From the NCBI GenBank assembly GCA_030649955.1, contig JAUSFD010000005.1:1-64000 (forward strand): DNA of 64,000 nt. The letters are read 5' to 3'. The notes under the pieces were generated by a model. The model had not been told where the DNA came from. It ran no database searches and saw nothing but the letters and a program-made list of their open reading frames with translations. Numbering within the stretch: the first letter of the stretch is position 1; each line of letters begins with the position of its first letter. This document shows, in pieces, positions 1 through 64,000 of the stretch. The stretch comes from Candidatus Peregrinibacteria bacterium. Its GTDB lineage: Bacteria > Patescibacteriota > Gracilibacteria > Peribacterales > Peribacteraceae. The translations under genes and the position numbers were made by a program.

Positions 1-620
<620 letters not shown>

Positions 621-834
621 CCAGGGATTTATCTCTGGCCCATCGGCCACTTCGCTCTGCGGAGTGACTCGAATGGGTGTCACTTGCTCTGGACAATGCT
701 TGAAGCCACCAAGTGTATGAAATTGACCGAGAAGCATTCCCAGTGCTTCCTCCCTTCCCTCAGAGGGGACGAGGTTCTGGGCTCGGGTTACTTCTCTACT
801 ACGCGATGGGGTGATGAGCTTTTTGTGGAAGCAG
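621..834 (+). other. 16S 3' flank without 23S or tRNA
   Basis: Directly after the 16S end, 621-638 can fold into a 7-bp hairpin (CCAGGGA/TCTCTGG) that may serve in 3' processing. The rest has no tRNA cloverleaf and no 23S 5' sequence, and the stretch ends in a terminator at 835-863. The 16S is therefore not followed by an ITS and a 23S gene, so the rRNA operon is unlinked here. Confidence 0.7.
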
Positions 835-863
835 AAAAAACCCGCCCGAAAGGCGGGTTTTTT
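835..863. terminator. Bidirectional rho-independent terminator
   Basis: Six A, a perfect CCCGCC/GGCGGG stem (841-846 with 852-857), a CGAAA loop and six T (858-863). It ends the 16S transcript on the plus strand. Its A-run becomes a T-run on the minus strand, where it follows the small gene ending at 882. Confidence 0.93.
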
Positions 864-881
864 AATGATGCTGTGAGAACT

Positions 882-1181
882 TCACTCGGAGGCGTTCGCG
901 TAATCGTGCGATTGCGTCCTCAGCCAGTCGAGCCTCTCCCCCATACCGTTGCGCGTGTGGCAGAGGCGGACTTGCTCATCGGGAGTCATGTGTGCGAGTG
1001 CACGCAATTGGTCTTGTAAGTCACGTTGCAAGAACGTAGTTCGGTATTGAGCGAGGAGTGCCAGGTCCACTGGTACGGTTTCGCGTCCGGCAGAGATATC
1101 TTCGGAGTGGCTATTCCCATTGGAGGAGACGGCCCGGAACGTCGGGAGATACCCTTGCCTCTGTTGCGCCTCCTGTTCCAT
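882..1181 (-). CDS. Small hypothetical protein
   Basis: A 99-residue charged protein without a recognisable domain; its C-terminal half looks helical. It runs convergently toward the shared terminator at 835-863, which supports it as a real unit. Two starts are possible. The ATG at 1181 has TATTCT 10 nt upstream, giving a leader of about 4 nt. The ATG at 1208 would add nine residues, but its nearest -10-like element is too close to be used. Function unknown. Confidence 0.45.
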   Translation of the reverse strand: MEQEAQQRQGYLPTFRAVSSNGNSHSEDISAGRETVPVDLALLAQYRTTFLQRDLQDQLRALAHMTPDEQVRLCHTRNGMGERLDWLRTQSHDYANASE

Positions 1182-1366
1182 CGTTGTCGGAAGAATACGT
1201 TCGCGCATGAGAAAAGTAGAGAAGGAAACAAAAATCTCGCGCAGTGTAATGATGAATATCGAGAGTGCAAATACTTTTGGGTGACCCCGTTATTTCCCCT
1301 TTCCGAAAGCCAAAAGTGAGCTCAGCAGATCTTCTGTTCTCCTGCTGATAGCGCACGGGAACTCTC

Positions 1367-1804
1367 TCAGATCTCCGGTGATCCCATGTCCGTCTTCCCC
1401 TTCCGCAGATCATCGCGTGCCTGGCGGGCGAGCTTCTCGTAGCGTTCCTTCACCATGAGAAGTTCCTTCTCCGTGAGTTCTTCCAAATCGAGGAGCGCAT
1501 TGTGCGCTCGGTCGCTCGCGCGGATGAGCTCATCCAGTTTGATCTGCACTGCCTGGCTGTCGCGGTTCTGCGTATTCTGAATCAGGAACACCATGAGGAA
1601 CGTGACGATAGTCGTTCCTGTATTGATCACGAGCTGCCACGTATCGCTGAAGCCGAACATCGGGCCAGTGATGAGCCACGCGACGATGATGAGTCCTGCC
1701 GTGATGAACGCTCCGGGATGTCCCGCTGCGTACGCGGTCCACTTCGAGAACGTTGTGAACGGGTGCTTCGAACTCACGGATGTCAGACCTTTGTGGTGGC
1801 GCAT
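1367..1804 (-). CDS. Low-affinity iron permease family protein
   Basis: A 145-residue protein matching the PF04120 family, known as low-affinity iron permease although direct transport by the bacterial members is not firmly shown. Two membrane segments lie near residues 30-50 and 58-80, joined by the family block GPMFGFSDTWQLVIN and followed by IQNTQNRD and LDELIRA. The remaining third is a soluble helical tail ending in a charged coil, which is normal for the family. It stands between a hypothetical gene and the 16S region, with no metal regulator or transporter partner visible. Confidence 0.85.
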   Translation of the reverse strand: MRHHKGLTSVSSKHPFTTFSKWTAYAAGHPGAFITAGLIIVAWLITGPMFGFSDTWQLVINTGTTIVTFLMVFLIQNTQNRDSQAVQIKLDELIRASDRAHNALLDLEELTEKELLMVKERYEKLARQARDDLRKGKTDMGSPEI

Positions 1805-1828
1805 AGGAAGGGAGAGAGTGCTCCCATC

Positions 1829-2758
1829 TTACCCAAGTTCCTCCACTGACGGATAGCGCGAAACACTGACGATATCTCGTGTGGTGAGCCGCTCGTACAT
1901 CGTTGCGTTCTCATCGAAAGAAATGACTTTGGTATCGGGGTGACCGTACGATGCTTTCTCTGCAGCAACTTGCACTGCACTGGAGAGGTCATCGTGATTG
2001 CTATCGCGAACCACGGCGATGGTCACCGCTCCTTTGTGCTTCTTTTGCATTTCCGTAAGGAGAAAGTGAATGGAGGGCAGCAGCTGATCCATGACTCTAT
2101 TGCGCAAGCGAATCTCCATCCACCAACTGATGTCCTCTGGCGCAAGGAGACTCACTCGGGGGCCAGAGGGGAATGGTAACTGAGGAGTGAATGCCCTGGT
2201 TGAGTCGACGTAGAGGACATTCCCCTCGAACGGAGGATTGCGCATCTCCTTTTCCGTGAGATGTGCTTCACCAACTCCCAGTTTTTTTGCTGAGAGATGT
2301 CTCCACGTCTCCGTGATCCCCTCGCGTGAGAAGCGCCACCGAGTTTCTTCATCATCCTCTGGAGTGAAGGAGTTCTGTACTTCTTCCGCTACTCTCTTCA
2401 TGGCGAGGCAGTCATGGTGAGACTGGTAAATGAAGGGTTTCTTGGATCTCTGCAGTGGTGCGGCTTCAGAGAACGCTGTCTCCCCGGAAAGGAGTCCCAA
2501 TCCTGGCCATCCCAGGTCATTCGCGTGCACGGTGCGACAGTCTGCGCACCCAACGATGGTCTCCAGTCGCTGGCGTCCCAGCTCTACCATCTGACGGAGT
2601 TCATCGCGGTGAGCGGGGAGCCATTCCCGGTGCGCTACGAGGAGGTCGTGGCGCCTTGTAGGTGTTCCGTTGGCTTGTACTTGCCGAATCTGGGGTGAAT
2701 GGACGCTTTCCATGAAGCGCCGACGCTGCATCAATTTTCCTTTCCATGCAAGGGTCAT
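1829..2758 (-). CDS. Hypothetical protein downstream of sufD
   Basis: A 309-residue protein of unknown family. The middle contains a CADC pair of cysteines. The last third alternates strands and helices (VTIAVVRDSNHDD, then VISFDENATMYERL) and could be a Rossmann-like fold. It lies 33 nt downstream of sufD on the same strand and is probably cotranscribed. The start may be the ATG at 2758 or, more interestingly, the ATG at 2731. That one is preceded at a 3-nt distance by AAGGAAAA, which is complementary to the altered 16S 3' end. No function is proposed. Confidence 0.7.
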   Translation of the reverse strand: MTLAWKGKLMQRRRFMESVHSPQIRQVQANGTPTRRHDLLVAHREWLPAHRDELRQMVELGRQRLETIVGCADCRTVHANDLGWPGLGLLSGETAFSEAAPLQRSKKPFIYQSHHDCLAMKRVAEEVQNSFTPEDDEETRWRFSREGITETWRHLSAKKLGVGEAHLTEKEMRNPPFEGNVLYVDSTRAFTPQLPFPSGPRVSLLAPEDISWWMEIRLRNRVMDQLLPSIHFLLTEMQKKHKGAVTIAVVRDSNHDDLSSAVQVAAEKASYGHPDTKVISFDENATMYERLTTRDIVSVSRYPSVEELG

Positions 2759-2791
2759 TTAGGGTTTTTTAGATAAGCCATAGCTCCTGAT

Positions 2792-4048
2792 TCACTGCTC
2801 CTGCTCTTCGTATTTCTCCTGCACTGCCCTTTGCATCTGCTCCCGAGTAGCGGTGTGCGCAATGCGTGATGTGAGGTCGCCCAGGAATCCCTGTACGTAC
2901 ATGCTTCGCGCCTCTCGCTCGGGGATTCCCCGCGCTGCGAAGTAGAAGAGATCTTCCACTGTCACGCGCGTGACCGTCGCAGAGTGGCTCGCCTTCACAT
3001 CATTCGTGCGGATCTCTAGCCCCGGTACTACATCGACCTTCGATGTCGGATCGAGCATGAGGACATTCTGCGTGAGGTACGTATCCGTCCCCTGTCCCCC
3101 CTCACCAATCTCGATCATCCCGCGTGAGCGCACGTGCGCCCGATCCTCGGCAACTCCTTTCATCGTGATTTCGCCACTGCCTTCACGAGCATCGAATGTA
3201 TTCCGCACAGAGAGGTCGTATCGCTCCGTTCCTCGCGCGTAGAACATCCAATCCACGGTGCTCTCACTCAAGCTTCCCGTGATCGCAGACTTCAAATCGT
3301 GGCTTACGGCAGCCCCCCCAAGCGTCGCATTGCGCCACGAAATTTTGGCTCCGCTCCCTACACTGCTCCGCTGCTGAATCCACAGTCGTTCCCCAGGATC
3401 ACTGAGTTCGAGCGACACGAACTCGAGCTCTGCGTCCTCCCCGACGAAGACTTCCGTGACGTGCGACCAGAATCCCTTCGCGTCGCGTGGAGCTGGTCGA
3501 TCAATCCCCCCCAAGTCGTTGTAGAGCTCCTCCACGAAGGTGACTTTGGATCCCTTCCCTACGATGATCACAATGTGCGTCGCTGCCCACTCGTGGCGGT
3601 TCGTGTACGTCAGGCGCACGGGTTCCTTCAGCGTGATTCCTGGAGGAACGTAGAGGAAGAACCCGAGTGAGAGGAACGCGTAGTGCCGCAGTGTCTCCGG
3701 GGATTCCTCCTGCGGGAGCAGTGATGCGAATTTCTCCTCGAAAAATTTCTTGTGTTCCTCATTGATATCTCCCGTGCGCATCTGCCCGAAGATGCCAGCT
3801 ATCATTTCCTTTCGTGTCGAGAACGCGAGACCTGTGCCTTCCCCTTGTTCCGTTGGCAGGGTGATCGGGAGCTCGAGAGAGGCAGACTTCGTAGGGGGCA
3901 ATGCGATGAATGCTTCGAATGCGCGCAGTCGCGCGGACTTCAGGAAATCCGTTTCGCCAAGGGCTGACGAGAGTGCCAGTACTTCCTCCTTTGTGATCAT
4001 GAGGGGAGTATGGAGGGAATGGAGCACCCCGTCGATCGACGGCACCAT
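2792..4048 (-). CDS. sufD: Fe-S cluster assembly protein SufD
   Basis: A 418-residue SufD-type subunit of the SufBCD scaffold, which builds Fe-S clusters in the cytosol. The C-terminal half has the SufB/SufD beta-helix core and the family ending, with a conserved stretch near DVVPGLEIRTNDVKASH followed by VEDLFYFAARGIPEREA. SufB in this window ends with the related IPDMQIRNNDVTIAHEA. The N-terminal third is poorly conserved, as is usual. It is divergently transcribed from the gene at 4105, and sufB and sufC are at separate places. The ATG at 4048 has an AATAAT-like -10 only 5 nt upstream. Confidence 0.93.
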   Translation of the reverse strand: MVPSIDGVLHSLHTPLMITKEEVLALSSALGETDFLKSARLRAFEAFIALPPTKSASLELPITLPTEQGEGTGLAFSTRKEMIAGIFGQMRTGDINEEHKKFFEEKFASLLPQEESPETLRHYAFLSLGFFLYVPPGITLKEPVRLTYTNRHEWAATHIVIIVGKGSKVTFVEELYNDLGGIDRPAPRDAKGFWSHVTEVFVGEDAELEFVSLELSDPGERLWIQQRSSVGSGAKISWRNATLGGAAVSHDLKSAITGSLSESTVDWMFYARGTERYDLSVRNTFDAREGSGEITMKGVAEDRAHVRSRGMIEIGEGGQGTDTYLTQNVLMLDPTSKVDVVPGLEIRTNDVKASHSATVTRVTVEDLFYFAARGIPEREARSMYVQGFLGDLTSRIAHTATREQMQRAVQEKYEEQEQ

Positions 4049-4104
4049 AGTTGATTATTCTTGAAAAGAATGTATAATATACTTAACACATACCACACAC
4101 GCTC
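4049..4104. promoter_or_regulatory. Divergent promoter region with palindrome
   Basis: For the rightward gene TTGATT (4051-4056) and TATAAT (4073-4078) are spaced 16 nt apart, giving a leader of about 20 nt. Between them lies a perfect palindrome, ATTCTT-GAA-AAGAAT, at 4057-4071. It also overlaps the leftward sufD promoter zone. Its position suggests an operator that would affect both genes; the regulator is unknown. Confidence 0.55.
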
Positions 4105-4746
4105 ATGCCTGGAATCGGTGCACCGCCTGATAAGCGGCAACAGGGAGATGTTTTCGGACCAGCCCCAGAGGGTCCTCTAGATTTGAATGCTGCGAAGGCG
4201 GCGTTTAATGAGCGCGTCTCTCCTCTCACAAAAGAAGAGCGAGCGCAGATTGAAGAGCTTGGGACGGAGAAGACGGTGAAGTTCGAGTTCAAAGAGGAAG
4301 AGAAGGATATCCGTGGCGAGATTCGCTTTGAGAAAGATTCGCAGAATATGCGTTCCACCAAGATCACCATCCACTTCGAAGCGGATACCGAGTACGACGT
4401 GACGGGCGAGGTGTACTCCGCCTCCCTCGATTCAAAACGTGCTGTTGAGTGGTGGAAATCGCTTAGAGATCTCAATGATCCACGCTTCATTGCCACCCAA
4501 CTGAGTGCATTCCACCAGAAACTCGCTCGGGCAAAGGCGGAATCTCGTGAGAATGAGAGGAATCCTTCCTTCACCAGTGGTCTCAAGGAAGTCCTGGAAG
4601 AGGCGTTCCCTATTCTCCATCGTGACATTCTCCTTCGGTTGGCGGAGACCCGTCCTCGCGTCAACAAAGTGCTGAAGAGTGGATATGAACGAGAGCGGAA
4701 GGGGACCGAGGGGTCAGCGAATGGCACGTTTGAAGGGAAGATCTGA
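4105..4746 (+). CDS. Hypothetical charged protein
   Basis: A 213-residue soluble, strongly charged protein without cysteines or a signal peptide. Residues 50-115 alternate acidic and basic strands (KFEFKEEEKDIRGEIRFEKD), followed by helices with a conserved-looking AVEWWKSLRDLNDPRF. The ATG at 4105 has a good promoter (TTGATT, 16 nt, TATAAT) but no Shine-Dalgarno in its 20-nt leader. It is divergent from sufD and convergent with sufB. Family not recognised. Confidence 0.75.
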   Translation: MPGIGAPPDKRQQGDVFGPAPEGPLDLNAAKAAFNERVSPLTKEERAQIEELGTEKTVKFEFKEEEKDIRGEIRFEKDSQNMRSTKITIHFEADTEYDVTGEVYSASLDSKRAVEWWKSLRDLNDPRFIATQLSAFHQKLARAKAESRENERNPSFTSGLKEVLEEAFPILHRDILLRLAETRPRVNKVLKSGYERERKGTEGSANGTFEGKI

Positions 4747-4807
4747 TCTTCAGGGACCGCGCCCCGAACGGGCGCTCCTCGGGTGCATGGGATTTGTTGA
4801 ACCCACT

Positions 4808-4825
4808 GCGGGCAAGTATGCCCGC
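4808..4825. repeat. GCGGGCA palindromic repeat
   Basis: GCGGGCAAGTATGCCCGC is an almost perfect palindrome that folds into a short hairpin. Copies or close variants occur at 49687-49703 and four times in 63155-63357, always between genes or at extreme gene ends. It behaves like a REP-type dispersed element. Confidence 0.8.
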
Positions 4826-4845
4826 GCTTGTTTGTTGTTTTTTTC

Positions 4846-4890
4846 TCACCCGACGCTTCCTTCCATCTCCAATTCAATCAACCTGTTCAT
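4846..4890 (-). pseudogene. Remnant of a second sufB 3' end
   Basis: On the minus strand these bases read ATG...TGA and encode MNRLIELEMEGSVG plus stop, exactly the last 14 residues of SufB (4938-6341). The DNA differs from the live gene at many third positions (CGC/AGG, CTG/TTG, CTA/TTG, AGT/AGC, GTT/GTC), and every change is synonymous. The fragment was therefore selected as coding after it diverged, and it is not a fresh local duplication. It lies 47 nt beyond the sufB stop. Confidence 0.85.
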
Positions 4891-4937
4891 CCGGCTTCGT
4901 CTGCGGACTACGCCGCGATGAACTCGCAGATATTTCT

Positions 4938-6341
4938 TTACCCAACACTCCCTTCCATCTCTAGTTCGATCAGGCGGTTCATCTCCACTGCGTACTCGAG
5001 CGGCAGCTCGCGCACGATGGGTTCGATGAAGCCATTCACGATCATTGCTTTCGCCTGCTCCTCCGGGATGCCACGGCTGGTGAGGTAGAAGAGATCTTCT
5101 TCAGAGAGCTTCCCCACCGTTGCTTCGTGCGCGATCGTCACGTCGTTGTTGCGGATTTGCATGTCTGGGATCGTGTCCGTGCGGCTCAATTCATCGAGGA
5201 GGAGTGCATCGCACTCGACGCTCGCTGTGCAGTCGTGCGCGTGGGGGGCGACCTTGAGCGTTCCGCGGTAGATAGCCGCGCCGCCGCCCTTGCTGATGGA
5301 TTTGGAGATGACCTTACTCGAGGTGTGCGGAGCCATATGGAACACCTTCGCGCCGGTGTCCTGCCACTGCCCTGCATTCGCGAAGGCGATCGCCAGGTGG
5401 TCGCAACGTGCGCCCTCGCCGACGAGCATGGAGCAGGGGTAGAGCATCGTCACACCGCTGCCCATGTTCCCACCAATCCACTCCATCGTTCCGTCCCTTT
5501 CCACAATCGCGCGCTTGGTATTCAGGTTGTACGTATCGCGGCTCCAGTTCTCCACGGATGCGTATCGCGCCTTCGCTCCCGGCTTCACGAAGATCTCCAC
5601 GAGTCCCGCGTGGAGCGCTTGCGAGCCGTACTTCGGAGCCGAACATCCCTCGATGTAATGCGCATCCGCTCCCTCCTCCACAATGATCAGCGTGTGCTCG
5701 AATTGCCCCATGTTCCGCGCGTTCATGCGGAAGTACGCCTGGAGCGGTTCGCGAATCTTCACGTTCTTCGGTACGTGTAGGAATGTCCCGCCTGACCAGA
5801 CAGCCCCATGCAGAGCCGCAAACTTGTGGTCCGTCGGTGGCACGCACTTCATGAAGTACTTCCGCACCATCTCCGGATGCAGCTCGAGCGCATCGTCCAT
5901 ATCGAGGAAGATGACGCCCAGTTTCTCCCACTCTTCCTTCAGATTGTGGTACACGACTTCACTCTCGTACTGCGCGCCGACACCGGCGAGCACCTTGCGC
6001 TCCGCTTCGGGGATGCCTAGGCGGTCGTACACTCTGCGGATCTCCTCCGGCACCTTCCCCCAGTCGTCCGTCTCCGTCGTCCCGGGGCGCGCGTAGTACA
6101 CGATGTCATCAAGGTCGAGCGTCGAGAGATCTGCCCCCCACGTGGGCATCGGCTTCTCCCGGAAAATCTTCAAGCATTCCAAACGATGCGCGAGCATCCA
6201 CTCCGGTTCACTCTTATCACTGCTGATCTTCCGCACGAGCTCCTCGCTAAGCCCCTTCTTCACTCCCTCCATGTACGGTGTCGGGTTTGCGGTATCGAAA
6301 ATCTCGCGGGAGAGGCCAGAGAAGATCGGGGTGGAGGACAC
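4938..6341 (-). CDS. sufB: Fe-S cluster assembly protein SufB
   Basis: A 467-residue SufB, the core subunit of the SufBC2D scaffold. The C-terminal core carries the typical stretch IPDMQIRNNDVTIAHEATVGKL near residues 405-430 and LTSRGIPEEQA just after it; ECDALLLDELSRTDTIPD precedes it. The start is the GTG at 6341: TATACT (6348-6353) ends exactly 6 nt before it, predicting a leaderless mRNA. The gene stands alone, about 0.9 kb from sufD and 2.8 kb from sufC, instead of in the usual sufCBD order. A remnant of another sufB 3' end lies just downstream. Confidence 0.96.
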   Translation of the reverse strand: MSSTPIFSGLSREIFDTANPTPYMEGVKKGLSEELVRKISSDKSEPEWMLAHRLECLKIFREKPMPTWGADLSTLDLDDIVYYARPGTTETDDWGKVPEEIRRVYDRLGIPEAERKVLAGVGAQYESEVVYHNLKEEWEKLGVIFLDMDDALELHPEMVRKYFMKCVPPTDHKFAALHGAVWSGGTFLHVPKNVKIREPLQAYFRMNARNMGQFEHTLIIVEEGADAHYIEGCSAPKYGSQALHAGLVEIFVKPGAKARYASVENWSRDTYNLNTKRAIVERDGTMEWIGGNMGSGVTMLYPCSMLVGEGARCDHLAIAFANAGQWQDTGAKVFHMAPHTSSKVISKSISKGGGAAIYRGTLKVAPHAHDCTASVECDALLLDELSRTDTIPDMQIRNNDVTIAHEATVGKLSEEDLFYLTSRGIPEEQAKAMIVNGFIEPIVRELPLEYAVEMNRLIELEMEGSVG

Positions 6342-6470
6342 GGGTCGAGTATAGTTGACAACTGTAGGGTTCGTTAGCTGAATTGCTGCTTATTAGGGAA
6401 CCCCCCTTCGCCAAGGCTTCGGGGGGCGAGCAGGGAACAGGCATCAGTTTTGTGCTAGAGTACGCAGGTT

Positions 6471-7034
6471 ATGCACGAGAACATCGCCTTCCTGAAGGGC
6501 TTCCTCCAGCACCCGGGGGATATCTCCTCCGTGATCCCCACCTCGCAGATCGCGGTGAAGCGCGTCATCGATCTCATCGATGGATCGCAGAAGCGGGTGA
6601 TCGTGGAGTACGGCCCCGGGACCGGCGTGCTGATGAAGCAACTTCTCAAGAAGGGGAAGCTCACCGATGACAGTGAAGTGATTCTCATCGAGAAGACTCC
6701 GGAGTTTGCGGACATGCTGCGCCAGAATATCCACGATCCGCGTGTGAAGGTCTTCTGCGATTCCGCCGAGAACGTGAAAGAGATCCTGCAACAGTGTGGA
6801 CACACCCACGCGGACTACATCCTCTCGAGCATTCCTTTCTCTATCTTCTCTGAAGACCTCCGTAATTCCATCCTCGAGAACACCCGCGATGTCCTCAGCG
6901 ATGACGGTACCTTCATCGTCTACCTCTTCCGCCTCCGCGTTCGCGACTACCTCAAGGAATACTTCCTCTCCGTGCACACGGATCGGGAACTCCGGAACAT
7001 CCCTCCCCTCTACATCTTCCAGGCGAGGAGGTAG
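6471..7034 (+). CDS. rRNA-dimethylase-like SAM methyltransferase
   Basis: A 187-residue class I methyltransferase. The SAM motif I is VEYGPGTGVLMKQLL (near residues 45-60), followed by an acidic strand end (ILIEKTPEF). The catalytic region reads ILSSIPFS in place of the NxxF/Y of true KsgA. That and the short length fit the branch annotated as phospholipid N-methyltransferase or 'rRNA adenine dimethylase-like', and not KsgA itself. Substrate unknown. An extended -10 (TGCTAGAGT) ends 9 nt before the ATG, so the leader is at most a few bases. Convergent with the WRxSIP-repeat gene. Confidence 0.75.
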   Translation: MHENIAFLKGFLQHPGDISSVIPTSQIAVKRVIDLIDGSQKRVIVEYGPGTGVLMKQLLKKGKLTDDSEVILIEKTPEFADMLRQNIHDPRVKVFCDSAENVKEILQQCGHTHADYILSSIPFSIFSEDLRNSILENTRDVLSDDGTFIVYLFRLRVRDYLKEYFLSVHTDRELRNIPPLYIFQARR

Positions 7035-7039
7035 ATCAA

Positions 7040-7606
7040 CTAGAGCGACCGTCGCCAGTCTTCACTAGTGTCTTCCGGCGGGATTGATGTCCTCCAATCA
7101 TTTGAGCCAGGCCCATCTTCCGGAATGGATTCCCTCCAATCAGTTTTCTCCTCAGGGATTGATTCCCGCCACTCATTACCCGGGTTGGGTGCGGATTTCT
7201 TCCACTCGCCAGTATTCGCAAACTCTTTTCGTGCATCATCCTCCTTCACTGCGTCTGCAGCGCGTTGCTCAGATGCTGCTTTTACATCGACGTCGATGAA
7301 TTCGAGAATTCTCCATAGGGGAGCCTTCTTCCGTAGCAGTTCGCTCACTGCTCGTATTCGATCTGTAACATCCTCTCGTGAAGGCAGGCGCAGATCATCC
7401 GTTTTCCCTTCCGCAACACTCATGTACTGCTGGAAGCGCTTCGCTGTTTCTCCTTCGACAATTCCCCGCTCATGACCTAGTCCGGCATTCCTCAATTTCT
7501 CTTCCAGTTCCTTCCGGACTTCACCGATCTGGGAAACTAAGTCGGCGCCTGTTTTCCTCTCTACATCTGTTGAAAGGTCTTTCTGTTTGTCTGGTTGTAG
7601 TGTCAT
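7040..7606 (-). CDS. Hypothetical protein with WRxSIP repeats
   Basis: A 188-residue soluble protein. Residues 1-130 are charged and probably alpha-helical. The last 50 or so residues consist of five short repeats: EWKKSAP, EWRESIPEE, DWRESIPEDG, DWRTSIPPED and DWRRSL, with spacings of 10-14. Such regularly spaced Trp-Arg-Ser-Ile-Pro units look like linear binding motifs for a partner protein. The ATG has a consensus TATAAT (7613-7618) ending 6 nt upstream, so a leaderless transcript is predicted. Family not recognised. Confidence 0.8.
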   Translation of the reverse strand: MTLQPDKQKDLSTDVERKTGADLVSQIGEVRKELEEKLRNAGLGHERGIVEGETAKRFQQYMSVAEGKTDDLRLPSREDVTDRIRAVSELLRKKAPLWRILEFIDVDVKAASEQRAADAVKEDDARKEFANTGEWKKSAPNPGNEWRESIPEEKTDWRESIPEDGPGSNDWRTSIPPEDTSEDWRRSL

Positions 7607-7764
7607 AATAATATTATACCATAATTATTAAATAAAGGAAATTCAGCGTAATCCACAGCAAAAGGGTCATTTGAGCTGAATTTAGGGATACTCCTGTCAC
7701 TATACTACAGGGTGTTGAAGTAGTATTCAGTTATTGGATTCCCTTTCAGTGTGGGTCATTACCT

Positions 7765-8142
7765 CTAGCCCCCCCTTAGTCCACTATTGTCGCGGAAGCC
7801 AAATTCCGCAAAATGGCATATGCTCGTGTAGGTTTTGCCTTCTCCACTATTATTATTCAATTGATTGGAACGATCCAAGGTTCGTAGGAGAGTAATAATC
7901 TCCGTGTTGAGATCATTGATGGCACTACTCTGTTTATCTAAGGCAAGCTTTCCAATATTTGTTGCACGGACTCGAAACATTTGCATGTACGATAGGATGG
8001 CGTCCTCGGAGAGGTCATCCTCGGACAGTGCAAGCTGATCCAACTTCACTCGTGCGAAGTGCAGTGTCCCATCCAGCAGTTTCTGGTTCGGTTTCTGTTG
8101 TTCCCCGCCGCTGGTGTCTTCTTCCTGCGGTCGCAACGTCAT
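7765..8142 (-). CDS. Hypothetical protein, MTLRP start
   Basis: A 125-residue soluble protein of unknown family. Its N-terminus (MTLRPQEED) resembles the neighbour downstream (MTLQPDKQKD), which hints at a shared origin or a shared N-terminal signal. The middle (LSEDAILSYMQMFRVRATNIGKL, then INDLNTEIITLLRTLDR) looks like two helices. A GTG at 8169 would extend it by nine residues. The 158 nt between it and the next gene hold nothing I recognise. Confidence 0.6.
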   Translation of the reverse strand: MTLRPQEEDTSGGEQQKPNQKLLDGTLHFARVKLDQLALSEDDLSEDAILSYMQMFRVRATNIGKLALDKQSSAINDLNTEIITLLRTLDRSNQLNNNSGEGKTYTSICHFAEFGFRDNSGLRGG

Positions 8143-8295
8143 GCGCGCATAGTTCCCTGATAAGTGCACATTAACAATGAAATCTACTTCAATTCTAATT
8201 TTTCAGCTCAATGAAGCCAAAAAATCCATGCTCTCAGTTCATGGGGAATGCCGGGTTCTCGAGAATCCGCCCGTGGTCGTACAGGGTGAGGGGTG

Positions 8296-9045
8296 CTACT
8301 CCAGCTCGTACGTGATCGTCACAGAAACGGTCACCTCCTGCTCGCCCGCGGGGATGGACTCCTGCTTGACCATGCCGGCATCCATTGCTGTCTCTGCTCG
8401 CATCATCATGGGCATGGGGGGATTGTAGCCACCGTAGCCTTCGGAGAAGCCGCGGATGACGCCCAAGCTCATACCAAGATCCTTGGCGAGCTTCTGCGCT
8501 TTCTCCTGAGCCTGCTCGATCGCCTTCTCGCGCGCTTTCTCCTTGATAGCCTCTGGCTCATCGATGGTGAAGTTCACAGAGTTCGCCTGGTTTGCGCCTG
8601 CCTCCGTCGCCGCAGCGAGCACATCACTCACCGCATCGAGATCGCGCACTTTCACTCTGAGAGATTGACTCCCCTCGAAGCCGCGGAAGACCGTACCCTG
8701 CTGCGTCCAGTCGTTGATGGGCTGGAGCGAGAAGTACTCTGTACGGATATCCTTCTCCTCCACGCCCGCCTTCTTCACTGCGGCGATCACCTGCTTCATC
8801 CCCTCTGTGAGCTTCGTCATTGCTGCTTTGTGCGTTGGGAGCCTCCCCGTCTGGATCCCGAAGCTCAGCTCAGCGATATCGGGCGGAGCGAACTCGCGGG
8901 CCTCACCGGTGACGGTGATGGTCGGCGGCTCCTGGTCGCGGACCTCAATGGTCTTGCCCATGATGTACGCGCCGCTCGCGATGACAGCGACGATGATGGG
9001 GAGCCACACCGGTGGCCGGATGGTGAGAGTGCGGGTGTCGTCCAT
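8296..9045 (-). CDS. SIMPL domain (DUF541) membrane-anchored protein
   Basis: A 249-residue protein. A single N-terminal membrane segment (about residues 13-31) is followed by a SIMPL/DUF541 domain: ITVTGEARE start, PTHKAAMTKLTEGMKQVIAAVK, IRTEYFSLQPINDW and the AREKAIEQAQEKAQKLAKDL helix. Members form periplasmic or outer-surface ring assemblies; some are linked to oxidative stress, but the general role is unclear. TACAAT ends 9 nt before the ATG, so the leader is 2-3 nt at most. It lies 46 nt downstream of sufC with its own promoter. Confidence 0.9.
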   Translation of the reverse strand: MDDTRTLTIRPPVWLPIIVAVIASGAYIMGKTIEVRDQEPPTITVTGEAREFAPPDIAELSFGIQTGRLPTHKAAMTKLTEGMKQVIAAVKKAGVEEKDIRTEYFSLQPINDWTQQGTVFRGFEGSQSLRVKVRDLDAVSDVLAAATEAGANQANSVNFTIDEPEAIKEKAREKAIEQAQEKAQKLAKDLGMSLGVIRGFSEGYGGYNPPMPMMMRAETAMDAGMVKQESIPAGEQEVTVSVTITYELE

Positions 9046-9091
9046 AGTGTCCGCATTGTACGCTTACTTAGCATGTGCGAAAGAGCTCACA

Positions 9092-9880
9092 TCATACAAT
9101 ATCGAGGCTTAGCGCAGCGCTCTCTCCTCTTTCACCGTACTTCGCATACCCCTCCTTCTCCAAGGTGTGCGCGAGTTCCTTCCCTCCACTCTCCACGATC
9201 TTCCCCGTGACCATCACGTGCACATGGTCCGGGGTGATGTAGCTGAGGAGGCGCGCGTAGTGCGTGACGAGGATGGCGGAGAACTTCGGTGAGCGCATCG
9301 CGTTCACACCCTCCGCGACGACTTTCAGCGCATCGATATCGAGCCCGGAGTCCGTTTCATCGAGCAGGGCGAGTACGGGCTCCAGGATGGACATCTGGAG
9401 GATCTCCGCCTTCTTCTTCTCCCCTCCGCTGAAGCCCTGGTTCACGGAGCGCTCCGCGAGGGCAGGATCCATCTTCAGTTCCTTCATCGCCGTCTCCAGT
9501 GTCTTCTTGAACTGGAGGATGGTCGGCATCTTCCGCTTGGGGAAACGCACTGTCATCTGTGCCTTGTATGCCGCGAAGAGGAAGCTCCTGAGAGTCACTC
9601 CCGCAATTTCTTTCGGGTACTGGAATGCGAGGAAGAGTCCCGCCTGCGCGCGCTCCGTCGGCTCCATTGCGAGGAGATCCTTTCCTTTGAGCTTTGCCGT
9701 CCCTCCGAGCACCTGATACTTGGGATGTCCCATGAGTGTCGACACGAGGGTTGACTTCCCCGATCCATTGGGTCCCATGATCGCGTGGATCTCCCCCTCG
9801 TTCACCGTGAGGTTGATCCCGTGGACGACTTCTTTGCCTTCCACGGCGATCTTCAGGTTATTGATTTCTAGTAGGGGCAT
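9092..9880 (-). CDS. sufC: Fe-S cluster assembly ATPase SufC
   Basis: A 262-residue ABC ATPase of the SufBCD complex. Walker A is GPNGSGKST (residues 36-44), the signature SGGEKKKAEI starts at residue 151, and Walker B is LALLDETDSGLDID near 170-183; the DETDSGLD form is typical of SufC. TATTCT (9887-9892) ends exactly 6 nt before the ATG, predicting a leaderless mRNA. That hexamer belongs to the GGGAACA/ATAACAG repeat block that separates sufC from the divergent ferredoxin gene, so a repeat here doubles as promoter. Confidence 0.96.
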   Translation of the reverse strand: MPLLEINNLKIAVEGKEVVHGINLTVNEGEIHAIMGPNGSGKSTLVSTLMGHPKYQVLGGTAKLKGKDLLAMEPTERAQAGLFLAFQYPKEIAGVTLRSFLFAAYKAQMTVRFPKRKMPTILQFKKTLETAMKELKMDPALAERSVNQGFSGGEKKKAEILQMSILEPVLALLDETDSGLDIDALKVVAEGVNAMRSPKFSAILVTHYARLLSYITPDHVHVMVTGKIVESGGKELAHTLEKEGYAKYGERGESAALSLDIV

Positions 9881-9886
9881 AGGGCC

Positions 9887-9962
9887 AGAATAACAGAGTA
9901 ACAGAATAACAGGAGGGAACAGGATCCTGGTACTCTGGTACTCGGTTATTCTGTTACTCTAC
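9887..9962. repeat. GGGAACA/ATAACAG word-repeat dyad
   Basis: The left arm (AATAACAGAGTAACAG, GGGAACAGG) and the right arm (CCTGGTACTC, GTTATTCTGTTACTC) are imperfect direct repeats that are complementary to each other. The block occupies the whole sufC-ferredoxin divergent spacer and supplies TATTCT hexamers in both directions. The same word family recurs at 10258, 11168, 34346, 36820 and 38759. Confidence 0.8.
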
Positions 9963-9966
9963 GTTC

Positions 9967-10254
9967 GTGCCCAAGGTCACTTTCGTCATGAGCAACGGCC
10001 AGCAGAAGGTTGTCGAAACTGAGGACGGCAAGGCGATCCTGCAGATTGCCCTCGATGCCGGCATTCCGATGGAGCACGCCTGCGGAGGCAACGGCTTCTG
10101 CACCACGTGCATGTGCAAGGTACAGCAGGGGATGGAGCACCTGAGTCCGCGCAATGACCGCGAGGAGAACATGGGTGTCGTCAACGATCCCGAGCGCTTG
10201 AGCTGCCAGAGTCAGGTGCATGGGGATGTCACGGTGGAAGTGATTGAGTACTAA
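9967..10254 (+). CDS. [2Fe-2S] ferredoxin
   Basis: A 95-residue electron carrier. Cysteines 39, 45, 48 and 80 form the CX5CX2C...C ligand set of adrenodoxin/plant-type [2Fe-2S] ferredoxins, within HACGGNGFCTTC and LSCQSQ; Cys50 is extra. The N-terminal beta strand (VTFVMSNGQ) and the C-terminal VTVEVIEY fit the fold. The GTG at 9967 follows directly on the repeat spacer and has no Shine-Dalgarno. It is divergent from sufC, in keeping with a role in Fe-S biogenesis or redox supply; the partner reductase is not in the window. Confidence 0.93.
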   Translation: MPKVTFVMSNGQQKVVETEDGKAILQIALDAGIPMEHACGGNGFCTTCMCKVQQGMEHLSPRNDREENMGVVNDPERLSCQSQVHGDVTVEVIEY

Positions 10255-10257
10255 CTA

Positions 10258-10319
10258 GGGAACAGGGAACAGAATAACAGGACCCTGTTCCCTGATATTC
10301 GGTTCCCTGTTCCCTTTTC
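10258..10319. repeat. GGGAACA word-repeat dyad
   Basis: The left arm AGGGAACAGGGAACAGAATA and a right arm built from CCTGTTCCCT and GGTTCCCTGTTCCC can pair into one long hairpin. It sits between the convergent ferredoxin and TPR genes, where it could act as a transcript-end structure, although there is no T-run. Confidence 0.8.
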
Positions 10320-10326
10320 AGGTGGA

Positions 10327-10995
10327 TCACACTCTTGCAAGCGACAAGAGCTTCGCCTTCACCTCCTCGTCGTAGGGTTCCAGCTTGTTGATGCGTCGGT
10401 AGGTCTCCTCCGCTTTCTCCGTGTACCCCAGCTGCAGATAGCATTCTGCGAGCAAATGGAGGATGACGGTGTCTCTGCTCAGGCGGACGCTGGCTTTCTC
10501 GAGGAGGGGAGCGGCTTCCTCAAACCTCTTGGCTGCGATGCAGGCGCGGCCCAGGGCTGCGGAGCGCTCTGGGGTCTGCGGATCACGATTGAGCGCTTCC
10601 TGGTATGCATGGCATGCCTCGACGTACTTCTCCTGGCGGTAGTAGGCGAGGCCCAGGTTCGCATGGAAGGAGACATCGTCCCGGTCTTGAAGGAGTTCCC
10701 GGTAGAGGGCTTCCGCTTTCGACTCGCGATCAGAGGTGAGGTACAGCTTCGCGAGCTGTGCCTGCACATCGTACGCGTGGGGGTGGATGGTGAGGGCCTG
10801 GATGAAGAAGCGTTCGGCCTCTTCTATCTTCCCCTGCGCGATGGATTTCTCTGCAGCTCTCACGAGCGAGCGGACCTTCTGGAGTTCGATCGCGGAGGTA
10901 CGCGGGCTCTTGCGTGGCTTCTCGATGGTCTTCTCCTCACTGAACTGCACACCCCGATCCTCCGCCCACTGCAGACGCTGCTTGATGCTCCTCAC
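10327..10995 (-). CDS. TPR-repeat protein, probably membrane anchored
   Basis: From the GTG at 10995 this gives 222 residues with about four tetratricopeptide repeats (AERFFIQALTIHPHAYDVQAQ, AEALYRELLQDRDDVSFHAN, ACHAYQEALNRDPQTPERSA, AEETYRRINKLEPYDEEVKA), a protein-interaction scaffold. In-frame codons upstream, as far as a TGA at 11095-11097, encode a hydrophobic segment (LVYVFVLFGSLFGICALLG). The native protein may therefore begin at a CTG at 11091 with an N-terminal membrane anchor. A promoter (TTGCTC, 17 nt, TAGGCT) lies just above that CTG. Partner unknown. Confidence 0.8.
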   Translation of the reverse strand: MRSIKQRLQWAEDRGVQFSEEKTIEKPRKSPRTSAIELQKVRSLVRAAEKSIAQGKIEEAERFFIQALTIHPHAYDVQAQLAKLYLTSDRESKAEALYRELLQDRDDVSFHANLGLAYYRQEKYVEACHAYQEALNRDPQTPERSAALGRACIAAKRFEEAAPLLEKASVRLSRDTVILHLLAECYLQLGYTEKAEETYRRINKLEPYDEEVKAKLLSLARV

Positions 10996-11167
10996 GAACC
11001 TCCGAATCGAGCGATGTCGGAGCAGGGCACGCGCGCCGAGGAGGGCGCAGATGCCGAAGAGCGACCCGAAGAGGACGAAGACGTAGACCAGAGCTCAGAA
11101 GGACGCTGAGAGCCTAGCACTGCGAACAAAGTGGAGCAAGAGAACAGAATTGGGGGAAGGGCAACTG

Positions 11168-11260
11168 GCAGGGAACCGGGAACAGGGTTTATCTAACGCT
11201 GTTGCGTCTTCCCTGATCCCCCCGGTTCCCCGTTCCCGGTTCCCTGTTCCCCATTCGGGC
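11168..11260. repeat. GGGAACA word-repeat dyad
   Basis: AGGGAACCGGGAACAGGG on the left and GGTTCCCCGTTCCCGGTTCC on the right are complementary arms around a spacer of about 45 nt that contains CTAACGC, repeated inverted as GCGTTAG. It fills the gap behind the delta' gene. No gene seen in it. Confidence 0.75.
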
Positions 11261-11266
11261 TCTGCG

Positions 11267-12238
11267 TTAGCTCCCTCCCGTAACTGACAACACAAACTGT
11301 TGCAACAGGAGGTTCCTCTGGGCGTTCGTCTTCAATCCTCGGAGGAGTCGTACGAGGTGTCTAGTTTCCTTTACAGGAAGGGGGGAGCGGTTTCGCAGTG
11401 CGAGGGCCAGATGGAGGAGGAACTGGTCCGCCTCTTCCGATTTCTTCTCGAGGGGTTCGATGCCCTTTATTCGCTCCGCGAATGATGTGGCGTTCCAAAA
11501 GGAGAGTGCGCGGTTGTACTGCTGGCGTTCCTTTCGCAGGGCATCGGAATCGCGCAGTCGTTCGACGACACCGGGTGCTCCCTGTGCTACGTGCAGGATG
11601 AACTGTGCATCCTGCTCATCCACATCCTCGAGGAGCGGCTTGAGCTGCCGGTACGGGACACGGGTGAACCGCAGGACGCGGGAGCGGGAGATGAGGGTCG
11701 GGAGCAGCGAGGAGAGGGACTCTGTTGTGAGGAGGAAGACGACGCCTTCCGGTGGTTCCTCCAGGATCTTCAGGAGCGCATTAGCGGCCTCGTCCTGCAT
11801 GCGTTCCACGGAACGGATGAGGCAGCAGCGGAAAGGGCTCGATACCACCTCCGCGAGCCGGCGCTGGAGAGCACGTACATCCTCGACGGAGATCATGTTC
11901 GTCTTCGCTCGCGCTTTCATACGGTGTTGCTGCGGGACGTTCGTCGAGCGAGCGAGTACTTCTAGATCCTCGGACACCTCTTCCATCCACAACTGATCGA
12001 GGATGAGGAGATCTCGATGGATGAGTCGCTCCGCCTGATGCACTGCCGCGCGTGCGTCTTCGGGAGAGAGGCCATGCGTCAGCAGCTCCTGCGAGAACCA
12101 CTTGGCGACCGTGAACTTGCCCACGTGCCGCGGTCCCGCGAAGAGGTACGCGTGCGCTACGTTCCCGTTCGTAAGATCCTGCGTGAGCTCATGGAGGTGC
12201 TGTTCATGGCCGATGATGTCCCCGCGCTGAATACTCAC
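11267..12238 (-). CDS. holB: DNA polymerase III subunit delta'
   Basis: A 323-residue clamp-loader subunit of the AAA+ fold. The N-terminal HAYLFAGPRHVGKFTVAKWF occupies the Walker A place but has GKF where GKT/S is expected, as in delta' proteins that do not hydrolyse ATP. ANALLKILEEPPEGVVFLLTTES and the arginine-finger (SRC-like) motif ISRSRVLRF follow. No zinc-binding cysteines are visible. TACAAT (12245-12250) ends 6 nt before the GTG at 12238, so a leaderless mRNA is predicted. Confidence 0.88.
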   Translation of the reverse strand: MSIQRGDIIGHEQHLHELTQDLTNGNVAHAYLFAGPRHVGKFTVAKWFSQELLTHGLSPEDARAAVHQAERLIHRDLLILDQLWMEEVSEDLEVLARSTNVPQQHRMKARAKTNMISVEDVRALQRRLAEVVSSPFRCCLIRSVERMQDEAANALLKILEEPPEGVVFLLTTESLSSLLPTLISRSRVLRFTRVPYRQLKPLLEDVDEQDAQFILHVAQGAPGVVERLRDSDALRKERQQYNRALSFWNATSFAERIKGIEPLEKKSEEADQFLLHLALALRNRSPLPVKETRHLVRLLRGLKTNAQRNLLLQQFVLSVTGGS

Positions 12239-12258
12239 CGAGGCATTGTACCGTTTCT

Positions 12259-13569
12259 TTACTCCTTGGAGCCAAACCGCAGCCAGAGCGCCTGTGTGAG
12301 GAGCATCGTGGGGATGAGTGCTGTGCGGCCGAAGGTATTCCCGCTCACTAGGAACTCTACTTCCTTCGTGCAGAGGTAGATCGCGAGGACGAGGAGCAGG
12401 GACCCGATTCCCCAGAGGGAGGGAGTGTCCTGCAACAGCGTGCGCGGATTGCGCTTCGTCACCACGATCAGGGCGACAATCCCGAGTGCGATCGCGTACC
12501 AGTGCACACCAAAGGATCCCGTGACGAAGAGCTGCACGAGGACGAGCCGGATCGCCTCCGGATGGAACGCGACGCTGCTGCCATGGGGAGAGAGTGGGAG
12601 ACCGGAGGCGAGAAGGAACGCGACCCAGCCGAGACCGAGTACACATGCAGGGAGAATGCCTCTGCGTATTCCTTTGTGCAGCGTTTTCCTCTGCACACTG
12701 GTGACGAGGGCGAGGGCAATGAATGGGAGGAGTGCGAAGTAGAGACCCTCGAGCTTCGTCCATGCTGCTGCAGCTGCGAGGAGTCCGCTTATCGTCAGTG
12801 ATGTCACATCTCCCGATGTCACATGCTCATGGAGGAACAGCGAGGCGAGCAGAATGAAGAGTGTTACGTGGATATCCGCGTACCCCTGGCGAAGGTGGAT
12901 CACGACGAGGGGGATTGCGAGCAAGAGCGTGATGCCGATGAGAGCGCACCGATTCCCGTACTGTCTGCGGATGAGCAGGAAGAGGGTGAGGAGAGACGTC
13001 GTAGAGAGGAGGAATGTTGCCGCATTCGCGAGCCGATCGGACCAACCACCGGGGAGGGCAAAAACCACGTGCAGACTGTGAATGAGGATGGGGTACTGTG
13101 CTTTCGCTATCCCGTCGAAGACGAGGGACTGTGCCTGGTACGACTGCATCGATCGCATCGCCCAGTTCGTGAAGGCATCCCAGAAGAAAGTGGGGAATGC
13201 GAGTGCATAGAGTGCAGCGGAGAGCAGGGCTACGAGTGCAACTATTCCGCAGACAGAAGCTAGAATCGGAGAAAGATGAGAGGATGGTATTCGCTCGTGT
13301 TCGGCTGCTGTCTTCCTGCGTCCTCTCGTGAGGAACCATACGAGGAGTGCGATGATGAGTACGCCATGAATGCTCCCGATGGAGAGGAGTGTCCATCTGA
13401 GTCCCAGGATGTGTGCGAGGAAGAAGACGAGTGCATTCGTCAGCGTTCCCAGAGGGTACGAGAGTGCGATCGTGACGGCGTCGTTCCGTCGTGTTATCCC
13501 TCGCAGGAGCAGGTGCCCTTCGCCTGAGAGGAGTGCAGTGATGCCGATGAAGGAGAGGATTGCGATCAC
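12259..13569 (-). CDS. Polytopic membrane glycosyltransferase-like protein
   Basis: A 436-residue integral membrane protein with about ten or eleven membrane segments. The first large loop has FFWDAFTNWAMRSM and a later helix AAAAAWTKLEGLYFALLPF, both patterns common in GT39/GT83-type (GT-C fold) enzymes that use polyprenyl-phosphate sugars. Its GTG start overlaps the stop of the upstream gene (GTGA at 13566-13569), so the two are translationally coupled. Acceptor and sugar unknown. Confidence 0.75.
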   Translation of the reverse strand: MIAILSFIGITALLSGEGHLLLRGITRRNDAVTIALSYPLGTLTNALVFFLAHILGLRWTLLSIGSIHGVLIIALLVWFLTRGRRKTAAEHERIPSSHLSPILASVCGIVALVALLSAALYALAFPTFFWDAFTNWAMRSMQSYQAQSLVFDGIAKAQYPILIHSLHVVFALPGGWSDRLANAATFLLSTTSLLTLFLLIRRQYGNRCALIGITLLLAIPLVVIHLRQGYADIHVTLFILLASLFLHEHVTSGDVTSLTISGLLAAAAAWTKLEGLYFALLPFIALALVTSVQRKTLHKGIRRGILPACVLGLGWVAFLLASGLPLSPHGSSVAFHPEAIRLVLVQLFVTGSFGVHWYAIALGIVALIVVTKRNPRTLLQDTPSLWGIGSLLLVLAIYLCTKEVEFLVSGNTFGRTALIPTMLLTQALWLRFGSKE

Positions 13570-14690
13570 GGTAGTGAGTGGAGTCGGGCGATAGCGCTCC
13601 CCGCGGGGAATGTCGCGATGATCTCTCCCGGTCTCGATTTCCCATCGCATGTCACAAGTCCGCCTTCAGCGGACCATGGTGCGAAGAGGGCAACGAGTGT
13701 TGCGTCATCCCATCCATCACCCATGGTCTTGATTTCGGTGGGGTAGAGGAAGTACCGGAGAGGAGTGGCGAACGTTCCGCACACGGCGACCGATTCCGGT
13801 CGTGAGGAGATGACGAGTTCAAGCTTCAGTTTCTGTATCAATGGATACATATCGATCGCATCTGCGTACGTCCCATCCGTCCGCCAGGCACTCACGTCTG
13901 CAGCAGCGCTCCTCACAATATTGAGGGAGAATCGCGCAGCGTAGACGAGGATGAAGACGAGGGCGATCGTCGGGAGTAATCGCTTCGGGAGCCCTAGTGC
14001 AAGCCAAATTCCTGTGATGAGGAGCAAGGCAGTTCCCAGGAGGATCGTGAAGGAGAAACCGCCGATGCTGTACCCGGAGAGCTCGTTGATCGACGTGCCA
14101 ATGAAGCGCTCGTCTGCGGCGAGGTGCGATGCGTACGCACCGATGCGTTCTCCTGCACTCGCAACACTCTCGAGTGTCACCTTGTGCATAGTGGGGTTCG
14201 CACTCTTGAGGTTGTACGTCCGCACGACGAACGCGTACTCCCGCGGATTCCACCATGGAGATGCGAGGAGTGGTATCAGGACATCTCCTTCTTCCGATGG
14301 TGGCAGAATAGTGAGGAGCGGATCGAAGGTCGCTCTGCCGTCGAAGGGGCCGTAGAGGACCGGAACGGGATTCGCGGAAGAGTAGCGAATGCGCAGATGG
14401 CTGCCGCCGTCGCGGAACGTGAAGAGCGAACTCTCCTGCTCGATGCCGTTGCTATCGCTGCGCTCGAATGCGCTCTCCACCTCGCGTTGAATTTCTGTCG
14501 GTGTTGCCATGCGCTCACCCTCGAGCTCGTACGGAATCCCTTCCTGCGCCCAGACTGTGGGGGAGAGCAGGATGGCCAGCGCGATGGTGATACCAAGTTG
14601 CAATTGAAAGGCAACTATTCCAGAAAACCAGATACTTCCTCCTCTCGTACGCCGTAGCGATATCGCAGCTCTGAAAACATCAATGACCAT
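13566..14690 (-). CDS. Hypothetical membrane protein
   Basis: A 374-residue protein with an N-terminal hydrophobic segment (LGITIALAILLSPTVWA), a beta-rich extracytoplasmic region of about 170 residues, two adjacent membrane segments (FTILLGTALLLITGIWLAL and LLPTIALVFILVYAARF) and a second external domain. Its architecture and its GTGA coupling to the glycosyltransferase-like gene downstream suggest an envelope role. The ATG at 14690 is chosen because the conserved-looking hydrophobic region starts just after it. Family not recognised. Confidence 0.7.
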   Translation of the reverse strand: MVIDVFRAAISLRRTRGGSIWFSGIVAFQLQLGITIALAILLSPTVWAQEGIPYELEGERMATPTEIQREVESAFERSDSNGIEQESSLFTFRDGGSHLRIRYSSANPVPVLYGPFDGRATFDPLLTILPPSEEGDVLIPLLASPWWNPREYAFVVRTYNLKSANPTMHKVTLESVASAGERIGAYASHLAADERFIGTSINELSGYSIGGFSFTILLGTALLLITGIWLALGLPKRLLPTIALVFILVYAARFSLNIVRSAAADVSAWRTDGTYADAIDMYPLIQKLKLELVISSRPESVAVCGTFATPLRYFLYPTEIKTMGDGWDDATLVALFAPWSAEGGLVTCDGKSRPGEIIATFPAGSAIARLHSLP

Positions 14691-14734
14691 ACAGACATTA
14701 GTCACGTTTTCATCGCGAAGGCGTATGAGTCTCC

Positions 14735-15391
14735 TCATGGCGTCGACTGCTTCGCAGAGGTCAAGGTTCTGCAGAGCTGCCTCGCATTTGCCCGATTCTT
14801 CGAGGATGGCACGCGTCTGCTCTCCTGCAGGCATGCACGTAGGAGCTGCGAACGCGTGGGATTCACGATGAACGGTGCGGAGCGGATGGGGAAGACCCCA
14901 TGCATCTTCTTATGCGATGTCACAATGTTCGTGGCATCCCGTAGCAGGAACGTGTGCGATGCTCCAGATACTGCCTTGCGCGTGAAGTCCACGTAGACAT
15001 CGAGGACGACGTTCTCGCAGGCCGCGATGGAGTAGTAGGAGGGTAGCTTAAGGTGCACATCGGCTCGCTCCGGATTGAAGAGTCCCTTCGCGAGCAACGT
15101 CTCCCCTTCCTTCAGGGTGATCCAATCCAGGTTCGTGAGGTTCCCGAAACCTGCATGGTGCACCGTCAGCGACTCCACGTTGAATTTCGCGAGGCACCCA
15201 TTCTCGAGCGTGATCGAGAGCACTTTCACCTTCTTCTCCTCCGGTACAACACCACGCATCGTCGGTCCGGGTTGCGTCGCGTAGATTCTGAGTTCATCTG
15301 CCGCCGCACGCGCGAAGGCTGCGGAGGGTCCGCTCAGGAGAGACAGGCTCACCACTGCAACGGATACGAGACGAGAGAGGAGGGAAGGCAC
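14735..15391 (-). CDS. Secreted hypothetical protein
   Basis: A 218-residue protein with a classic signal peptide (LLSRLVSVAVVSLSLLSG, cleavage likely after AFA near residue 25). Beta-rich segments follow (KVKVLSITLENGCLAKFNVESL, DVHLKLPSYYSIAACENVV) and then a basic C-terminus. Three cysteines could form disulfides. The start is the GTG at 15391, because TATACT (15398-15403) ends exactly 6 nt before it. It precedes the two envelope genes downstream in the same direction. Family not recognised. Confidence 0.75.
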   Translation of the reverse strand: MPSLLSRLVSVAVVSLSLLSGPSAAFARAAADELRIYATQPGPTMRGVVPEEKKVKVLSITLENGCLAKFNVESLTVHHAGFGNLTNLDWITLKEGETLLAKGLFNPERADVHLKLPSYYSIAACENVVLDVYVDFTRKAVSGASHTFLLRDATNIVTSHKKMHGVFPIRSAPFIVNPTRSQLLRACLQESRRVPSSKNRANARQLCRTLTSAKQSTP

Positions 15392-15431
15392 GATGGGAGT
15401 ATAGGGTGCGACTCGCGTGTACCTCAAGGAT

Positions 15432-15494
15432 GGAGACGCGCGGATTGGTGCAGAGACGTGCGAATCGCACGTCTCCACCGAATCGCGCGTCTCT
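15432..15494. repeat. GAGACGTGCGA palindrome block
   Basis: A perfect 23-nt palindrome with arms GAGACGTGCGA and TCGCACGTCTC (15453-15475) lies inside a second, outer pair (GGAGACGCGCG and CGCGCGTCTC). It sits between the secA stop and the next gene, and may act as a transcript-end hairpin. Confidence 0.75.
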
Positions 15495-18207
15495 ATCGCC
15501 CGTGGCACTTCTTGTACTTGCGGCCGCTACCGCACGGGCATGGATCGTTTCGGCCGACCTGCTGCATGGCACTCGGCTTGTTCTGTGCTGCACGTTGCGG
15601 TGGCGGTGCCACGCGGATGAGGTCGACGCCCTGCCCCTCGAGAGGCTGGCTCTGCACCACTGGGGCTGCTCCCGTGCTCTCGAGCTCTCGCTCGATCGCC
15701 TCTGCATTCGTCTCCAGATTCTGTAGTTCGCTCTCCTCCTCCAGCACCTGCGGAGTGGCGAACTCGGCGAAGTCCGTCTGCAGGAGCGCGCGGACGATGG
15801 TGGCATTGATCGTTGCGAGGAGCTGCCCGAAGCGGCGGAAGCCCTGGTCCTGGTATTCAATAAGCGGATCGCGCTGCGCGTACCCAGAGAACGCTACCTG
15901 CTCCCGCAGGTGCGACATGTCGTCGATGTGGTCCATCCAGTGCGCGTCGATGGAACGCAGGGTGATGATGCTCTCCGCTCGAGCCGCCGTCTCCCGCTCC
16001 ACTTCCGCACACTTCCGCTCGAAGGTATCGATGAGGATCGTGCGCAGACGCTGCACGAGGAATTCCTTCTCCGGGAACTTCATCATCTCCTCGTTCGTCA
16101 GCGGTACCGCGCTCCCGGGGAGCAGGACGGTGAGTGCGGCGAGGATCTTCTCGCGATCCCACTGCTCCGCATCGTCATTGAGTGCGTAGGTATTGGCAAT
16201 GCCCTGCGCTTCCTTGGCGATCGCTTCCAGGATCTCTGCATGAAGTGGGGATTCTCCATTTGTGTTCTCCGTATCCTTCGCCCCCTCTGTGATCTTCACG
16301 AGGATCTTCTGGCGGCGCTTGTAGATGATCTCGCGGTGCTTGTTCATCACGTCGTCGTACTGGAGGACGTGGCGTCGGATGTCGAAGTTGCGCCCCTCTA
16401 CCTTCTTCTGTGCGCTCTCGATCGACCGGGACACCATGCGACTCTCTAGGGGTTGATCATCGGGAACATGCAGACGCTCCATCATCGATTTGAGCCTGTC
16501 GCCACCGAAGAGGCGCATGAGGTCATCCTCCATGGAGACGAAGAACTGGCTCTCGCCGGGGTCGCCCTGGCGTCCGGAGCGGCCGCGCAGCTGGTTGTCG
16601 ATGCGGCGTGCTTCGTGACGCTCTGTGCCGAGGATGCAGAGACCTCCTAGATCCTGCACTCCCTCACCTAATTTGATGTCCGTTCCGCGTCCGGCCATGT
16701 TCGTGGCAATGGTGATCGACTGCTTCTGCCCAGCATTCGCCACGATATCCGCTTCCTTTTCGTGCTGCTTCGCATTGAGCACCTGATGCGGGACACCCTC
16801 CTCCTGGAGCAGAACGCTCATCGCCTCCGATTTCTCAATGGAGGTCGTACCGATGAGCACCGGCTGTCCCAGGGCGTACTTCTCCTTCGCGATCTTCGCG
16901 ACTGCCCGGAACTTCGAAGCGACAGTCCTGTAAATCGCATCCGCCTTGTCCTTGCGGACCATCGGTCGATGCGTGGGGATGACGATCGTGCGGAGTTTGT
17001 AGATCGATTCGAATTCCTCCTCCTCCGTCTTCGCGGTTCCCGTCATACCGGCGAGCTTGTCGTAGAGGCGGAAGTAGTTCTGGAAGGTGATGGTGGCGAG
17101 TGTGCGGCTCTCGCGCTGCACGTCTACCCCCTCCTTCGCTTCGATCGCCTGGTGGAGACCGTGCCCGTAGCGCCGTCCCGGCATCAGGCGACCTGTGAAC
17201 TCATCGACGATGATGATCTCGCCCTCCTTCACAACGTAGTCGACGTCGAGCCTGTAGATAGCGTGTGAACGGAGCGCCTGCTCGATGTGGTGCACTTCCT
17301 CGAAGCCGCGTTCCGTGTAGATGTTCTGCACCCCGAGGAGTTCCTCCATCTTGCGTATGCCCTCCTCTGTGAGGACTGCAGTGCGTTGCTTCTCATCGCG
17401 CGTGAAGTGCGTTTTCTCCTCCAGTCCCCGCACCAGCTGCGCGTACTGCACGTACTTCACGGTGGATTCCGCTGCCGGCTGGCTGATGATGAGCGGCGTG
17501 CGGGCTTCGTCGATGAGGATGGAGTCCACCTCGTCTACGATTGCGTAGTGGAGGCCGCGCTGCACCTGGTGCGCCAGGGATGTCGCCATGTTGTCGCGCA
17601 GGTAGTCGAACCCGTACTCGTTGTTCGTCCCGTACGTGATATCGCACCCGTAGGCTTCTCTCCTTTGCTCCGTCGTGAGCCCGTGGACCACCGTGCCCAC
17701 GGTCATCCCGAGCGCTGAATACAGCATGCCCATCCACTGGCTGTCGCGTCGTGCGAGGTAGTCGTTCACCGTGACGACGTGCGCTCCCTTCCCCGTCAGC
17801 GCATTGAGGTAGATCGGCAGTGTGCACACGAGAGTTTTTCCCTCTCCTGTCTTCATCTCCGAGATGTTCCCCCGGTGCAGCACGATGCCGCCCAGGATCT
17901 GCACGTCGAAGGGCACCATGTGCCACGTGAACTCCTGCTTCCCGATGTGGATGGATTTCCCCTGCAGTAACTCACATGCGCGGATGGCCACAGCGAATGC
18001 TTCCGGAAGGACATCATTGAGAGAGGTGCCGCTCTGCACCTTCGCCTTCAGCTCCGCCGTCTTCTTCGGTACATCCTCGAGTGTCAGTGCGCGGATATCA
18101 GCCTCCGCCCCGCGCCTGCGGACTGCTGCGACCATCGGGCGGATCCGCTTCAATTCCTTCTCGTTGGGATCGCCCAGGAGCCGGTTGAGGGTCTCGAGAA
18201 AAGACAC
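15493..18207 (-). CDS. secA: Protein translocase ATPase SecA
   Basis: A 904-residue SecA, the motor that drives preproteins through SecYEG. Walker A is MKTGEGKT (residues 118-125) and the DEAD-box motif is DEVDSILIDEAR. The second helicase domain has TNMAGRGTDIKLGEGV and QLRGRSGRQGDPGESQFFVS. The C-terminus ends in a complete zinc-binding SEC-C motif, CPCGSGRKYKKCHG. Length and domain order are normal. The start is a GTG without a Shine-Dalgarno; an extended -10 (TGCTATCCT) lies upstream with a short leader. Confidence 0.98.
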   Translation of the reverse strand: MSFLETLNRLLGDPNEKELKRIRPMVAAVRRRGAEADIRALTLEDVPKKTAELKAKVQSGTSLNDVLPEAFAVAIRACELLQGKSIHIGKQEFTWHMVPFDVQILGGIVLHRGNISEMKTGEGKTLVCTLPIYLNALTGKGAHVVTVNDYLARRDSQWMGMLYSALGMTVGTVVHGLTTEQRREAYGCDITYGTNNEYGFDYLRDNMATSLAHQVQRGLHYAIVDEVDSILIDEARTPLIISQPAAESTVKYVQYAQLVRGLEEKTHFTRDEKQRTAVLTEEGIRKMEELLGVQNIYTERGFEEVHHIEQALRSHAIYRLDVDYVVKEGEIIIVDEFTGRLMPGRRYGHGLHQAIEAKEGVDVQRESRTLATITFQNYFRLYDKLAGMTGTAKTEEEEFESIYKLRTIVIPTHRPMVRKDKADAIYRTVASKFRAVAKIAKEKYALGQPVLIGTTSIEKSEAMSVLLQEEGVPHQVLNAKQHEKEADIVANAGQKQSITIATNMAGRGTDIKLGEGVQDLGGLCILGTERHEARRIDNQLRGRSGRQGDPGESQFFVSMEDDLMRLFGGDRLKSMMERLHVPDDQPLESRMVSRSIESAQKKVEGRNFDIRRHVLQYDDVMNKHREIIYKRRQKILVKITEGAKDTENTNGESPLHAEILEAIAKEAQGIANTYALNDDAEQWDREKILAALTVLLPGSAVPLTNEEMMKFPEKEFLVQRLRTILIDTFERKCAEVERETAARAESIITLRSIDAHWMDHIDDMSHLREQVAFSGYAQRDPLIEYQDQGFRRFGQLLATINATIVRALLQTDFAEFATPQVLEEESELQNLETNAEAIERELESTGAAPVVQSQPLEGQGVDLIRVAPPPQRAAQNKPSAMQQVGRNDPCPCGSGRKYKKCHGR

Positions 18208-18334
18208 TGTTCTATTGAGGGAATTCCTGAGACCGAGAGGATAGCACTGATTGGAGCCTGTCTACAGCCTTCTTCCATCATTGGGACCCGGTTTTCCGCA
18301 TCGCTACGCCTCGCGCGGGATAGCACTCGGAGCT

Positions 18335-18940
18335 TCACCACCCCCTCCCGTACCACGGAGTGATGATTTCTGAGGAATACTGCTGCGATGCGAGAAACTG
18401 AGGGAGGATTTCTCCGATCGGTCGCAGCGTCGCATCGCGGAGTTTCTCCTTCAGAACATCACGGTGCTCCGGTATGAGCTCCCCTGCGAACGGAGCGTCA
18501 TCGGGATAGCGCTCAGTGAGGTCCGTGATCGGGAGGCACACAGCCTCAGGAAAATCCTTGGTATACTCCCCGAATCCCCGAGCGAAAATCTCCGTCTTCT
18601 TCGTGGAGTGGAGCCACAGGAAATTCTCCTCCGTTACTCGTGCACGGTAGAGGTCGCTCAAGTGGATACCAGCGGAGGGGATGTTGAGAAGGTAGCTCAT
18701 CGTATTGATCGTGCTCACCGCGACGCGCAGACTCGTGAATCCTCCGGGACCGCTGACGCACGCGAGCTGCGTTAAATCCTCAAATTTCCATCCTGCCTTC
18801 TTCAGCATTTCCTCGATGATCGGCGTGAGTTCATGATCGGCGATCCGGTGATCCACTGCTTTCGAGGATACGATTTCCTCGTCCTTCGTGCAGGCGACGA
18901 GGCCCGAGTGGGAGGCGAGGTCGAGGAAGAGGGTGGGCAC
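18335..18940 (-). CDS. tsaB: tRNA threonylcarbamoyladenosine protein TsaB
   Basis: A 201-residue TsaB, the non-catalytic partner that supports TsaD in making t6A37 on ANN-decoding tRNAs. Diagnostic blocks are LFLDLASHSG at the N-terminus and ACVSGPGGFTSLRVAVSTIN near residues 65-85. The start is the GTG at 18940, since TACCCT (18947-18952) ends exactly 6 nt upstream. TsaD, TsaC and TsaE are not in the window. Confidence 0.9.
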   Translation of the reverse strand: MPTLFLDLASHSGLVACTKDEEIVSSKAVDHRIADHELTPIIEEMLKKAGWKFEDLTQLACVSGPGGFTSLRVAVSTINTMSYLLNIPSAGIHLSDLYRARVTEENFLWLHSTKKTEIFARGFGEYTKDFPEAVCLPITDLTERYPDDAPFAGELIPEHRDVLKEKLRDATLRPIGEILPQFLASQQYSSEIITPWYGRGW

Positions 18941-18954
18941 GGGGATAGGGTACT

Positions 18955-19142
18955 GGACTGGTGCCCTCACCCCTAGCTCCTCTCCCGCGAGGAAATGTAT
19001 TGAGCTTGTGCCCTCACCCGCCTCCGCCCCGTGCGCGGGGCTACGGACGGGCAAGCCCTCTCCCTCTCCCGGACGCGGGAGAGGGAACTGTTTGTTGTTC
19101 TGTTGAATCGCCCCCTTCTCCCGCGTCCGGGAGAAGGGTCGG
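18955..19142. repeat. Inverted CTCTCCCG/CGGGAGAG repeats
   Basis: The divergent spacer between tsaB and the GT2 gene holds two hairpins, CCCTCTCCCGG-ACG-CGGGAGAGGG-like near 19065-19086 and CCTTCTCCCGCG/CGGGAGAAGG near 19114-19138, plus two GTGCCCTCACCC units and a CGCCCCG/CGGGGC hairpin near 19024-19041. No gene is visible here. The arms pair within and between units. Confidence 0.65.
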
Positions 19143-19183
19143 GGGATGAGGGCAGCTGCCCAGCTTCTCGCTACACTACCGTC

Positions 19184-20113
19184 GTGCCCTCCCTCTCCGT
19201 CATCATCCCCACCCACAAGCGAGCCCCGATCCTCGAGCTTTGCTTGAACTGTTTGCGGAATCAGACAATCGCGCAGGAGATCGAGGTGATTGTAGTCAGT
19301 GATGGGATTGATGATGCGACCGAGCAACTCATGCGAAAACTTCCAACTTCCAACTCTCAACTTCCAAGAAACTTTCAATATATTGTAATCGAAAAAGCCC
19401 AACAGGGAGTTGCACGGAATAGAGGAGTGGAGAGAGCGAGTGCACCTCTTTGCCTGTTTATCAGCGATGATATTTTCCTTGTGCCGGAAGCGTGCGAGAA
19501 GCATGTGAAGGTGCATAGCGATCAGCGGGCAGCGAGCAGCGAGCAGCGAAATAGGGAAGACTCGTTACTGACCGCTGACAGCTGGCCGCTGACAGCTGCA
19601 CTCGGCTACACCACATGGGATCCTTCGATCGAAGTGACCGACGTGATGCGCTGGCTTGAACGGACCGGGTGGCAGTTCGGATACTCGAAAATTGAGCGCT
19701 ACGCACATGGGTTCTTGCCTCGAGATTCACAGCACCAGTTCACGTATACGAGCAATATCAGCATTCCGACGGAGATCGCGCGCAGGTACCCATTTCGCGA
19801 GGATGTGACACTCTACGGCTGGGAGGATGTGGAATGGGGACTTCGGCTGCGTGATGCGGGAGTGCGCTTGTACTACGAACCAGATGCAATCGGGCATCAC
19901 CATCATCATGTGACACTTGAAGACTCGCTTGCGAGGATGGAAACGCTCGGACGATCCGTCGTTGCCGTGAGTCGCATGAATCCGGAGCTCGATCGGCTGC
20001 CGCGCGGATGGAAAATGCGCGCGTACCAATTCCTCTCCTACCTTCCGACGATGCGTGGGCGGCATGCGAAGGTGTTCCTTAAAGGGATCGCAAAGGGGCA
20101 GGATGGCATGTAA
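19184..20113 (+). CDS. GT2 family glycosyltransferase
   Basis: A 309-residue GT-A fold enzyme. The N-terminus SVIIPTHKRAPILELCLNCL and VIVVSDGIDD mark the nucleotide-sugar site; FISDD is the metal-binding DxD equivalent, and WEDVEWGLRLRDAG is the ED-type acceptor-side motif. TACACT (19172-19177) ends 6 nt before the GTG at 19184, so it is predicted leaderless. Two degenerate repeat tracts lie inside the gene: AACTTCC words near 19337-19366 (coding LPTSNSQLP) and GCAGCGA words plus GCTGACAG words at 19518-19602. Both fall in variable loops. Confidence 0.88.
   Translation: MPSLSVIIPTHKRAPILELCLNCLRNQTIAQEIEVIVVSDGIDDATEQLMRKLPTSNSQLPRNFQYIVIEKAQQGVARNRGVERASAPLCLFISDDIFLVPEACEKHVKVHSDQRAASSEQRNREDSLLTADSWPLTAALGYTTWDPSIEVTDVMRWLERTGWQFGYSKIERYAHGFLPRDSQHQFTYTSNISIPTEIARRYPFREDVTLYGWEDVEWGLRLRDAGVRLYYEPDAIGHHHHHVTLEDSLARMETLGRSVVAVSRMNPELDRLPRGWKMRAYQFLSYLPTMRGRHAKVFLKGIAKGQDGM
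19515..19603. repeat. GCAGCGA / GCTGACAG word repeats inside a CDS
   Basis: GCAGCGA is repeated on the left. GCTGACAGCTGGCCGCTGACAG follows after a 25-nt spacer and is partly complementary to the left arm. The block is in frame within the GT2 gene and adds roughly 28 residues (around DQRAASSEQ and TADSWPLTA). Confidence 0.7.
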
Positions 20114-20349
20114 CAGAGCCAAAACTCCTCTTGCTCTCCGCGGCATGTCATACCCCTTCGCGCTAAGAAGATTCTCCATTTTCGAGAGATCGATGAAAGC
20201 GGTTCTTGGCTCAGGAAAGCGCTACGGGGCACGAGAGGAGGGAGCACCTTGTCCTCGGAAAATTTGCCTTTCCATTGTAACTTGGTACCATGTACAATGT
20301 ACTTGTCTTCGATGATTCAGTTTTCACTGTTCCACTCTAGTTTGGAACG

Positions 20350-21642
20350 GTGGTTTTCCGCTTTCCCAACCATCCTATGCGCGCGTCATTCCTAGCCGCC
20401 ATTAACCAAATCTGCGCCGAGAAGAACGTCGACCCCGATCAGGTGATCGAGGCGGTGAAGCTCGCGATCGCGACCGCGTACCGCAAGGACCACGGCAATA
20501 ATAAGGAGCTCGATATCCGTGTGGAGCTGGAGGAGGGGAAAGACATGCCGATCATCCTCCTCGTCAAAGAAGTGGTGGAGGACGTGGAGAACGACAGCTT
20601 CGAGATCAGCCTGAAGGACGCGCGCAAAGTGAAGCCGGATGCGGAGGTGGGGGACGAGATCCTCATCGATGTGACGCCGATTGAGTACGGCCGCATCGCG
20701 ACGCAGGCCGCGAAGCAGGTCATCCTCCAGAAGCTCCAGGAAGCGGAGAAGCAGAGCCTCTACGAGATGTTCAAGGATCGCGAGTCCGAGCTCCTCACAG
20801 CAACGGTGACGAAGGTGGATCCCAACTGGGTGACGCTGGAGATCGAGGGGATGACGGTGTCGCTCCCGTGGAGGGAGCAGATCCCCGGCGAGCACTACTA
20901 CACGGGCAAGCGCCTCCGCGTGTTCCTCGATCGCGTCGAACTCACAGGCAAGGGACCGCAGCTGCGCATCTCGCGCACGCACCCGAACCTCGTGAATAAG
21001 CTGCTCGAGTTGGAAATTCCGGAAGTTCGCAATGGTGATGTCGAGATCAAGGCGATCGCGCGCGATCCGGGGTTCCGCAGCAAAGTTGCGGTGATCAGCC
21101 ACGACCCGCGCATCGATCCCATCGGTGCATGCGTTGGACAGAAGGGCGTGCGTATCCAAGCAGTCATGGAGGAACTCAACGGCGAGCGCGTCGACATGAT
21201 CGAGTGGTCTGAGGATCCGATTAAACTGATCTCCCTCGCTCTCCAACCTGCTGCTATCTCCGCAGTCATCATCGTGAACGCGCAGGAACACCTGGATGAT
21301 CAGGGTCGCCGCATCAAGAAGCGTGCAGCCGTCTTCGTCGAGGAAGCCCAGCGCCCGATGGCCATCGGCAAGAAGGGCCAGAACATCCGCCTCGCGACGG
21401 AGCTCACCAGCTACGAGCTCGACATGTACAACTACGAGGAGCTCCCCGCCTTCAAGGTGAAGCTCGCGGAACTGCGCAGTGGTGACACAGGTGCTGAAGC
21501 ATCGGTTACCGAAGCAGCAGCTCCAGAAGGGGCCGCTCCCGAAGCGCCGGCTGCAGAGGAGGTTCCAGCTGTTGAGGTCACTGCCCCAGTGGATGCTCCT
21601 GCTGCAGAGACCGGCACCGAGGAAGTGGCGAAGGCGGCGTAA
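20350..21642 (+). CDS. nusA: Transcription factor NusA
   Basis: A 430-residue elongation/termination factor that binds RNA polymerase. The N-terminal domain (FLAAINQICAEKNVD) is followed by an S1 domain (about residues 140-205) and two KH domains (IGACVGQKGVRIQAVMEELN and PMAIGKKGQNIRLATELT). The last 50 or so residues are an Ala/Glu/Pro-rich tail with no fold. The GTG at 20350 is preferred over the ATG at 20377 because TAGTTT (20338-20343) ends exactly 6 nt before it. The 235 nt upstream hold only this promoter. rbfA, infB and rimP are not adjacent. Confidence 0.96.
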   Translation: MVFRFPNHPMRASFLAAINQICAEKNVDPDQVIEAVKLAIATAYRKDHGNNKELDIRVELEEGKDMPIILLVKEVVEDVENDSFEISLKDARKVKPDAEVGDEILIDVTPIEYGRIATQAAKQVILQKLQEAEKQSLYEMFKDRESELLTATVTKVDPNWVTLEIEGMTVSLPWREQIPGEHYYTGKRLRVFLDRVELTGKGPQLRISRTHPNLVNKLLELEIPEVRNGDVEIKAIARDPGFRSKVAVISHDPRIDPIGACVGQKGVRIQAVMEELNGERVDMIEWSEDPIKLISLALQPAAISAVIIVNAQEHLDDQGRRIKKRAAVFVEEAQRPMAIGKKGQNIRLATELTSYELDMYNYEELPAFKVKLAELRSGDTGAEASVTEAAAPEGAAPEAPAAEEVPAVEVTAPVDAPAAETGTEEVAKAA

Positions 21643-21687
21643 GTGGCGCGTTGAGACCCAACGAAGTCCGGATGAGTTGCAAAAATA

Positions 21688-22200
21688 TTATTGAAAGTCA
21701 CTTAGCCTCCCCTCGATGATTATGAGGAACCGTTCCCGTAAATGAGATCGCATACGTTTGTATTTATCTGAGGTTTTTGCTCTGTGCACGATAGGACACA
21801 TACTGAGCATTTCCACTTCACGATTCCGCAGCTCGTCGAGCTCATGCACAATGAGTGATCGCGCGATAATGTGTCGATTTGATTCATGAAGTTGATCGAG
21901 CGCAATTGCAGCGCTACTATCATTCACATTGATCACCGTGGTCTTCCAGTAGCGCATCCCCTCGTATGCGATTCTGTATTTTCGAACGAGAGATATGAGC
22001 ATATCGCAGCCGGCTTCTTGCACAGGCGCCGTTGCTCTCATCAGACTCAACTCTAGATGTTTCCCTCGGAAACATTTGAGCAGATCACGTTCATGCTCGG
22101 ATAATTGCTCAAGTATTTCTTCCAGTAGCGCTGCGCGTGCACGTACACACTCTTGCGCGGTCACACGCTCTGGAGGCCAATGAGAGAACGTATCATGCAT
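21688..22200 (-). CDS. Hypothetical protein, tandem paralogue 2
   Basis: A 170-residue helical protein. Its first 50 residues align with those of the gene just upstream: SHWPPERVT...ARAALLEEIL...SEHERDLLKCFRGKHLELSL. The two therefore form a tandem paralogous pair that has diverged strongly after that point. Its ATG (22200) overlaps the end of the upstream gene by 8 nt, so they form one operon. Function unknown. Confidence 0.75.
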   Translation of the reverse strand: MHDTFSHWPPERVTAQECVRARAALLEEILEQLSEHERDLLKCFRGKHLELSLMRATAPVQEAGCDMLISLVRKYRIAYEGMRYWKTTVINVNDSSAAIALDQLHESNRHIIARSLIVHELDELRNREVEMLSMCPIVHRAKTSDKYKRMRSHLRERFLIIIEGRLSDFQ

Positions 22201-22747
22201 CGAGTTCTTCGAAGATGATTCCTTGGAGCAAAAGACAATACTGATGACGGATTTGCCCGATGTTCGATCGTAGATTTGTTATAATGTTCTTTCTCTGTGT
22301 TTCTCCTGAATCGTTACTGATTCCGTAGGCGGCAAGTCTGGTCATGCTCTCCATCAATTTCTGATACGTGTGCTTCAGCAGGCGCAGATTTTTTCGAGCA
22401 AGGGAATTGGCAATTCTCTTTCGAGTCTCGAGGTTCAGCCTTCCTAGCGCTTTTGCGAGAATTTCCTGCCCCACGTAGATTCCTTCCCACTCAGAAAAGT
22501 AAACATTTTCCATATCCTGCTCCACTCCTCTCTCAAGTTTCGCAGCCAAAAATGGTGTGTCCTTCTTGGCTGAGAATGGTGACCGCAATGAGAAGTGCAC
22601 ATGTTCATGTGCAAAACATCGCAACCGGTCCCTCTCCTCTTGGTTGCTACATTCTATCAGTACATTGAGAAAATCCTGCCTTGCAGCCTGCCATTCTTCT
22701 GGAGAAATCCGATCAGGCGGCCATGATCTCTCTTCATTTTTCTCCAT
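22193..22747 (-). CDS. Hypothetical protein, tandem paralogue 1
   Basis: A 184-residue helical protein, paralogue of the next gene through RSWPPDRIS...ARQDFLNVLI...NQEERDRLRCFAHEHVHFSL. The shared block (WPP[DE]R, then ER..L[RK]CF...H) may be a domain of its own. A TTG at 22777 would add ten residues; the ATG at 22747 is preferred because it starts just before the shared block. Family not recognised. Confidence 0.7.
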   Translation of the reverse strand: MEKNEERSWPPDRISPEEWQAARQDFLNVLIECSNQEERDRLRCFAHEHVHFSLRSPFSAKKDTPFLAAKLERGVEQDMENVYFSEWEGIYVGQEILAKALGRLNLETRKRIANSLARKNLRLLKHTYQKLMESMTRLAAYGISNDSGETQRKNIITNLRSNIGQIRHQYCLLLQGIIFEELDA

Positions 22748-22909
22748 ACATGCATGATGTACTATTACGTTAATCAATCAATATTCAGATCATCATATCT
22801 TCTGGCATACGGTTCTATTCAGTCTGGGCTGTGACGTCCTCCCTTCCGTGGAAGCTTATCATAAAAGCTTGTCTGGGATTCAATCAACAGGTCATGTACC
22901 GTTCTTCCC

Positions 22910-25270
22910 ATGCATCTCCCCGATTTGCCCTTCGTTGTCCTCGATACGGAGACGACGGGGTTCGTCCCACGGGCGCATCATGTGATCGAGTTCGCCTCGG
23001 TCCGGTTCGAGGGAGGGAAGCAGGTCGACGAGTACGAGCAGCTCTTCCACGCAGAGGACATCCCCTCGCATGTGCAGGCGATCACGCGGATACGGCCTGC
23101 GCACCTCTCGGGCAAGCCAAAATTCGAGGAGAAGCGGGAAGAGATCCTCACGCGCATCGGACCGGACACGCTGATCGTCGGGCAGAACACACCCTTCGAT
23201 CTCTCCATGCTCAAGGGGGAGGGGATCGACCTCACCGATCGACCGTGGGTGGATACTTCCATGCTCGCGTCGCTCGTCTTCCCGGAGTTGAAGAGCTACT
23301 CGCTCGGGTACGTGAGTACTGTCCTCCACCTCATGCACGAGCCGCAGCACCGCGCGCTTGGGGATGTGCGTGCGACGCTCGAACTCCTGAGCAAGTGCTG
23401 GGAGCGACTTTTAGAAGTGACGCCTGCGATGGCGGAGCAGGCGAAGGAAATCATGGAGAAGGCGTCACCGGGGTACCGGATGCTCTTCGCGGCACTCCCT
23501 CACACTCGTGCGAAATCTGCCCCCAAGTGGCTCTCTGGATCACGGCACACGCAGAGCACGGCTCCGTCGTTCCGCGAGTTCGAGCCACTCGCTGCATCCG
23601 TTCCCGCGAAGGGGAACGTGCAACTCATCGAAGAGGAGCCGGATTCGCAGGCGATCGAGCAGACCATCGCTGCTCTTCTGAAGGATGATTCCAAGCACCA
23701 CTGGGTTGCCGTGCGGAATGCGGAAACGTTCTTCCGCCGTTCCGTCGCCAAGGGTGAGGACGAGGCGATCCGCTTTCTCCATGCTCCGCAGTCGCTCCCC
23801 GATCCGGAAGCAGTGTCGCGACTCCTCGCGCAGGAAACATTCACCGCTGATGAGGCGACGCTCGCAGTCAAACTCCTGTGGTATAACCCTGTTGTTCGCT
23901 CGGATGTTCCGGTGCACGGTGGAGAGGAAGCGGTGTGGAATGGGAAGATCGCGTGCACGGAAACCTCGAAGCGATTCCGTGAGCAGCTCAAGGATCTGCC
24001 GCGCGTGCTCATCCTCGATCATCGCCAGCTGTTCCCTTTCCTCGCGGATGTGCCCGGCACACCAGAGGGTCCGGTGGATGAGACGTTCACCGAGGTAGAG
24101 GATCAGCTCCACATGGTCATTGGCGATGCGACGTACCTGGAAGATGCTGCCACCCGTGCGTACGGATGGGAGTGTCCCATCGACGATCTGCGCGCTGCTG
24201 CGGAGGGGGATGCCCTCCTCACGAAGTTCACCGATCATCTGCAGCTCTTTATCGAGAAGACGCGCTCATCTCAGGATCTGCGGTACCTCACACCATCGGA
24301 TCTCCAGGGACCGGAAGCGAAGGGACTCCGGAAACAGATCGCGGAAGTACGAGCAGCGGAACAGGCAGGGAAGGCCGATGCGCTCCTCGTCGCTGTCGAT
24401 TCGATCCTGGATCCTGTGAATCTCCAAGATCGACTCGTGTGGATCGAGCTGCGGAAGAATGGCAGCCAGTTCCTGCACTCCGTCCCCGAGCACGTCTCCA
24501 CTCTCCTGGAACGGACCCTCTACACGCGATTCCCTACAACGATGATCATTCCGAGGGGTGCCTCGGACACGCTTGCTGAAATATTACCGCCATCGCACCG
24601 CATCACGAGCCTCGCGGCTCCGGTGAAGAAGGATTCCGTCCTCTCCCTCGCGATCACGCCGAACGTCACGCTCGATCATCTCCTCACCACCCCTCTCCCG
24701 GGGAAGACTCTCATCCTCGTGCCGAGCAAGGGCACCATCGAGGATGTGTACGTGAAGTACGTGGAGTCGCTCGAAGCGAAGGGTGTCACACTCATCTGTC
24801 AGGGAGTGAGCGGCGGGCACGGGCGAATGCAAGCACAGTTCCTCGCAGCGCCGGCACCCGTTGAATGGCTCGTCACACCGTGGGCATTGGAGGCGATGGA
24901 CCTGCCTGAGGGCTGCATCGATCATTTCGTGATCTACGCACTCCCCTTCGATCACCCATCGCACCCAGTGATCAGCCGACGCGCCGCACGCTACAAGGAT
25001 GCTTTTGCCCAGTACCTCCTCCCGCGCCTCGAGCACCGGCTCTTCCGCCTCGTTCGCGCCTTCTGCCGCTCCCGCGCCGCCGGTGGCGATGTGCATGTCC
25101 TCGATGATCGCCTGCAGACGCGGTCCTACGGCCAGCGGATATCGGCGTACCTCCACAGCCTCGCCTCAGAGAAGATCTTCACCGCGGTTCCGCTCCAGAA
25201 GAAGGTGAAGAGCACACCGAAGGGGAAGCCGAAGAAGGAGGAGAGTACTGCGCAGCAGAAACTCTTCTGA
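22910..25270 (+). CDS. DEDDh exonuclease fused to a decayed DinG-type helicase
   Basis: A 786-residue protein. Residues 8-165 are a DnaQ-like 3'-5' exonuclease with all four acidic residues and the histidine: D12 and E14 (VVLDTETTG), D97 (QNTPFDLS), H147 and D152 (HRALGDV). The rest aligns with the XPD/DinG helicase layout but lacks its chemistry. I find no Walker A. The DEAH position reads GDAT (about 405-408) within an otherwise normal LEDAATRAYG context, and motif VI has lost the QxxGR (RLFRLVRAFCRSR before VLDDRL). It is probably an active nuclease with a structural DNA-binding helicase fold. TACCGT ends 7 nt before the ATG. Confidence 0.85.
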   Translation: MHLPDLPFVVLDTETTGFVPRAHHVIEFASVRFEGGKQVDEYEQLFHAEDIPSHVQAITRIRPAHLSGKPKFEEKREEILTRIGPDTLIVGQNTPFDLSMLKGEGIDLTDRPWVDTSMLASLVFPELKSYSLGYVSTVLHLMHEPQHRALGDVRATLELLSKCWERLLEVTPAMAEQAKEIMEKASPGYRMLFAALPHTRAKSAPKWLSGSRHTQSTAPSFREFEPLAASVPAKGNVQLIEEEPDSQAIEQTIAALLKDDSKHHWVAVRNAETFFRRSVAKGEDEAIRFLHAPQSLPDPEAVSRLLAQETFTADEATLAVKLLWYNPVVRSDVPVHGGEEAVWNGKIACTETSKRFREQLKDLPRVLILDHRQLFPFLADVPGTPEGPVDETFTEVEDQLHMVIGDATYLEDAATRAYGWECPIDDLRAAAEGDALLTKFTDHLQLFIEKTRSSQDLRYLTPSDLQGPEAKGLRKQIAEVRAAEQAGKADALLVAVDSILDPVNLQDRLVWIELRKNGSQFLHSVPEHVSTLLERTLYTRFPTTMIIPRGASDTLAEILPPSHRITSLAAPVKKDSVLSLAITPNVTLDHLLTTPLPGKTLILVPSKGTIEDVYVKYVESLEAKGVTLICQGVSGGHGRMQAQFLAAPAPVEWLVTPWALEAMDLPEGCIDHFVIYALPFDHPSHPVISRRAARYKDAFAQYLLPRLEHRLFRLVRAFCRSRAAGGDVHVLDDRLQTRSYGQRISAYLHSLASEKIFTAVPLQKKVKSTPKGKPKKEESTAQQKLF

Positions 25271-25271
25271 A

Positions 25272-25374
25272 ATGTAAAATGGAAAATGTAAAATGTAGAA
25301 TGAACAATGTGGAATGTCCGTTCTCTTGAATCAACATCCATTGAACATTGTAAATTTTACATTTTACATTCATC
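25272..25374. repeat. AATGTAAA/TTCTACATT word-repeat dyad
   Basis: The left arm is built from AATGTAAAATGGAAAATGTA-like words and the right arm from AACATTGTAAATTTTACATT. They are complementary around a central spacer. It lies between convergent genes. Sister blocks are at 25739, 35602 and 45398. Confidence 0.8.
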
Positions 25375-25714
25375 ACAGCGTGCTCATCGCTGGGACCTTA
25401 CATGTCACTCCCGTATCCTCCCCAAAGTCATTACATCCGGGAGGCGGTTCGCACTGCGTCGCCTTGCCATTGGTGTAGAGCACATACCGCGGCAGATCAT
25501 CGCTGCACTGTGGTAAGCACGCGTGAGGTTCCACGACGGTACCCTCGTACGCGTACGCCACAACGATCGGCTCGCCGACACATTCCTCCTCCACGATGGG
25601 TTCCTCCGGCCGCGCCTGTGGTGCCGGTCGCAGGAATGTCTGCCACACGAGCACCGCAGCGGTGAACGCCACGAGGGCGAACGTGAGGTTGAGGATGGGA
25701 GAGCGACTGGGCAT
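25373..25714 (-). CDS. Small secreted or anchored Cys-rich protein
   Basis: A 113-residue protein with one N-terminal membrane segment (LTFALVAFTAAVLVWQTFL) and an extracytoplasmic domain rich in Pro, Glu and Cys. The cysteine pattern (EEECVGEP, HACLPQCSDD, TQCEPPPGC, VTCKVP) gives seven cysteines, likely disulfide bonded. TACACT ends 9 nt before the ATG at 25714. It lies downstream of the sugar-phosphate transferase, with a repeat block between them. Family not recognised. Confidence 0.7.
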   Translation of the reverse strand: MPSRSPILNLTFALVAFTAAVLVWQTFLRPAPQARPEEPIVEEECVGEPIVVAYAYEGTVVEPHACLPQCSDDLPRYVLYTNGKATQCEPPPGCNDFGEDTGVTCKVPAMSTL

Positions 25715-25738
25715 CGGTCGGGGAGTGTACCACACAGT

Positions 25739-25816
25739 GTGAATGTTGAATGTACAATGTAAAATGTTGATTCCGAATTCTACATTCTACATTCTTCATT
25801 TTACATTCAATATTCT
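25739..25816. repeat. AATGTAAA/TTCTACATT word-repeat dyad
   Basis: GAATGTTGAATGTACAATGT on the left and TTCTACATTCTACATTCTTC on the right pair around GATTCCGAATTC. The right arm overlaps the stop of the gene ending at 25815. Confidence 0.8.
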
Positions 25817-27209
25817 AGTCGGCCCCCGCTCCTCCGAAGATCACGAATACGGTGCGCCAGAGAATCCAAAGGTCTAAGAGGGGAGACCATTCCTCGATGT
25901 ACTGGAGATCGTGGCGGACTTCCTCATCGAAGGGGAGGTTGGAGCGGCCAGAGACCTGGGCCAGGCCGGTCATGCCGGGCTTCACCGCGAAGACGCGGCG
26001 CTGCTCGAGGGAGTAGGAGGCGACTTCCTCTGGGAGGTGCGGACGCGGGCCTACGAGAGACATCTGGCCGATGAGGACATTGAACAGATTAGGAAGCTCG
26101 TCGAGCGTCCAATGACGTAGGAACTTCCCTACCTTTGTGACGCGCGGGTCGTTGCGCACCTTAAAGAGCGGACCATCCCTGCGGTGGTTGAGTTCGGTAA
26201 GCTTCGTCTTGTCGCCATCCGCTCCATGAATCATCGACCGGAACTTCAACATGGGGAACCGTCGCCTGCCTTGCCCGCCGATGCGCGGAGAGATGTAGAA
26301 AATCGGTCTTCCTGTCTCGAAGAGGATGGCGATAGCGATGCCGATGAGAATCGGCGAAAGGATGATCAGGACCACTGCACTCACGACGATGTCGAAGAGT
26401 CGCTTGAAGATCCGTCCCCACCCATCGAGAGGCGTCGGTTGGAACCGGATCATCGGGAGGAGGCCCAGGCGTTCTACCGTCAGTTGATGGGGGACATCTG
26501 CGAGGACGGGAGGCAAGAATGCGTATCCAATCTGGTGGCTGCGGCAGTAGTTGATGAGCGCGAGCGTTGCCTCACTCTGCGGATTGGGATCTGTGTGCAC
26601 CACGAGGTCGATCGTCTGCTGGTGTGTGAGACGCTTCACCGCTTCCATGTCGGGCAGGTGCCCTAGGTAGCGATAGCGTTGATCGGTTCCCAGAGTATCC
26701 AGTGCGGCGTGAGCCAGTGCCTGTCCGCCGACAGAGACGACGAGCAACCGTCCTATGCCCGTGCGCAGGAGTGACCGTTGCAAGAGAATTAGGGACGCTC
26801 TCCCCAGTGACACGAACACGACGATGAAGAAGACGGAGTGGAGGAGCAGCGCGCGCGAATAGAAGAGTTCCCGCAGCACGAGGAAGTGCCATCCCATGAC
26901 GAGCACGAGCCACAGGCCCGCGGCGACGAGTACCCGTCCGAATTCCGCCCACCCGCCGAGCGTTGCGCGAATCGTGTAGAGCTTGAGCAGTGCTGCGACC
27001 ACGAGGAAGAAGAGAATCCCCAGTGCAACGAAGGACTGCAGGTACTCCTGCACGGATGGGAGCGTCGTCGGCGGCTCCAGGAGCTGCATCCACGGGAGCA
27101 GGTCGATGCTCGCTTCGCGCAGCCGGTAACTCAGCAGCAGTGCCGCGAAGACCGCGAGAGAGTCTAAGGGGACGCGCGCGATCCCGAAGAGTGCTTCCGA
27201 TTTCTTCAT
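25815..27209 (-). CDS. Polyprenyl-phosphate sugar-1-phosphate transferase
   Basis: A 464-residue bacterial sugar transferase that starts glycan assembly on undecaprenyl phosphate. Four or five N-terminal membrane segments and a Rossmann-like CoA-binding-type region (IGRLLVVSVGGQALAHAAL) precede the catalytic domain. That domain has a re-entrant hydrophobic helix (DIVVSAVVLIILSPILIGI) and the motifs KFRSM, VGKFLRHWTLDELPNLFNVL, MSLVGPRPH and KPGMTGLAQVSGRS. The layout is that of WbaP/WcaJ-type enzymes. TACACT (27217-27222) ends 7 nt before the ATG. It probably primes the glycans made by the large cluster to the right. Confidence 0.93.
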   Translation of the reverse strand: MKKSEALFGIARVPLDSLAVFAALLLSYRLREASIDLLPWMQLLEPPTTLPSVQEYLQSFVALGILFFLVVAALLKLYTIRATLGGWAEFGRVLVAAGLWLVLVMGWHFLVLRELFYSRALLLHSVFFIVVFVSLGRASLILLQRSLLRTGIGRLLVVSVGGQALAHAALDTLGTDQRYRYLGHLPDMEAVKRLTHQQTIDLVVHTDPNPQSEATLALINYCRSHQIGYAFLPPVLADVPHQLTVERLGLLPMIRFQPTPLDGWGRIFKRLFDIVVSAVVLIILSPILIGIAIAILFETGRPIFYISPRIGGQGRRRFPMLKFRSMIHGADGDKTKLTELNHRRDGPLFKVRNDPRVTKVGKFLRHWTLDELPNLFNVLIGQMSLVGPRPHLPEEVASYSLEQRRVFAVKPGMTGLAQVSGRSNLPFDEEVRHDLQYIEEWSPLLDLWILWRTVFVIFGGAGAD

Positions 27210-27284
27210 CCGTCCTAGTGTACTACGAGCGCGTGATGGAAAGTGGTTGCTTCTCGATCATTTTTTCCACACACTGTCTCTCCT

Positions 27285-28313
27285 ATGCCCTTCCACCCCG
27301 GTAGCAAGGAGTACACCGATGAACAGCAGGAGACATTACGGGCAAGGAGTGTTGCAATGGAACCGCTCGTACAGCAGGCAGCAGCGAAGTTCTTTCAAGC
27401 ACTCGCTCGCGAGGGCAGTGCGCTCCCCGATCTCTCTCCAGAACAGCTGAAGCAGATGCGTATTCCCATCGAAGTGTCAGACATCGCCCGTTATGACGCA
27501 TCCCTCTCGCGTGTCGTGAGCCTCGCACATGAGCAGCAGAGACGATTTTCTCCCTGGGAGTGGAATTGGCAGCGTTGCAATCCTGAACTCGAGAGTGTTG
27601 TTTCCCCCTACAATGCCAAGATTACTCGCGCGGATGATGCGCGGATTCGTGCGATCCAGGATGAGCTCGCGCTCAACCCGGACGAAATGCAACTCAGTCC
27701 ACTCGAGCAGGAGCGGCTCCTCTTCTCTGTAAGTGGCAAGATGTCGTGGATGAACTACGAGCACTTCGCCGCTCCCCATTTCTTCGTTCCCGTCGATCCT
27801 TCGCTAGAAACAGGGAGTCGCATGTTTAACGTCGTTTCACCCGTTCCTGTTCGTCGCACTGTGAACGTGGGCATAGGGGGAGATTATGAAGAAATACCGG
27901 TCAGTGTTCCCCTGCAGGGCATGAAGTCGTATGACATCACTCACCCGGCACCGACATTGGGACAGGAAGTGAGTAAACAGATCCTCGTGAAGGACGAAGA
28001 CCAGGATGCATTCCTCTCTCTCTTCAATCGCACGATTCCGCTACTCGCAAAATGGCAATCAGAGCCTATCAGAGATATTCCCACATTCATGCATAATCTC
28101 CATGAGATGCTCATCATGCTCATGCGCGGAGACCAGGCACTCCATCTCGCATGGCGAGAGCGGGGGATGATGAAGATGCCCGCGATTCCTACGCAGATCG
28201 ATAACAGGACGCGCAACATTCCCATCACCTATCCGGAAGCGAATGCCTACGCTCTGCGAACGGATCTGCTGAAAGAGGACTCTCCTATTTCTGAGGTGGA
28301 GAAGTCGGCGTAA
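27285..28313 (+). CDS. Hypothetical protein
   Basis: A 342-residue soluble protein without a recognisable family. It begins MPFHPGSKEYTDEQQ, has a helical N-terminal third, a middle with YEHFAAPHFFVPVD and a C-terminal helix (FMHNLHEMLIMLMRGDQAL). No signal peptide and no obvious catalytic motif. CACACT ends about 10 nt before the ATG. It is convergent with yggT, with 9 nt between the stops. Confidence 0.75.
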   Translation: MPFHPGSKEYTDEQQETLRARSVAMEPLVQQAAAKFFQALAREGSALPDLSPEQLKQMRIPIEVSDIARYDASLSRVVSLAHEQQRRFSPWEWNWQRCNPELESVVSPYNAKITRADDARIRAIQDELALNPDEMQLSPLEQERLLFSVSGKMSWMNYEHFAAPHFFVPVDPSLETGSRMFNVVSPVPVRRTVNVGIGGDYEEIPVSVPLQGMKSYDITHPAPTLGQEVSKQILVKDEDQDAFLSLFNRTIPLLAKWQSEPIRDIPTFMHNLHEMLIMLMRGDQALHLAWRERGMMKMPAIPTQIDNRTRNIPITYPEANAYALRTDLLKEDSPISEVEKSA

Positions 28314-28322
28314 CTCGTACTG

Positions 28323-28709
28323 TCAGTCCTTCGTCGGCGTCGACCGAATGATGAGGATCAGGCGGGCGGCGAACCAGGCGATGACGGCGTAGACGATCAA
28401 CGCGACGACGATCGTGGGATCGAAGACGCTCTGGATCGTATTCTCGGCCGTAGTTGCATCTTCGATACGGGCAACATTGAAGAGTCCGGAGAACGGGAAC
28501 ATGAGGACCGCCGAGAGCGTGTAGACGACCCGTGCGAATCCACTCGCGGGATTGGCACCGAGCAGCAGCAGGAAGAACCGGAACACGAGGAGGACTTCTG
28601 CGATCCCTAGCGCGTAGTGCACCATCCGGTACACCCGATGGTCATGGATCGCGATCTCGTAGTTCGCCGGCTGCGGGCTCGCTTCCTGGATCTCCACTTT
28701 CTCCTGCAT
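28323..28709 (-). CDS. YggT family membrane protein
   Basis: A 128-residue protein with three membrane segments: IAEVLLVFRFFLLLLGANP, VVYTLSAVLMFPFSGLF and IVVALIVYAVIAWFAARLIL. The FRFxLLLxGANP and FPFSGLF signatures are those of YggT proteins (PF02325), which have been tied to osmotic or membrane stress and cell-division-site functions. The ATG at 28709 is preferred; an extended -10 (TGCTATCGT) ends 8 nt upstream. An in-frame ATG at 28739 would overlap that promoter. Confidence 0.85.
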   Translation of the reverse strand: MQEKVEIQEASPQPANYEIAIHDHRVYRMVHYALGIAEVLLVFRFFLLLLGANPASGFARVVYTLSAVLMFPFSGLFNVARIEDATTAENTIQSVFDPTIVVALIVYAVIAWFAARLILIIRSTPTKD

Positions 28710-28774
28710 AGGCCCGAACGATAGCATTGGTAGCGGCACTCCTCAATGTTCTGCTCTGAGGGCATACAAAAGAG

Positions 28775-28795
28775 GAGGATCGTATCCTCTTCTGT
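28775..28795 (-). terminator. Terminator-like hairpin after rnpB
   Basis: On the minus strand GAGGAT-ACG-ATCCTC is followed by CTCTTTT, giving a compact stem directly behind the 3' end of the RNase P RNA. Confidence 0.7.
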
Positions 28796-28796
28796 A

Positions 28797-29240
28797 TCCT
28801 GCCCCCTCATACGCCGGGTTCTGTACCCCGTAGTAGACACTGCGTGTCACTACAGGGTGATGATCATCTCTCTAGGGCGCCGGTTGCCCGGCGTCTCGAG
28901 CGGAGGGGTATGCGGCGCGACGGAACCATCGCGAACCCCGCGTACCCAAATCCTCCTTGCACCACCATGAGTTTACCGACTGCAAACTTTGGAGCCGCAG
29001 TCCTCGGTACTCCGAGGCGTTTCACTCCCCCTTGCGGGGGCTCGTCTCTGTGGCACTAGTCCTCACGCACCCTTGCCGGATATCTGTGCGTGGGCGGGCG
29101 TTACCCGCATGGCGTTCCGGTGGCTTGCCGGCCGTAGCGCAAGCGCCAGGTCGGCTGACACCCACTTCGCTTGCGCGAAGGCTGGTGCCCGGACGTTCCT
29201 CTACGTACGTGCGTACGTAGCGATCATCGAAGGAGCAGGA
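28797..29240 (-). ncRNA. rnpB: RNase P RNA
   Basis: This is the catalytic RNA that trims tRNA 5' leaders. Conserved regions in order on the minus strand are GAGGAACGTCCGGGC (CR-I, P4 5' strand), GTGCCACAGAGACGAG, GGTAAACTC and GGTACAGAACCCGGCGTAT (CR-V, P4 3' strand). P1 closes with TCCTGC/GCAGGA, and a P3-like hairpin has arms CTACGTAC/GTACGTAG. In P4 the nearly invariant A67-U359 pair (E. coli numbering) is C-G, changed on both sides. Promoter: TTGAAA (29270-29275), 17 nt, CATACT (29247-29252). Confidence 0.93.
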
Positions 29241-29246
29241 AGTCCT

Positions 29247-29275
29247 AGTATGCTCTTCCCTCAGCGAAATTTCAA
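29247..29275 (-). promoter_or_regulatory. rnpB promoter
   Basis: Reading on the minus strand: TTGAAA, an exact 17-nt spacer, then CATACT, with the RNA starting about 6-8 nt further on. It is one of the few promoters in the window with a good -35 box, fitting a strongly expressed stable RNA. Confidence 0.75.
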
Positions 29276-29463
29276 TGATATTGCACTTTTTCCGCTGTAG
29301 ATTCCTCCCTCACGAAACAGCTTGTACACTGCCAGTAGTTCACATCTTGTCGCCTTCGCTCCCCACTTCGTCCGCTGCGGCGGACTTCGCGGGGCGGGCA
29401 GTGGTAGAGAGAGAACGTCACGCTGATCGAGAATCTGATCATTCCAAAATCTCCGTACATCTT
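29276..29463. other. Gap between rnpB promoter and tRNA-Thr
   Basis: I see no gene here. A GC-rich palindromic stretch (TCCGCTGCGGCGGA with CGCGGGGCGGG) near 29368-29399 resembles the CGCCCCG/CGGGGC repeats at 19024, 51295 and 51397. Confidence 0.5.
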
Positions 29464-29538
29464 GCCGCCTTAGCTCAGTGGTAGAGCAACGCACTTGTAA
29501 TGCGTAGGTCCGGGGTTCGAGTCCCCGAGGCGGCTCCA
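29464..29538 (+). tRNA. trnT: tRNA-Thr(UGU), CCA encoded
   Basis: The acceptor stem is GCCGCCT/AGGCGGC with discriminator T and an encoded CCA (29536-29538). The D arm is TAGCTCAGTGGTAGAGCAA, the anticodon arm ACGCA-CTTGTAA-TGCGT with anticodon TGT, and the T arm CGGGGTTCGAGTCCCCG. It reads ACA codons. It is preceded by the rnpB region and followed by a small ORF. Confidence 0.97.
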
Positions 29539-29587
29539 GACATAAAGAACGTTTGTGTAATTTCTTCTACGATAGGAGAATGAGGAT

Positions 29588-29851
29588 ATGCCCGAGGCAG
29601 CTGAAAAAACCATCAGTACCATAGCAGCTGCCATGAAATGGTTTGACAGGAATATTGGCGAGTACCAAGCAGCGGAGAGGCGATTTCTGCAAGCAATTTT
29701 GGATGGGAAGATTCAAGAGATCATAGCCACCGCTGTTGATATTCCCGAAAACGAGATGGTGACCTTCGATATTGAAGCCTTGCAGGGAGAAATCCGAAAG
29801 CATGGCTTGTTGGGTTCACTCAGTCCGTCGCCTCCAACCCCACGGTCATGA
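29588..29851 (+). CDS. Small hypothetical protein
   Basis: An 87-residue protein with a helical, amphipathic first half (ISTIAAAMKWFDRNIGEY) and an acidic middle. TACGAT lies 15 nt before the ATG, and the leader contains AGGAG and GAGG, so this is one of the few starts with purine-rich sequence upstream. Its last 32 nt overlap the sufU 3' end convergently. Function unknown; it may not be expressed as protein. Confidence 0.5.
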   Translation: MPEAAEKTISTIAAAMKWFDRNIGEYQAAERRFLQAILDGKIQEIIATAVDIPENEMVTFDIEALQGEIRKHGLLGSLSPSPPTPRS

Positions 29852-30236
29852 GCCAGCTCTGCGGCTCCTCGCCTCGCGCTTTCCTCAGCGCATTCTTCAC
29901 GGTGTGCAGGCAGAGCATCGCGCACTTGAGTCGGCGAGGGGAGATGGGGACGCCGAGGAGGACGATGATATCCTCACGCTTCAGCGCCTCGATCTCGTCA
30001 CTCGATTTCCCCCGGAGTTCCTCATTCAAGATCGACATGCCCGCTTGGCTAATTGCGCAGCCGGTTCCCGTCCAGGCGAGGTCCGCAACCTGATTCTTCT
30101 CGAGTTTCAATTCTACGGTGAGCGCATCGCCGCAGGCGACGTTCACTTCCTCGTGCGCGACGGTGGGCTGCTGGAGTGCCCCCTTCCCACGTGGGTTCCT
30201 GTAGTGATCGAGGATGTTCTCTGCGTAGAGGTCCAT
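29820..30236 (-). CDS. sufU: SufU-type Fe-S scaffold / sulfur transfer protein
   Basis: A 138-residue IscU-like protein. The zinc/sulfur-accepting residues are present: C35 and D37 (VACGDA), C60 (GTGCAIS) and C105 (LKCAMLC). The insert ending in ISPRRLKC before the last ligand is typical of SufU and not IscU, so it probably takes persulfide from SufS. It starts 5 nt after the sufS stop with no Shine-Dalgarno, indicating cotranscription. Confidence 0.92.
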   Translation of the reverse strand: MDLYAENILDHYRNPRGKGALQQPTVAHEEVNVACGDALTVELKLEKNQVADLAWTGTGCAISQAGMSILNEELRGKSSDEIEALKREDIIVLLGVPISPRRLKCAMLCLHTVKNALRKARGEEPQSWLMTVGLEATD

Positions 30237-30241
30237 GATGG

Positions 30242-31456
30242 TCAGGCGAAGCGGGCGCGGGCATCGGTAATGGCGGGTCCCACGCGATCGATCTCCTCGA
30301 GCGTGTTGTAGATGCCCACACTCAGGCGGGTCGAAGCGATGATGCCGAGGCGGCGATGGAGTGGCTGCGTGCAGTGGTGTCCCGCGCGCATGCAGATGCC
30401 CTTCCTGCCAAGAATATCGGTGAGGTCATGAGGATGAATTCCCTCCACAGTGAAACTGATGCAGCTCGAACGTTCATCGACGGATCGCGGACCCAGGAGT
30501 GATACTCCATCGATGCCGGAGAGGACGGATGTCGCTCGCTTCAAGAGTTCCCGCTCGTGGGCAATGCGGTCCTTCCACGTGAACTGCTCTCCCCACTCAA
30601 TCGCGGCGCGCAGTCCGATTGCCTCGGCAACAGGTTGGGTTCCCGCTTCGAAGCGCAGAGGGATATCCGCGGGAGAGAAACCGTCCTCACGCACCTCCCG
30701 AATCATCTTCCCACCACCGAGGAACGGGGGCATCGCCTCGAGAATCTCCCGCTTCGCATACAGCACGCCGATCCCCGTCGGTCCGTAGATCTTGTGTCCA
30801 GAGAAGGCGAGGAAATCGCAGTCGAGTTTCTGCACATCAATGGGACCGTGTCCCGCAGCTTGCGCAGCATCGAGGAGAACGAGTGCCCCAGCAGCATGCG
30901 CACGACAGATGATCTCCTCGAGCGGTGGTCGCACGCCGAGGACGTTACTCAACGCGGTGATCGCGACGAGTTTGACGTCGCCCTTCGCGAGGAGACGATC
31001 GAGGGAATCGAGGAGGATGTGACCCTCATCATCGATCTCGATCCAGGCGACTTGTGCTCCTGTCTGCTCCCTACACTGGAACCATGGCACGATGTTGCTG
31101 TGGTGCTCCAGGAGTGAGACCGCGATTGCATCCTTCTTCTTCAATTGCGATCCCCAGCTGCGCGCAACGAGGTTGATCGCCTCCGTGCAGTTCTTCGTGA
31201 AGACAATCTCCTCCAGATGCTCGGCATTGAGGAATCGCTGCACCGACTTGCGCGCATCCTCGAAGGCGACCGTCGCTTCCTCGGCGAGGATGTGCATCCC
31301 TCTATGGGGATTCGCGTACGATCGCTCGTAGAATTCTCGCATCGCATCCAATACTGCCTGCGGCTTCTGCGCCGTGGCGGCGGTATCCAGGTACGTCAGA
31401 TCCTCACGTGCGAGGAGGGGAAATTGACGCCGGATTGCGGGAATAGTGAGAGCCAT
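30242..31456 (-). CDS. sufS: Cysteine desulfurase SufS
   Basis: A 404-residue PLP enzyme that strips sulfur from cysteine for the SUF system. The PLP lysine is K222 in FSGHKIYGPTGIG, H118/H119 lie in LLEHHSN, and the catalytic cysteine is C362 in RAGHHCTQPL, the class II arrangement. Length is normal. An extended -10 (TGCTACAAT) ends 11 nt before the ATG, so the leader is about 4 nt. It forms an operon with sufU, while sufB, sufC and sufD are 20-28 kb away. Confidence 0.96.
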   Translation of the reverse strand: MALTIPAIRRQFPLLAREDLTYLDTAATAQKPQAVLDAMREFYERSYANPHRGMHILAEEATVAFEDARKSVQRFLNAEHLEEIVFTKNCTEAINLVARSWGSQLKKKDAIAVSLLEHHSNIVPWFQCREQTGAQVAWIEIDDEGHILLDSLDRLLAKGDVKLVAITALSNVLGVRPPLEEIICRAHAAGALVLLDAAQAAGHGPIDVQKLDCDFLAFSGHKIYGPTGIGVLYAKREILEAMPPFLGGGKMIREVREDGFSPADIPLRFEAGTQPVAEAIGLRAAIEWGEQFTWKDRIAHERELLKRATSVLSGIDGVSLLGPRSVDERSSCISFTVEGIHPHDLTDILGRKGICMRAGHHCTQPLHRRLGIIASTRLSVGIYNTLEEIDRVGPAITDARARFA

Positions 31457-31534
31457 GCGGAGAGGCGATTGTAGCAAGTTTCCGCGGGTATTACCCCTCC
31501 TCCGCACTCGGTTACCTGCTACAATCCACGAGCT

Positions 31535-34342
31535 ATGCAGAAGAAGACCATCCAATTGCTCTCCATCCTCCTCTTCCTCGCTTCCCTGGGATGGGGAATC
31601 TACACGTTGATGGTGTATTTGGGTGTGCAGGTGCATGGATTGGTGCTCTTGAGCGGGGAGCAGGAAGCGGCTGTGAGTGCGGTTTGTGGACGAGGGGAGT
31701 TCCTCTGCCGGGGATGGGAAACGCTCGTGCCGTTTATTGCACACACTTTTTCGCGCGCACAGCCCTTCCTCTGGTACGTGGTGGTGAGCGCGGTGCTCTA
31801 CCTGGGGTACGTCGGATGGCAGTGGCTGAAGCATGAGCACTTCACTCTCTCACTCACCCTGAAACCGTGGAAGATCCTCCTCGGATTCCTCTTCCTCATC
31901 TGGCTCGTCTTCACGGTCCTCAGTAACACGAACGTGGGGGATACCCCTGTTCGTCGCATGTACGAGCCCTTGCCGCAGGTGTACGTGAACGCTGGGGAGG
32001 AGGCGATGCAGGAACTGCAGGCGAATTTCCAGTCTCTGATGGATCGCGGGTGCCTCCGGAAGATCGGGGAGACGAACCACGATGCCGGCATCTTCGAGTT
32101 GAGCGGACTCTGCATCCAAACATCCTTCGTGACGCGGGTGTTCCCACTCTTCCTCTCGCTCCTCTACCTGAGCTTCGTGCTGCTGATCGTTGGTCGCGCA
32201 ATCCTCAAGCAGATCCGGCCCCGTCCGCAGACTCTCCTCATTGAATCAATCATGAGCGTCGCGCTGGGTGCGTGTGCACTCGTCGCTGCTCTCTGGTTGC
32301 TCGCCGTTGCGGGACTGTTCACCTCCATTGCGGGGTGGATCCTGCTCCTCGGCATTCCTGTCCTCCTCTTCCCGCATGCGAAGTACTGGTTCCGCCAGTT
32401 CCTCTCCGCATCGTGGACGGTGGAGGTACGCGCCTACAGTCTCACCATTCTCCTCACATGGTTGCTCCTCTCCTACCTCGCCCTCAACTTCATCACCGTC
32501 ATCCGTCCGTTCCCCATCGGCTGGGATGACCTGGGGAGTTACCTGAATCGACCGCGCCTGATGGTGAGCTACGGGAAGTTCATCTTCTCCATGTCCCCGT
32601 TCCAGTGGGAGTACCTCACATCTCTCGGGTTCCTCCTCTACGGATTCGATTCCATCTTCGGCGCGACACAATCGATGATGATCAACTGGTTCGCAGGCAT
32701 CCTCGCGGTGTCTACCGTCTACGCATTCTCACGGACGTTCCTGGGGCGAGGCGGTGTACTTGCGGCGCTCCTCTACTACGCGCTGCCGCTCGTGGGACAC
32801 TTCTCGTACGCAGACATGAAGATCGATAACGCAGTCTTCACGATGGGGGCGCTCTGCATCTTCGCACTCTTCTTGTGCCTGTTTCCCATTGCCGATGTGC
32901 AGAGTGAGGGGGCAGAGCACGAACCCGATATGCGCTGGCTCATCGTTGCGGGGATCTTCGCGGGGTTCGCGTTCGCCATGAAGGCAACAGCGGTGATGGT
33001 AATCATGGCGGCGGGCGCGGTCCTCGTCGGCGTCAGCCTCCACTGGCTCGCGTTCCTCGGTGGTATGGCGGGCGCTCTCCTCCTCTTCGCCCTGAAAGGC
33101 GCGCTCAATCTGAAGGGGATTACGACGCGGATCTTCGGGGAGGGTGGCTCATCCCTCACGACAATGTTCCTCGCGATCTTCGTGCTCGCGACAGCGGGCT
33201 GCATCGCCTACGCCGCCTATGTCGGCCGTGATCGCATCCTGCGCACCGCCCAGATGGCGGGCATCTTCGCCGCTGCATTCCTGGTCTCCATTGCGCCGTG
33301 GGTGATCCACAACAACATCCTCCTGGGGAACTTCCTCCCCCGCTTCGAGACCGGTGCCCCCAATACCCTCTCCCCGACGATTGCGCTGGGTGGGAGAGAG
33401 AGCGTCCCCGACAACGGGCAGGATATCCGCACGCTCCCCCCGGAGCTCGCTGTTGACCTCACGAATCCTGCGTGCACGCCGACGGGGAACATCGAGGAAC
33501 TGGATCGCTACTGGGGATTCCGCCAAGGCTGGCGCCATTACCTCGATCTCCCGTGGCGGATGGTGATGAACCTGGATGCGACGGGCTACTACGTGACGAC
33601 GATGCCGGCGCTCCTCCTGATTCCGCTCCTCCTCCTCGTGCCGTACTTCTGGCAGCGGCGCGGCCGCTGGGCGCGATGGCTCTTCGCGGGGACGCTCTTC
33701 ATCCTCTTTCAATGGATGCTGCTCGCGAACGGGATCCCCTGGTACGGCATCGGCATGTTCCTCGGGTTCGTGACGCTCCTCGAAATCTACGTCACGCGCG
33801 CGCCGGACACACTCAACCGAGCCCTCGCCGGGACGCTCGTCGGCTTCTCTCTCCTCACCATGTTCGGTATGCGCTTCTGGCAGTTCGAGCAGCAGCGCAG
33901 CATCCTCGAGTACCCCTTCGGCAAGATCACGGCTTCTGCCCTGCGCGAGCGCACCATCCCGCACTACGATGACATCACGGAGATCGTCCTGGATCGCAAA
34001 GCGAAGATCCCCACCCGCCCGTACCTCTACCGCGTGGGGACGTTCATCCCGTACTTCATTCCAAAGAACCTGGAGGTGATTGGCTCGACGGATCACCAGC
34101 TCGACACCTTCAACTGCTTGTACCAGGAGAAGAATCCGGAGCTGACGCTCCAGCGGCTGAAGGCGCTTGGTTTCAATAGCATCATCTTCGATACGAACAC
34201 GGCGACGATCGAGAAGGATCCCAACGGCACGCTCCACCAGAAGGTCCAGGCATTCGCGAACATGCTCAACTCCCCGGCTCTGGGGCTACCGGTGCTGGTG
34301 AATGATCCGGATGCGGGGGTGGCGTTTGTCCTCATACCCTAA
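31535..34342 (+). CDS. Large GT-C-type membrane glycosyltransferase
   Basis: A 935-residue polytopic protein with roughly 14-16 membrane segments and a soluble C-terminal domain of about 150 residues. The first long external loop contains IGWDDLGSYLNRPRLM, an acidic pair placed like the catalytic Asp of polyprenyl-phosphate-sugar GT-C enzymes (GT39/GT83 type). The extended -10 TGCTACAAT (TACAAT at 31520-31525) ends 9 nt before the ATG. It is divergent from sufS and opens the polysaccharide region. Sugar and acceptor unknown. Confidence 0.78.
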   Translation: MQKKTIQLLSILLFLASLGWGIYTLMVYLGVQVHGLVLLSGEQEAAVSAVCGRGEFLCRGWETLVPFIAHTFSRAQPFLWYVVVSAVLYLGYVGWQWLKHEHFTLSLTLKPWKILLGFLFLIWLVFTVLSNTNVGDTPVRRMYEPLPQVYVNAGEEAMQELQANFQSLMDRGCLRKIGETNHDAGIFELSGLCIQTSFVTRVFPLFLSLLYLSFVLLIVGRAILKQIRPRPQTLLIESIMSVALGACALVAALWLLAVAGLFTSIAGWILLLGIPVLLFPHAKYWFRQFLSASWTVEVRAYSLTILLTWLLLSYLALNFITVIRPFPIGWDDLGSYLNRPRLMVSYGKFIFSMSPFQWEYLTSLGFLLYGFDSIFGATQSMMINWFAGILAVSTVYAFSRTFLGRGGVLAALLYYALPLVGHFSYADMKIDNAVFTMGALCIFALFLCLFPIADVQSEGAEHEPDMRWLIVAGIFAGFAFAMKATAVMVIMAAGAVLVGVSLHWLAFLGGMAGALLLFALKGALNLKGITTRIFGEGGSSLTTMFLAIFVLATAGCIAYAAYVGRDRILRTAQMAGIFAAAFLVSIAPWVIHNNILLGNFLPRFETGAPNTLSPTIALGGRESVPDNGQDIRTLPPELAVDLTNPACTPTGNIEELDRYWGFRQGWRHYLDLPWRMVMNLDATGYYVTTMPALLLIPLLLLVPYFWQRRGRWARWLFAGTLFILFQWMLLANGIPWYGIGMFLGFVTLLEIYVTRAPDTLNRALAGTLVGFSLLTMFGMRFWQFEQQRSILEYPFGKITASALRERTIPHYDDITEIVLDRKAKIPTRPYLYRVGTFIPYFIPKNLEVIGSTDHQLDTFNCLYQEKNPELTLQRLKALGFNSIIFDTNTATIEKDPNGTLHQKVQAFANMLNSPALGLPVLVNDPDAGVAFVLIP

Positions 34343-34345
34343 ACG

Positions 34346-34412
34346 AGGGAACAGGGAACGGGGAACAGAGTAACAGGGACCCTGTTGTTCGGTTCCCTGT
34401 TCCCGATTCCCA
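34346..34412. repeat. GGGAACA word-repeat dyad
   Basis: AGGGAACAGGGAACGGGGAA with AGAGTAACAGGG on the left pairs with CCCTGTTGTTCGGTTCCCTG on the right. It fills the gap between two tandem genes. Confidence 0.8.
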
Positions 34413-34453
34413 AAATGCGGCATTTTTCTGCATCCAACTGCTATGCTTCTCCG

Positions 34454-35119
34454 GTGATTATCGCCGTCATTCCGGCCTACAACGAAGCGTCCCGCATTAC
34501 GCAGGTGATCGAGCATGCGCGGGTATTCGTCGACCGTGTGATCGTCGTCGATGATGGATCAACGGATGGCACAGGGGAAACCGCTGAGCGCGCCGGAGCA
34601 TTTGTCGTGCAGCACATTCAGAACAGTGGCGCCGGTGCTGCCACCATGACGGGTATCGAGGCTGCACGGGTACTCGGAGCGCGGATTATTATTACGCTCG
34701 ATGCGGACGGCCAGCACGATCCCAAAGACATCCCGCTGCTCCTCAATCCCGTGAAGGAGGACAAGGCGGATATCGTCTTCGCCAATCGCTTCGGCCAGCG
34801 CAACCGCATCCCCTTCGTCCGCCGCATCTTCAATGGTATTGGCAATGTGGTGACGCTCCTCGCAACGGGCAAATGGGTGGCGGATAGCCAGTCTGGGTTC
34901 AAGGTGCTGGGGCCGAAAGCCGTCGACCAGATCGATCTGCGCATGAGTGGATTCGAATTCTGTACGGAGATCGTGCGCGAAGTGGTGCAGCACCGCTGGC
35001 GCGTACTCGAGGTCCCGACGAAGGTGCTCTACTCCGACTACACTTTAGCAAAAGGACAGTCGTTCGCTGGGGGGGTGAAGACCGCATTGAGGATTCTCCT
35101 GAGATCCTTCTTGCGATAG
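34454..35119 (+). CDS. GT2 polyprenyl-phosphate sugar synthase-like enzyme
   Basis: A 221-residue DPM1/DolP-mannose-synthase-like GT-A enzyme. The motifs are IAVIPAYNEASRI, VIVVDDGSTDGTG, the metal site TLDADGQHDP and SQSGFKVLGPKAV. The GTG at 34454 is chosen because TATGCT (34442-34447, with an upstream TG) ends exactly 6 nt before it. It is followed by a DUF2304 membrane protein, a pairing seen in many bacteria. Together they may charge a lipid carrier with a sugar for the GT-C enzymes. Confidence 0.9.
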   Translation: MIIAVIPAYNEASRITQVIEHARVFVDRVIVVDDGSTDGTGETAERAGAFVVQHIQNSGAGAATMTGIEAARVLGARIIITLDADGQHDPKDIPLLLNPVKEDKADIVFANRFGQRNRIPFVRRIFNGIGNVVTLLATGKWVADSQSGFKVLGPKAVDQIDLRMSGFEFCTEIVREVVQHRWRVLEVPTKVLYSDYTLAKGQSFAGGVKTALRILLRSFLR

Positions 35120-35126
35120 GAGCACG

Positions 35127-35236
35127 CAGTGGACAGTGGATAACGGACAGTGGACAATTCAGTAGCAGGGAGAGTGGAATTTCTCTGAGCGCCGTGCGAT
35201 TTCAGTATTGTCCACTATCCACTGTCCACTGTACGT
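35127..35236. repeat. GTGGACA word-repeat dyad
   Basis: The left arm has GTGGACA, GTGGATA, ACGGACA and GTGGACA words. The right arm TTGTCCACTATCCACTGTCC is its complement, with about 50 nt between. A second block of the same family is at 50370-50482. Confidence 0.8.
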
Positions 35237-35244
35237 TGTTCACC

Positions 35245-35601
35245 GTGAGCCTGACCCCCTACCAAATTGCGGCCCCCATCTTCTCGCTCTTCGCCCTCGC
35301 GTACGCGTGGAACCTCGTGTTGCGGCAGAAGAAGACCATCTGGGAAGCCTGCTTCTGGTCGATCTTCTGGGGTGCTGTTGCCTTGATCGCCCTCTACCCG
35401 AGTGCACTCTCGTACCTCTCCGCTGCAACCGGCATCGCCGACCAGGAGAACGCCGTACTCGTCACCTTCCTCGGCATTCTCTTCTTCATGGTCTTCTACC
35501 TCGTGATACGGTTAGAGGAACTCGAACAGCGGCACACGAAAGTCGTTAGGATGCTGGCGTTGAGAGATGCGAAGCTCGAGAAAGCGAAGGAGCATCAATG
35601 A
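35245..35601 (+). CDS. DUF2304 membrane protein
   Basis: A 118-residue protein with three membrane segments (IAAPIFSLFALAYAWNLVL, ACFWSIFWGAVALIALYP, VLVTFLGILFFMVFYLVIRL) and a short charged cytoplasmic tail (EELEQRH...KLEKAKEHQ), the DUF2304 layout. TACGTT (35232-35237), at the end of the GTGGACA repeat block, stops 7 nt before the GTG. It probably works with the GT2 enzyme upstream. Confidence 0.85.
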   Translation: MSLTPYQIAAPIFSLFALAYAWNLVLRQKKTIWEACFWSIFWGAVALIALYPSALSYLSAATGIADQENAVLVTFLGILFFMVFYLVIRLEELEQRHTKVVRMLALRDAKLEKAKEHQ

Positions 35602-35699
35602 TGAATATTGAATGTAAAATGCAGAATATAAAATGTAGAATTGCCCACTTGAAGATCAGTACTCTATTCAACATTCAATATTCTACATTCAACATTCTC
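35602..35699. repeat. AATGTAGA/TTCTACATT word-repeat dyad
   Basis: GAATATTGAATGTAAAATGC on the left and CATTCAATATTCTACATTCA on the right are complementary arms around a 30-nt spacer. The right arm sits immediately upstream of the next gene's ATG and carries its TATTCT/CATTCT hexamers. Confidence 0.8.
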
Positions 35700-35707
35700 G
35701 TGACCTC

Positions 35708-36862
35708 ATGAAAACTATTCTCCTGATCAGCCCGTACTGGAAAGAAGAGCACCGCTGGATGGTGAGTACGGTGAAGCTCGCTGAGCTCTGGCAGCGCATC
35801 GGCTACCGGGTGATCGTCGTGTGCATGGGGGCCTCGAGCAGTGTGGAGGAAGTGTCGCCCACACTCACGATCCATCGGCGCAAAGATATCTTCCTCCCCG
35901 ATCCGTGGAACTACGGCATCTGCTTTGGATTCGCGGGGTATGTGCGTCGCGTCGTAGAGAAGGAAAAACCAAATATCATTCTCGTGAACAAGATCCTCTT
36001 CTGGACCTCACTCTCCCTGATTTCCCTCCGACTGCGCGGCTACCGCGTCTCTCTCCTCACCGATGCACTCGTCGGCATGACATGGTGGGGGCGCACGTTC
36101 CTCTTCCGCCTCTCCTCGCGAATCTACGCCTGGACGCTCGGGTGGCTGACGATGCTAAGTGCCTACCGATTCGTCACATTTCATCCGCAGCCGGAGAAGT
36201 TGTTGAAGTTCCTGAGAGTCGCGCACAAGACGCGGGTAATTCCGACGGGCATCGATCCCACGCCGTACGTCCCCGCACAGAATCCGCATGCCGAGAAGAT
36301 CATGGTGACGTACGTGGGGAGATTGGAATCTGTGAAAGGTGTCGATGACTACCTAGCTGCTGTGGTCCCGCTCATGAAGGAGTTCCCGAATATTACCGTC
36401 CAAGTCGTCGGATGGTATAAGGAGGATCACCCGTTGGTGTCTCAGTACGAGAAGGACGTGATCTTCACGGGATTACGCAAGGATATCCCCGCAATTCTCG
36501 GTAGCTCCGATATCTTCGTCCTCCCGAGCTACAGCGAGGGCCTCAGTAACGCCCTCATGGAAGCCATGGCGAGTGGCTGTGCCTGCATTGCGACGGAAGT
36601 GGGTGGCAACTGTTTCCTGATCCAGAATGGTGTCTCCGGCTTCCACTACCCGCCCGGCGATCGAGCCATGCTCGCAGCGCACGTCCGGCGCCTTCTCGAG
36701 GATCCGGCGAAGCGCGCATCCATGGGGAAGGCAGCCCGTAAGCGCATCGAGGAGCACTTCAGTTGGGACAGTGTTGGGAAGCAGTACCGGGAGTTTTTTG
36801 AGGAAATCGCCGAAGGGAACAGGGAACCGGGAACAGGGAACAGGGAACAGGGAACAGAATAA
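35708..36862 (+). CDS. GT4 family glycosyltransferase with repeat-derived tail
   Basis: A 384-residue GT-B enzyme. The C-terminal donor domain has VTYVGRLESVKGVDDYL and the EX7E motif in YSEGLSNALMEAMASG. The last 16 or so residues (GNREPGTGNREQGTE) are a direct translation of the GGGAACA repeat block that starts before the stop codon, so the repeat has been captured as a C-terminal tail. The upstream spacer is another repeat block with CATTCT 9 nt before the ATG. Confidence 0.9.
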   Translation: MKTILLISPYWKEEHRWMVSTVKLAELWQRIGYRVIVVCMGASSSVEEVSPTLTIHRRKDIFLPDPWNYGICFGFAGYVRRVVEKEKPNIILVNKILFWTSLSLISLRLRGYRVSLLTDALVGMTWWGRTFLFRLSSRIYAWTLGWLTMLSAYRFVTFHPQPEKLLKFLRVAHKTRVIPTGIDPTPYVPAQNPHAEKIMVTYVGRLESVKGVDDYLAAVVPLMKEFPNITVQVVGWYKEDHPLVSQYEKDVIFTGLRKDIPAILGSSDIFVLPSYSEGLSNALMEAMASGCACIATEVGGNCFLIQNGVSGFHYPPGDRAMLAAHVRRLLEDPAKRASMGKAARKRIEEHFSWDSVGKQYREFFEEIAEGNREPGTGNREQGTE

Positions 36863-36926
36863 CAGGGCCTCCTGTTCCCTGTTATTCGGATCCCGGTTCC
36901 CTGATATTCTGTTCCCTGTTCCCTAT
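36820..36926. repeat. GGGAACA word-repeat dyad overlapping a CDS end
   Basis: Five or more GGGAACA/GGGAACCG words on the left and GTTATTCGGATCCC, GGTTCCCTGATATTCTGTTC on the right are complementary. The left arm is coding for the tail of the upstream GT4. The right arm ends at the ATG of the next one. Confidence 0.85.
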
Positions 36927-37986
36927 GCCTGCCCGCGTCGTTCTCCTCTCGGCCTTCGCCACCCCCATGCGCAGCGGCGCAGAGGCGTGTAGTGAGGAAA
37001 TCTCGCGTGCGCTCGGCGACCGCTACAACATCACCATCGTCACGGCGCGCATGCGCAGGTCGCTTCCAAGGCGAGAGACGCTCCCGGGCGACGTGAAGCT
37101 GCGGCGGATCGGTTTGGGATTTCCCATCGATAAATGGCTCTTCCCTTTCCTCGCACCGTTCACGGTATGGAGGTTGCACCCGCAGATCATCCACGCCGTC
37201 CTCGAATCCTTCGCGGGGCTCACACTCGTCTTCTGCCGGTTCCTCTGCCCTCGCGCGAAGCGCATTCTCACCTGCCAGAGCACGAACACCACTTTCCTCG
37301 TCGGGTTCATGCACCGCTTCCCGCACCGTCTCACCGCGATCAGCTCAACGCTCGTGGAGAGAGCAGAACGCTTCGGCCGGAAGGATGTCATTCAGATTCC
37401 CAACGGCTTGAACCTCCGGGATATCCCGAAGATGACGAAGGTGCAGGGGCGCGTGCTCTTCGTGGGACGGCTCGAATCCATGAAAGGTGTTGATACCCTC
37501 CTCAAGGCCTTCGCCGCCATGGGCCCACTCATCCGCGAGAGAGCGGTGTTGCGCATCATCGGTGAGGGGTCACTCCGTCCCGAACTCGAAGCTCTCGTGA
37601 AAGAGCTCAAGATTGCAGACCGCGTGACATTCCTCGGGTACATCCCTTCACCTGCGGTCTACCGAGAGTTCGCTCAAGCAGAGATTTTCTGTGGCCTCTC
37701 TCGCAGCGAAGCACTCGGCAACGTCTTCATCGAAGCCCAAGCAGCGGGGTGTGCAGTCATCGCTACACGCATTCAAGGAATTCCGGACATCGTAAAAGAT
37801 GGCGCAACGGGAATCCTCGTCCCCGTCGATGATATTCCGAAGGCGAAGGATGCCCTCGAGCGACTCATCATCGATTCCACGCTCCGGATGAAGATCGCGC
37901 AGGCCGGGAGGTTCTCCGCACAGGACTACGACTGGGCGACGATTGCTGAGCAGTACGCAGAGGTCTATGAGGGAATACTTGCGTGA
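36925..37986 (+). CDS. GT4 family glycosyltransferase
   Basis: A 353-residue GT-B enzyme. The N-terminal domain begins MPARVVLLSAFATPMRSGAE. The donor domain has GRVLFVGRLESMKGVDTLLKAF, IIGEGSLRPELEAL and the EX7E motif in SRSEALGNVFIEAQAAG, followed by GIPDIVKDGATGILVP. Its ATG lies at the end of the GGGAACA repeat block; the closest -10-like hexamer, TATTCT, is 14 nt upstream. It is in tandem with the GT4 before it. Confidence 0.92.
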   Translation: MPARVVLLSAFATPMRSGAEACSEEISRALGDRYNITIVTARMRRSLPRRETLPGDVKLRRIGLGFPIDKWLFPFLAPFTVWRLHPQIIHAVLESFAGLTLVFCRFLCPRAKRILTCQSTNTTFLVGFMHRFPHRLTAISSTLVERAERFGRKDVIQIPNGLNLRDIPKMTKVQGRVLFVGRLESMKGVDTLLKAFAAMGPLIRERAVLRIIGEGSLRPELEALVKELKIADRVTFLGYIPSPAVYREFAQAEIFCGLSRSEALGNVFIEAQAAGCAVIATRIQGIPDIVKDGATGILVPVDDIPKAKDALERLIIDSTLRMKIAQAGRFSAQDYDWATIAEQYAEVYEGILA

Positions 37987-38030
37987 AAGAGTCCGAGGAG
38001 ACCGAAGAGACCGACGAGTCCGAGGAACGT
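37985..38030. repeat. GAGACCGAN 9-nt word repeats
   Basis: About four consecutive 9-nt units, GAGTCCGAG, GAGACCGAA, GAGACCGAC and GAGTCCGAG, lie in the convergent gap between the GT4 gene and rmlA. No complementary arm is visible. Confidence 0.7.
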
Positions 38031-38047
38031 CACATTCTTCAGTGTGT

Positions 38048-38758
38048 TTATTTTCGCTCTCGCACGAGCTCCGCAGCCCTAAACAGACTCTCAAACGTCC
38101 CTGCATCGATCCACTCATCCTTCAGGACACTCGCTGTCAAGGATTTCTCTTCGAGATAGAGCGCACTCAAGTCTGTGATTTCGAGCTCACCGCGCGGGGA
38201 AGGCTTCAGTTTCCGGATCATCGCGAAGCAGCGCTCGTCGTAGAGGTAGCAGCCGGTGACGGCAAGATTACTTTTCGGCGCTTTCGGTTTCTCCTCAAGA
38301 GAGAGAACCATCTTTCCATCTTTATCCAATTCTGCGACCCCGAAGCGCTCGGGATCGGGGACTTCCTTCAGGAAAACACGTGCGCCCTTCTTGAACTCTT
38401 TGATCATCGGACTCAGGTCATCGAAGAAAACGTTGTCCCCGAGCATCGCGCAGATGCGCGATCCCTCAGCAAACTCCTCCGCGAGCGCGAGTGCCTGCGC
38501 AATCCCTCCCGGTTTCTCCTGCACCTTGTACGCGAAGGTACCCCCGTACTTGGAACCATCCCCCAGGAACTGCGTGATCTGCGTCATGTGCTCCGGGCCC
38601 GTAATGACCGCGATGTCCTTGATGCCGGCATCGAGGAGAACCTGGAGTGGGTAGAGCACCAGGGGCTTGTCGTACACGGGGAGCAAGCTCTTGTTCGTGA
38701 TATCCGTGAGGGGACGCAGACGCGTGCCCATGCCGCCGCAGATGAGGACACCCTTCAT
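38048..38758 (-). CDS. rmlA: Sugar nucleotidyltransferase, RmlA-like
   Basis: A 236-residue enzyme joining a nucleoside triphosphate to a sugar-1-phosphate, most likely making dTDP-glucose. The motifs are GGMGTRLRPLTDITNKSLLPV at the N-terminus, AMLGDNVFFDD, VQEKPGGIAQAL and WIDAGTFESL. It is shorter than typical RmlA (about 290 residues), since it lacks the C-terminal helical region, so another sugar is possible. It is divergent from rmlB across a 170-nt repeat block that fills the whole spacer. Confidence 0.85.
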   Translation of the reverse strand: MKGVLICGGMGTRLRPLTDITNKSLLPVYDKPLVLYPLQVLLDAGIKDIAVITGPEHMTQITQFLGDGSKYGGTFAYKVQEKPGGIAQALALAEEFAEGSRICAMLGDNVFFDDLSPMIKEFKKGARVFLKEVPDPERFGVAELDKDGKMVLSLEEKPKAPKSNLAVTGCYLYDERCFAMIRKLKPSPRGELEITDLSALYLEEKSLTASVLKDEWIDAGTFESLFRAAELVRERK

Positions 38759-38908
38759 AGGGAACCGGGAACAGGGAACAGGGAACAGGGAACAGGGGGG
38801 AACAGGGTGCACAGAGAACAGAGTATCAGGGAATAGAGAACAGCATAGCAAGGCCTCGTGCCTTGCCGTCCCGGTTCCCTGTTCCCGGTTCCCTGTTCCC
38901 TGTTATCC
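38759..38908. repeat. GGGAACA word-repeat dyad, rmlA-rmlB spacer
   Basis: The longest block of the family, running from GGAACCGGGAACAGGGAACA to CCGGTTCCCTGTTCCCGGTT. It is one continuous inverted repeat between two divergent genes. Confidence 0.85.
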
Positions 38909-38930
38909 TGGCTCCGATTTCGCTTTCTCT

Positions 38931-39878
38931 ATGACTGTCCTGGTTACTGGTGGCGCCGGCTTCATTGGCTCGCACTTCGTGCTGCGGCACGTTGCGCAGA
39001 ACCCAGATGACACGCTCATCGTGCTCGATACGTTGACGTACGCTGCGGATAAGTCGTTCCTCGATCCCGTGATCCAGCGCATCCGCTTCATCGAGGGGGA
39101 CATCGCGGATGTGGAGATCCTGGAGCAGATTGCCTCGCGCTACGGCATCGATACCATCGTGAACTTCGCCGCGGAGACGCATGTCGATAGGAGCATCAAG
39201 AACATCGTGCCCTTCATCCACTCGAACATCCTAGGAGTGCAAGCGCTCGTCGAGCTCCTCAAGCGTCATCCAGAGATCCTCCTCCTTCATGTTTCCACCG
39301 ATGAGGTGTATGGGGATTTGAAGGACAGTGATGCTCCATTCGATCTGCAATCACCGCTGAATCCCAGCTCCCCGTACTCCGCAACGAAGGCTGCGGGGGA
39401 TCTCCTCCTCCGCGCATCTGCCCGCACATTTGGCATCCGCGCGCGCATCACGCGCTGCACCAATAACTACGGCCCGCATCAGGATACGTCCAAGCTGCTC
39501 CCGGTGATCATCACCTCCGCGCTCGCTGGAAAGAAGATCCCCATCTACGGCGAGGGGAAGCAGAAGCGCGACTGGCTCTACGTCACCGATCACACCGATG
39601 CGATTGAGAAAGTCCTCACAGATGGAGAGGATGGGAAGATCTACCTTGTGAGTGCCGATGATGAACGCGCGAACATCGACGTCGCGATGACCGTCCTCGA
39701 TGTCCTCGGGAAGTCTCACGATCTCATCTCCTTCGTCGAGGATCGCCCAGGGCACGACTGGCGCTACGCACTCGATAACTCCTCCGTCCGCAAACTGGGC
39801 TGGAAGCCCGCGGTCAGTTTCGCGAAGGGAGTGGAGGAAACGGTGGCGTGGTTCCGGAGGAAGTCGACCGCTCGATGA
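38931..39878 (+). CDS. rmlB: dTDP-glucose 4,6-dehydratase
   Basis: A 315-residue short-chain dehydrogenase. The NAD site is VTGGAGFIGSH (residues 5-15), the catalytic pair YxxxK is in SPYSATKAAGD, and HVSTDEVYGD plus TRCTNNYGPHQ are RmlB signatures. It turns dTDP-glucose into the 4-keto-6-deoxy intermediate for rhamnose or related deoxysugars. rmlC and rmlD are not in the window. Its last 65 nt overlap the next gene, which lies on the opposite strand. Confidence 0.95.
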   Translation: MTVLVTGGAGFIGSHFVLRHVAQNPDDTLIVLDTLTYAADKSFLDPVIQRIRFIEGDIADVEILEQIASRYGIDTIVNFAAETHVDRSIKNIVPFIHSNILGVQALVELLKRHPEILLLHVSTDEVYGDLKDSDAPFDLQSPLNPSSPYSATKAAGDLLLRASARTFGIRARITRCTNNYGPHQDTSKLLPVIITSALAGKKIPIYGEGKQKRDWLYVTDHTDAIEKVLTDGEDGKIYLVSADDERANIDVAMTVLDVLGKSHDLISFVEDRPGHDWRYALDNSSVRKLGWKPAVSFAKGVEETVAWFRRKSTAR

Positions 39879-40251
39879 GTTGCTCACTCAAGAGGTGACG
39901 AACCTCTGCATGCAGAACAGAACGCGTGGTCATGGCTACTACTTCATGAGTCTTCACCTTTGGGATAATTTTATCCGTGGTGCGCTTTGCCAGCTGATCT
40001 GCCATGACTTCCATCACCGCCTTTGGAAGAGGGGGGAGCTGGATATTCTTGAAAACGATAGACCGACCATATTGCTCACGCATCTTGGTTAACTCACGAA
40101 CTACTGCCTTTCGAACCTCCCTTCGTTCGTGCTTAAGGCGTACTGTCTGGTCTTCATCGAGCAACTGTTGCGTTGAGAAGTCACACCGTATATCCAGATC
40201 AACTTCTTGGTCGTCTGCTTTTGCCAGGATTGCTTCAACTTCGGGAGTCAT
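39814..40251 (-). CDS. Hypothetical protein
   Basis: A 145-residue charged, helical protein without a recognised family. The central part is basic (RLKHERREVRKAVVRELTKMR), and the Ser/Pro-rich C-terminus overlaps the rmlB 3' end antisense. An extended -10 (TGATATCGT) ends 12 nt before the ATG. It follows the next gene to the right by 18 nt and may be cotranscribed with it. Confidence 0.65.
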   Translation of the reverse strand: MTPEVEAILAKADDQEVDLDIRCDFSTQQLLDEDQTVRLKHERREVRKAVVRELTKMREQYGRSIVFKNIQLPPLPKAVMEVMADQLAKRTTDKIIPKVKTHEVVAMTTRSVLHAEVRHLLSEQLIERSTSSGTTPPFPPLPSRN

Positions 40252-40269
40252 GATGGGGTGTGAACGATA

Positions 40270-40767
40270 TCAGCTCGCCTCGCGCATTTCATTATCGCTC
40301 CTTGCCAGTTTTCGCTCGAGGGCGAGCAAGGCACGCACCTGCTGCACATCATCCTCCATTTCCTCCTTGAGCGAGCGTCTGCCTTTCCCCCCCTTGTCCT
40401 TCCTCTCTGGTGGAGTGAAGACTTCAGTGATCTGCAGTCGACTGAGCTTGATGAGGAAGAGCCGGCGAGTGTCGTGCGGGACCCCATACGTATCCTGTGC
40501 AATTTCCTCCAAATGGAGGGCAGTTCCCGATCGCAATTTTTTCATGTATACGAGGGCCGCTTTCAGCGATGCTATTCCGTGTGTCTCCTGCTTCTCCTGG
40601 AGTTGCTCCGTAGCATTGATAGTGCAGCCCAGTGTTCTGCGCTCATTCCTCAGTATTGCACGATCCGTAATTTCTTTCTCGAGCTCTTCGCGTGCTGCGG
40701 TTACGAGGTCAGGTGTGATCTTTTCTGAGAGAGCCGTTTGCAGAAGTGATAGTTTGTGCGCTTCCAT
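40270..40767 (-). CDS. Hypothetical coiled-coil protein
   Basis: A 165-residue protein, predominantly helical with a likely coiled coil in residues 20-60 (AAREELEKEITDRAILRNERR) and a basic stretch (PPERKDKGGKGRRSLKEEME). No signal or membrane segment. An AT-rich promoter (TATTATAAAT) ends 6-7 nt before the ATG, so the mRNA is probably leaderless. Family not recognised. Confidence 0.7.
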   Translation of the reverse strand: MEAHKLSLLQTALSEKITPDLVTAAREELEKEITDRAILRNERRTLGCTINATEQLQEKQETHGIASLKAALVYMKKLRSGTALHLEEIAQDTYGVPHDTRRLFLIKLSRLQITEVFTPPERKDKGGKGRRSLKEEMEDDVQQVRALLALERKLARSDNEMREAS

Positions 40768-40866
40768 TGGAGTATTTATAATACAATAATAGTTTCATGT
40801 CAATCCTCTCCATCCCTCTCTCCATCCCTTCGGTTATCCTGAGAGCTAGGGCACAATGCGAACTCG

Positions 40867-41964
40867 ATGAAGATCCTCCTCGCAACCGGCATCTACCCTC
40901 CCGACATCGGGGGGCCAGCGACGTACGTGCGGGCGCTTGCAGAGCAATTCACGGAGCGTGGGCATGAGGTGACGGTGGTTACGTACGGGGAAGGGCAGCG
41001 AGGGCAGCCAAGGCAGCAAGGGCAGGAACGTTGGAATGTCGTCACTGTAGGAAAGCATGGCGGTCCCATTCTGCGATGGCTCCGGTACGCACGTGCACTC
41101 CGGGAGCATGGGAAGGATGCGGATATCGTGTACGCGTTCTCCTCCGTGAGCTGCGGGATGCCACTCGCTTTCGCGAGTGCGCTTCGTGCGAAGAAGGTCC
41201 TGCGCCTGGGGGGAGACTTCTTCTGGGAGCGGTACACGGATGGCGGTGGCATGCAGTCACTCACAGAATGGTACGCGAGTGGGCATGGGCGCAGTGCTCT
41301 GTACAGGTACGTGCTCCACTCGTTCGATGCGATCGTCTTCTCCACGCGCTTCCAGCAGGAGCTCTACGAGCGATCGTTCAAGGATCTCCCGCGTCACACG
41401 GTGATCGAGAATGCCCTTCCCGCGGGGAAGCCCGTCCTCCATCAGCCGCACTCTCCTCTCCACCTCCTCTTCGTTGGGCGTCTTGTGGCCTTCAAGAATC
41501 TGCTCCCTCTCCTCCGGGCTGTCACAGACATGAGTTTTGTTCTGACAATCGTCGGTGATGGTCCAATGCGTCCGCAGATCGAGCGGGAAGTTGCACAACT
41601 GGGTGGGCGCGTCACACTCCGCCCTCCTGTTCATGGGGAAGAGAAAGCACGCCTCTTCGCCGAGCATGATCTCCTCGTCCTCCCTTCCATTACAGAATTG
41701 AGCCCGAATGTGGCGCTCGAAGCTCGTTCTGCCGGGCTTCCTGTTCTCATTACGCAGGAGACAGGATTGAGCGCTGCTCTCCTCACGGGAATGCAGAAGG
41801 CACTGCTCCGCACGCCCGAAGAGATTGGCTCTGCGCTGCAGCGCGTTGGGGAGGATTACAAGACCATCGCGACTGAAGCAGCATCTCCTCTCTCAGAGAG
41901 GATGTGGGAGCACGTTGCGGAGGAGCATGAGAGATTCTTCACTTCTCTTCCGTCCAAGGCATGA
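40867..41964 (+). CDS. GT4 family glycosyltransferase
   Basis: A 365-residue GT-B enzyme. The N-terminus (ILLATGIYPPDIGGPATYVRAL) is the common acceptor-domain start. The donor domain has LLFVGRLVAFKNLLPLL, IVGDGPMRPQIE and SITELSPNVALEARSAG as the EX7E motif. Residues 41-54 (GEGQRGQPRQQGQE) are coded by GGGCAGC word repeats and look like an insertion in a surface loop. CACAAT lies 9 nt before the ATG. It is the first of three GT4 genes coupled by ATGA overlaps. Confidence 0.92.
   Translation: MKILLATGIYPPDIGGPATYVRALAEQFTERGHEVTVVTYGEGQRGQPRQQGQERWNVVTVGKHGGPILRWLRYARALREHGKDADIVYAFSSVSCGMPLAFASALRAKKVLRLGGDFFWERYTDGGGMQSLTEWYASGHGRSALYRYVLHSFDAIVFSTRFQQELYERSFKDLPRHTVIENALPAGKPVLHQPHSPLHLLFVGRLVAFKNLLPLLRAVTDMSFVLTIVGDGPMRPQIEREVAQLGGRVTLRPPVHGEEKARLFAEHDLLVLPSITELSPNVALEARSAGLPVLITQETGLSAALLTGMQKALLRTPEEIGSALQRVGEDYKTIATEAASPLSERMWEHVAEEHERFFTSLPSKA
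40988..41027. repeat. GGGCAGC word repeats inside a GT4 gene
   Basis: Four degenerate 8-nt words, AGGGCAGCG, AGGGCAGCC, AAGGCAGCA and AGGGCAGG, stay in frame with the gene. The same words form an intergenic dyad at 44074-44157. Confidence 0.75.
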
Positions 41965-43067
41965 ATCTCCTCATGGTTAGCGGCGATCGGTCTGTCCTCC
42001 AAGGCAAGAAGGGCGCGTTCCACTACACGCTCGAGGAGTTCGCGAAGCACTGGGGTAGGATCGATATTCTCAGTCCGCGTGTGGCAGAGGCGAATGCGGA
42101 GACGAGACACCCCTTCCCAAACGTGCACTTCCATCCATCACCGGGGCGATTGTGGCGACAGCCGCGATGGATCCTTCGGAAGGGGAGGGAACTCATCCAT
42201 GAGTACAAGCATGCGGTGATGACTGTCCATGAGTACCCGCCGTTCTACAACGGCATCGGGGCGGAGAAATTGCAGGAGAGGACGCGAATCCCGTACGCGC
42301 TCGAAATTCACCATATCATTGGGTATCCCAAGGCTGCATCTGCTGCGGAATGGATCGGGCGGCTCCTCTCGCGGCGTGTGCTTCCCATCGATGCGAAGAA
42401 AGCGAAGGCTGTGCGTGTGGTGAATCAGGGGACGAAGGATACTCTGGCTCGATGGGGCATTCCCGCAGAGAAAATACACGTCGTGCCATCCTTTTACCTC
42501 GATACTGCAGTCCTCAAGCCGGATCGGAGTGTGACGAAGCAGTACGATCTCGCGTTCTGCGGGAGACTGGTGAAGAACAAAGGACTCCTCCCACTACTGA
42601 ACACGCTTTCGACGATGGAGAAGGTCTCTCTCCTCGTCATTGGCGATGGGTCGGAGCGCGGGAGAGCGGAGGCATTCGTGCAATCTCATGGACTCACGGA
42701 ACGTGTGACATTCCTTGGATGGCTGCCAACTCAAGAGGACGTGATCCGTGCGATCCAGAGCGCAAAAGTCTTCATCGTGAACTCTCTGAGTGAAGGAGGA
42801 CCGCGCGTTGCGCTGGAGGCGATGGCGTGCGGGATGCCCGTCGTGGCGACACGCGTTGGTGTTCTTCCCGATGTGATTCGCGATGGGGTGAATGGATTCC
42901 TGACCGACGGTACGAGCAGCGATTTGCAGCGACGCATCACATCCCTGCTTTCCGATTCTTCACTCCCGGAGCGCATCGGCAAAGAAGCCGAACACATCAT
43001 CGAGACTTTCGAGCGCTCGCGATTGATCGCGCAGTACGCTGAGTTCATCCGCTCCCTCGCCACATGA
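41961..43067 (+). CDS. GT4 family glycosyltransferase
   Basis: A 368-residue GT-B enzyme with LAFCGRLVKNKGLLPLLNTL, VIGDGSERGRAEAF and the EX7E motif in SLSEGGPRVALEAMACG, then GVLPDVIRDGVNGFL. Its ATG overlaps the preceding stop (ATGA, 41961-41964), and its own stop overlaps the next start in the same way, so the three GT4 enzymes should be made in step and probably act in one pathway. Confidence 0.92.
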   Translation: MNLLMVSGDRSVLQGKKGAFHYTLEEFAKHWGRIDILSPRVAEANAETRHPFPNVHFHPSPGRLWRQPRWILRKGRELIHEYKHAVMTVHEYPPFYNGIGAEKLQERTRIPYALEIHHIIGYPKAASAAEWIGRLLSRRVLPIDAKKAKAVRVVNQGTKDTLARWGIPAEKIHVVPSFYLDTAVLKPDRSVTKQYDLAFCGRLVKNKGLLPLLNTLSTMEKVSLLVIGDGSERGRAEAFVQSHGLTERVTFLGWLPTQEDVIRAIQSAKVFIVNSLSEGGPRVALEAMACGMPVVATRVGVLPDVIRDGVNGFLTDGTSSDLQRRITSLLSDSSLPERIGKEAEHIIETFERSRLIAQYAEFIRSLAT

Positions 43068-44074
43068 AACTACTCATCGTCACACAGAAGGTTGATGCCA
43101 TCGATCCCATCCTGGGATTCTTCCACCGCTGGCTCCAGGAGTTCGCGGGCGAGTGTAAACACCTCACCGTGATCGGCCAGCTCGTAGGGAAGCACGATCT
43201 CCCGAAAAATGTCCGCGTCCTCTCGCTGGGGAAAGAAAAGGGGAGGGGGAAATGGGGGCAGGTCCTGCGCTACTGGGGGCTCCTCTGGAAGCACCGCCGG
43301 GAGTACGACGCGGTCCTCGTACACATGGTGCCCATCTGGGTGGTCTTTGGGATTCCCCTGACGGTGCTCCTCAGAAAGCCTGTATACCTCTGGTACGAAG
43401 CACGGGGGAAGCGCTGGCCATTGAAGGTAGCACTGCGCATCGTGCGGAAAGTGTTCAGCGCGTCTTTGCACGGGATGCCGCTCCCCTCACAAAAGAGTGT
43501 CATCACTGGGCATGGGATCGACACGGAGCTCTTCCGTCCCGGAGGGGAACGCGAAGAAGGACTCCTCGTGAGCGTGGGGCGCATCACGAAGGCGAAGCGA
43601 CTGGATGTCCTCCTCCGCTGCCTCAAGGAACTCCCGCGACACTTCCGCCTCTCCATCGTTGGGGTGCCGATTACCATGGAGGACCGCAGCTACCTTTCCG
43701 TATTCAACGAAAAAGTGCGTGCTGGTGGCTTCAAGGCACGCGTCACCATCCACCCACTCCCGCAGGAGCACCTGGTTCCCCTCCTGCAGCGTGCGCAGAT
43801 ATTCCTGCATGCGAGCGAGACCAGCCTCGATAAAGTCGTCCTGGAAGCGATGTCCTGCGGTTGCATGGTGCTCTCCTGTTCTCCTGCTGCACGCGATGTT
43901 CTGCCACCGGAATGCTTCTGCACTCCAGAGAAGATGGCTTCCTGCTTGAAGAGTCTTCTCGCGCTGCCTCCGGAGGAGCGCGCATCCCTCGCGAAAGAAC
44001 TCCGTCGCAGAATAACGACGGACCACAGCGTCACGGCCCTCATTGAGTGTTTGGTGAGCGAGATGACTCGGTGA
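43064..44074 (+). CDS. GT4 family glycosyltransferase
   Basis: A 336-residue GT-B enzyme. The N-terminal domain is short (MKLLIVTQKVDAIDPILGFF). The donor domain has GLLVSVGRITKAKRLDVLL and the EX7E motif in ASETSLDKVVLEAMSCG, but then VLSCSPAARDVLPP in place of the usual GVPDVV stretch. Last of the ATGA-coupled trio. Confidence 0.9.
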   Translation: MKLLIVTQKVDAIDPILGFFHRWLQEFAGECKHLTVIGQLVGKHDLPKNVRVLSLGKEKGRGKWGQVLRYWGLLWKHRREYDAVLVHMVPIWVVFGIPLTVLLRKPVYLWYEARGKRWPLKVALRIVRKVFSASLHGMPLPSQKSVITGHGIDTELFRPGGEREEGLLVSVGRITKAKRLDVLLRCLKELPRHFRLSIVGVPITMEDRSYLSVFNEKVRAGGFKARVTIHPLPQEHLVPLLQRAQIFLHASETSLDKVVLEAMSCGCMVLSCSPAARDVLPPECFCTPEKMASCLKSLLALPPEERASLAKELRRRITTDHSVTALIECLVSEMTR

Positions 44075-44157
44075 GGAAGGGCAGGCAAGGCAGGAACGGC
44101 AGGAAAGGCAGCATGTGAATTACCTTCCTGCCCTCGCTGCCCTTCCTGCCTTCCCCA
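44074..44157. repeat. GGCAGGAA word-repeat dyad
   Basis: GAAGGGCAGGCAAGGCAGGA and ACGGCAGGAAAGGCAGC on the left pair with CCTTCCTGCCCTCGCTGCCC and TTCCTGCCTTCC on the right. It lies between convergent genes. Confidence 0.8.
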
Positions 44158-44180
44158 GAAATGCTGTGCAGGAGAGAGCG

Positions 44181-44585
44181 TCAACCCAGAGGCTTGTGAT
44201 CTCCCCCACTGTCTTCCCGCATGCGGAGGAGAGTCTCTGCCATGTCCAGGAGCGAGTGGATTGTCATGTTCTTCTTCACGAAGTAGCCATCCATCCCCAG
44301 CTCTTCCCCGCGCTTGCGGTAGTCCTCCTGGTCGAAGTTTGTGAGGACGATGATGGGGAAGGTGCGGCTGGATCGCGGCCATTTCTCCAGCACCCCGAAT
44401 CCGTCGACCTTTGGCATGCGGATGTCGCAGATGAAGAGGTCTGGCTTCTGCTCACTGAGCATCTTCAGCGCTTCCTCCCCGTCCGCCGCTGTCCGGATCT
44501 CGTACCCGGCGTAGCTGAACTTCTTCGCGTAGAGGCCCCTGAGCATCGCGTCGTCTTCCGCGATGAGAATCGACCGTTTCATCAT
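44181..44585 (-). CDS. Single-domain CheY-like response regulator
   Basis: A 134-residue receiver domain without an output domain. Acidic pocket D11/D12, phosphorylated D54 (FICDIRMPKVDG), T82 (IIVLTNF) and K104 (YFVKKNM) are all present, so it should be phosphorylatable. No histidine kinase or output partner is near, so it is an orphan. TACTAT ends 9 nt before the ATG, so the leader is very short. Confidence 0.93.
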   Translation of the reverse strand: MMKRSILIAEDDAMLRGLYAKKFSYAGYEIRTAADGEEALKMLSEQKPDLFICDIRMPKVDGFGVLEKWPRSSRTFPIIVLTNFDQEDYRKRGEELGMDGYFVKKNMTIHSLLDMAETLLRMREDSGGDHKPLG

Positions 44586-44676
44586 CGAGTGCCAATAGTA
44601 GGCTCATACTGGGAAATTGGGAATTGCTTCCCAGCGCTACCGTGACCGAATGCGCTCCCCCCTGTACGCTCTCCCC

Positions 44677-45384
44677 ATGGACCAGCCACGTCTGAGCATC
44701 GTCATGCCCGTGTACAACGAGGAGCGCACGCTCGAGCGGATCGTCGACCGCGTGATCCAGGCGTGTGGGAGCTTTAGCGAGATCATCTTCGTCAACGATG
44801 GATCGAAGGATCATTCTCTTTCGATGCTCCAGCGCCTCAAGCGTCCGCAGGACACCGTGCTCACGAAGCCGAACGGTGGCAAAGGCTCCGCTGTCCGTAT
44901 GGGGTACGAGCACGTGCGGGGGCGCTACACCATCGTGCAGGACGCGGACCTGGAGTACAGCCCGGAGGAAATTCCTGCTCTGCTCTCCCATGCGGAATCC
45001 CAGAATCTCCCCGCACTCTTCGGATCGCGCAGACTCAAGAAGCAGAAGCAGTTCAAGCACTTCATCGTCTTCATCGGTGGCTCCCTCCTCACGTACATCT
45101 GCAACCTCCTGTACGGCACGCGCCTCACGGACCAGCCGACGTGCTACAAGATGGTGCGCACGGATGTCCTGAAGACCTTCCCCATGAAGGAGAATGATTT
45201 CCGCTTCGATCCTGAGCTCACCTGCATGCTCGCGCGCAATCATTTCCCCATTGTAGAGCTTCCGATCTCCTACGCTCCGCGTTCCTTTGAGGAAGGGAAG
45301 AAGATCAACTGGAAGGACTGGTTCAAGTGGGTCTGGGTGTTCGTGAAGATGAGATTCACTCCACTGCGTATGCTCCGCAAATGA
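44677..45384 (+). CDS. GT2 glycosyltransferase (DPM1-like)
   Basis: A 235-residue GT-A enzyme of the dolichol-phosphate-sugar-synthase type. The motifs are LSIVMPVYNEERTL, IIFVNDGSKDHSL, NGGKGSAVRMGYEHV, the metal site QDADLEYSP and the acceptor-side DQPTCYKMVRTDVL. No C-terminal membrane domain. The ATG at 44677 is chosen because TACGCT (44665-44670) ends exactly 6 nt before it. It is followed by a repeat block and a GT-C-like enzyme that could use its product. Confidence 0.92.
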   Translation: MDQPRLSIVMPVYNEERTLERIVDRVIQACGSFSEIIFVNDGSKDHSLSMLQRLKRPQDTVLTKPNGGKGSAVRMGYEHVRGRYTIVQDADLEYSPEEIPALLSHAESQNLPALFGSRRLKKQKQFKHFIVFIGGSLLTYICNLLYGTRLTDQPTCYKMVRTDVLKTFPMKENDFRFDPELTCMLARNHFPIVELPISYAPRSFEEGKKINWKDWFKWVWVFVKMRFTPLRMLRK

Positions 45385-45397
45385 TTGCTCCAGACAG

Positions 45398-45465
45398 AAT
45401 GTAGAATGTTGAATGTAGAATGTAGAATGGTCTATATTCCACATTCAATATTCAATATTCATCTC
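45398..45465. repeat. AATGTAGA/ATTCAATATTC word-repeat dyad
   Basis: GAATGTTGAATGTAGAATGT on the left and CCACATTCAATATTCAATAT on the right are complementary arms with almost no spacer. They lie between two tandem genes. Confidence 0.8.
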
Positions 45466-45472
45466 CGTTCAA

Positions 45473-46852
45473 ATGCTCAGCATCAAATGGAAATCGGCAA
45501 CAATCCTCTCCATTGCTTGCATTGTACTTTTTGTCCTCTGGCTGCCGGGAGCGGGCTACCCCGTCGTGAGTGACACAGCGATCTACGCCCTCCTCGGCGA
45601 GAGCCTTTGGCAACATGGGACGTACGCTCTCTTCGGCGTGCCATACGCCAAGCATTTACCACTCCATGCGTTCGTGAGTTACCCCTTCACTGCGGCTCTG
45701 GGATTCCACCTTGGCATGAAGTTCGCGAGCCTCGTCGCAGGGTGGTTCGTTCTCCTGGGAACATACCTGGTATTCCGTGATGCGATGGCGAGGACGATAG
45801 GACTCCTCGCCGTAGTATTTCTCCTCCTCCATCACGGGTTCCTCCTCCTGACGCAGCTGGGGTCTGCAGATCTCCTCTTCACCGCACTCTTCCTCTTCTC
45901 CCTCTGGGGATTCCTCCGCGCGCAGGAGGATGAGCGATGGTATCTCTTCGCTGGTGTGCTCGCCGGTCTCGCATGCCTCACGCGCTACAACGGCTTACCG
46001 CTCTTCCCTCTGTATCTGGGGTTCGTGCTCTTCCGTCGAAGGGATCATCTGTGGTCGCCCTGGTTCTGGGGTGGGCTCGTGAGTGGGGCAGTACTGCTCT
46101 CGCTCTGGTTCCTCCGCAATGCCCTCGTCTTCGGGAATCCGCTCTACACCGAGTACACCGGTGAGCTCACTGCGCAAGCGCCGTCGCTCATCACGCAGTT
46201 CCTCTCCAACATCGTGTACTACGGCAATCCTCTGCAGAACGTACTTCCTGTTCTCCTCCTCTTCGGGATCTACGGGATCGTGCGCGGATGGAGGGCGCAT
46301 CTATTCCTCGTGCTCGCGATGCTCTGCGTCTGGATTCTCACGGCTGTGTGGTGGGTGCAGGCGCTGCGATTCGCGTTCCCGGGCTACCCCATCCTCCTGG
46401 GCTTCGCTGCGTACGGCATGATCGCCGCAATTCGCGATGTGCGCCGGTGGCCAGCCCTCACGACGCTGTTCCTCATGATCCTCATCCTCGGGATGCATGG
46501 ATTCGCGATCTGTCTCTACACCTACGGTGCGTGCAATGCGAGGTTCGACCGAGTGATCGGGAACATTCCTGGCAACCTGGGACTTTCCTCGGAAGGTTTC
46601 TACACGTGGGATCTCGCCCGCGACTACATCGATGCCCATGCGGAGGAGGGTGCGCACGTTCTCGTCGAAGGGGAGATCAATCAGGTTGTCTGGCAACAGG
46701 GGGTCTTCCGTGAGGATCTCCAGATTGCGGGTGAGCAGGCTGGAGCATGTCCGCTCTACGCAATTACTCAACAGCCGCGCGAGGGCGACAATGTCCTCTT
46801 CGCCACGGTCGCTGCCCCTCGAACTTCTGTAACGCTACAGCGCTGCCCGTAG
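45473..46852 (+). CDS. GT39-like membrane glycosyltransferase
   Basis: A 459-residue protein with about ten membrane segments. The first external loop carries YPVVSDTAIYALLGESLWQHG, the acidic motif typical of ArnT/PMT-like GT-C enzymes, and ACLTRYNGLPLFPLYLG is a further common block. A soluble C-terminal tail of about 90 residues follows the last helix. Its 3' end overlaps the convergent next gene by 18 nt. Sugar donor is presumably a polyprenyl-phosphate sugar. Confidence 0.82.
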   Translation: MLSIKWKSATILSIACIVLFVLWLPGAGYPVVSDTAIYALLGESLWQHGTYALFGVPYAKHLPLHAFVSYPFTAALGFHLGMKFASLVAGWFVLLGTYLVFRDAMARTIGLLAVVFLLLHHGFLLLTQLGSADLLFTALFLFSLWGFLRAQEDERWYLFAGVLAGLACLTRYNGLPLFPLYLGFVLFRRRDHLWSPWFWGGLVSGAVLLSLWFLRNALVFGNPLYTEYTGELTAQAPSLITQFLSNIVYYGNPLQNVLPVLLLFGIYGIVRGWRAHLFLVLAMLCVWILTAVWWVQALRFAFPGYPILLGFAAYGMIAAIRDVRRWPALTTLFLMILILGMHGFAICLYTYGACNARFDRVIGNIPGNLGLSSEGFYTWDLARDYIDAHAEEGAHVLVEGEINQVVWQQGVFREDLQIAGEQAGACPLYAITQQPREGDNVLFATVAAPRTSVTLQRCP

Positions 46853-47863
46853 GCGTTCACTCGCCTCCTCGATCCATGCAAAGGATTGGCCATTGCGGAG
46901 GAACAGTTTGTGATCTGCAGCAATCTTCTCGAGTTCTCTTCGCGAGGGGAGCGACGGGAGGGGATAGTGCTTCCCGGTGATCCGCTCGGAGAGCTCCTGG
47001 ATCGTGCACACGGCGAGCATGGCGGAGAGCGTGCCGAAGAGCACGTTGCCACTCCACTGCTGCTTGGGAGGTGAGAGGTAGTAGTCGATCACTTGCTCCG
47101 ATGTCTTGAAGTAATTGAGCAGCATCACTGCGCCGCTCATTCCACTAAATCCCGTGAGGCATTCCTTGCGCTCCTCCTCGGAGACGATTGCGCACCGGTA
47201 GCCTTTCTTGAGAAGGACTTCATTCGCAAGATCAAAGGTATCGTAGCGACCGGGGAGCTTGCCAATATCCGACGGGTGATCATTGCTATCTGCGGGCGCG
47301 AGCGAGAGACGCTCTTTCTTCACGAAGATGTCTCGATTGATTGCAGTGCAGTAGCTACTGCTCACGGTGTGGCTCTTGCCCTCAATCTCGTAGTGCCACC
47401 AGTCGCGAGGACGGAAGCTTACAGATGCGGTGTTGGGATCGGCGAATTCCCGATCGAGGATGGTGAGCATCTTCGGACTCATCGGGAACATGTCATCGTC
47501 GCAGATCCATCCGATGCGGCGGTTCCTCGCGATGTGGTACAGGAACTCGTCGCACTTCGTCGCGGCGTAGAAATTGAGGAAGGGGAGGACGAGCGCATGG
47601 GGGAAGTCCCGCTTCTTGAGCTTTCCGGAACAATCGAAGATGACGATGTCGACACCGTCCCCCAAATTCTTCCGTGCGAAGTGGTACCACACGTGTATCA
47701 TCGGCGGGAGGATGTTCATGGTGCAGAGAGCAGGCTTTATGCCCACGGGCAGTGATGCACGGGTGAGGTAGTACCGCAGGGTCGGCAGCAGCGTGCGTCG
47801 TGCGCTCAGGATGCTGAAGCGCCGGAATGTGTACGGCAGGAGTTGGTAGTAGTTCTTCGCGAT
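46835..47863 (-). CDS. Putative glycosyltransferase, GT-A-like
   Basis: A 342-residue soluble protein. A strand resembling a GT-A start (PALCTMNILPPMIHVWYHF) is followed by VDIVIFDCSG and a DxD-like metal site in IGWICDDDMFPMSPKM, so a nucleotide-sugar transferase is likely although the family is not clear. There is no ATG, GTG or TTG near the 5' end of the conserved frame. TATACT (47870-47875) ends exactly 6 nt before an in-frame ATC at 47863. An ATC start is proposed, with a GTG about 40 codons in as alternative. Confidence 0.7.
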   Translation of the reverse strand: MAKNYYQLLPYTFRRFSILSARRTLLPTLRYYLTRASLPVGIKPALCTMNILPPMIHVWYHFARKNLGDGVDIVIFDCSGKLKKRDFPHALVLPFLNFYAATKCDEFLYHIARNRRIGWICDDDMFPMSPKMLTILDREFADPNTASVSFRPRDWWHYEIEGKSHTVSSSYCTAINRDIFVKKERLSLAPADSNDHPSDIGKLPGRYDTFDLANEVLLKKGYRCAIVSEEERKECLTGFSGMSGAVMLLNYFKTSEQVIDYYLSPPKQQWSGNVLFGTLSAMLAVCTIQELSERITGKHYPLPSLPSRRELEKIAADHKLFLRNGQSFAWIEEASERLRAAL

Positions 47864-47869
47864 GCCTGC

Positions 47870-47877
47870 AGTATACT
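47870..47877. promoter_or_regulatory. Palindromic -10 shared by two divergent genes
   Basis: AGTATACT is its own complement. Rightward, TATACT (47872-47877) ends 7 nt before the ATG at 47885. Leftward, TATACT ends 6 nt before the ATC at 47863. One element therefore appears to serve two divergent leaderless transcripts, which could not fire at the same moment. Confidence 0.6.
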
Positions 47878-47884
47878 GGAGCGC

Positions 47885-49630
47885 ATGCTCGAGCACTGGC
47901 TCCAGGGACGGCGGTACTATGCTCTCGTTGTGGGCAGTGCCCTCGCCCTGGGGATTCTCGTGAGCCTGCCGCAGGGGCTCCACATGCTCGATAGCCGGTA
48001 CCAGGGGATTCCGGTGCACCTCAACTCCGATGAGTTCAGTTACATGCCCCGCCTTATGGAGGCGCTCCTGGGGCGGAGTACGGAGCTGGGGACTGCGGTA
48101 ACGGGCGGAGAGGAACGGTTGCCCGTTCTGCAGCCTGCACTCCCAGAGCTCGTCTACGGATTCCTCTTCCGTCCCCTGGGACTCTCGATCGCGACCGTGC
48201 TCACGATTCTGGATTTCCTGGAGCCCGCTCTTCTCTTCCTCGCACTTGTCGCCTTCCTGCGCAGCTGTGGGCTCGACCGGCGCCGCGCGTACATCGCTGC
48301 CGTCCTGTTCTGCGTTCTCCAGCTCTACAACCTGGGACGCCCCATCCACCAGCGCCTGAGTTTCCTCCTCACCATCGTCTCGCTCACCCTGCTCATCGAA
48401 GGGTTGGAGCGACGAGTCGTGTACGGGATCCTGGGGGGAATCCTCATGGGACTCCTCATCGACGTGTACTTCTGGGCCTGGACGGCGGCCTTTGGATGGT
48501 ACGCGCTCCTCCTCGTATTCGAGTTCCTGCAGTGGGCGTCCTCGCGCGCGCAGCACCAATGGTTCGGTGTGCGTCGCCCGTTCTACTCGCGCCTGTTCAT
48601 GAACATCCTCAAGCCGGTGCAGCACTTGCTGGGGAGGATGGAGGGGACGGTCTCCTCCTTTCGGGTCCAGTCACTCCTCTTCTTCGGCGGAGCGGGAGTG
48701 GTTGCGGGCATGCCGTTCCTCTGGAAGATGTACACGACCTCTCGTCATCCCCTGTATCCCGAAGTCTTCTTCCGCAGCGGGATGGGGCAGTCGCACGCAC
48801 CCGAATCCTGGCCGTGGACGATTCTGTTCGCCGCGATGGCTGCAGCGATCGTCATGTTCTTCTGGACCGGTGACCAGCCACGCCGCAACAGGTATTTGGC
48901 ATGCACCGTGATCGCAGCGTTCGCCCTCCTCAATCAGCACATCATCCACGGCACGCTCTTCCTCTTCGCCTCCCACTACCTCTTCTTCCTCGTCCTCGCC
49001 GCCGTGATGGCGCTCACCTACGCATGGGGCAGGGGAACGGCTGCTGGCGCCATCATCGTTGTCGCCTCTGGCGTGTTCCTGGCTGGTATCGTCTACGATA
49101 ACCGGTCGCTCCTCCCGCAGTGGTGGATCAGTGCACAGGATTTTGAGGAGCAGCACCTCGCGAATACGCTCCCCATCCTCGCGCAGCTACCGCGCACCAC
49201 CATCCTCTCCGATCCGCTTACCTCGTCCTTCATCGCTAGTTTCAGCCAGCACGATGTGCTCTTCACGCACTACATCCAGCACGAGATGCGCTCCCACAAA
49301 GAGCTCGCGGAGCGGTACTGCCTCACCCAAGTCCCGCTCCCGGCTGCACTCCGGAAGCCCGAAGAGGAACCCGTGCTCGTGTACGGTGCGGCCTACGATG
49401 CCATTGAGGATCCCGTAGCGCGCATCAAAGTGCGTGGCGAGGAGCTCTCCCTCGTCGCCGATGCTTGCCGGCAAGTGGATACCAATCCCGCTGGCACCAT
49501 GGAGCGTTACAAGGTCCTGTACATTCTCTGGGATGAAGCGCGAAATCCGGACTGGGATCTCCTCCGCCTTCCCTTGAACCTCCGACAAGTTGGTGAAGGC
49601 GAGGGGTGGTCCTTGTGGAAAGTGATGTAA
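47885..49630 (+). CDS. Polytopic membrane protein, GT-C-like
   Basis: A 581-residue protein with about eleven membrane segments and a soluble C-terminal domain of about 150 residues. After the first helix the loop HLNSDEFSYMPRLMEALLGR carries an acidic pair placed like the catalytic residue of GT-C enzymes. The rest has no named signature, so the assignment rests on layout and neighbourhood. The start follows TATACT by 7 nt. Confidence 0.68.
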   Translation: MLEHWLQGRRYYALVVGSALALGILVSLPQGLHMLDSRYQGIPVHLNSDEFSYMPRLMEALLGRSTELGTAVTGGEERLPVLQPALPELVYGFLFRPLGLSIATVLTILDFLEPALLFLALVAFLRSCGLDRRRAYIAAVLFCVLQLYNLGRPIHQRLSFLLTIVSLTLLIEGLERRVVYGILGGILMGLLIDVYFWAWTAAFGWYALLLVFEFLQWASSRAQHQWFGVRRPFYSRLFMNILKPVQHLLGRMEGTVSSFRVQSLLFFGGAGVVAGMPFLWKMYTTSRHPLYPEVFFRSGMGQSHAPESWPWTILFAAMAAAIVMFFWTGDQPRRNRYLACTVIAAFALLNQHIIHGTLFLFASHYLFFLVLAAVMALTYAWGRGTAAGAIIVVASGVFLAGIVYDNRSLLPQWWISAQDFEEQHLANTLPILAQLPRTTILSDPLTSSFIASFSQHDVLFTHYIQHEMRSHKELAERYCLTQVPLPAALRKPEEEPVLVYGAAYDAIEDPVARIKVRGEELSLVADACRQVDTNPAGTMERYKVLYILWDEARNPDWDLLRLPLNLRQVGEGEGWSLWKVM

Positions 49631-49686
49631 GACCGTTGAAATTGAGAATTGAAAATGGAGAATGGAAAATTATTTGCATCACGAGA

Positions 49687-49703
49687 GCGGGCATACTGCC
49701 CGC
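49687..49703. repeat. GCGGGCA palindromic repeat
   Basis: GCGGGCATACTGCCCGC, the same family as at 4808 and 63155-63357, in the convergent gap behind the GT-C-like gene. An A/G-rich word tract (TTGAAAATGGAGAATGG) lies just before it. Confidence 0.75.
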
Positions 49704-49733
49704 ATCCCGAAATTTTTTCCGCGGTTGGACGAT

Positions 49734-50366
49734 CTACGCCTTCACCGCCCGTATCAGGTAATTGTATTTCGGATCATGTAATCCGAGGTCCATCGGAATC
49801 CGTCGAACGTCCGTGAAGCCCATTTCTTGAAGTACTTCGATCATCTTCCCCGCTGGGTACATCCACTTGTGAAGGTCGAGGTCCTCCGTCTCGTTGCTCT
49901 TAAACTTCCCGAAGAAGTGCTGGTTGATGACATCGAGATCATCACCCGCAAGCAACCCCTTTGCGATGGCTTCGATGTCCGGCGTCGAGACGCGCAGGAG
50001 GCCGCCTGGCTTCAGGATGCGGTGGAATTCGCGGAGGATGTGATGCACGTGCGGTTTACGGAAGTGCTCCAGCGTCGCTGCGGAGAACACTTCCTCGATC
50101 ACGCCGTCGGGAATCGGGAACTTCTCTCGTAGGTCGAACACGAGGTCCACCTTTGGGAGCGCGACGAAGTCGACGTTCAGATATTCCTGGGGATTCAGTG
50201 GATTCCTCCCCCCGCAGATATCGAGCTTCGCTCCGCGAAAACTCTTTGCTTTCCACTCCTCTGCCCGCTTGCTGCACTGCATCTTCGTGTACCCATCCTT
50301 CGCCCACCCGTAGAGGAAACGGAAGGGACGGATGTAACGATAGTAACGGTCGAGGAAGCGTTTCAT
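49734..50366 (-). CDS. SAM-dependent methyltransferase
   Basis: A 210-residue class I methyltransferase. AKLDICGGRNPLNPQEYLNVD is motif I and the post-I acidic strand, FSAATLEHFRKPHVHHILREF is the motif with the conserved HF that marks this predicted-SAM family, and RILKPGGLLRVSTPD is motif III. Such enzymes are common in polysaccharide clusters and may methylate a sugar. The upstream spacer is a GTGGACA repeat dyad. Confidence 0.88.
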   Translation of the reverse strand: MKRFLDRYYRYIRPFRFLYGWAKDGYTKMQCSKRAEEWKAKSFRGAKLDICGGRNPLNPQEYLNVDFVALPKVDLVFDLREKFPIPDGVIEEVFSAATLEHFRKPHVHHILREFHRILKPGGLLRVSTPDIEAIAKGLLAGDDLDVINQHFFGKFKSNETEDLDLHKWMYPAGKMIEVLQEMGFTDVRRIPMDLGLHDPKYNYLIRAVKA

Positions 50367-50369
50367 CGA

Positions 50370-50482
50370 ATGGATAGTGGATAACGGACAGTGGACAATA
50401 GAGAAAAGAGTGATTGCCTTCGGTACGAGGAGTACTGATTTTCATTTTCCACTGTCCACTGTCCACTGTCCACTGTCCACTT
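50370..50482. repeat. GTGGACA word-repeat dyad
   Basis: ATAGTGGATAACGGACAGTG on the left and CCACTGTCCACTGTCCACTG on the right are complementary around a 50-nt spacer. It lies between the GT2 and the methyltransferase gene. Confidence 0.8.
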
Positions 50483-50483
50483 C

Positions 50484-51359
50484 CTATCCAATAGTCTCAT
50501 TCCGCTTCGTTGGCATTGTTGTTACCACCAGTTTCCACCCATACCAGAACCTCAAGAGCTCATGCCGGAGCGGGAGCCGTACTCCTCGGTGTGGCAGAAG
50601 CCAGATCCACAGGAGCTTCACGAGGGCGATCGCGCGGGACTTGAATGTGTGCCACACGCGGTACTTGAGCCAGTGTCCCCACCCTTTCCCGCGAGATTTC
50701 TCTCTCTCAATTTCGAGATATTGCAGGTTCTTCCTGCGGTACTCCTCGATCGTTCCGAGGGGGGCCAGGCTCGCACCTCTGAGTCGGATGATCTTCGTTC
50801 CGGGCTTGAGCTCCGGACGCTCATGCACGGGTTTGATCCACCGCGTTACTGCATCGCGGTTGAAGAAGTATAGGCGTTCGTTTGGGTACGTCGTCGCATG
50901 CGTCACCACAAATCCATCGGGGAGGACGTAGCGGCGGGGGATCTTGCACGCGCAGGGTTCGCCCTTCTCGATGATCGCGTGGATCTCCTCGAGGAGGACG
51001 GGAGAAGCGTACTCATCGCTGTCCATAGAGAGAATCCAGGGTTTCGTCGCATGCTCGAGGCCGGCATTCCGCGCCACGGAGAAATCCGTGAGGGGCTTTC
51101 CTTGGTCCTGGGTACTCCGCTGTTGGACGATCGTCGCACCGAAGCGCTTCGCAATCTCCAACGTATTGTCCGTGCTCCCTCCATCAATCACGAGCACTTC
51201 CTCGCACTCGCGCACACTGTTGAGTGTCTTCTCGAGCGTTGCGCCGGAGTTCCACGTGAGGACGTGGACGCTGATGGGGAGGCGATCAAACCCCACTCCG
51301 CCCCGTTCTGCGGGGCTTCGCGGGGTAATGAGTTGCTGTAGAATTTCCGAATCAGACAT
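50484..51359 (-). CDS. GT2 family glycosyltransferase
   Basis: A 291-residue GT-A enzyme of the WaaE/KdtX-like type. The motifs are LPISVHVLTWNSGATLEKTL, VLVIDGGSTDNTLEIAK, DFSVARNAGLEHA and the metal site LSMDSDEY. The first 25 residues are not conserved and include a translated repeat hairpin (TPRSPAERGGVGF). The ATG at 51359 lies inside the duplicated gtrA 3' end, with TATAAG 10 nt upstream. A GTG at 51296 just before the conserved domain is the alternative start. Confidence 0.85.
   Translation of the reverse strand: MSDSEILQQLITPRSPAERGGVGFDRLPISVHVLTWNSGATLEKTLNSVRECEEVLVIDGGSTDNTLEIAKRFGATIVQQRSTQDQGKPLTDFSVARNAGLEHATKPWILSMDSDEYASPVLLEEIHAIIEKGEPCACKIPRRYVLPDGFVVTHATTYPNERLYFFNRDAVTRWIKPVHERPELKPGTKIIRLRGASLAPLGTIEEYRRKNLQYLEIEREKSRGKGWGHWLKYRVWHTFKSRAIALVKLLWIWLLPHRGVRLPLRHELLRFWYGWKLVVTTMPTKRNETIG
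51290..51330. repeat. CGCCCCGTTCTGCGGGGC hairpin repeat
   Basis: CCGCCCCGTTCTGCGGGGC followed by TTCGCGGGG. It codes part of the N-terminus of the GT2 gene and has a sister copy about 100 nt away at 51391-51428. Confidence 0.75.
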
Positions 51360-51390
51360 AAACAAAGAACTTATAGAGAAAGAAATTCCA
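51352..51390 (-). pseudogene. Remnant of a second gtrA 3' end
   Basis: On the minus strand this reads WNFFLYKFFVYV plus stop, identical to the last 12 residues of the GtrA protein at 51450-51836. The DNA differs only at synonymous third positions (AAC/AAT, TTT/TTC, TTC/TTT, AAA/AAG, GTA/GTT). It lies 59 nt beyond the gtrA stop, and its TATAAG and ATGTCTGA are reused as promoter and start of the next gene. Confidence 0.85.
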
Positions 51391-51428
51391 CCCCACGCCG
51401 CCCCGTTGTGCGGGGCTCTGCGGGGTGG
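51391..51428. repeat. CGCCCCGTTGTGCGGGGC hairpin repeat
   Basis: Sister of the copy at 51290-51330. It sits exactly between the gtrA 3' remnant and the live gtrA 3' end. Confidence 0.75.
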
Positions 51429-51449
51429 AACGAAATTGAAAAGATCTGG

Positions 51450-51836
51450 TCAGACATATACAAAGAATTTATAGAGGAAAAAGTTCCATAACACCGTTAC
51501 TGCCCAGCTCACGAACTTCGCACTCCCTTCATCCAAATGGAGCCGTTCCACGAGGAGGTACAGGATGGCAGTTTGCGCGAGGATATTGAAGACGTTGATG
51601 ATGCAGTACCTGACAAAATGATTGATCATCGCCTCCCTCTTCTGGAAGACCAAGTACTTGTGGAGCACGAACGCACCGAAGAACCCGAGGACGTTCCCCA
51701 CGATGTTCGCCGTCACGTACCAAACGTCGAGGGAGAGCAGCAGGAAGTAGCTCCCGAAATCCAGCAGCACCGCGATTCCACCGCTCATCAGGTAGAGCAG
51801 GAATTGGTGGAGATATGGGCGGAGGCGAGAGAGCAT
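51450..51836 (-). CDS. GtrA family membrane protein
   Basis: A 128-residue protein with four membrane segments (HQFLLYLMSGGIAVLLDFGS, VTANIVGNVLGFFGAFVLHK, YCIINVFNILAQTAILYLLV, KFVSWAVTVLWNFFLYKFF), the GtrA layout. GtrA proteins are thought to flip or position lipid-linked sugars made by a GT2 partner, and a GT2 gene lies next to it. The ATG at 51836 is chosen by family length; a TTG at 51881 would overlap the upstream gene. The 5' region is a GGATTN word repeat. Confidence 0.88.
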   Translation of the reverse strand: MLSRLRPYLHQFLLYLMSGGIAVLLDFGSYFLLLSLDVWYVTANIVGNVLGFFGAFVLHKYLVFQKREAMINHFVRYCIINVFNILAQTAILYLLVERLHLDEGSAKFVSWAVTVLWNFFLYKFFVYV

Positions 51837-51843
51837 CGATACG

Positions 51844-51880
51844 AGGATTGGGATTCGGATTTGGATTAGGGTTGGGAGCA
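51844..51880. repeat. GGATTN 6-nt word repeats
   Basis: GGATTGGGATTCGGATTTGG and ATTAGGGTTGGG form a run of six-base words at the junction of two genes, overlapping the 3' end of the membrane glycosyltransferase gene. Confidence 0.7.
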
Positions 51881-53269
51881 ATTGGAGGGATCGGGTTGGA
51901 TGATGTAGTAACGGCGGACGGCTTGGGTGGTTCTGTCTGCGAGCGCGGTCACCTCCTCCTCACTGAGTTTACGGAGGATCGGCATACAGAGTTGCTTCTC
52001 ATCGAGTCCGACGAAGCGCTCGGGGAGGCGATCGGAAATCTTCTGTGCTGTGAGGAAGAGCCAGTGTGGATTGGGCTCGAGGCGTACGAACACGTCTGCC
52101 TGTTGAATGATGAGATCGCGATCGGCGAACTCGTGTTGGATGAAATCTGCTGCCTCTGCAGCTTCTGTCGATGTACTGGATCCGAAGTGCTTCCACTGCC
52201 AGACACCCTGCAGCAGGATGATCGCCGCGAGGACGAGAGGGGCGAAGCGCCGACGACAGAGTGCTGTTGCCCCCGCGGGCACGAACGTGAGAAGGAGTAT
52301 GTGCGCGGGGAGGAGGTGGCGGTACCAACCAAAGCTGCTCAGGAAGTAGAGCGTGAAGAGCGCGATGAGGGTTGCAAGGACGATTCCCACGGGGCGAGGG
52401 AGGCGCGAACGCAGCTTCCACAAGCCAATTCCTCCAAGGATCAGGAAGACACCGTACGAGAGGAAAGGTAGTCGGAAGAGGATTTCCTGGTGTGTGAGGA
52501 GGTACAGGAATGGAGTGGCTTCCGTGGTCTCACTCTCACCGAAGAGGAAGCGGAACTCCCCGAGCAGTCCTGCTTGACTCTGCATCTCCAGGAATCTCCA
52601 GGGGACGTAGATGATGAGTGCAAGTATCCCCGTCATTGTCAGTCGTCGCACTGTGCACCAGTCTCTCCTGATGATTGCATTGATCCATGCCAGGATGAGA
52701 GCCGGGTAGATGAGACCGTATGTGAGTTTCGTGAGGACGCTGAGACCAAAGGAGATTCCCGCGAAGGCGCTCCACTTGCCTACAGTCTTCTCTTCATGCA
52801 GGAGACAGAGGAGTCCCAAGAGCAGGAAGAAGAGTCCCGGCACTTCTCCCATCACCGGCTTCCCCGTGTTCACGAATGCTGAGAGCGTTATTAGCAGTGC
52901 CGTCGCCCATCGAGCATCCCGTCGTCCCGCCACTCTCTGTGTGAAGATGTAGAAGAGGATCGCTGTGCCGATCACGTAGAGCGCCATCGGGATGCGGGCG
53001 ACGGCGACGGAGAATCCGAAGAGCTTGATGGCGAGTGCCACCGGACCGATGAGAGTGGGTCCCACTGCGAGGATGTACGGGAAGTGCCAATCCTCTCCCA
53101 GGAGTGGAAGGGAGAAGCCTCTCCCCTCCGCGACGGACCGTGCGATGATCATGAAGAGGCTGTCATCCGCCCAGGCGGCCGGGAACGTGCCGAGTTCGCG
53201 GAACGCGAAGAAGAGGAGGAGGGTGCCGAGAGCCAGCTCGGGGAGCCATGTTCGGAGGTACTTGAGCAC
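51866..53269 (-). CDS. GT39-like membrane glycosyltransferase
   Basis: A 467-residue protein with about ten membrane segments. The first external loop has AAWADDSLFMIIARSVAEGRG, the acidic pair typical of ArnT/PMT-like enzymes. GEVPGLFFLLLGLLCLLHEE and SFGLSVLTKLTYGLIYPALI are further family-like blocks. TAGGAT ends 6 nt before the GTG at 53269, with an upstream TG (TGGTAGGAT), so the mRNA is predicted leaderless. gtrA and a GT2 gene follow on the same strand. Confidence 0.85.
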   Translation of the reverse strand: MLKYLRTWLPELALGTLLLFFAFRELGTFPAAWADDSLFMIIARSVAEGRGFSLPLLGEDWHFPYILAVGPTLIGPVALAIKLFGFSVAVARIPMALYVIGTAILFYIFTQRVAGRRDARWATALLITLSAFVNTGKPVMGEVPGLFFLLLGLLCLLHEEKTVGKWSAFAGISFGLSVLTKLTYGLIYPALILAWINAIIRRDWCTVRRLTMTGILALIIYVPWRFLEMQSQAGLLGEFRFLFGESETTEATPFLYLLTHQEILFRLPFLSYGVFLILGGIGLWKLRSRLPRPVGIVLATLIALFTLYFLSSFGWYRHLLPAHILLLTFVPAGATALCRRRFAPLVLAAIILLQGVWQWKHFGSSTSTEAAEAADFIQHEFADRDLIIQQADVFVRLEPNPHWLFLTAQKISDRLPERFVGLDEKQLCMPILRKLSEEEVTALADRTTQAVRRYYIIQPDPSNCSQP

Positions 53270-53334
53270 CTGGGTATCCTACCATCCTTCGGCTTCCCCT
53301 TTATGGGGTGTTCTGCCACCATACTCCGGCCCTT

Positions 53335-54963
53335 ATGTACATCCTCGGACTCACACACCCGTACAGCTGGAATACCGCAGCCGCCCTCCTCAAGGACGGT
53401 GCACTCGTCGCGTTCGCGGAGGAGGAACGCTTCACGCGTGTGAAGCATGCGCCGCGCTCGTTCCCGCAACGGTCGATGGATTACTGCTTGAAGCAGGCTG
53501 GCATCACGCTCGACCAGGTGGATCACATCGCGATCGGCATGGATTCCCTGTGGTCCGTGATCCTTCCGAACCTGTCACCGCACCAACCTCTGCGGTTCAC
53601 CTACGGCAAGATTCTCCGGACCATGCGCGAAATCCGGCGCGGCAATGCGGTGATGCCCTTCTCCCCCAAGGACAAACGCGTGAAGTACTTGAATCACCAC
53701 CTCTCGCATATCGCGAGTTCCTTCTACCTCTCCGGGTTCGATCGCGCGAACTTTATCTCGCTCGATGGAGCAGGGGGAGGGGAGAGCGGCATGCTTGGGT
53801 GGGGCGAAGGAACAGAGCTCCACATCTTGAATCGCGTGACGAACGCCGGGAGCTGGGGCGCCCTCTACGAGCGCATCACGAAGATCATCGGCTTCCGCCC
53901 GCACAGTCATGAGGGCAAGACGATGGGGCTCGCTGCATTCGGCACGCCGAAGCCCGAAATCATCGACTTCATTGACTGGGGGAAGCCCATCCCGCAGATC
54001 AACCACACGAAGCGTAACAGCTTCCTCCAGCGTCTCACCCCACGGAAGCCCGGTGAGGAGCTCACCCAAGAGCACAAAGATCTCGCCGCGACGATCCAGG
54101 ATGTCCTCGAGCGTGCTCTCCTCCAGATGGCGAAGTATCTCGTGGAGCAATCGGGCTCACGCGCCCTCTGCATGGCCGGAGGAGTTGCGCTCAACTGCTC
54201 CGCGAATGGCAAGATCTACCACGCTGGCATCGTCGATGACATCTACATCCAGCCCGCATCCTCCGATGCGGGCGTCGCACTGGGTGCGGCTGTCCTTCGC
54301 CACGTTCAGGTCACCGGTGAGCGTCCCAAGTTTGTCTTTGACCACGCCTACTGGGGACCCGAGTACTCCGATGCGGAAATCGAGAAAGTTCTCAAGGAAG
54401 CGAAGGTCTCCTACGAGAAGTGCAGCAGCATCGAGCAGAAGACGGCGGAGCTCTTGAAGGATGGCAAGATCGTCGGCTGGTTCCAGGGTCGCATGGAAGT
54501 GGGACCACGCGCCCTCGGCGGTCGCAGCATCCTCGCCGATCCTTCTATCCCCGGCATCAAGGACAAGGTGAATGCCGAGGTGAAGCACCGCGAGATGTGG
54601 CGTCCCTTCGCTCCCTCCATGCATCACGAGAACATGGGCGACTACGTCGAGCATCCCTACGTGAGCCCCTTCATGATCCTTGCCTTCCACGCCCGCAAAG
54701 ATCACGTCCATCAATTCGAAGCTGCCGTTCACGTCGATGGCACCGCCCGCGTCCAAGGTGTCACTTCCACTGCAAACCCCCTCTACTACCGCCTCATCGA
54801 CGAATTCAAGAAGCTCACCGGTCGTGGCGTGATTCTAAATACGAGCTTCAATGTTGCTGAGGAGCCACTGGTTTGTTCACCCACGGATGCACTGCGGACG
54901 TACTACTGCTCGGGGATGGATGCGCTGGCGATGGGGAGTTTTCTTCTGAGGAAGGCTCCTTGA
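53335..54963 (+). CDS. NodU/CmcH-type carbamoyltransferase
   Basis: A 542-residue enzyme that transfers a carbamoyl group from carbamoyl phosphate to a hydroxyl, probably on a sugar. The N-terminal Kae1-like half has AFAEEERFTRVKHAPRSFP, the metal-binding LNHHLSHIASSFY and FISLDGAGGGESGML. The C-terminal half has GRMEVGPRALGGRSILADP and NTSFNVAEEPLVCSPTDAL. Length is normal. CATACT ends 9 nt before the ATG. A surface-glycan decoration role fits its neighbours. Confidence 0.95.
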   Translation: MYILGLTHPYSWNTAAALLKDGALVAFAEEERFTRVKHAPRSFPQRSMDYCLKQAGITLDQVDHIAIGMDSLWSVILPNLSPHQPLRFTYGKILRTMREIRRGNAVMPFSPKDKRVKYLNHHLSHIASSFYLSGFDRANFISLDGAGGGESGMLGWGEGTELHILNRVTNAGSWGALYERITKIIGFRPHSHEGKTMGLAAFGTPKPEIIDFIDWGKPIPQINHTKRNSFLQRLTPRKPGEELTQEHKDLAATIQDVLERALLQMAKYLVEQSGSRALCMAGGVALNCSANGKIYHAGIVDDIYIQPASSDAGVALGAAVLRHVQVTGERPKFVFDHAYWGPEYSDAEIEKVLKEAKVSYEKCSSIEQKTAELLKDGKIVGWFQGRMEVGPRALGGRSILADPSIPGIKDKVNAEVKHREMWRPFAPSMHHENMGDYVEHPYVSPFMILAFHARKDHVHQFEAAVHVDGTARVQGVTSTANPLYYRLIDEFKKLTGRGVILNTSFNVAEEPLVCSPTDALRTYYCSGMDALAMGSFLLRKAP

Positions 54964-54972
54964 AGACGGAGG

Positions 54973-55007
54973 TAGACATAATTTGATAATGATTGTATAA
55001 TAACATC
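54973..55007 (+). promoter_or_regulatory. Consensus leaderless promoter
   Basis: TAGACA (54973-54978), a 17-nt spacer, TATAAT (54996-55001) and 6 nt to the ATG at 55008. This is the cleanest example in the window of a full promoter whose start point coincides with the start codon. Confidence 0.75.
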
Positions 55008-56159
55008 ATGGGTCTCGAAGAGGATGCCATTGCACAGGGACTGCAGAAGGAGATTCTCGCACTCAGGCAGCAGAAGCTCAAGGGGCCCGAGCGCAAGAGG
55101 TTACGAGAATTGGAAGATGCCTTCCGAGAGAGGATGAAAAGGCTCACGGAAGATATCGCAACACAGGAGATACAGGAGAAGAGGGAGGGGATATTTCGCG
55201 CAGAACAGCAGAAAATTTCTGCTGCTGTGAGCGAAGCTGTGGAATCCGGGCTCATGATGGAAGACATTGTCGGAGATTCTCGTGGTTCTATCGATGCGTA
55301 TCTTTTCCCCTGGCAGCACCCACAGGGTGTCGGCTTCGACACAAATCTTGCCACTCAGGAATTCCAACACGCTCTGTTCTGCATAGCACATCTTCTCGAG
55401 AAGCATGGATCGCTGAGCTCGATTCACGTCGAAGGTGGACCGTATGGGCCGCGACCGAAGCGACCACCTTTCGGTACTATTCCCGGAACGGACTTGTCAG
55501 CATTCTGCGTGGAAGGTCAGGAATTTCTTCATCGTGACAAGCGTGCATTCCTTGCATTCATCTCACAGAATAGCAGGCAGTTTCCTATCTCCTTCGAATT
55601 CTACACAACCCATCCCACAACAGGTGTGCACTCCCCTTCGATGGTGAAAAAAGCAGATTGGGTACAGCATTCTAGAAATCCCATTGATCACTCGAAGAAT
55701 TTCCAGAGGAAGTACGGCTTTTCGATGGAAGCACAACCAGTTCCTCTTGTGAGAGATGGGAGAGCGAAAGTATGGTTTGGGAATGGCCCTCACTTCGATG
55801 CCGAGCAAGTCCTGGAAGATGCAGAGGCTGTTATCACGGTGCTCAAGGAGTTCGATGAATTCAATGGGGAGCGTGATCGCGAGCTCGTGCAGCTCTTCTC
55901 CACTCTTCCATCCAGCGAGAAACCCGTCGTGCCAATTGGATGCTACGGTGCTGCGCATACGAAAGACATTGAACAACTCTGCGCGAAATCAGGAATTCGC
56001 TTACATCTTGTGTATCCTTCCTTCTTCCAGGAGAAACTGCATTCACTTCGCTCAGTCAGGAACTTCGCTGATCCAGAAGGTCTCTACAAGTGGGTTTTTG
56101 TCATAAGAGATGTGGCGGTGAAAGCTCTGCATGATGCCCGACATAAGGGTGGCGAATGA
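55008..56159 (+). CDS. Hypothetical protein
   Basis: A 383-residue protein. Residues 1-80 are a highly charged coiled coil (LRQQKLKGPERKRLRELEDA). The rest is globular with a Pro-rich EGGPYGPRPKRPPFG segment and a C-terminal strand-helix unit (VVPIGCYGAAHTKDIEQLCAK, then HLVYPSFF) that recalls GxxH-type hydrolase or protease-like folds, though without a convincing match. No signal peptide. Predicted leaderless from TATAAT 6 nt upstream. Family not recognised. Confidence 0.8.
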   Translation: MGLEEDAIAQGLQKEILALRQQKLKGPERKRLRELEDAFRERMKRLTEDIATQEIQEKREGIFRAEQQKISAAVSEAVESGLMMEDIVGDSRGSIDAYLFPWQHPQGVGFDTNLATQEFQHALFCIAHLLEKHGSLSSIHVEGGPYGPRPKRPPFGTIPGTDLSAFCVEGQEFLHRDKRAFLAFISQNSRQFPISFEFYTTHPTTGVHSPSMVKKADWVQHSRNPIDHSKNFQRKYGFSMEAQPVPLVRDGRAKVWFGNGPHFDAEQVLEDAEAVITVLKEFDEFNGERDRELVQLFSTLPSSEKPVVPIGCYGAAHTKDIEQLCAKSGIRLHLVYPSFFQEKLHSLRSVRNFADPEGLYKWVFVIRDVAVKALHDARHKGGE

Positions 56160-56249
56160 ATTGCTTCCATATTCAGGAGCAGGTCTTCTGACCTGCGGGT
56201 GATGTGCAATACCTCGACGACCGCCGGCCAGAAAGCCCGCTCCTCGTCT

Positions 56250-57209
56250 TCAATTTTTTTGTAGTCTCAGGATCTTCTTCGCCATATCCTCCGGATCCCC
56301 CGCTCTGCAGAGAATGACCTCCTTCCCATCGGTGAACTTTTCGTGAATAGCGGGAGTATCGGCGGTGAGGACGGGGACAGAGCATGCGACGGCGTCGTAG
56401 ACTTTGTGTGGGATGACGCGCTTGGCTTTGTCGGAGGTGCCGAAGATGCCGAGGCAGAGGTCAGAGGCGCGGATGAGATCGGGGAGGGACTCGAAAGCGA
56501 CGCGATCGCGGAAGGTGATGTTCGTGAGCGCGTACTTGTGCGCGAGTGCTCGCATGTTCGCATGCGTCTGCCCCGTTCCGATGAGGGTGAAGTGGATGTC
56601 CGGGTGATCTGCGAGGATCTTCGCTGCTTCGATGATGTGCTCTATCCCCTGCAGGGGGATGTAGGTTCCGTAGAAGAGGATTTCAAATTTCGGATTCTTC
56701 GCACGGTGCTTCGCTGGCGTGAAGAGATCCTCCCGCGTTCCCAAGTACACGACGTAGATACTCTTCGGATTCAGGCGGAACTTCCGGATGAAGTACTTCC
56801 GGTGCTCCTCTGTATCGATCAGCACCTCATCCGCCAGGTGACAGCTCAGGAAATCAATTGCGTATGCGGCCCATGCTGCGGGGTTCCACTTCGCGAACTT
56901 CTTCCGATCGAGAACCAGCGTGTCGTACGCGGAAATGAACGCATCGAAGATCAGCGTCTTCCGCGGGAAGCGCGTGAGGAGCCATGCGAGTGGTACGAGG
57001 TAGTGCCCCGGGAACGTGACGAGTACCGAACGCGCGTCCTTCTTCATCCTCCGGAACTTCCTCCACAGGTCGACGTACTTCCGGAGCACTCCTTTCTTGC
57101 TCGTGTGACACTCCCGCACCTCCCACCCCTCGCGTTCGAGCATGGCTTTCAAATTCCAATGACGAGGAGCCTGTTGATTATGGTACCCGAATGCGAGGAT
57201 GACGTTCAT
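56250..57209 (-). CDS. GT4-like glycosyltransferase
   Basis: A 319-residue GT-B enzyme. The N-terminus begins MNVILAFGYHNQQAPRHWNL. The donor domain has FEILFYGTYIPLQGIEHIIE, TLIGTGQTHANMRAL and SDKAKRVIPHKVYDAVACSVPVL, the variant of the nucleotide-site motif without a classical EX7E. The ATG at 57209 is chosen over one three codons upstream because TACAAT (57217-57222) ends 7 nt before it and overlaps the earlier ATG. It is divergent from another GT4 gene. Confidence 0.88.
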   Translation of the reverse strand: MNVILAFGYHNQQAPRHWNLKAMLEREGWEVRECHTSKKGVLRKYVDLWRKFRRMKKDARSVLVTFPGHYLVPLAWLLTRFPRKTLIFDAFISAYDTLVLDRKKFAKWNPAAWAAYAIDFLSCHLADEVLIDTEEHRKYFIRKFRLNPKSIYVVYLGTREDLFTPAKHRAKNPKFEILFYGTYIPLQGIEHIIEAAKILADHPDIHFTLIGTGQTHANMRALAHKYALTNITFRDRVAFESLPDLIRASDLCLGIFGTSDKAKRVIPHKVYDAVACSVPVLTADTPAIHEKFTDGKEVILCRAGDPEDMAKKILRLQKN

Positions 57210-57224
57210 CGCGTCCATTGTATC

Positions 57225-57296
57225 GTTAATTCGTTTACTCGTTGATTCGTTTATTCGAAGTGCTTCATCTCGAATAAACGAGTAAACGAATAAACG
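57225..57296. repeat. AATAAACG word-repeat dyad
   Basis: CGTTTACTCGTTGATTCGTT and ATTCG on the left pair with CGAATAAACGAGTAAACGAA and TAAACG on the right around a 16-nt spacer, between two divergent GT4 genes. A pure 8-nt word repeat unlike the other families in sequence but identical in layout. Confidence 0.8.
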
Positions 57297-57324
57297 CTCT
57301 GTGTGGTAGCTTAGCTTCACCGTT

Positions 57325-58482
57325 ATGCGCATTGCCTACGTCACTCACACTCGGTTCCCGGTGCAGAAAGCCCACGGGAAGCAGATTGCTGAGGTGTGCA
57401 GTGCTCTCGCGGCTCTCAAGCACAAGGTGACGCTCCTCTGCCCGTCCGTCTTCAACTCTATCCCCGTCGACGGGTTTTCGTACTACGGGCTCAAGAGGAC
57501 GTTCAAGGTTGAGTACCTGGGACACACTGATGCAACGCTGCAGTGGTGGGTGCCGGGCATCCTCCACTTCGCGGTCAACATGCGGCGGTACCGGAAGGCC
57601 TTCCGCTCGTACTTTGCCCAGCACCGGTTCGATCTCCTCTACGTTCGCTCGCCCTTCCTCCTCGCAACCCTCCTGAAAACGGGCATCCCCGTTGTGCTCG
57701 AGCTGCATGCTCTCCCGCGATTTGGCGTGAAGAAGCTGGCGCGCATGAGTAGAGGCTGCGCGCGTGTTGTGTGCCTCACGAGTCTCATGCGCTCTGCGTT
57801 CATTGCGGCTGGCGCCAATCCGAAGCGCGTTGTCGTGGAGGCGGATGGTGTCGACTTAAAGCAGTTCACGCCACTGCATGATTCACAGGCTGCGAAGAAG
57901 CGTTGGGGACTCCCGAAGACTGTCCCCGTCATCGGGTACGTGGGCTCCTTCGTCACGCGGAAATCGCTCGAGAAGGGGGTAGGCGTTCTCCTCGAGGGCC
58001 TCCAGCATCTGGTGCGATCGCACCGGAAGTTCCACGGTTGGATCGTCGGAGGTCCGGAGAACTGGAGACGTCGCTACGAAATCCGTGCCCGGCAGATGGG
58101 CATCGATGATTGCGTGCACTTCAAGGGACAGATTCCCGGGCCCCTCGTACCGGAGGCACTCGCGGCATGCGACATCCTCGTCTACCCCGCGCCAGCATCC
58201 AAACATCCGTACTTCCAGCGCGATACCTCTCCCCTCAAACTCTTCGAGTACCTCGCATCGGGCAAGCCGATCGTTTGCGCAGACTTACCACCGCTGCGCG
58301 ATGTCGTGGATGAGAAGACGGTGTACCTCTTCACTCCCGGTGATCCCGGTTCTCTCTCCGGCTGGCTCGAACATGTGCTCAAGCATCCGAAGGAAGCGCA
58401 AGCGAAGGCGAAGCGCGGCCTCACTCTCGTGAAGAACTACGCCTGGGAGAAGAGGATGGAGCGGATTCTCCGGGGACTCTGA
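57325..58482 (+). CDS. GT4 family glycosyltransferase
   Basis: A 385-residue GT-B enzyme. The N-terminus RIAYVTHTRFPVQKAHGKQI is the acceptor-domain start. The donor domain has VIGYVGSFVTRKSLEKGV, FHGWIVGGPENWRRRY and SPLKLFEYLASGKPIVCADL, the usual sugar-nucleotide motif. TAGCTT (57312-57317) ends 7 nt before the ATG, so it is predicted leaderless. Confidence 0.92.
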   Translation: MRIAYVTHTRFPVQKAHGKQIAEVCSALAALKHKVTLLCPSVFNSIPVDGFSYYGLKRTFKVEYLGHTDATLQWWVPGILHFAVNMRRYRKAFRSYFAQHRFDLLYVRSPFLLATLLKTGIPVVLELHALPRFGVKKLARMSRGCARVVCLTSLMRSAFIAAGANPKRVVVEADGVDLKQFTPLHDSQAAKKRWGLPKTVPVIGYVGSFVTRKSLEKGVGVLLEGLQHLVRSHRKFHGWIVGGPENWRRRYEIRARQMGIDDCVHFKGQIPGPLVPEALAACDILVYPAPASKHPYFQRDTSPLKLFEYLASGKPIVCADLPPLRDVVDEKTVYLFTPGDPGSLSGWLEHVLKHPKEAQAKAKRGLTLVKNYAWEKRMERILRGL

Positions 58483-58519
58483 CTGTGTTCCAACACCGCG
58501 AATCTGTTATGGTACCCGC

Positions 58520-58927
58520 ATGTCCGACATCGTCACTGTCGCGAAGGATGGCAATACCTATGCTCTCTTCATCCCGAAGGGTACGCCCGTCGATGGCATC
58601 AAGTTCCTCACGGAGCAGACCTCCCCCATGCAGGTGGGTCTCATGGAGCGGCCAGCGGGCCACGCGGTGAAGGCGCACCAGCATCCGCCGCAGAAGTTCG
58701 ATGTCGGCAGACTCAGCGAATTTCTCTACATTGAGAAGGGGAAGATCCACGTGCACGTGTTCGATGAGGAGTGGAAGGAGCTCGCTGATCAGATCTTGAA
58801 CGCTGGTGACTTTCTCGTATTCCTCCGCGGAGGTCACAGCATCGATATGCTGGAGCCCACGCGGATGATTGAGGTGAAACAAGGGCCGTTCCCTGGCGAC
58901 AAGCAATCCAAATCTTTCCGAAACTGA
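58520..58927 (+). CDS. Cupin-fold protein
   Basis: A 135-residue small beta-barrel protein. HQHPPQK near residues 53-59 is a cupin motif 1-like region, followed by FLYIEKGKIHVHVFDEEW and LNAGDFLVFLRGGHSIDML with a second-motif histidine. It may be a metal-dependent sugar isomerase or epimerase-like partner, or a regulator. TATGGT (58508-58513, with an upstream TG) ends exactly 6 nt before the ATG. It lies 4 nt before the aminotransferase gene, so the two probably act on the same nucleotide sugar. Confidence 0.82.
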   Translation: MSDIVTVAKDGNTYALFIPKGTPVDGIKFLTEQTSPMQVGLMERPAGHAVKAHQHPPQKFDVGRLSEFLYIEKGKIHVHVFDEEWKELADQILNAGDFLVFLRGGHSIDMLEPTRMIEVKQGPFPGDKQSKSFRN

Positions 58928-58931
58928 TCAC

Positions 58932-60050
58932 ATGCCTTCTTCAATGTTCGTCCCCGTCAATGAACCCGTGATTACCGCGGAGGCGAAGGCATACGTGAAC
59001 GAGGCGATGGATTCTGGCTGGATCAGCTCCGCAGGGAAGTACATCGAGGAATTTGAGAAGGAGTTCGCCACCTTCCTTGGAGTGAAGCACGCAGTCACTG
59101 CGACGAGCGGTACTGCGGCCATTCACCTGGCACTCGCGACGCTCAATGTCGGTCCAGGGGATGAAGTGATCGTGCCCGACTTCACCATGATGGGGAGCGT
59201 GCTGCCCGTGCTCTACTGCGGTGCAACACCGGTCTTCGTTGATGCGGAAGCGGAGACGTTCAACATCGATCCCAATCTCATCGAGGCGAAGATTACGAAG
59301 AAGACGAAGGCCATCATGCCTGTGCACCTCTACGGACACAGTGCAGAGATGGACCAGATCCTCGCGATCGCGAAGAAGCACAGCCTCCCCGTCATCGAGG
59401 ATGCTGCGGAGGTCCATGGAGCGACATACAAGGGGAGGATGTGTGGATCCATGGGTGAGCTCGGGTGCTTTAGCTTCTACGCGAACAAGATCATCACGAC
59501 AGGGGAGGGTGGGATGCTCGTGACCAATGACGATCTCCTCGCCGCCCGTGCTCGGGTGCTCAAGGACCTCGCGCACAGTGCGAAGAAGCGCTTCTGGCAT
59601 GAGGAGATGGGCTTCAACTACCGCATGACGAACCTCCAAGCTGCCGTTGGACTTGGACAACTCCAGCACGTCGACGAGTTCCTCGAGAAGAAGCAGTGGA
59701 TGGCGGAGCGATATCGCGAAGGGCTAGGAGGGATCAAGCATTTACGTCTCCCCATCACGAAAGAGTACGCGAAGAACGTGTACTGGATGTACGGCGTCCT
59801 CCTCGAAGAGGGATTCCCGCTCACGCGCGATGCGCTGCGCGCCGCTCTCAAGGAGCGCGGGGTCGATACCCGGGATTTCTTCTACTCCTCTGCGTCGCAG
59901 CCCCTCCTCAAGCACCTGCCTTCCGCCAAGGAATCCTTCCCCGTCAGCACCATGCTTTCCGAGCGCGGATTCTACCTCCCTTCCGGTCTCGCGCTCACGG
60001 AGGAACAGATACAATACGTGTGTGACTCCCTCCGCGCCGTTGCCGCATAG
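58932..60050 (+). CDS. DegT/DnrJ/EryC1 sugar aminotransferase
   Basis: A 372-residue PLP enzyme that transaminates a keto nucleotide sugar. The motifs are AVTATSGTAAIHLALATLNVG, DEVIVPDFTMMGSVLPV, PVIEDAAEVHGATYKG and the PLP lysine in FYANKIITTGEGG. The closest well-known type is GDP-perosamine synthase-like. It is coupled to the cupin gene. The 3' end of its coding sequence contains the TACAAT promoter of the next gene. Confidence 0.94.
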   Translation: MPSSMFVPVNEPVITAEAKAYVNEAMDSGWISSAGKYIEEFEKEFATFLGVKHAVTATSGTAAIHLALATLNVGPGDEVIVPDFTMMGSVLPVLYCGATPVFVDAEAETFNIDPNLIEAKITKKTKAIMPVHLYGHSAEMDQILAIAKKHSLPVIEDAAEVHGATYKGRMCGSMGELGCFSFYANKIITTGEGGMLVTNDDLLAARARVLKDLAHSAKKRFWHEEMGFNYRMTNLQAAVGLGQLQHVDEFLEKKQWMAERYREGLGGIKHLRLPITKEYAKNVYWMYGVLLEEGFPLTRDALRAALKERGVDTRDFFYSSASQPLLKHLPSAKESFPVSTMLSERGFYLPSGLALTEEQIQYVCDSLRAVAA

Positions 60051-60810
60051 TATCGCGCTCGTCTCGATCATTCTCCCCACCTACAACGAGGCGGGGAATA
60101 TCGTCGCGCTCGTCGAAGCCCTGGATCGGCTCGTGAAGATGCCAAAGGAAATTATCATCGTTGATGATAATTCCCCGGATGGCACATCGCAGCGCGTCGG
60201 CGGCATGATTGACGCGCGGACGGTACCGAGCCTGCGGCTCGAGACGCGCACGAAAGACCGCGGCCTCACCCGCAGCATTGCGCGGGGCATCGAGCTCGCG
60301 AAGGGGGATGTCATTTGCTGGATGGACTGCGACTTCTCGCACCCGCCAGAGACGATGGCGCAGCTCATCAATTGCGTTGCGAATGGGACGGATATCGCTG
60401 TTGCGTCCCGGTATGTGAAAGGCGGGAGCTACAAGAAGGGCCTTGGGTGGTTCGGTGCCGATGAATCCGCATTCGCCGTTCTCCTGAGCAGAATCATCAA
60501 TTGGACGATCCGCATGGCACTCGATCCGCGCTTCCACGACTACACCAGTGGCTTCATCGCTATCCGTCGCCATGCCCTTGAACCGTTCCTCCCCCTGCGT
60601 GGCGAGTATGGCGAGTACTTCATGGAGCTCATCTACCGCGCTCTCCAATCCGGCTACTCTTTCGCGGAGGTCCCCTTCATCTCCCCACCACGGAAGTGGG
60701 GACAGACGAAGACCGGCACGACATTCCCGCAGCTCTTCCGCCGCGGTCTGCCCTATCTCCTCCTTCTCCCGCGACTCCGGATGATGCGGGTGCGTTCCGC
60801 TACGCGCTGA
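60022..60810 (+). CDS. GT2 glycosyltransferase (DPM1-like)
   Basis: A 262-residue GT-A enzyme. The motifs are VSIILPTYNEAGNI, IIIVDDNSPDGTSQ, the metal site WMDCDFSHP and HDYTSGFIAIRRHAL, typical of polyprenyl-phosphate sugar synthases. The GTG at 60022 lies inside the aminotransferase gene, 28 nt before its stop. TACAAT (60010-60015) ends exactly 6 nt before it, so a leaderless mRNA starts within the coding region of its neighbour. No C-terminal membrane domain. Confidence 0.9.
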   Translation: MTPSAPLPHSIALVSIILPTYNEAGNIVALVEALDRLVKMPKEIIIVDDNSPDGTSQRVGGMIDARTVPSLRLETRTKDRGLTRSIARGIELAKGDVICWMDCDFSHPPETMAQLINCVANGTDIAVASRYVKGGSYKKGLGWFGADESAFAVLLSRIINWTIRMALDPRFHDYTSGFIAIRRHALEPFLPLRGEYGEYFMELIYRALQSGYSFAEVPFISPPRKWGQTKTGTTFPQLFRRGLPYLLLLPRLRMMRVRSATR

Positions 60811-62062
60811 CAGACCGATTCTGTGATTGTTTCGCGATCTCGATGATGCGCAGGGCGTTCTCATGCGGGTGCTCGAGGTTCAGCGCGCAGATGATGCCGT
60901 CCTCCTCCGGATAGACTCCCTTGATGAGATTCTTCTGCGCCACGAATCCCATGCCCTGGAAGAGGACCAGCATGTCTAGCGCTGTCTCGGGGATGGTAAT
61001 ACTGAGGATGGATCGTTTCCGATCAATCATCGTTTTCACGAGCTCTACTACCAGGTCTTCTTCCAATCCTCGATGACGGAATGCCGGATGGACTGCGAAA
61101 TTGCAGATCGAGACTCTCTTCGCCCGCTCCTTGGAGATGGCATAGCCGAACACCCCGTCCTTCATGGCATTTTCCGCTCTGCCCTCGTGGTTTTGCCTGC
61201 GCCCCTCCGGCTTGCCTTCGTTGAGCCAATACCAATGAGCGAGATCTTTCTTATCGTCTGCCGTTGCCGTGTAGGAAACAACTGCGACTATGCCGCTACA
61301 GCCATTGTTGAGCTTCGCTTGGAGCTCCTGTGCACTCTCAGGATAGTGCGATCCCACGTGTTCGAGTTCTTCCATAATTTCTCCCATGGTGTTTGCACTA
61401 TTGATGTCCTTGGCCTGCTCGGGTATCGAGTGCACGAACGCTTGGAGCGGTGGTCCTTCCCGCTGCTGCAGCCTCTCCTCATCGAGGAGAACGGGTTCCT
61501 GTCGCAAAGCAGAAGGCTCGTAGCATGTCGCGCCCGCACCCAGAAAGAAGAGCAGAGCATTGAGTGAATCACTGATGTGGAGCAGCGCTTCCTCGAGAGC
61601 ATCTTCGGTATTGAACGGCGACTGGAGAGTCTCCATATCTCTCCTGAGTTCTCCCAGCAGAGCCGAGTTCCCAAAGAGGTACTCCTGTCCAAAGAGCTCA
61701 GCGATCTTCGCGTGGAGGAGGTGTGTCTTCTCTGCGATGGTCTGCGCAATATTCTCGGGATTGAGCTGCTGCTCAGGGACAGGATCTCGTGTCGCTTCGT
61801 CCATACTCGTCCGAGGATCGAGGAAAAAATTGTCGTTGTCCCGCCCCTCTTCCTTGATGCGATTCCTCCCATGGAAGCTCCCTGCATCAATGGACGGTGG
61901 ATCGTAGGGAGGAGCTTCGGGTTCGTTCTCGTGCTTCCACACTTTCTCGAGCGCAGCGGTGTAGTTTGCTCTCTGCTCCTGGAGATCACTCACAACACTG
62001 ATGCATTGTCTCACGATTTGCTCGAGAGGGTCCGTGGTGTCCATCTCGAAACTGCGATCCAT
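60800..62062 (-). CDS. Hypothetical protein with C-terminal GNAT domain
   Basis: A 420-residue protein. Residues 1-230 are helical and charged, with no known domain. Residues from about 255 form a GNAT N-acetyltransferase: VSICNFAVHPAFRHRGLEEDLV is motif A with the acetyl-CoA-binding RHRGLE, and ALDMLVLFQGMGF is motif B. The substrate is unknown; the N-terminal part may recognise it. TACAAC ends 6 nt before the ATG. Its 3' end overlaps the GT2 gene by 11 nt, convergently. Confidence 0.8.
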   Translation of the reverse strand: MDRSFEMDTTDPLEQIVRQCISVVSDLQEQRANYTAALEKVWKHENEPEAPPYDPPSIDAGSFHGRNRIKEEGRDNDNFFLDPRTSMDEATRDPVPEQQLNPENIAQTIAEKTHLLHAKIAELFGQEYLFGNSALLGELRRDMETLQSPFNTEDALEEALLHISDSLNALLFFLGAGATCYEPSALRQEPVLLDEERLQQREGPPLQAFVHSIPEQAKDINSANTMGEIMEELEHVGSHYPESAQELQAKLNNGCSGIVAVVSYTATADDKKDLAHWYWLNEGKPEGRRQNHEGRAENAMKDGVFGYAISKERAKRVSICNFAVHPAFRHRGLEEDLVVELVKTMIDRKRSILSITIPETALDMLVLFQGMGFVAQKNLIKGVYPEEDGIICALNLEHPHENALRIIEIAKQSQNRSVSA

Positions 62063-62097
62063 AGAGATGTTGTAGAACTCTCCTATCCGTTACGCAA

Positions 62098-63129
62098 CTA
62101 TTCGCCGATCGGTATCAGATTGTAGTGCTCCAGTGCTGCCTTGATGATGTCTGCCCCGTGCTCCGCCGTCTCCGCACTCGGATGCACGGTATCCCAGCTG
62201 AGGGTTTCCGCATCGTTCCCGAAGACTTCGTAGAGGTCGAGAACGCGGAAGCCCTGCGCTTCGACGAGGGATTTGAGCTGTTCACGAGCAGTGAAGTGTA
62301 GGTTTCGCTCTGGCCAGATCACGAAGAGGCGTGGGAGATCCCTTGGGAGGAGTGCTGTGAGCTTCGCGAGAGTCTCACCGTACGCCTTCAGGCTCTCTGC
62401 CTTCATGTTCTCGCTGAAGGCATTTTCCTGCGCTGTCGCTTCCTGTTCCTGCAAATCACGCTTCCCCTGCTGTGCTGTCACGAACTTCTTCACTGCTCGG
62501 TAGAAGGCGCTGCGGAGATCGAGCCAACACTTCCCTGGCACGTACGCCATCAGTCCCGTCTTGATCGGCGAGCACTGTTCCTCCTCCAGCGTCCACCCTT
62601 CTGGCCGAAGGATGCCCTGCTCATCGAGGTGCGCGATGCCCGATTCCTCAAGGTCGTTGAAGTGGAAGATGAGGACGAGTGTAGTGGGATTGAGCTTCTT
62701 CACTTTCTCCCGGAACACCGCTGTCTGCTGCGTAAGGTTGTACCCCGGTGATGCGGTATTCAGGACATTGAATTCTGGGAGGAGTGCCTGCAGGTGTGCA
62801 GGGAGAGTCTGATCGTCTTCGAGTCCATAACCGAACGTGATGGAGTCTCCGAGCATTGCGATAAGCTGTTTCCCTTCCTGGAGCTCGGGTCCACGGAAGC
62901 CCAGAGAGTTCGTCGTCACGGTGGAGCGGTATGCACGTTCGCTGATGCTCGGCTTCAGTTCGTACCTGATATCCGGGATGGCACTCGACTGGTAGATCTT
63001 CGGTGGATTGGGCTTCGTCGTCTGCAGCCCCGTCACACGCAGCGCGAATTCGATCCCCCCGAAGAAGATCGCAATCGTTGCGAGGAGGAGGGACACGTTG
63101 ATGACGGTGTTCCGCAGAGAAGAGCGCAT
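62098..63129 (-). CDS. SGNH/GDSL hydrolase, membrane anchored
   Basis: A 343-residue protein with one N-terminal membrane segment (VINVSLLLATIAIFFGGIEF) and an extracytoplasmic SGNH domain. Block I is MLGDSITFGYG with the nucleophilic serine, block III is HFNDLE with the oxyanion asparagine, and block V is WDTVHPSAE with the Asp-His pair. Such enzymes often add or remove acyl groups on surface glycans. TACACT (63137-63142) ends 7 nt before the ATG. Confidence 0.9.
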   Translation of the reverse strand: MRSSLRNTVINVSLLLATIAIFFGGIEFALRVTGLQTTKPNPPKIYQSSAIPDIRYELKPSISERAYRSTVTTNSLGFRGPELQEGKQLIAMLGDSITFGYGLEDDQTLPAHLQALLPEFNVLNTASPGYNLTQQTAVFREKVKKLNPTTLVLIFHFNDLEESGIAHLDEQGILRPEGWTLEEEQCSPIKTGLMAYVPGKCWLDLRSAFYRAVKKFVTAQQGKRDLQEQEATAQENAFSENMKAESLKAYGETLAKLTALLPRDLPRLFVIWPERNLHFTAREQLKSLVEAQGFRVLDLYEVFGNDAETLSWDTVHPSAETAEHGADIIKAALEHYNLIPIGE

Positions 63130-63154
63130 TGGTCGTAGTGTATAGGAACCCCTC

Positions 63155-63357
63155 AGGGCAGGCATACCTGCCTGTTGGGCAATCGTTTTCATCCCTCTGG
63201 GCTGCGGGCAAGTATGCCCGCGCTCATTCTTCTCCATTGTTGTATTTCCGGGATGCGGGCACGTATGCCCATGCCCGTGTGTCTATTTTTGGATTGATGT
63301 TTTGCACCAATTTGCCCAAAAAAACCTACAAAAAACATTAGGGCAGGCATACCCGCG
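63155..63357. repeat. Cluster of four GCGGGCA palindromic repeats
   Basis: GGGCAGGCATACCTGCCT (63155-63172), GCGGGCAAGTATGCCCGC (63204-63221), GCGGGCACGTATGCCC (63255-63270) and GGGCAGGCATACCCGC (from 63341) share a GGGCA..TATGCCC core. They are spread through the gap between the SGNH hydrolase and the methyltransferase. I see no gene in this stretch. Confidence 0.75.
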
Positions 63358-63374
63358 CTATGTTCGTTGTTTGT

Positions 63375-64000
63375 TCATTGCTTCTCCCCCACAAGGACGA
63401 ATAGTCCTCCCTCTCGTCCGATGGAAAACATCCATTGCAATTGATTCATCACATGCAGGAATGAACTTCCATGGGGGTGTTCTTCAAATAATCGCATATC
63501 AACCCCCTCTCCTGGCAATTTCCCCGCGATATCTGGCACGCCGCTCAGGTACTTCACATTCGATTCTGCGAACCACCCGAGCACTTCATCCACACTGTGC
63601 CAGCTCTCGTGGGGATTCCTGTACTGATCCGCGAACCAGATCTCCTTCTTACTCTGGTCGACATCCTTCCTACGCATATGTGCATCGAGGAAGCGAAACG
63701 CGTTGCCGCTGACCTTGAAGATCACCTGCCGAATGCCGAGCGGAATGCGCGCGTAGGTGTTGTAGAGCCCAATGAGGATCTTCCCTTCGGGTTTCACGAG
63801 CTTGAGGAGTTCAAGGAATCCGCCTTTCGGATCCGGTGTGTGGTGGAGGACACCCGAGCAGATGAGGACATCGACACTCGCGGGGGCGATGGGCATCGCG
63901 AAGATGTTCCCCTGCACGAAGTGCACGTTGCTGAGCCCGAAGCGATCGCGGAAGCCCTGCCCCAGTGCGAGCGATGCACCGCTCATGTCCGTTCCGATAA
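63375..64000 (-). CDS. SAM-dependent methyltransferase, 5' end outside window
   Basis: At least 208 residues are visible; the frame is still open at the right edge, where the IGTDMS post-motif-I strand lies, so the N-terminus with motif I is missing. Visible are VDVLICSGVLHHTPDPKGGF, LVKPEGKILIGLYN and a C-terminal domain with ADQYRNPHESWHSVDEVLGWF, the pattern of class I methyltransferases that act on sugars or small molecules. Confidence 0.85.
   Translation of the reverse strand, partial: IGTDMSGASLALGQGFRDRFGLSNVHFVQGNIFAMPIAPASVDVLICSGVLHHTPDPKGGFLELLKLVKPEGKILIGLYNTYARIPLGIRQVIFKVSGNAFRFLDAHMRRKDVDQSKKEIWFADQYRNPHESWHSVDEVLGWFAESNVKYLSGVPDIAGKLPGEGVDMRLFEEHPHGSSFLHVMNQLQWMFSIGREGGLFVLVGEKQ

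Follow-up and report, generated by a model that had tools for sequence, protein, structure and literature searches.

Echoes of gene ends beside polar hairpins in a Peregrinibacteria genome and a candidate mechanism for their origin

Introduction

Why should the last codons of a gene appear a second time shortly beyond its stop codon, encoding the same peptide with different letters? The question is raised by the gtrA gene of a Candidatus Peregrinibacteria bacterium, which lies in a window of 64,000 nucleotides (assembly GCA_030649955.1, contig JAUSFD010000005.1) that starts within a 16S rRNA gene (positions 1-620). A first-pass annotation of this window described the second gene end, here called the echo of the live gene, together with a similar arrangement at sufB. 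It proposed a recurring mechanism of gene replacement, targeted to 3' ends and possibly helped by hairpin repeats. Bacterial genomes commonly contain hairpin repeats, whose effect is mostly unknown. The relatives with names among the genomes used here are Candidatus Peribacteria and Peregrinibacteria; the Peribacteria are small bacteria about which little is known.

The gtrA and sufB loci

The live tail of gtrA and its echo are identical at 34 of 39 nucleotides, and the five differences are all synonymous (Table 1). Both end with the stop codon TGA, and the echo begins 59 nt past the live stop on the minus strand, as first annotated. The hairpin noticed between the two ends, called P here, is flush with the echo, the first five bases of which are covered by its right arm. 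The start of the glycosyltransferase family 2 gene overlaps the echo stop. No open reading frame is present in the 59 nt between live stop and echo, an Rfam search found no family at the echo locus, and phage records searched with the DNA of the gtrA locus contained nothing similar. The source genome (G000) holds only three close copies of the gtrA hairpin.

The arrangement at sufB is the same as that at gtrA, so the first-pass annotation was right to regard it as a second case. The right arm of the sufB hairpin overlaps the start of the echo, and live tail and echo differ at ten positions, all of them synonymous and none of any other type. In both gtrA and sufB the spacers that follow the stops of the live copy and of the echo are unrelated.

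Besides these two cases, the window contains a second gtrA-type hairpin, P', and a third echo, that of a tRNA-Thr head. P' lies 100 nt beyond P, in frame in the N-terminus of the glycosyltransferase gene, to which it contributes PRSPAERGG-like residues, bringing Rickettsia palindromic elements to mind.

Table 1. Positions of live genes, hairpins and echoes in the window
Feature	Position	Strand	Basis
sufB	4938..6341	-	PF01458
sufB live tail, MNRLIELEMEGSVG-stop	4938-4982	-	sequence comparison
sufB hairpin, GTAG on live side, CGAAG on echo side	4885..4923	-	sequence/fold
sufB tail echo	4846..4890	-	sequence comparison
tRNA-Thr (TGT), live copy of the third echo	29464..29538	+	ARAGORN
tRNA-Thr hairpin, GAAG on live side, CGAAG on echo side	29361..29394	-	
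Echo of tRNA-Thr head with 8 nt of upstream flank, 18/20 identical	29342..29361	-	
gtrA, 143 aa, GtrA/DPMS transmembrane domain	51450..51881	-	ORF; Pfam PF04138, E=1.8e-22
gtrA live tail	51488-51450	-	encodes WNFFLYKFFVYV-stop
Spacer past gtrA live stop	51427..51449	-	does not align with sequence after echo stop
Hairpin P: outer stem, 3x3 internal loop, inner stem	51386..51430	-	inverted repeat and fold
gtrA tail echo, WNFFLYKFFVYV-stop	51352..51390	-	sequence comparison
Hairpin P', 89% identical to P	51290..51326	-	inverted repeat
Glycosyltransferase family 2 gene	50484..51365	-	ORF; PF00535, E=3.6e-19

Frequency and spread of the echoes

The echo scan that the first-pass annotation had named as a check compared the last 15 residues of each gene with the sequence before downstream stop codons, in 1550 genes of the source genome and its relatives, with re-paired genes as the control. 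At a score of at least 35 it detected 7 genes against 0.2 expected. One of the seven, L033, probably reflects a tandem repeat within a spurious open reading frame. The distance from stop to stop is 77-101 nt in all seven, and the inter-stop spacing of the echoes takes all three values modulo 3. Further cases are the sufB gene of G198, L034 and the SecA tail in G012.

In the source genome, of which about 680 kb out of 1.67 Mb was scanned, the tails of gtrA, sufB, L071 and L034 and the heads of tRNA-Thr and tRNA-Val (contig L079) have echoes. Of 353 genomes in the class, two carry the gtrA echo (G000 and G003) and two the sufB echo (G000 and G198); among 116 genomes chosen across the phylum, the sufB echo is found in the source genome only. 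Echoes of 5' gene ends are present at the MSTLVLLRH gene of G031, the MKLLMISGD gene of G002 and the MRLLMISGD gene of G003. An echo of the tRNA-Thr head occurs in G030 as well. Both the tRNA-Thr echo of the window and the tRNA-Val echo retain part of the flank; for a tRNA-Ser case in G031, masked bases obscure whether a hairpin adjoins the echo. The phenomenon is thus neither due to chance nor unique, yet it is sparse. No description of an association between hairpins and echoes was found in the open-access literature.

Polarity of the hairpin junctions

The annotation had also asked whether echoes lie next to palindromic repeats. Almost all junctions examined have a hairpin next to the echo (gtrA and sufB in two genera each, other genes, 5' ends and tRNA heads); a strict detector confirmed 7 of 16 hairpins, the remainder being judged by eye or fold and some being weak. 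The overlap between hairpin arm and echo ranges from 0 to 7 nt. The relevant hairpins contain G-T pairs and 3x3 internal loops; a flank test with a detector of near-perfect stems was negative because that detector missed them.

Where the hairpin is asymmetric, GTAG, GAAG or TGAG stands on the side of the live gene and CGAAG on the side of the echo. GTAG is present at the sufB hairpin and in G003, and GAAG at the tRNA-Thr hairpin, in G198 and in G028; the gtrA hairpin has no GTAG. The polarity is the same for 3' echoes and, with the strand turned, for 5' echoes, and therefore the orientation tracks the hairpin and not the gene. The echo begins at the CGAAG-side end of the hairpin irrespective of gene direction. 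For gtrA, sufB and the MKLLMISGD genes, the junction falls on the identical nucleotide in different genera.

The association was also examined blind to genes, with 40 strict GWAG..CGAAG hairpins in about 2.5 Mb, a set to be read against the 15 false positives of a reversed-sequence control. Direct repeats span nine of these hairpins against 0.35 expected. Flush copies occur nine times on the CGAAG side (0.66 expected) and five times on the opposite side (0.63 expected), the latter five comprising tandem arrays, the two-unit locus of G028 and one low-complexity repeat. New tRNA-head cases emerged from this test, among them the tRNA-Thr head of the window, which is flush with its GAAG..CGAAG hairpin. 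A flush, polar hairpin junction thus recurs in several genera, at 3' as well as 5' gene ends and at tRNA heads. The supposed targeting to 3' ends is not supported, as protein genes show the same geometry at their 5' ends and tRNA genes at their heads.

Several dispersed elements were seen along with these hairpins. Copies of the hairpin are dispersed in G028 and its genus. In the source genome a repeat some 140 nt long (ends TCAATGG..GGATTGA), with such a hairpin at one end, is dispersed over L025 (near 16513), L031 (near 4416), L075 (1-155) and the start of L083; two contigs start at this repeat. Y1 transposases are encoded in G000, G003, G031 and G198 and in neither of the hairpin-bearing genomes G028 and G012, and no such hairpins were found beside the Y1 genes of the source genome. 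Y1 genes of relatives (L203, L208, L214 and L222) lie near GTAG..CTAC palindromes of their own, which are unlike the echo hairpins.

Coding history of the echoes

In a simulation of neutral copies, a copy drifting in place is expected to differ mostly at protein-changing sites. The excess of synonymous differences was significant (p<=0.0135) in 12 of 13 coding comparisons, the exception being L034 (p=0.10); a decayed echo used as a control gave p=0.18. Part of the coding set was found by protein similarity and is biased towards echoes conserved as protein; a scan at the DNA level gave the same coding cases as the protein-level scan. As the coding echoes differ from the live ends mainly at synonymous sites, they were protein-coding until recently, and the statistics show that selection acted on them at the protein level up to that time. 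Consequently, live copy and echo are usually the ends of two diverged homologs. The unrelated spacers of gtrA and sufB fit such a joining of two ends.

States of single loci in related genomes

The NAIGCSIKWK gene presents the structure in several states within one genus. Its end is plain in G217 and G218. In G215 the live end is followed by a hairpin and an echo, and in G216 hairpin and echo have decayed and the gene runs on into the hairpin. In the latter genome (L184, near 2044) the loss of the stop codon has led to read-through of the spacer into the decayed hairpin and to a longer C-terminus. The same gene in G028 shows two generations: beyond the live end, hairpin and intact echo lie another hairpin and a second echo, both decayed. 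These states show that the structure is common to several genomes, decays without selection and sits where recombination between species occurs. Plain, intact and decayed states of one locus within a genus speak against both an assembly artefact and a function of the echo itself.

The sequence past the G215 echo matches that past the plain end in G217 and G218, and the echo is nearer to these plain relatives than the live tail of G215 is. This suggests that the displaced end may be the native allele in G215; for the window no donor genome was found, the compared genomes including no relative of the source in the same genus. The G215 gene is a mosaic of its relatives. A foreign tract confined to its 3' end was sought and not found, the gene being mosaic throughout.

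Units also expand beside the live gene. In G003 the gtrA unit of 94 nt is present as identical repeats, beyond which a diverged copy lies on the far side of a contig break; contigs L045 (1-200) and L046 (1-60) end within this tail-hairpin unit with an overlap of about 28 nt. At the MRLLMISGD locus of the same genome, identical units are accompanied by one outer, diverged unit.

A possible mechanism of echo formation

By combining these observations, it is possible to outline how an echo might arise. The explanation that we favour, with a confidence approaching but not reaching an even chance, is an illegitimate junction or template switch, anchored at the hairpin, between homologous and usually diverged copies of a gene, which leaves a remnant of the native tail. 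The gtrA echo would then be what is left of a second, homologous gtrA copy, namely its tail of 12 codons and the stop. The incoming DNA would have consisted of a complete gtrA with its stop, about 20 nt and the hairpin, and one hairpin end would have been joined to the other gtrA copy just ahead of its last 12 codons. A strand carrying a stable hairpin might stall or end at that hairpin, and the stalled strand could be joined to the homologous copy, or prime synthesis on it, 40-80 nt upstream. Homology would guide the choice of the partner, and the hairpin would act in the strand in which it folds best. If the partner is a sister copy, identical tandem units as in G003 would be produced; if it is the DNA of a relative, an intact gene with its hairpin would be followed by the native tail remnant, that is, the gene would be replaced. 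The units may later expand, decay or recombine. Support for the proposed join comes from the echo and direct-repeat counts, the junction sequences, the synonymous excess, the graded states of the NAIGCSIKWK locus, the match between the sequence past the G215 echo and that past the plain ends in G217 and G218, the mosaicism of the G215 gene and the identical 94-nt units of G003. We infer the stall and switch, or illegitimate recombination, at the hairpin, and likewise the partner in the source genome. Of the idea that hairpins help gene replacement, what stands is that the layout recurs, is tied to hairpins and has an echo with the look of a diverged homolog's displaced tail.

A rather doubtful, though still credible, history is that slippage at the hairpin within one genome duplicates tail, stop, spacer and hairpin, and that the allele of a relative later replaces the live gene alone by homologous recombination, leaving the old allele as the echo. 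The identical units in G003, the flank held by the tRNA-Thr and tRNA-Val echoes and the mosaicism in G215 speak for it; the unrelated spacers of gtrA and sufB speak against it, and it requires two events, the second soon after the first at many loci. Simple tandem duplication with neutral drift is rejected for gtrA and sufB by their exclusively synonymous differences. A mobile REP- or MITE-like palindrome, which on insertion duplicates 40-80 nt of its target and lets gene ends survive because the duplication restores them, is an unlikely identity for the hairpin. The scattered copies within G028 and its genus, a fresh-looking U-hairpin-U in G003 and the GTAG motif would agree with such insertions. 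However, a target duplication is symmetric, so that the live gene would be expected on either side of the hairpin, whereas in the asymmetric cases it is on one and the same side; the fixed polarity thus disfavours symmetric target-site duplication. Moreover, the hairpins and Y1 transposases do not occur together, and we know of no bacterial transposon with target duplications as long as 40-80 nt.

Fixed polarity, a junction position shared to the nucleotide between genera and a layout equal to that of fungal hybrids formed by mobile ORFs (PMC3630166) would all suit a homing-like process, in which recoded gene ends spread into relatives as cassettes, driven by a nuclease or HUH enzyme whose site of action would be the hairpin or the end of the native gene. 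Such a process is nevertheless improbable, given that the 59 nt hold no open reading frame, the spacers of one gene vary between genera and no enzyme was identified. Conservation of echoes at the protein level, including both G028 and G215, might indicate that they are functional, either translated or regulatory. This is very unlikely: the spacing between stops takes every value modulo 3, the echoes share no start codon, the one in G216 and the outer one in G028 have decayed, and no obvious function unites 3' tails with 5' heads and tRNA heads. A translated micropeptide and a programmed bypass were both rejected, as neither frame nor start codon is common to the echoes. An artefact in which the assembly joined two strains at hairpins has some appeal for metagenome assemblies, and contigs of G003 do break within the unit; it is nonetheless highly improbable in view of the graded states of one locus in separate genomes of the same genus and of the cases in the single-contig genomes G028 and G030. 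As for the favoured junction at the hairpin, random joining does not predict that different genera should use one and the same nucleotide, and a site-specific or homing-like step is therefore conceivable. Also counting against this junction are the lack of a donor genome for the window, the weakness of some hairpins and the preference of the protein-level scan for echoes conserved as protein.

Similarity to known systems

Mobile ORFs have created hybrid genes in fungal mitochondria, namely atp6 in Allomyces and atp6, atp9, cox2 and nad3 in Glomus (PMC3630166). In these hybrids a foreign, synonymously diverged C-terminus is followed by the displaced native C-terminus; the protein is nearly identical and the DNA 64-81% identical, and the two ends are separated by an endonuclease ORF (PMC3630166). 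A diverged live end and a displaced end encoding nearly the same peptide are likewise found here. Unlike in the fungal hybrids, about 59 nt and a hairpin separate the ends, there is no endonuclease ORF, and the echoes of Peribacteria occur at 5' ends and tRNA heads as well.

REP palindromes of 20-40 bp with a GTAG (or CGTC) tag at one end are associated with TnpA-REP (RAYT), and the word "duplication" does not appear in the paper describing them (PMC3733652). The echo hairpins share with REPs their short, GC-rich form, a frequent position near 3' gene ends and, in most cases, GTAG or GAAG at the foot of the inner stem. They differ in that the gtrA hairpin has no GTAG, CGAAG stands on the second arm and the association with Y1 (RAYT) genes is not seen. 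Rickettsia palindromic elements (mentioned in PMC3733652) resemble P' in its in-frame position in the glycosyltransferase N-terminus, although the sequence of P', judged by inspection, is unrelated.

The restored end upstream and the displaced old end downstream also recall e14 in icd, an integration into the 3' end of a gene; unlike there, neither an element nor an integrase lies between the ends of the echo loci. In homology-facilitated illegitimate recombination one side is homologous and the other is joined via a few bases of microhomology. The echo junctions similarly have one homologous side, and the overlap of 0 to 7 nt between hairpin arm and echo may amount to such microhomology, whereas their non-homologous joint is always at the hairpin end with fixed polarity. 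This type of recombination is discussed for natural transformation in PMC6382021. The echo system works like a gene-end replacement and bears a resemblance to the fungal hybrids and to REPs.

Implications

A bolder view, which we hold only as a possibility, is that the hairpin family constitutes a polar site of recombination or template switching in Peribacteria, which moves recoded gene ends, including 5' ends and tRNAs, between species as cassettes devoid of ORFs. It would be a bacterial counterpart of the C-terminal replacement in fungal mitochondria. If the proposed origin of the echoes is true, hairpin repeats would be tied to a concrete outcome of recombination, and some puzzling partial genes and tRNA fragments would be explained. 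The polar link between hairpin and remnant would then make past allele replacements between species legible in the sequence.
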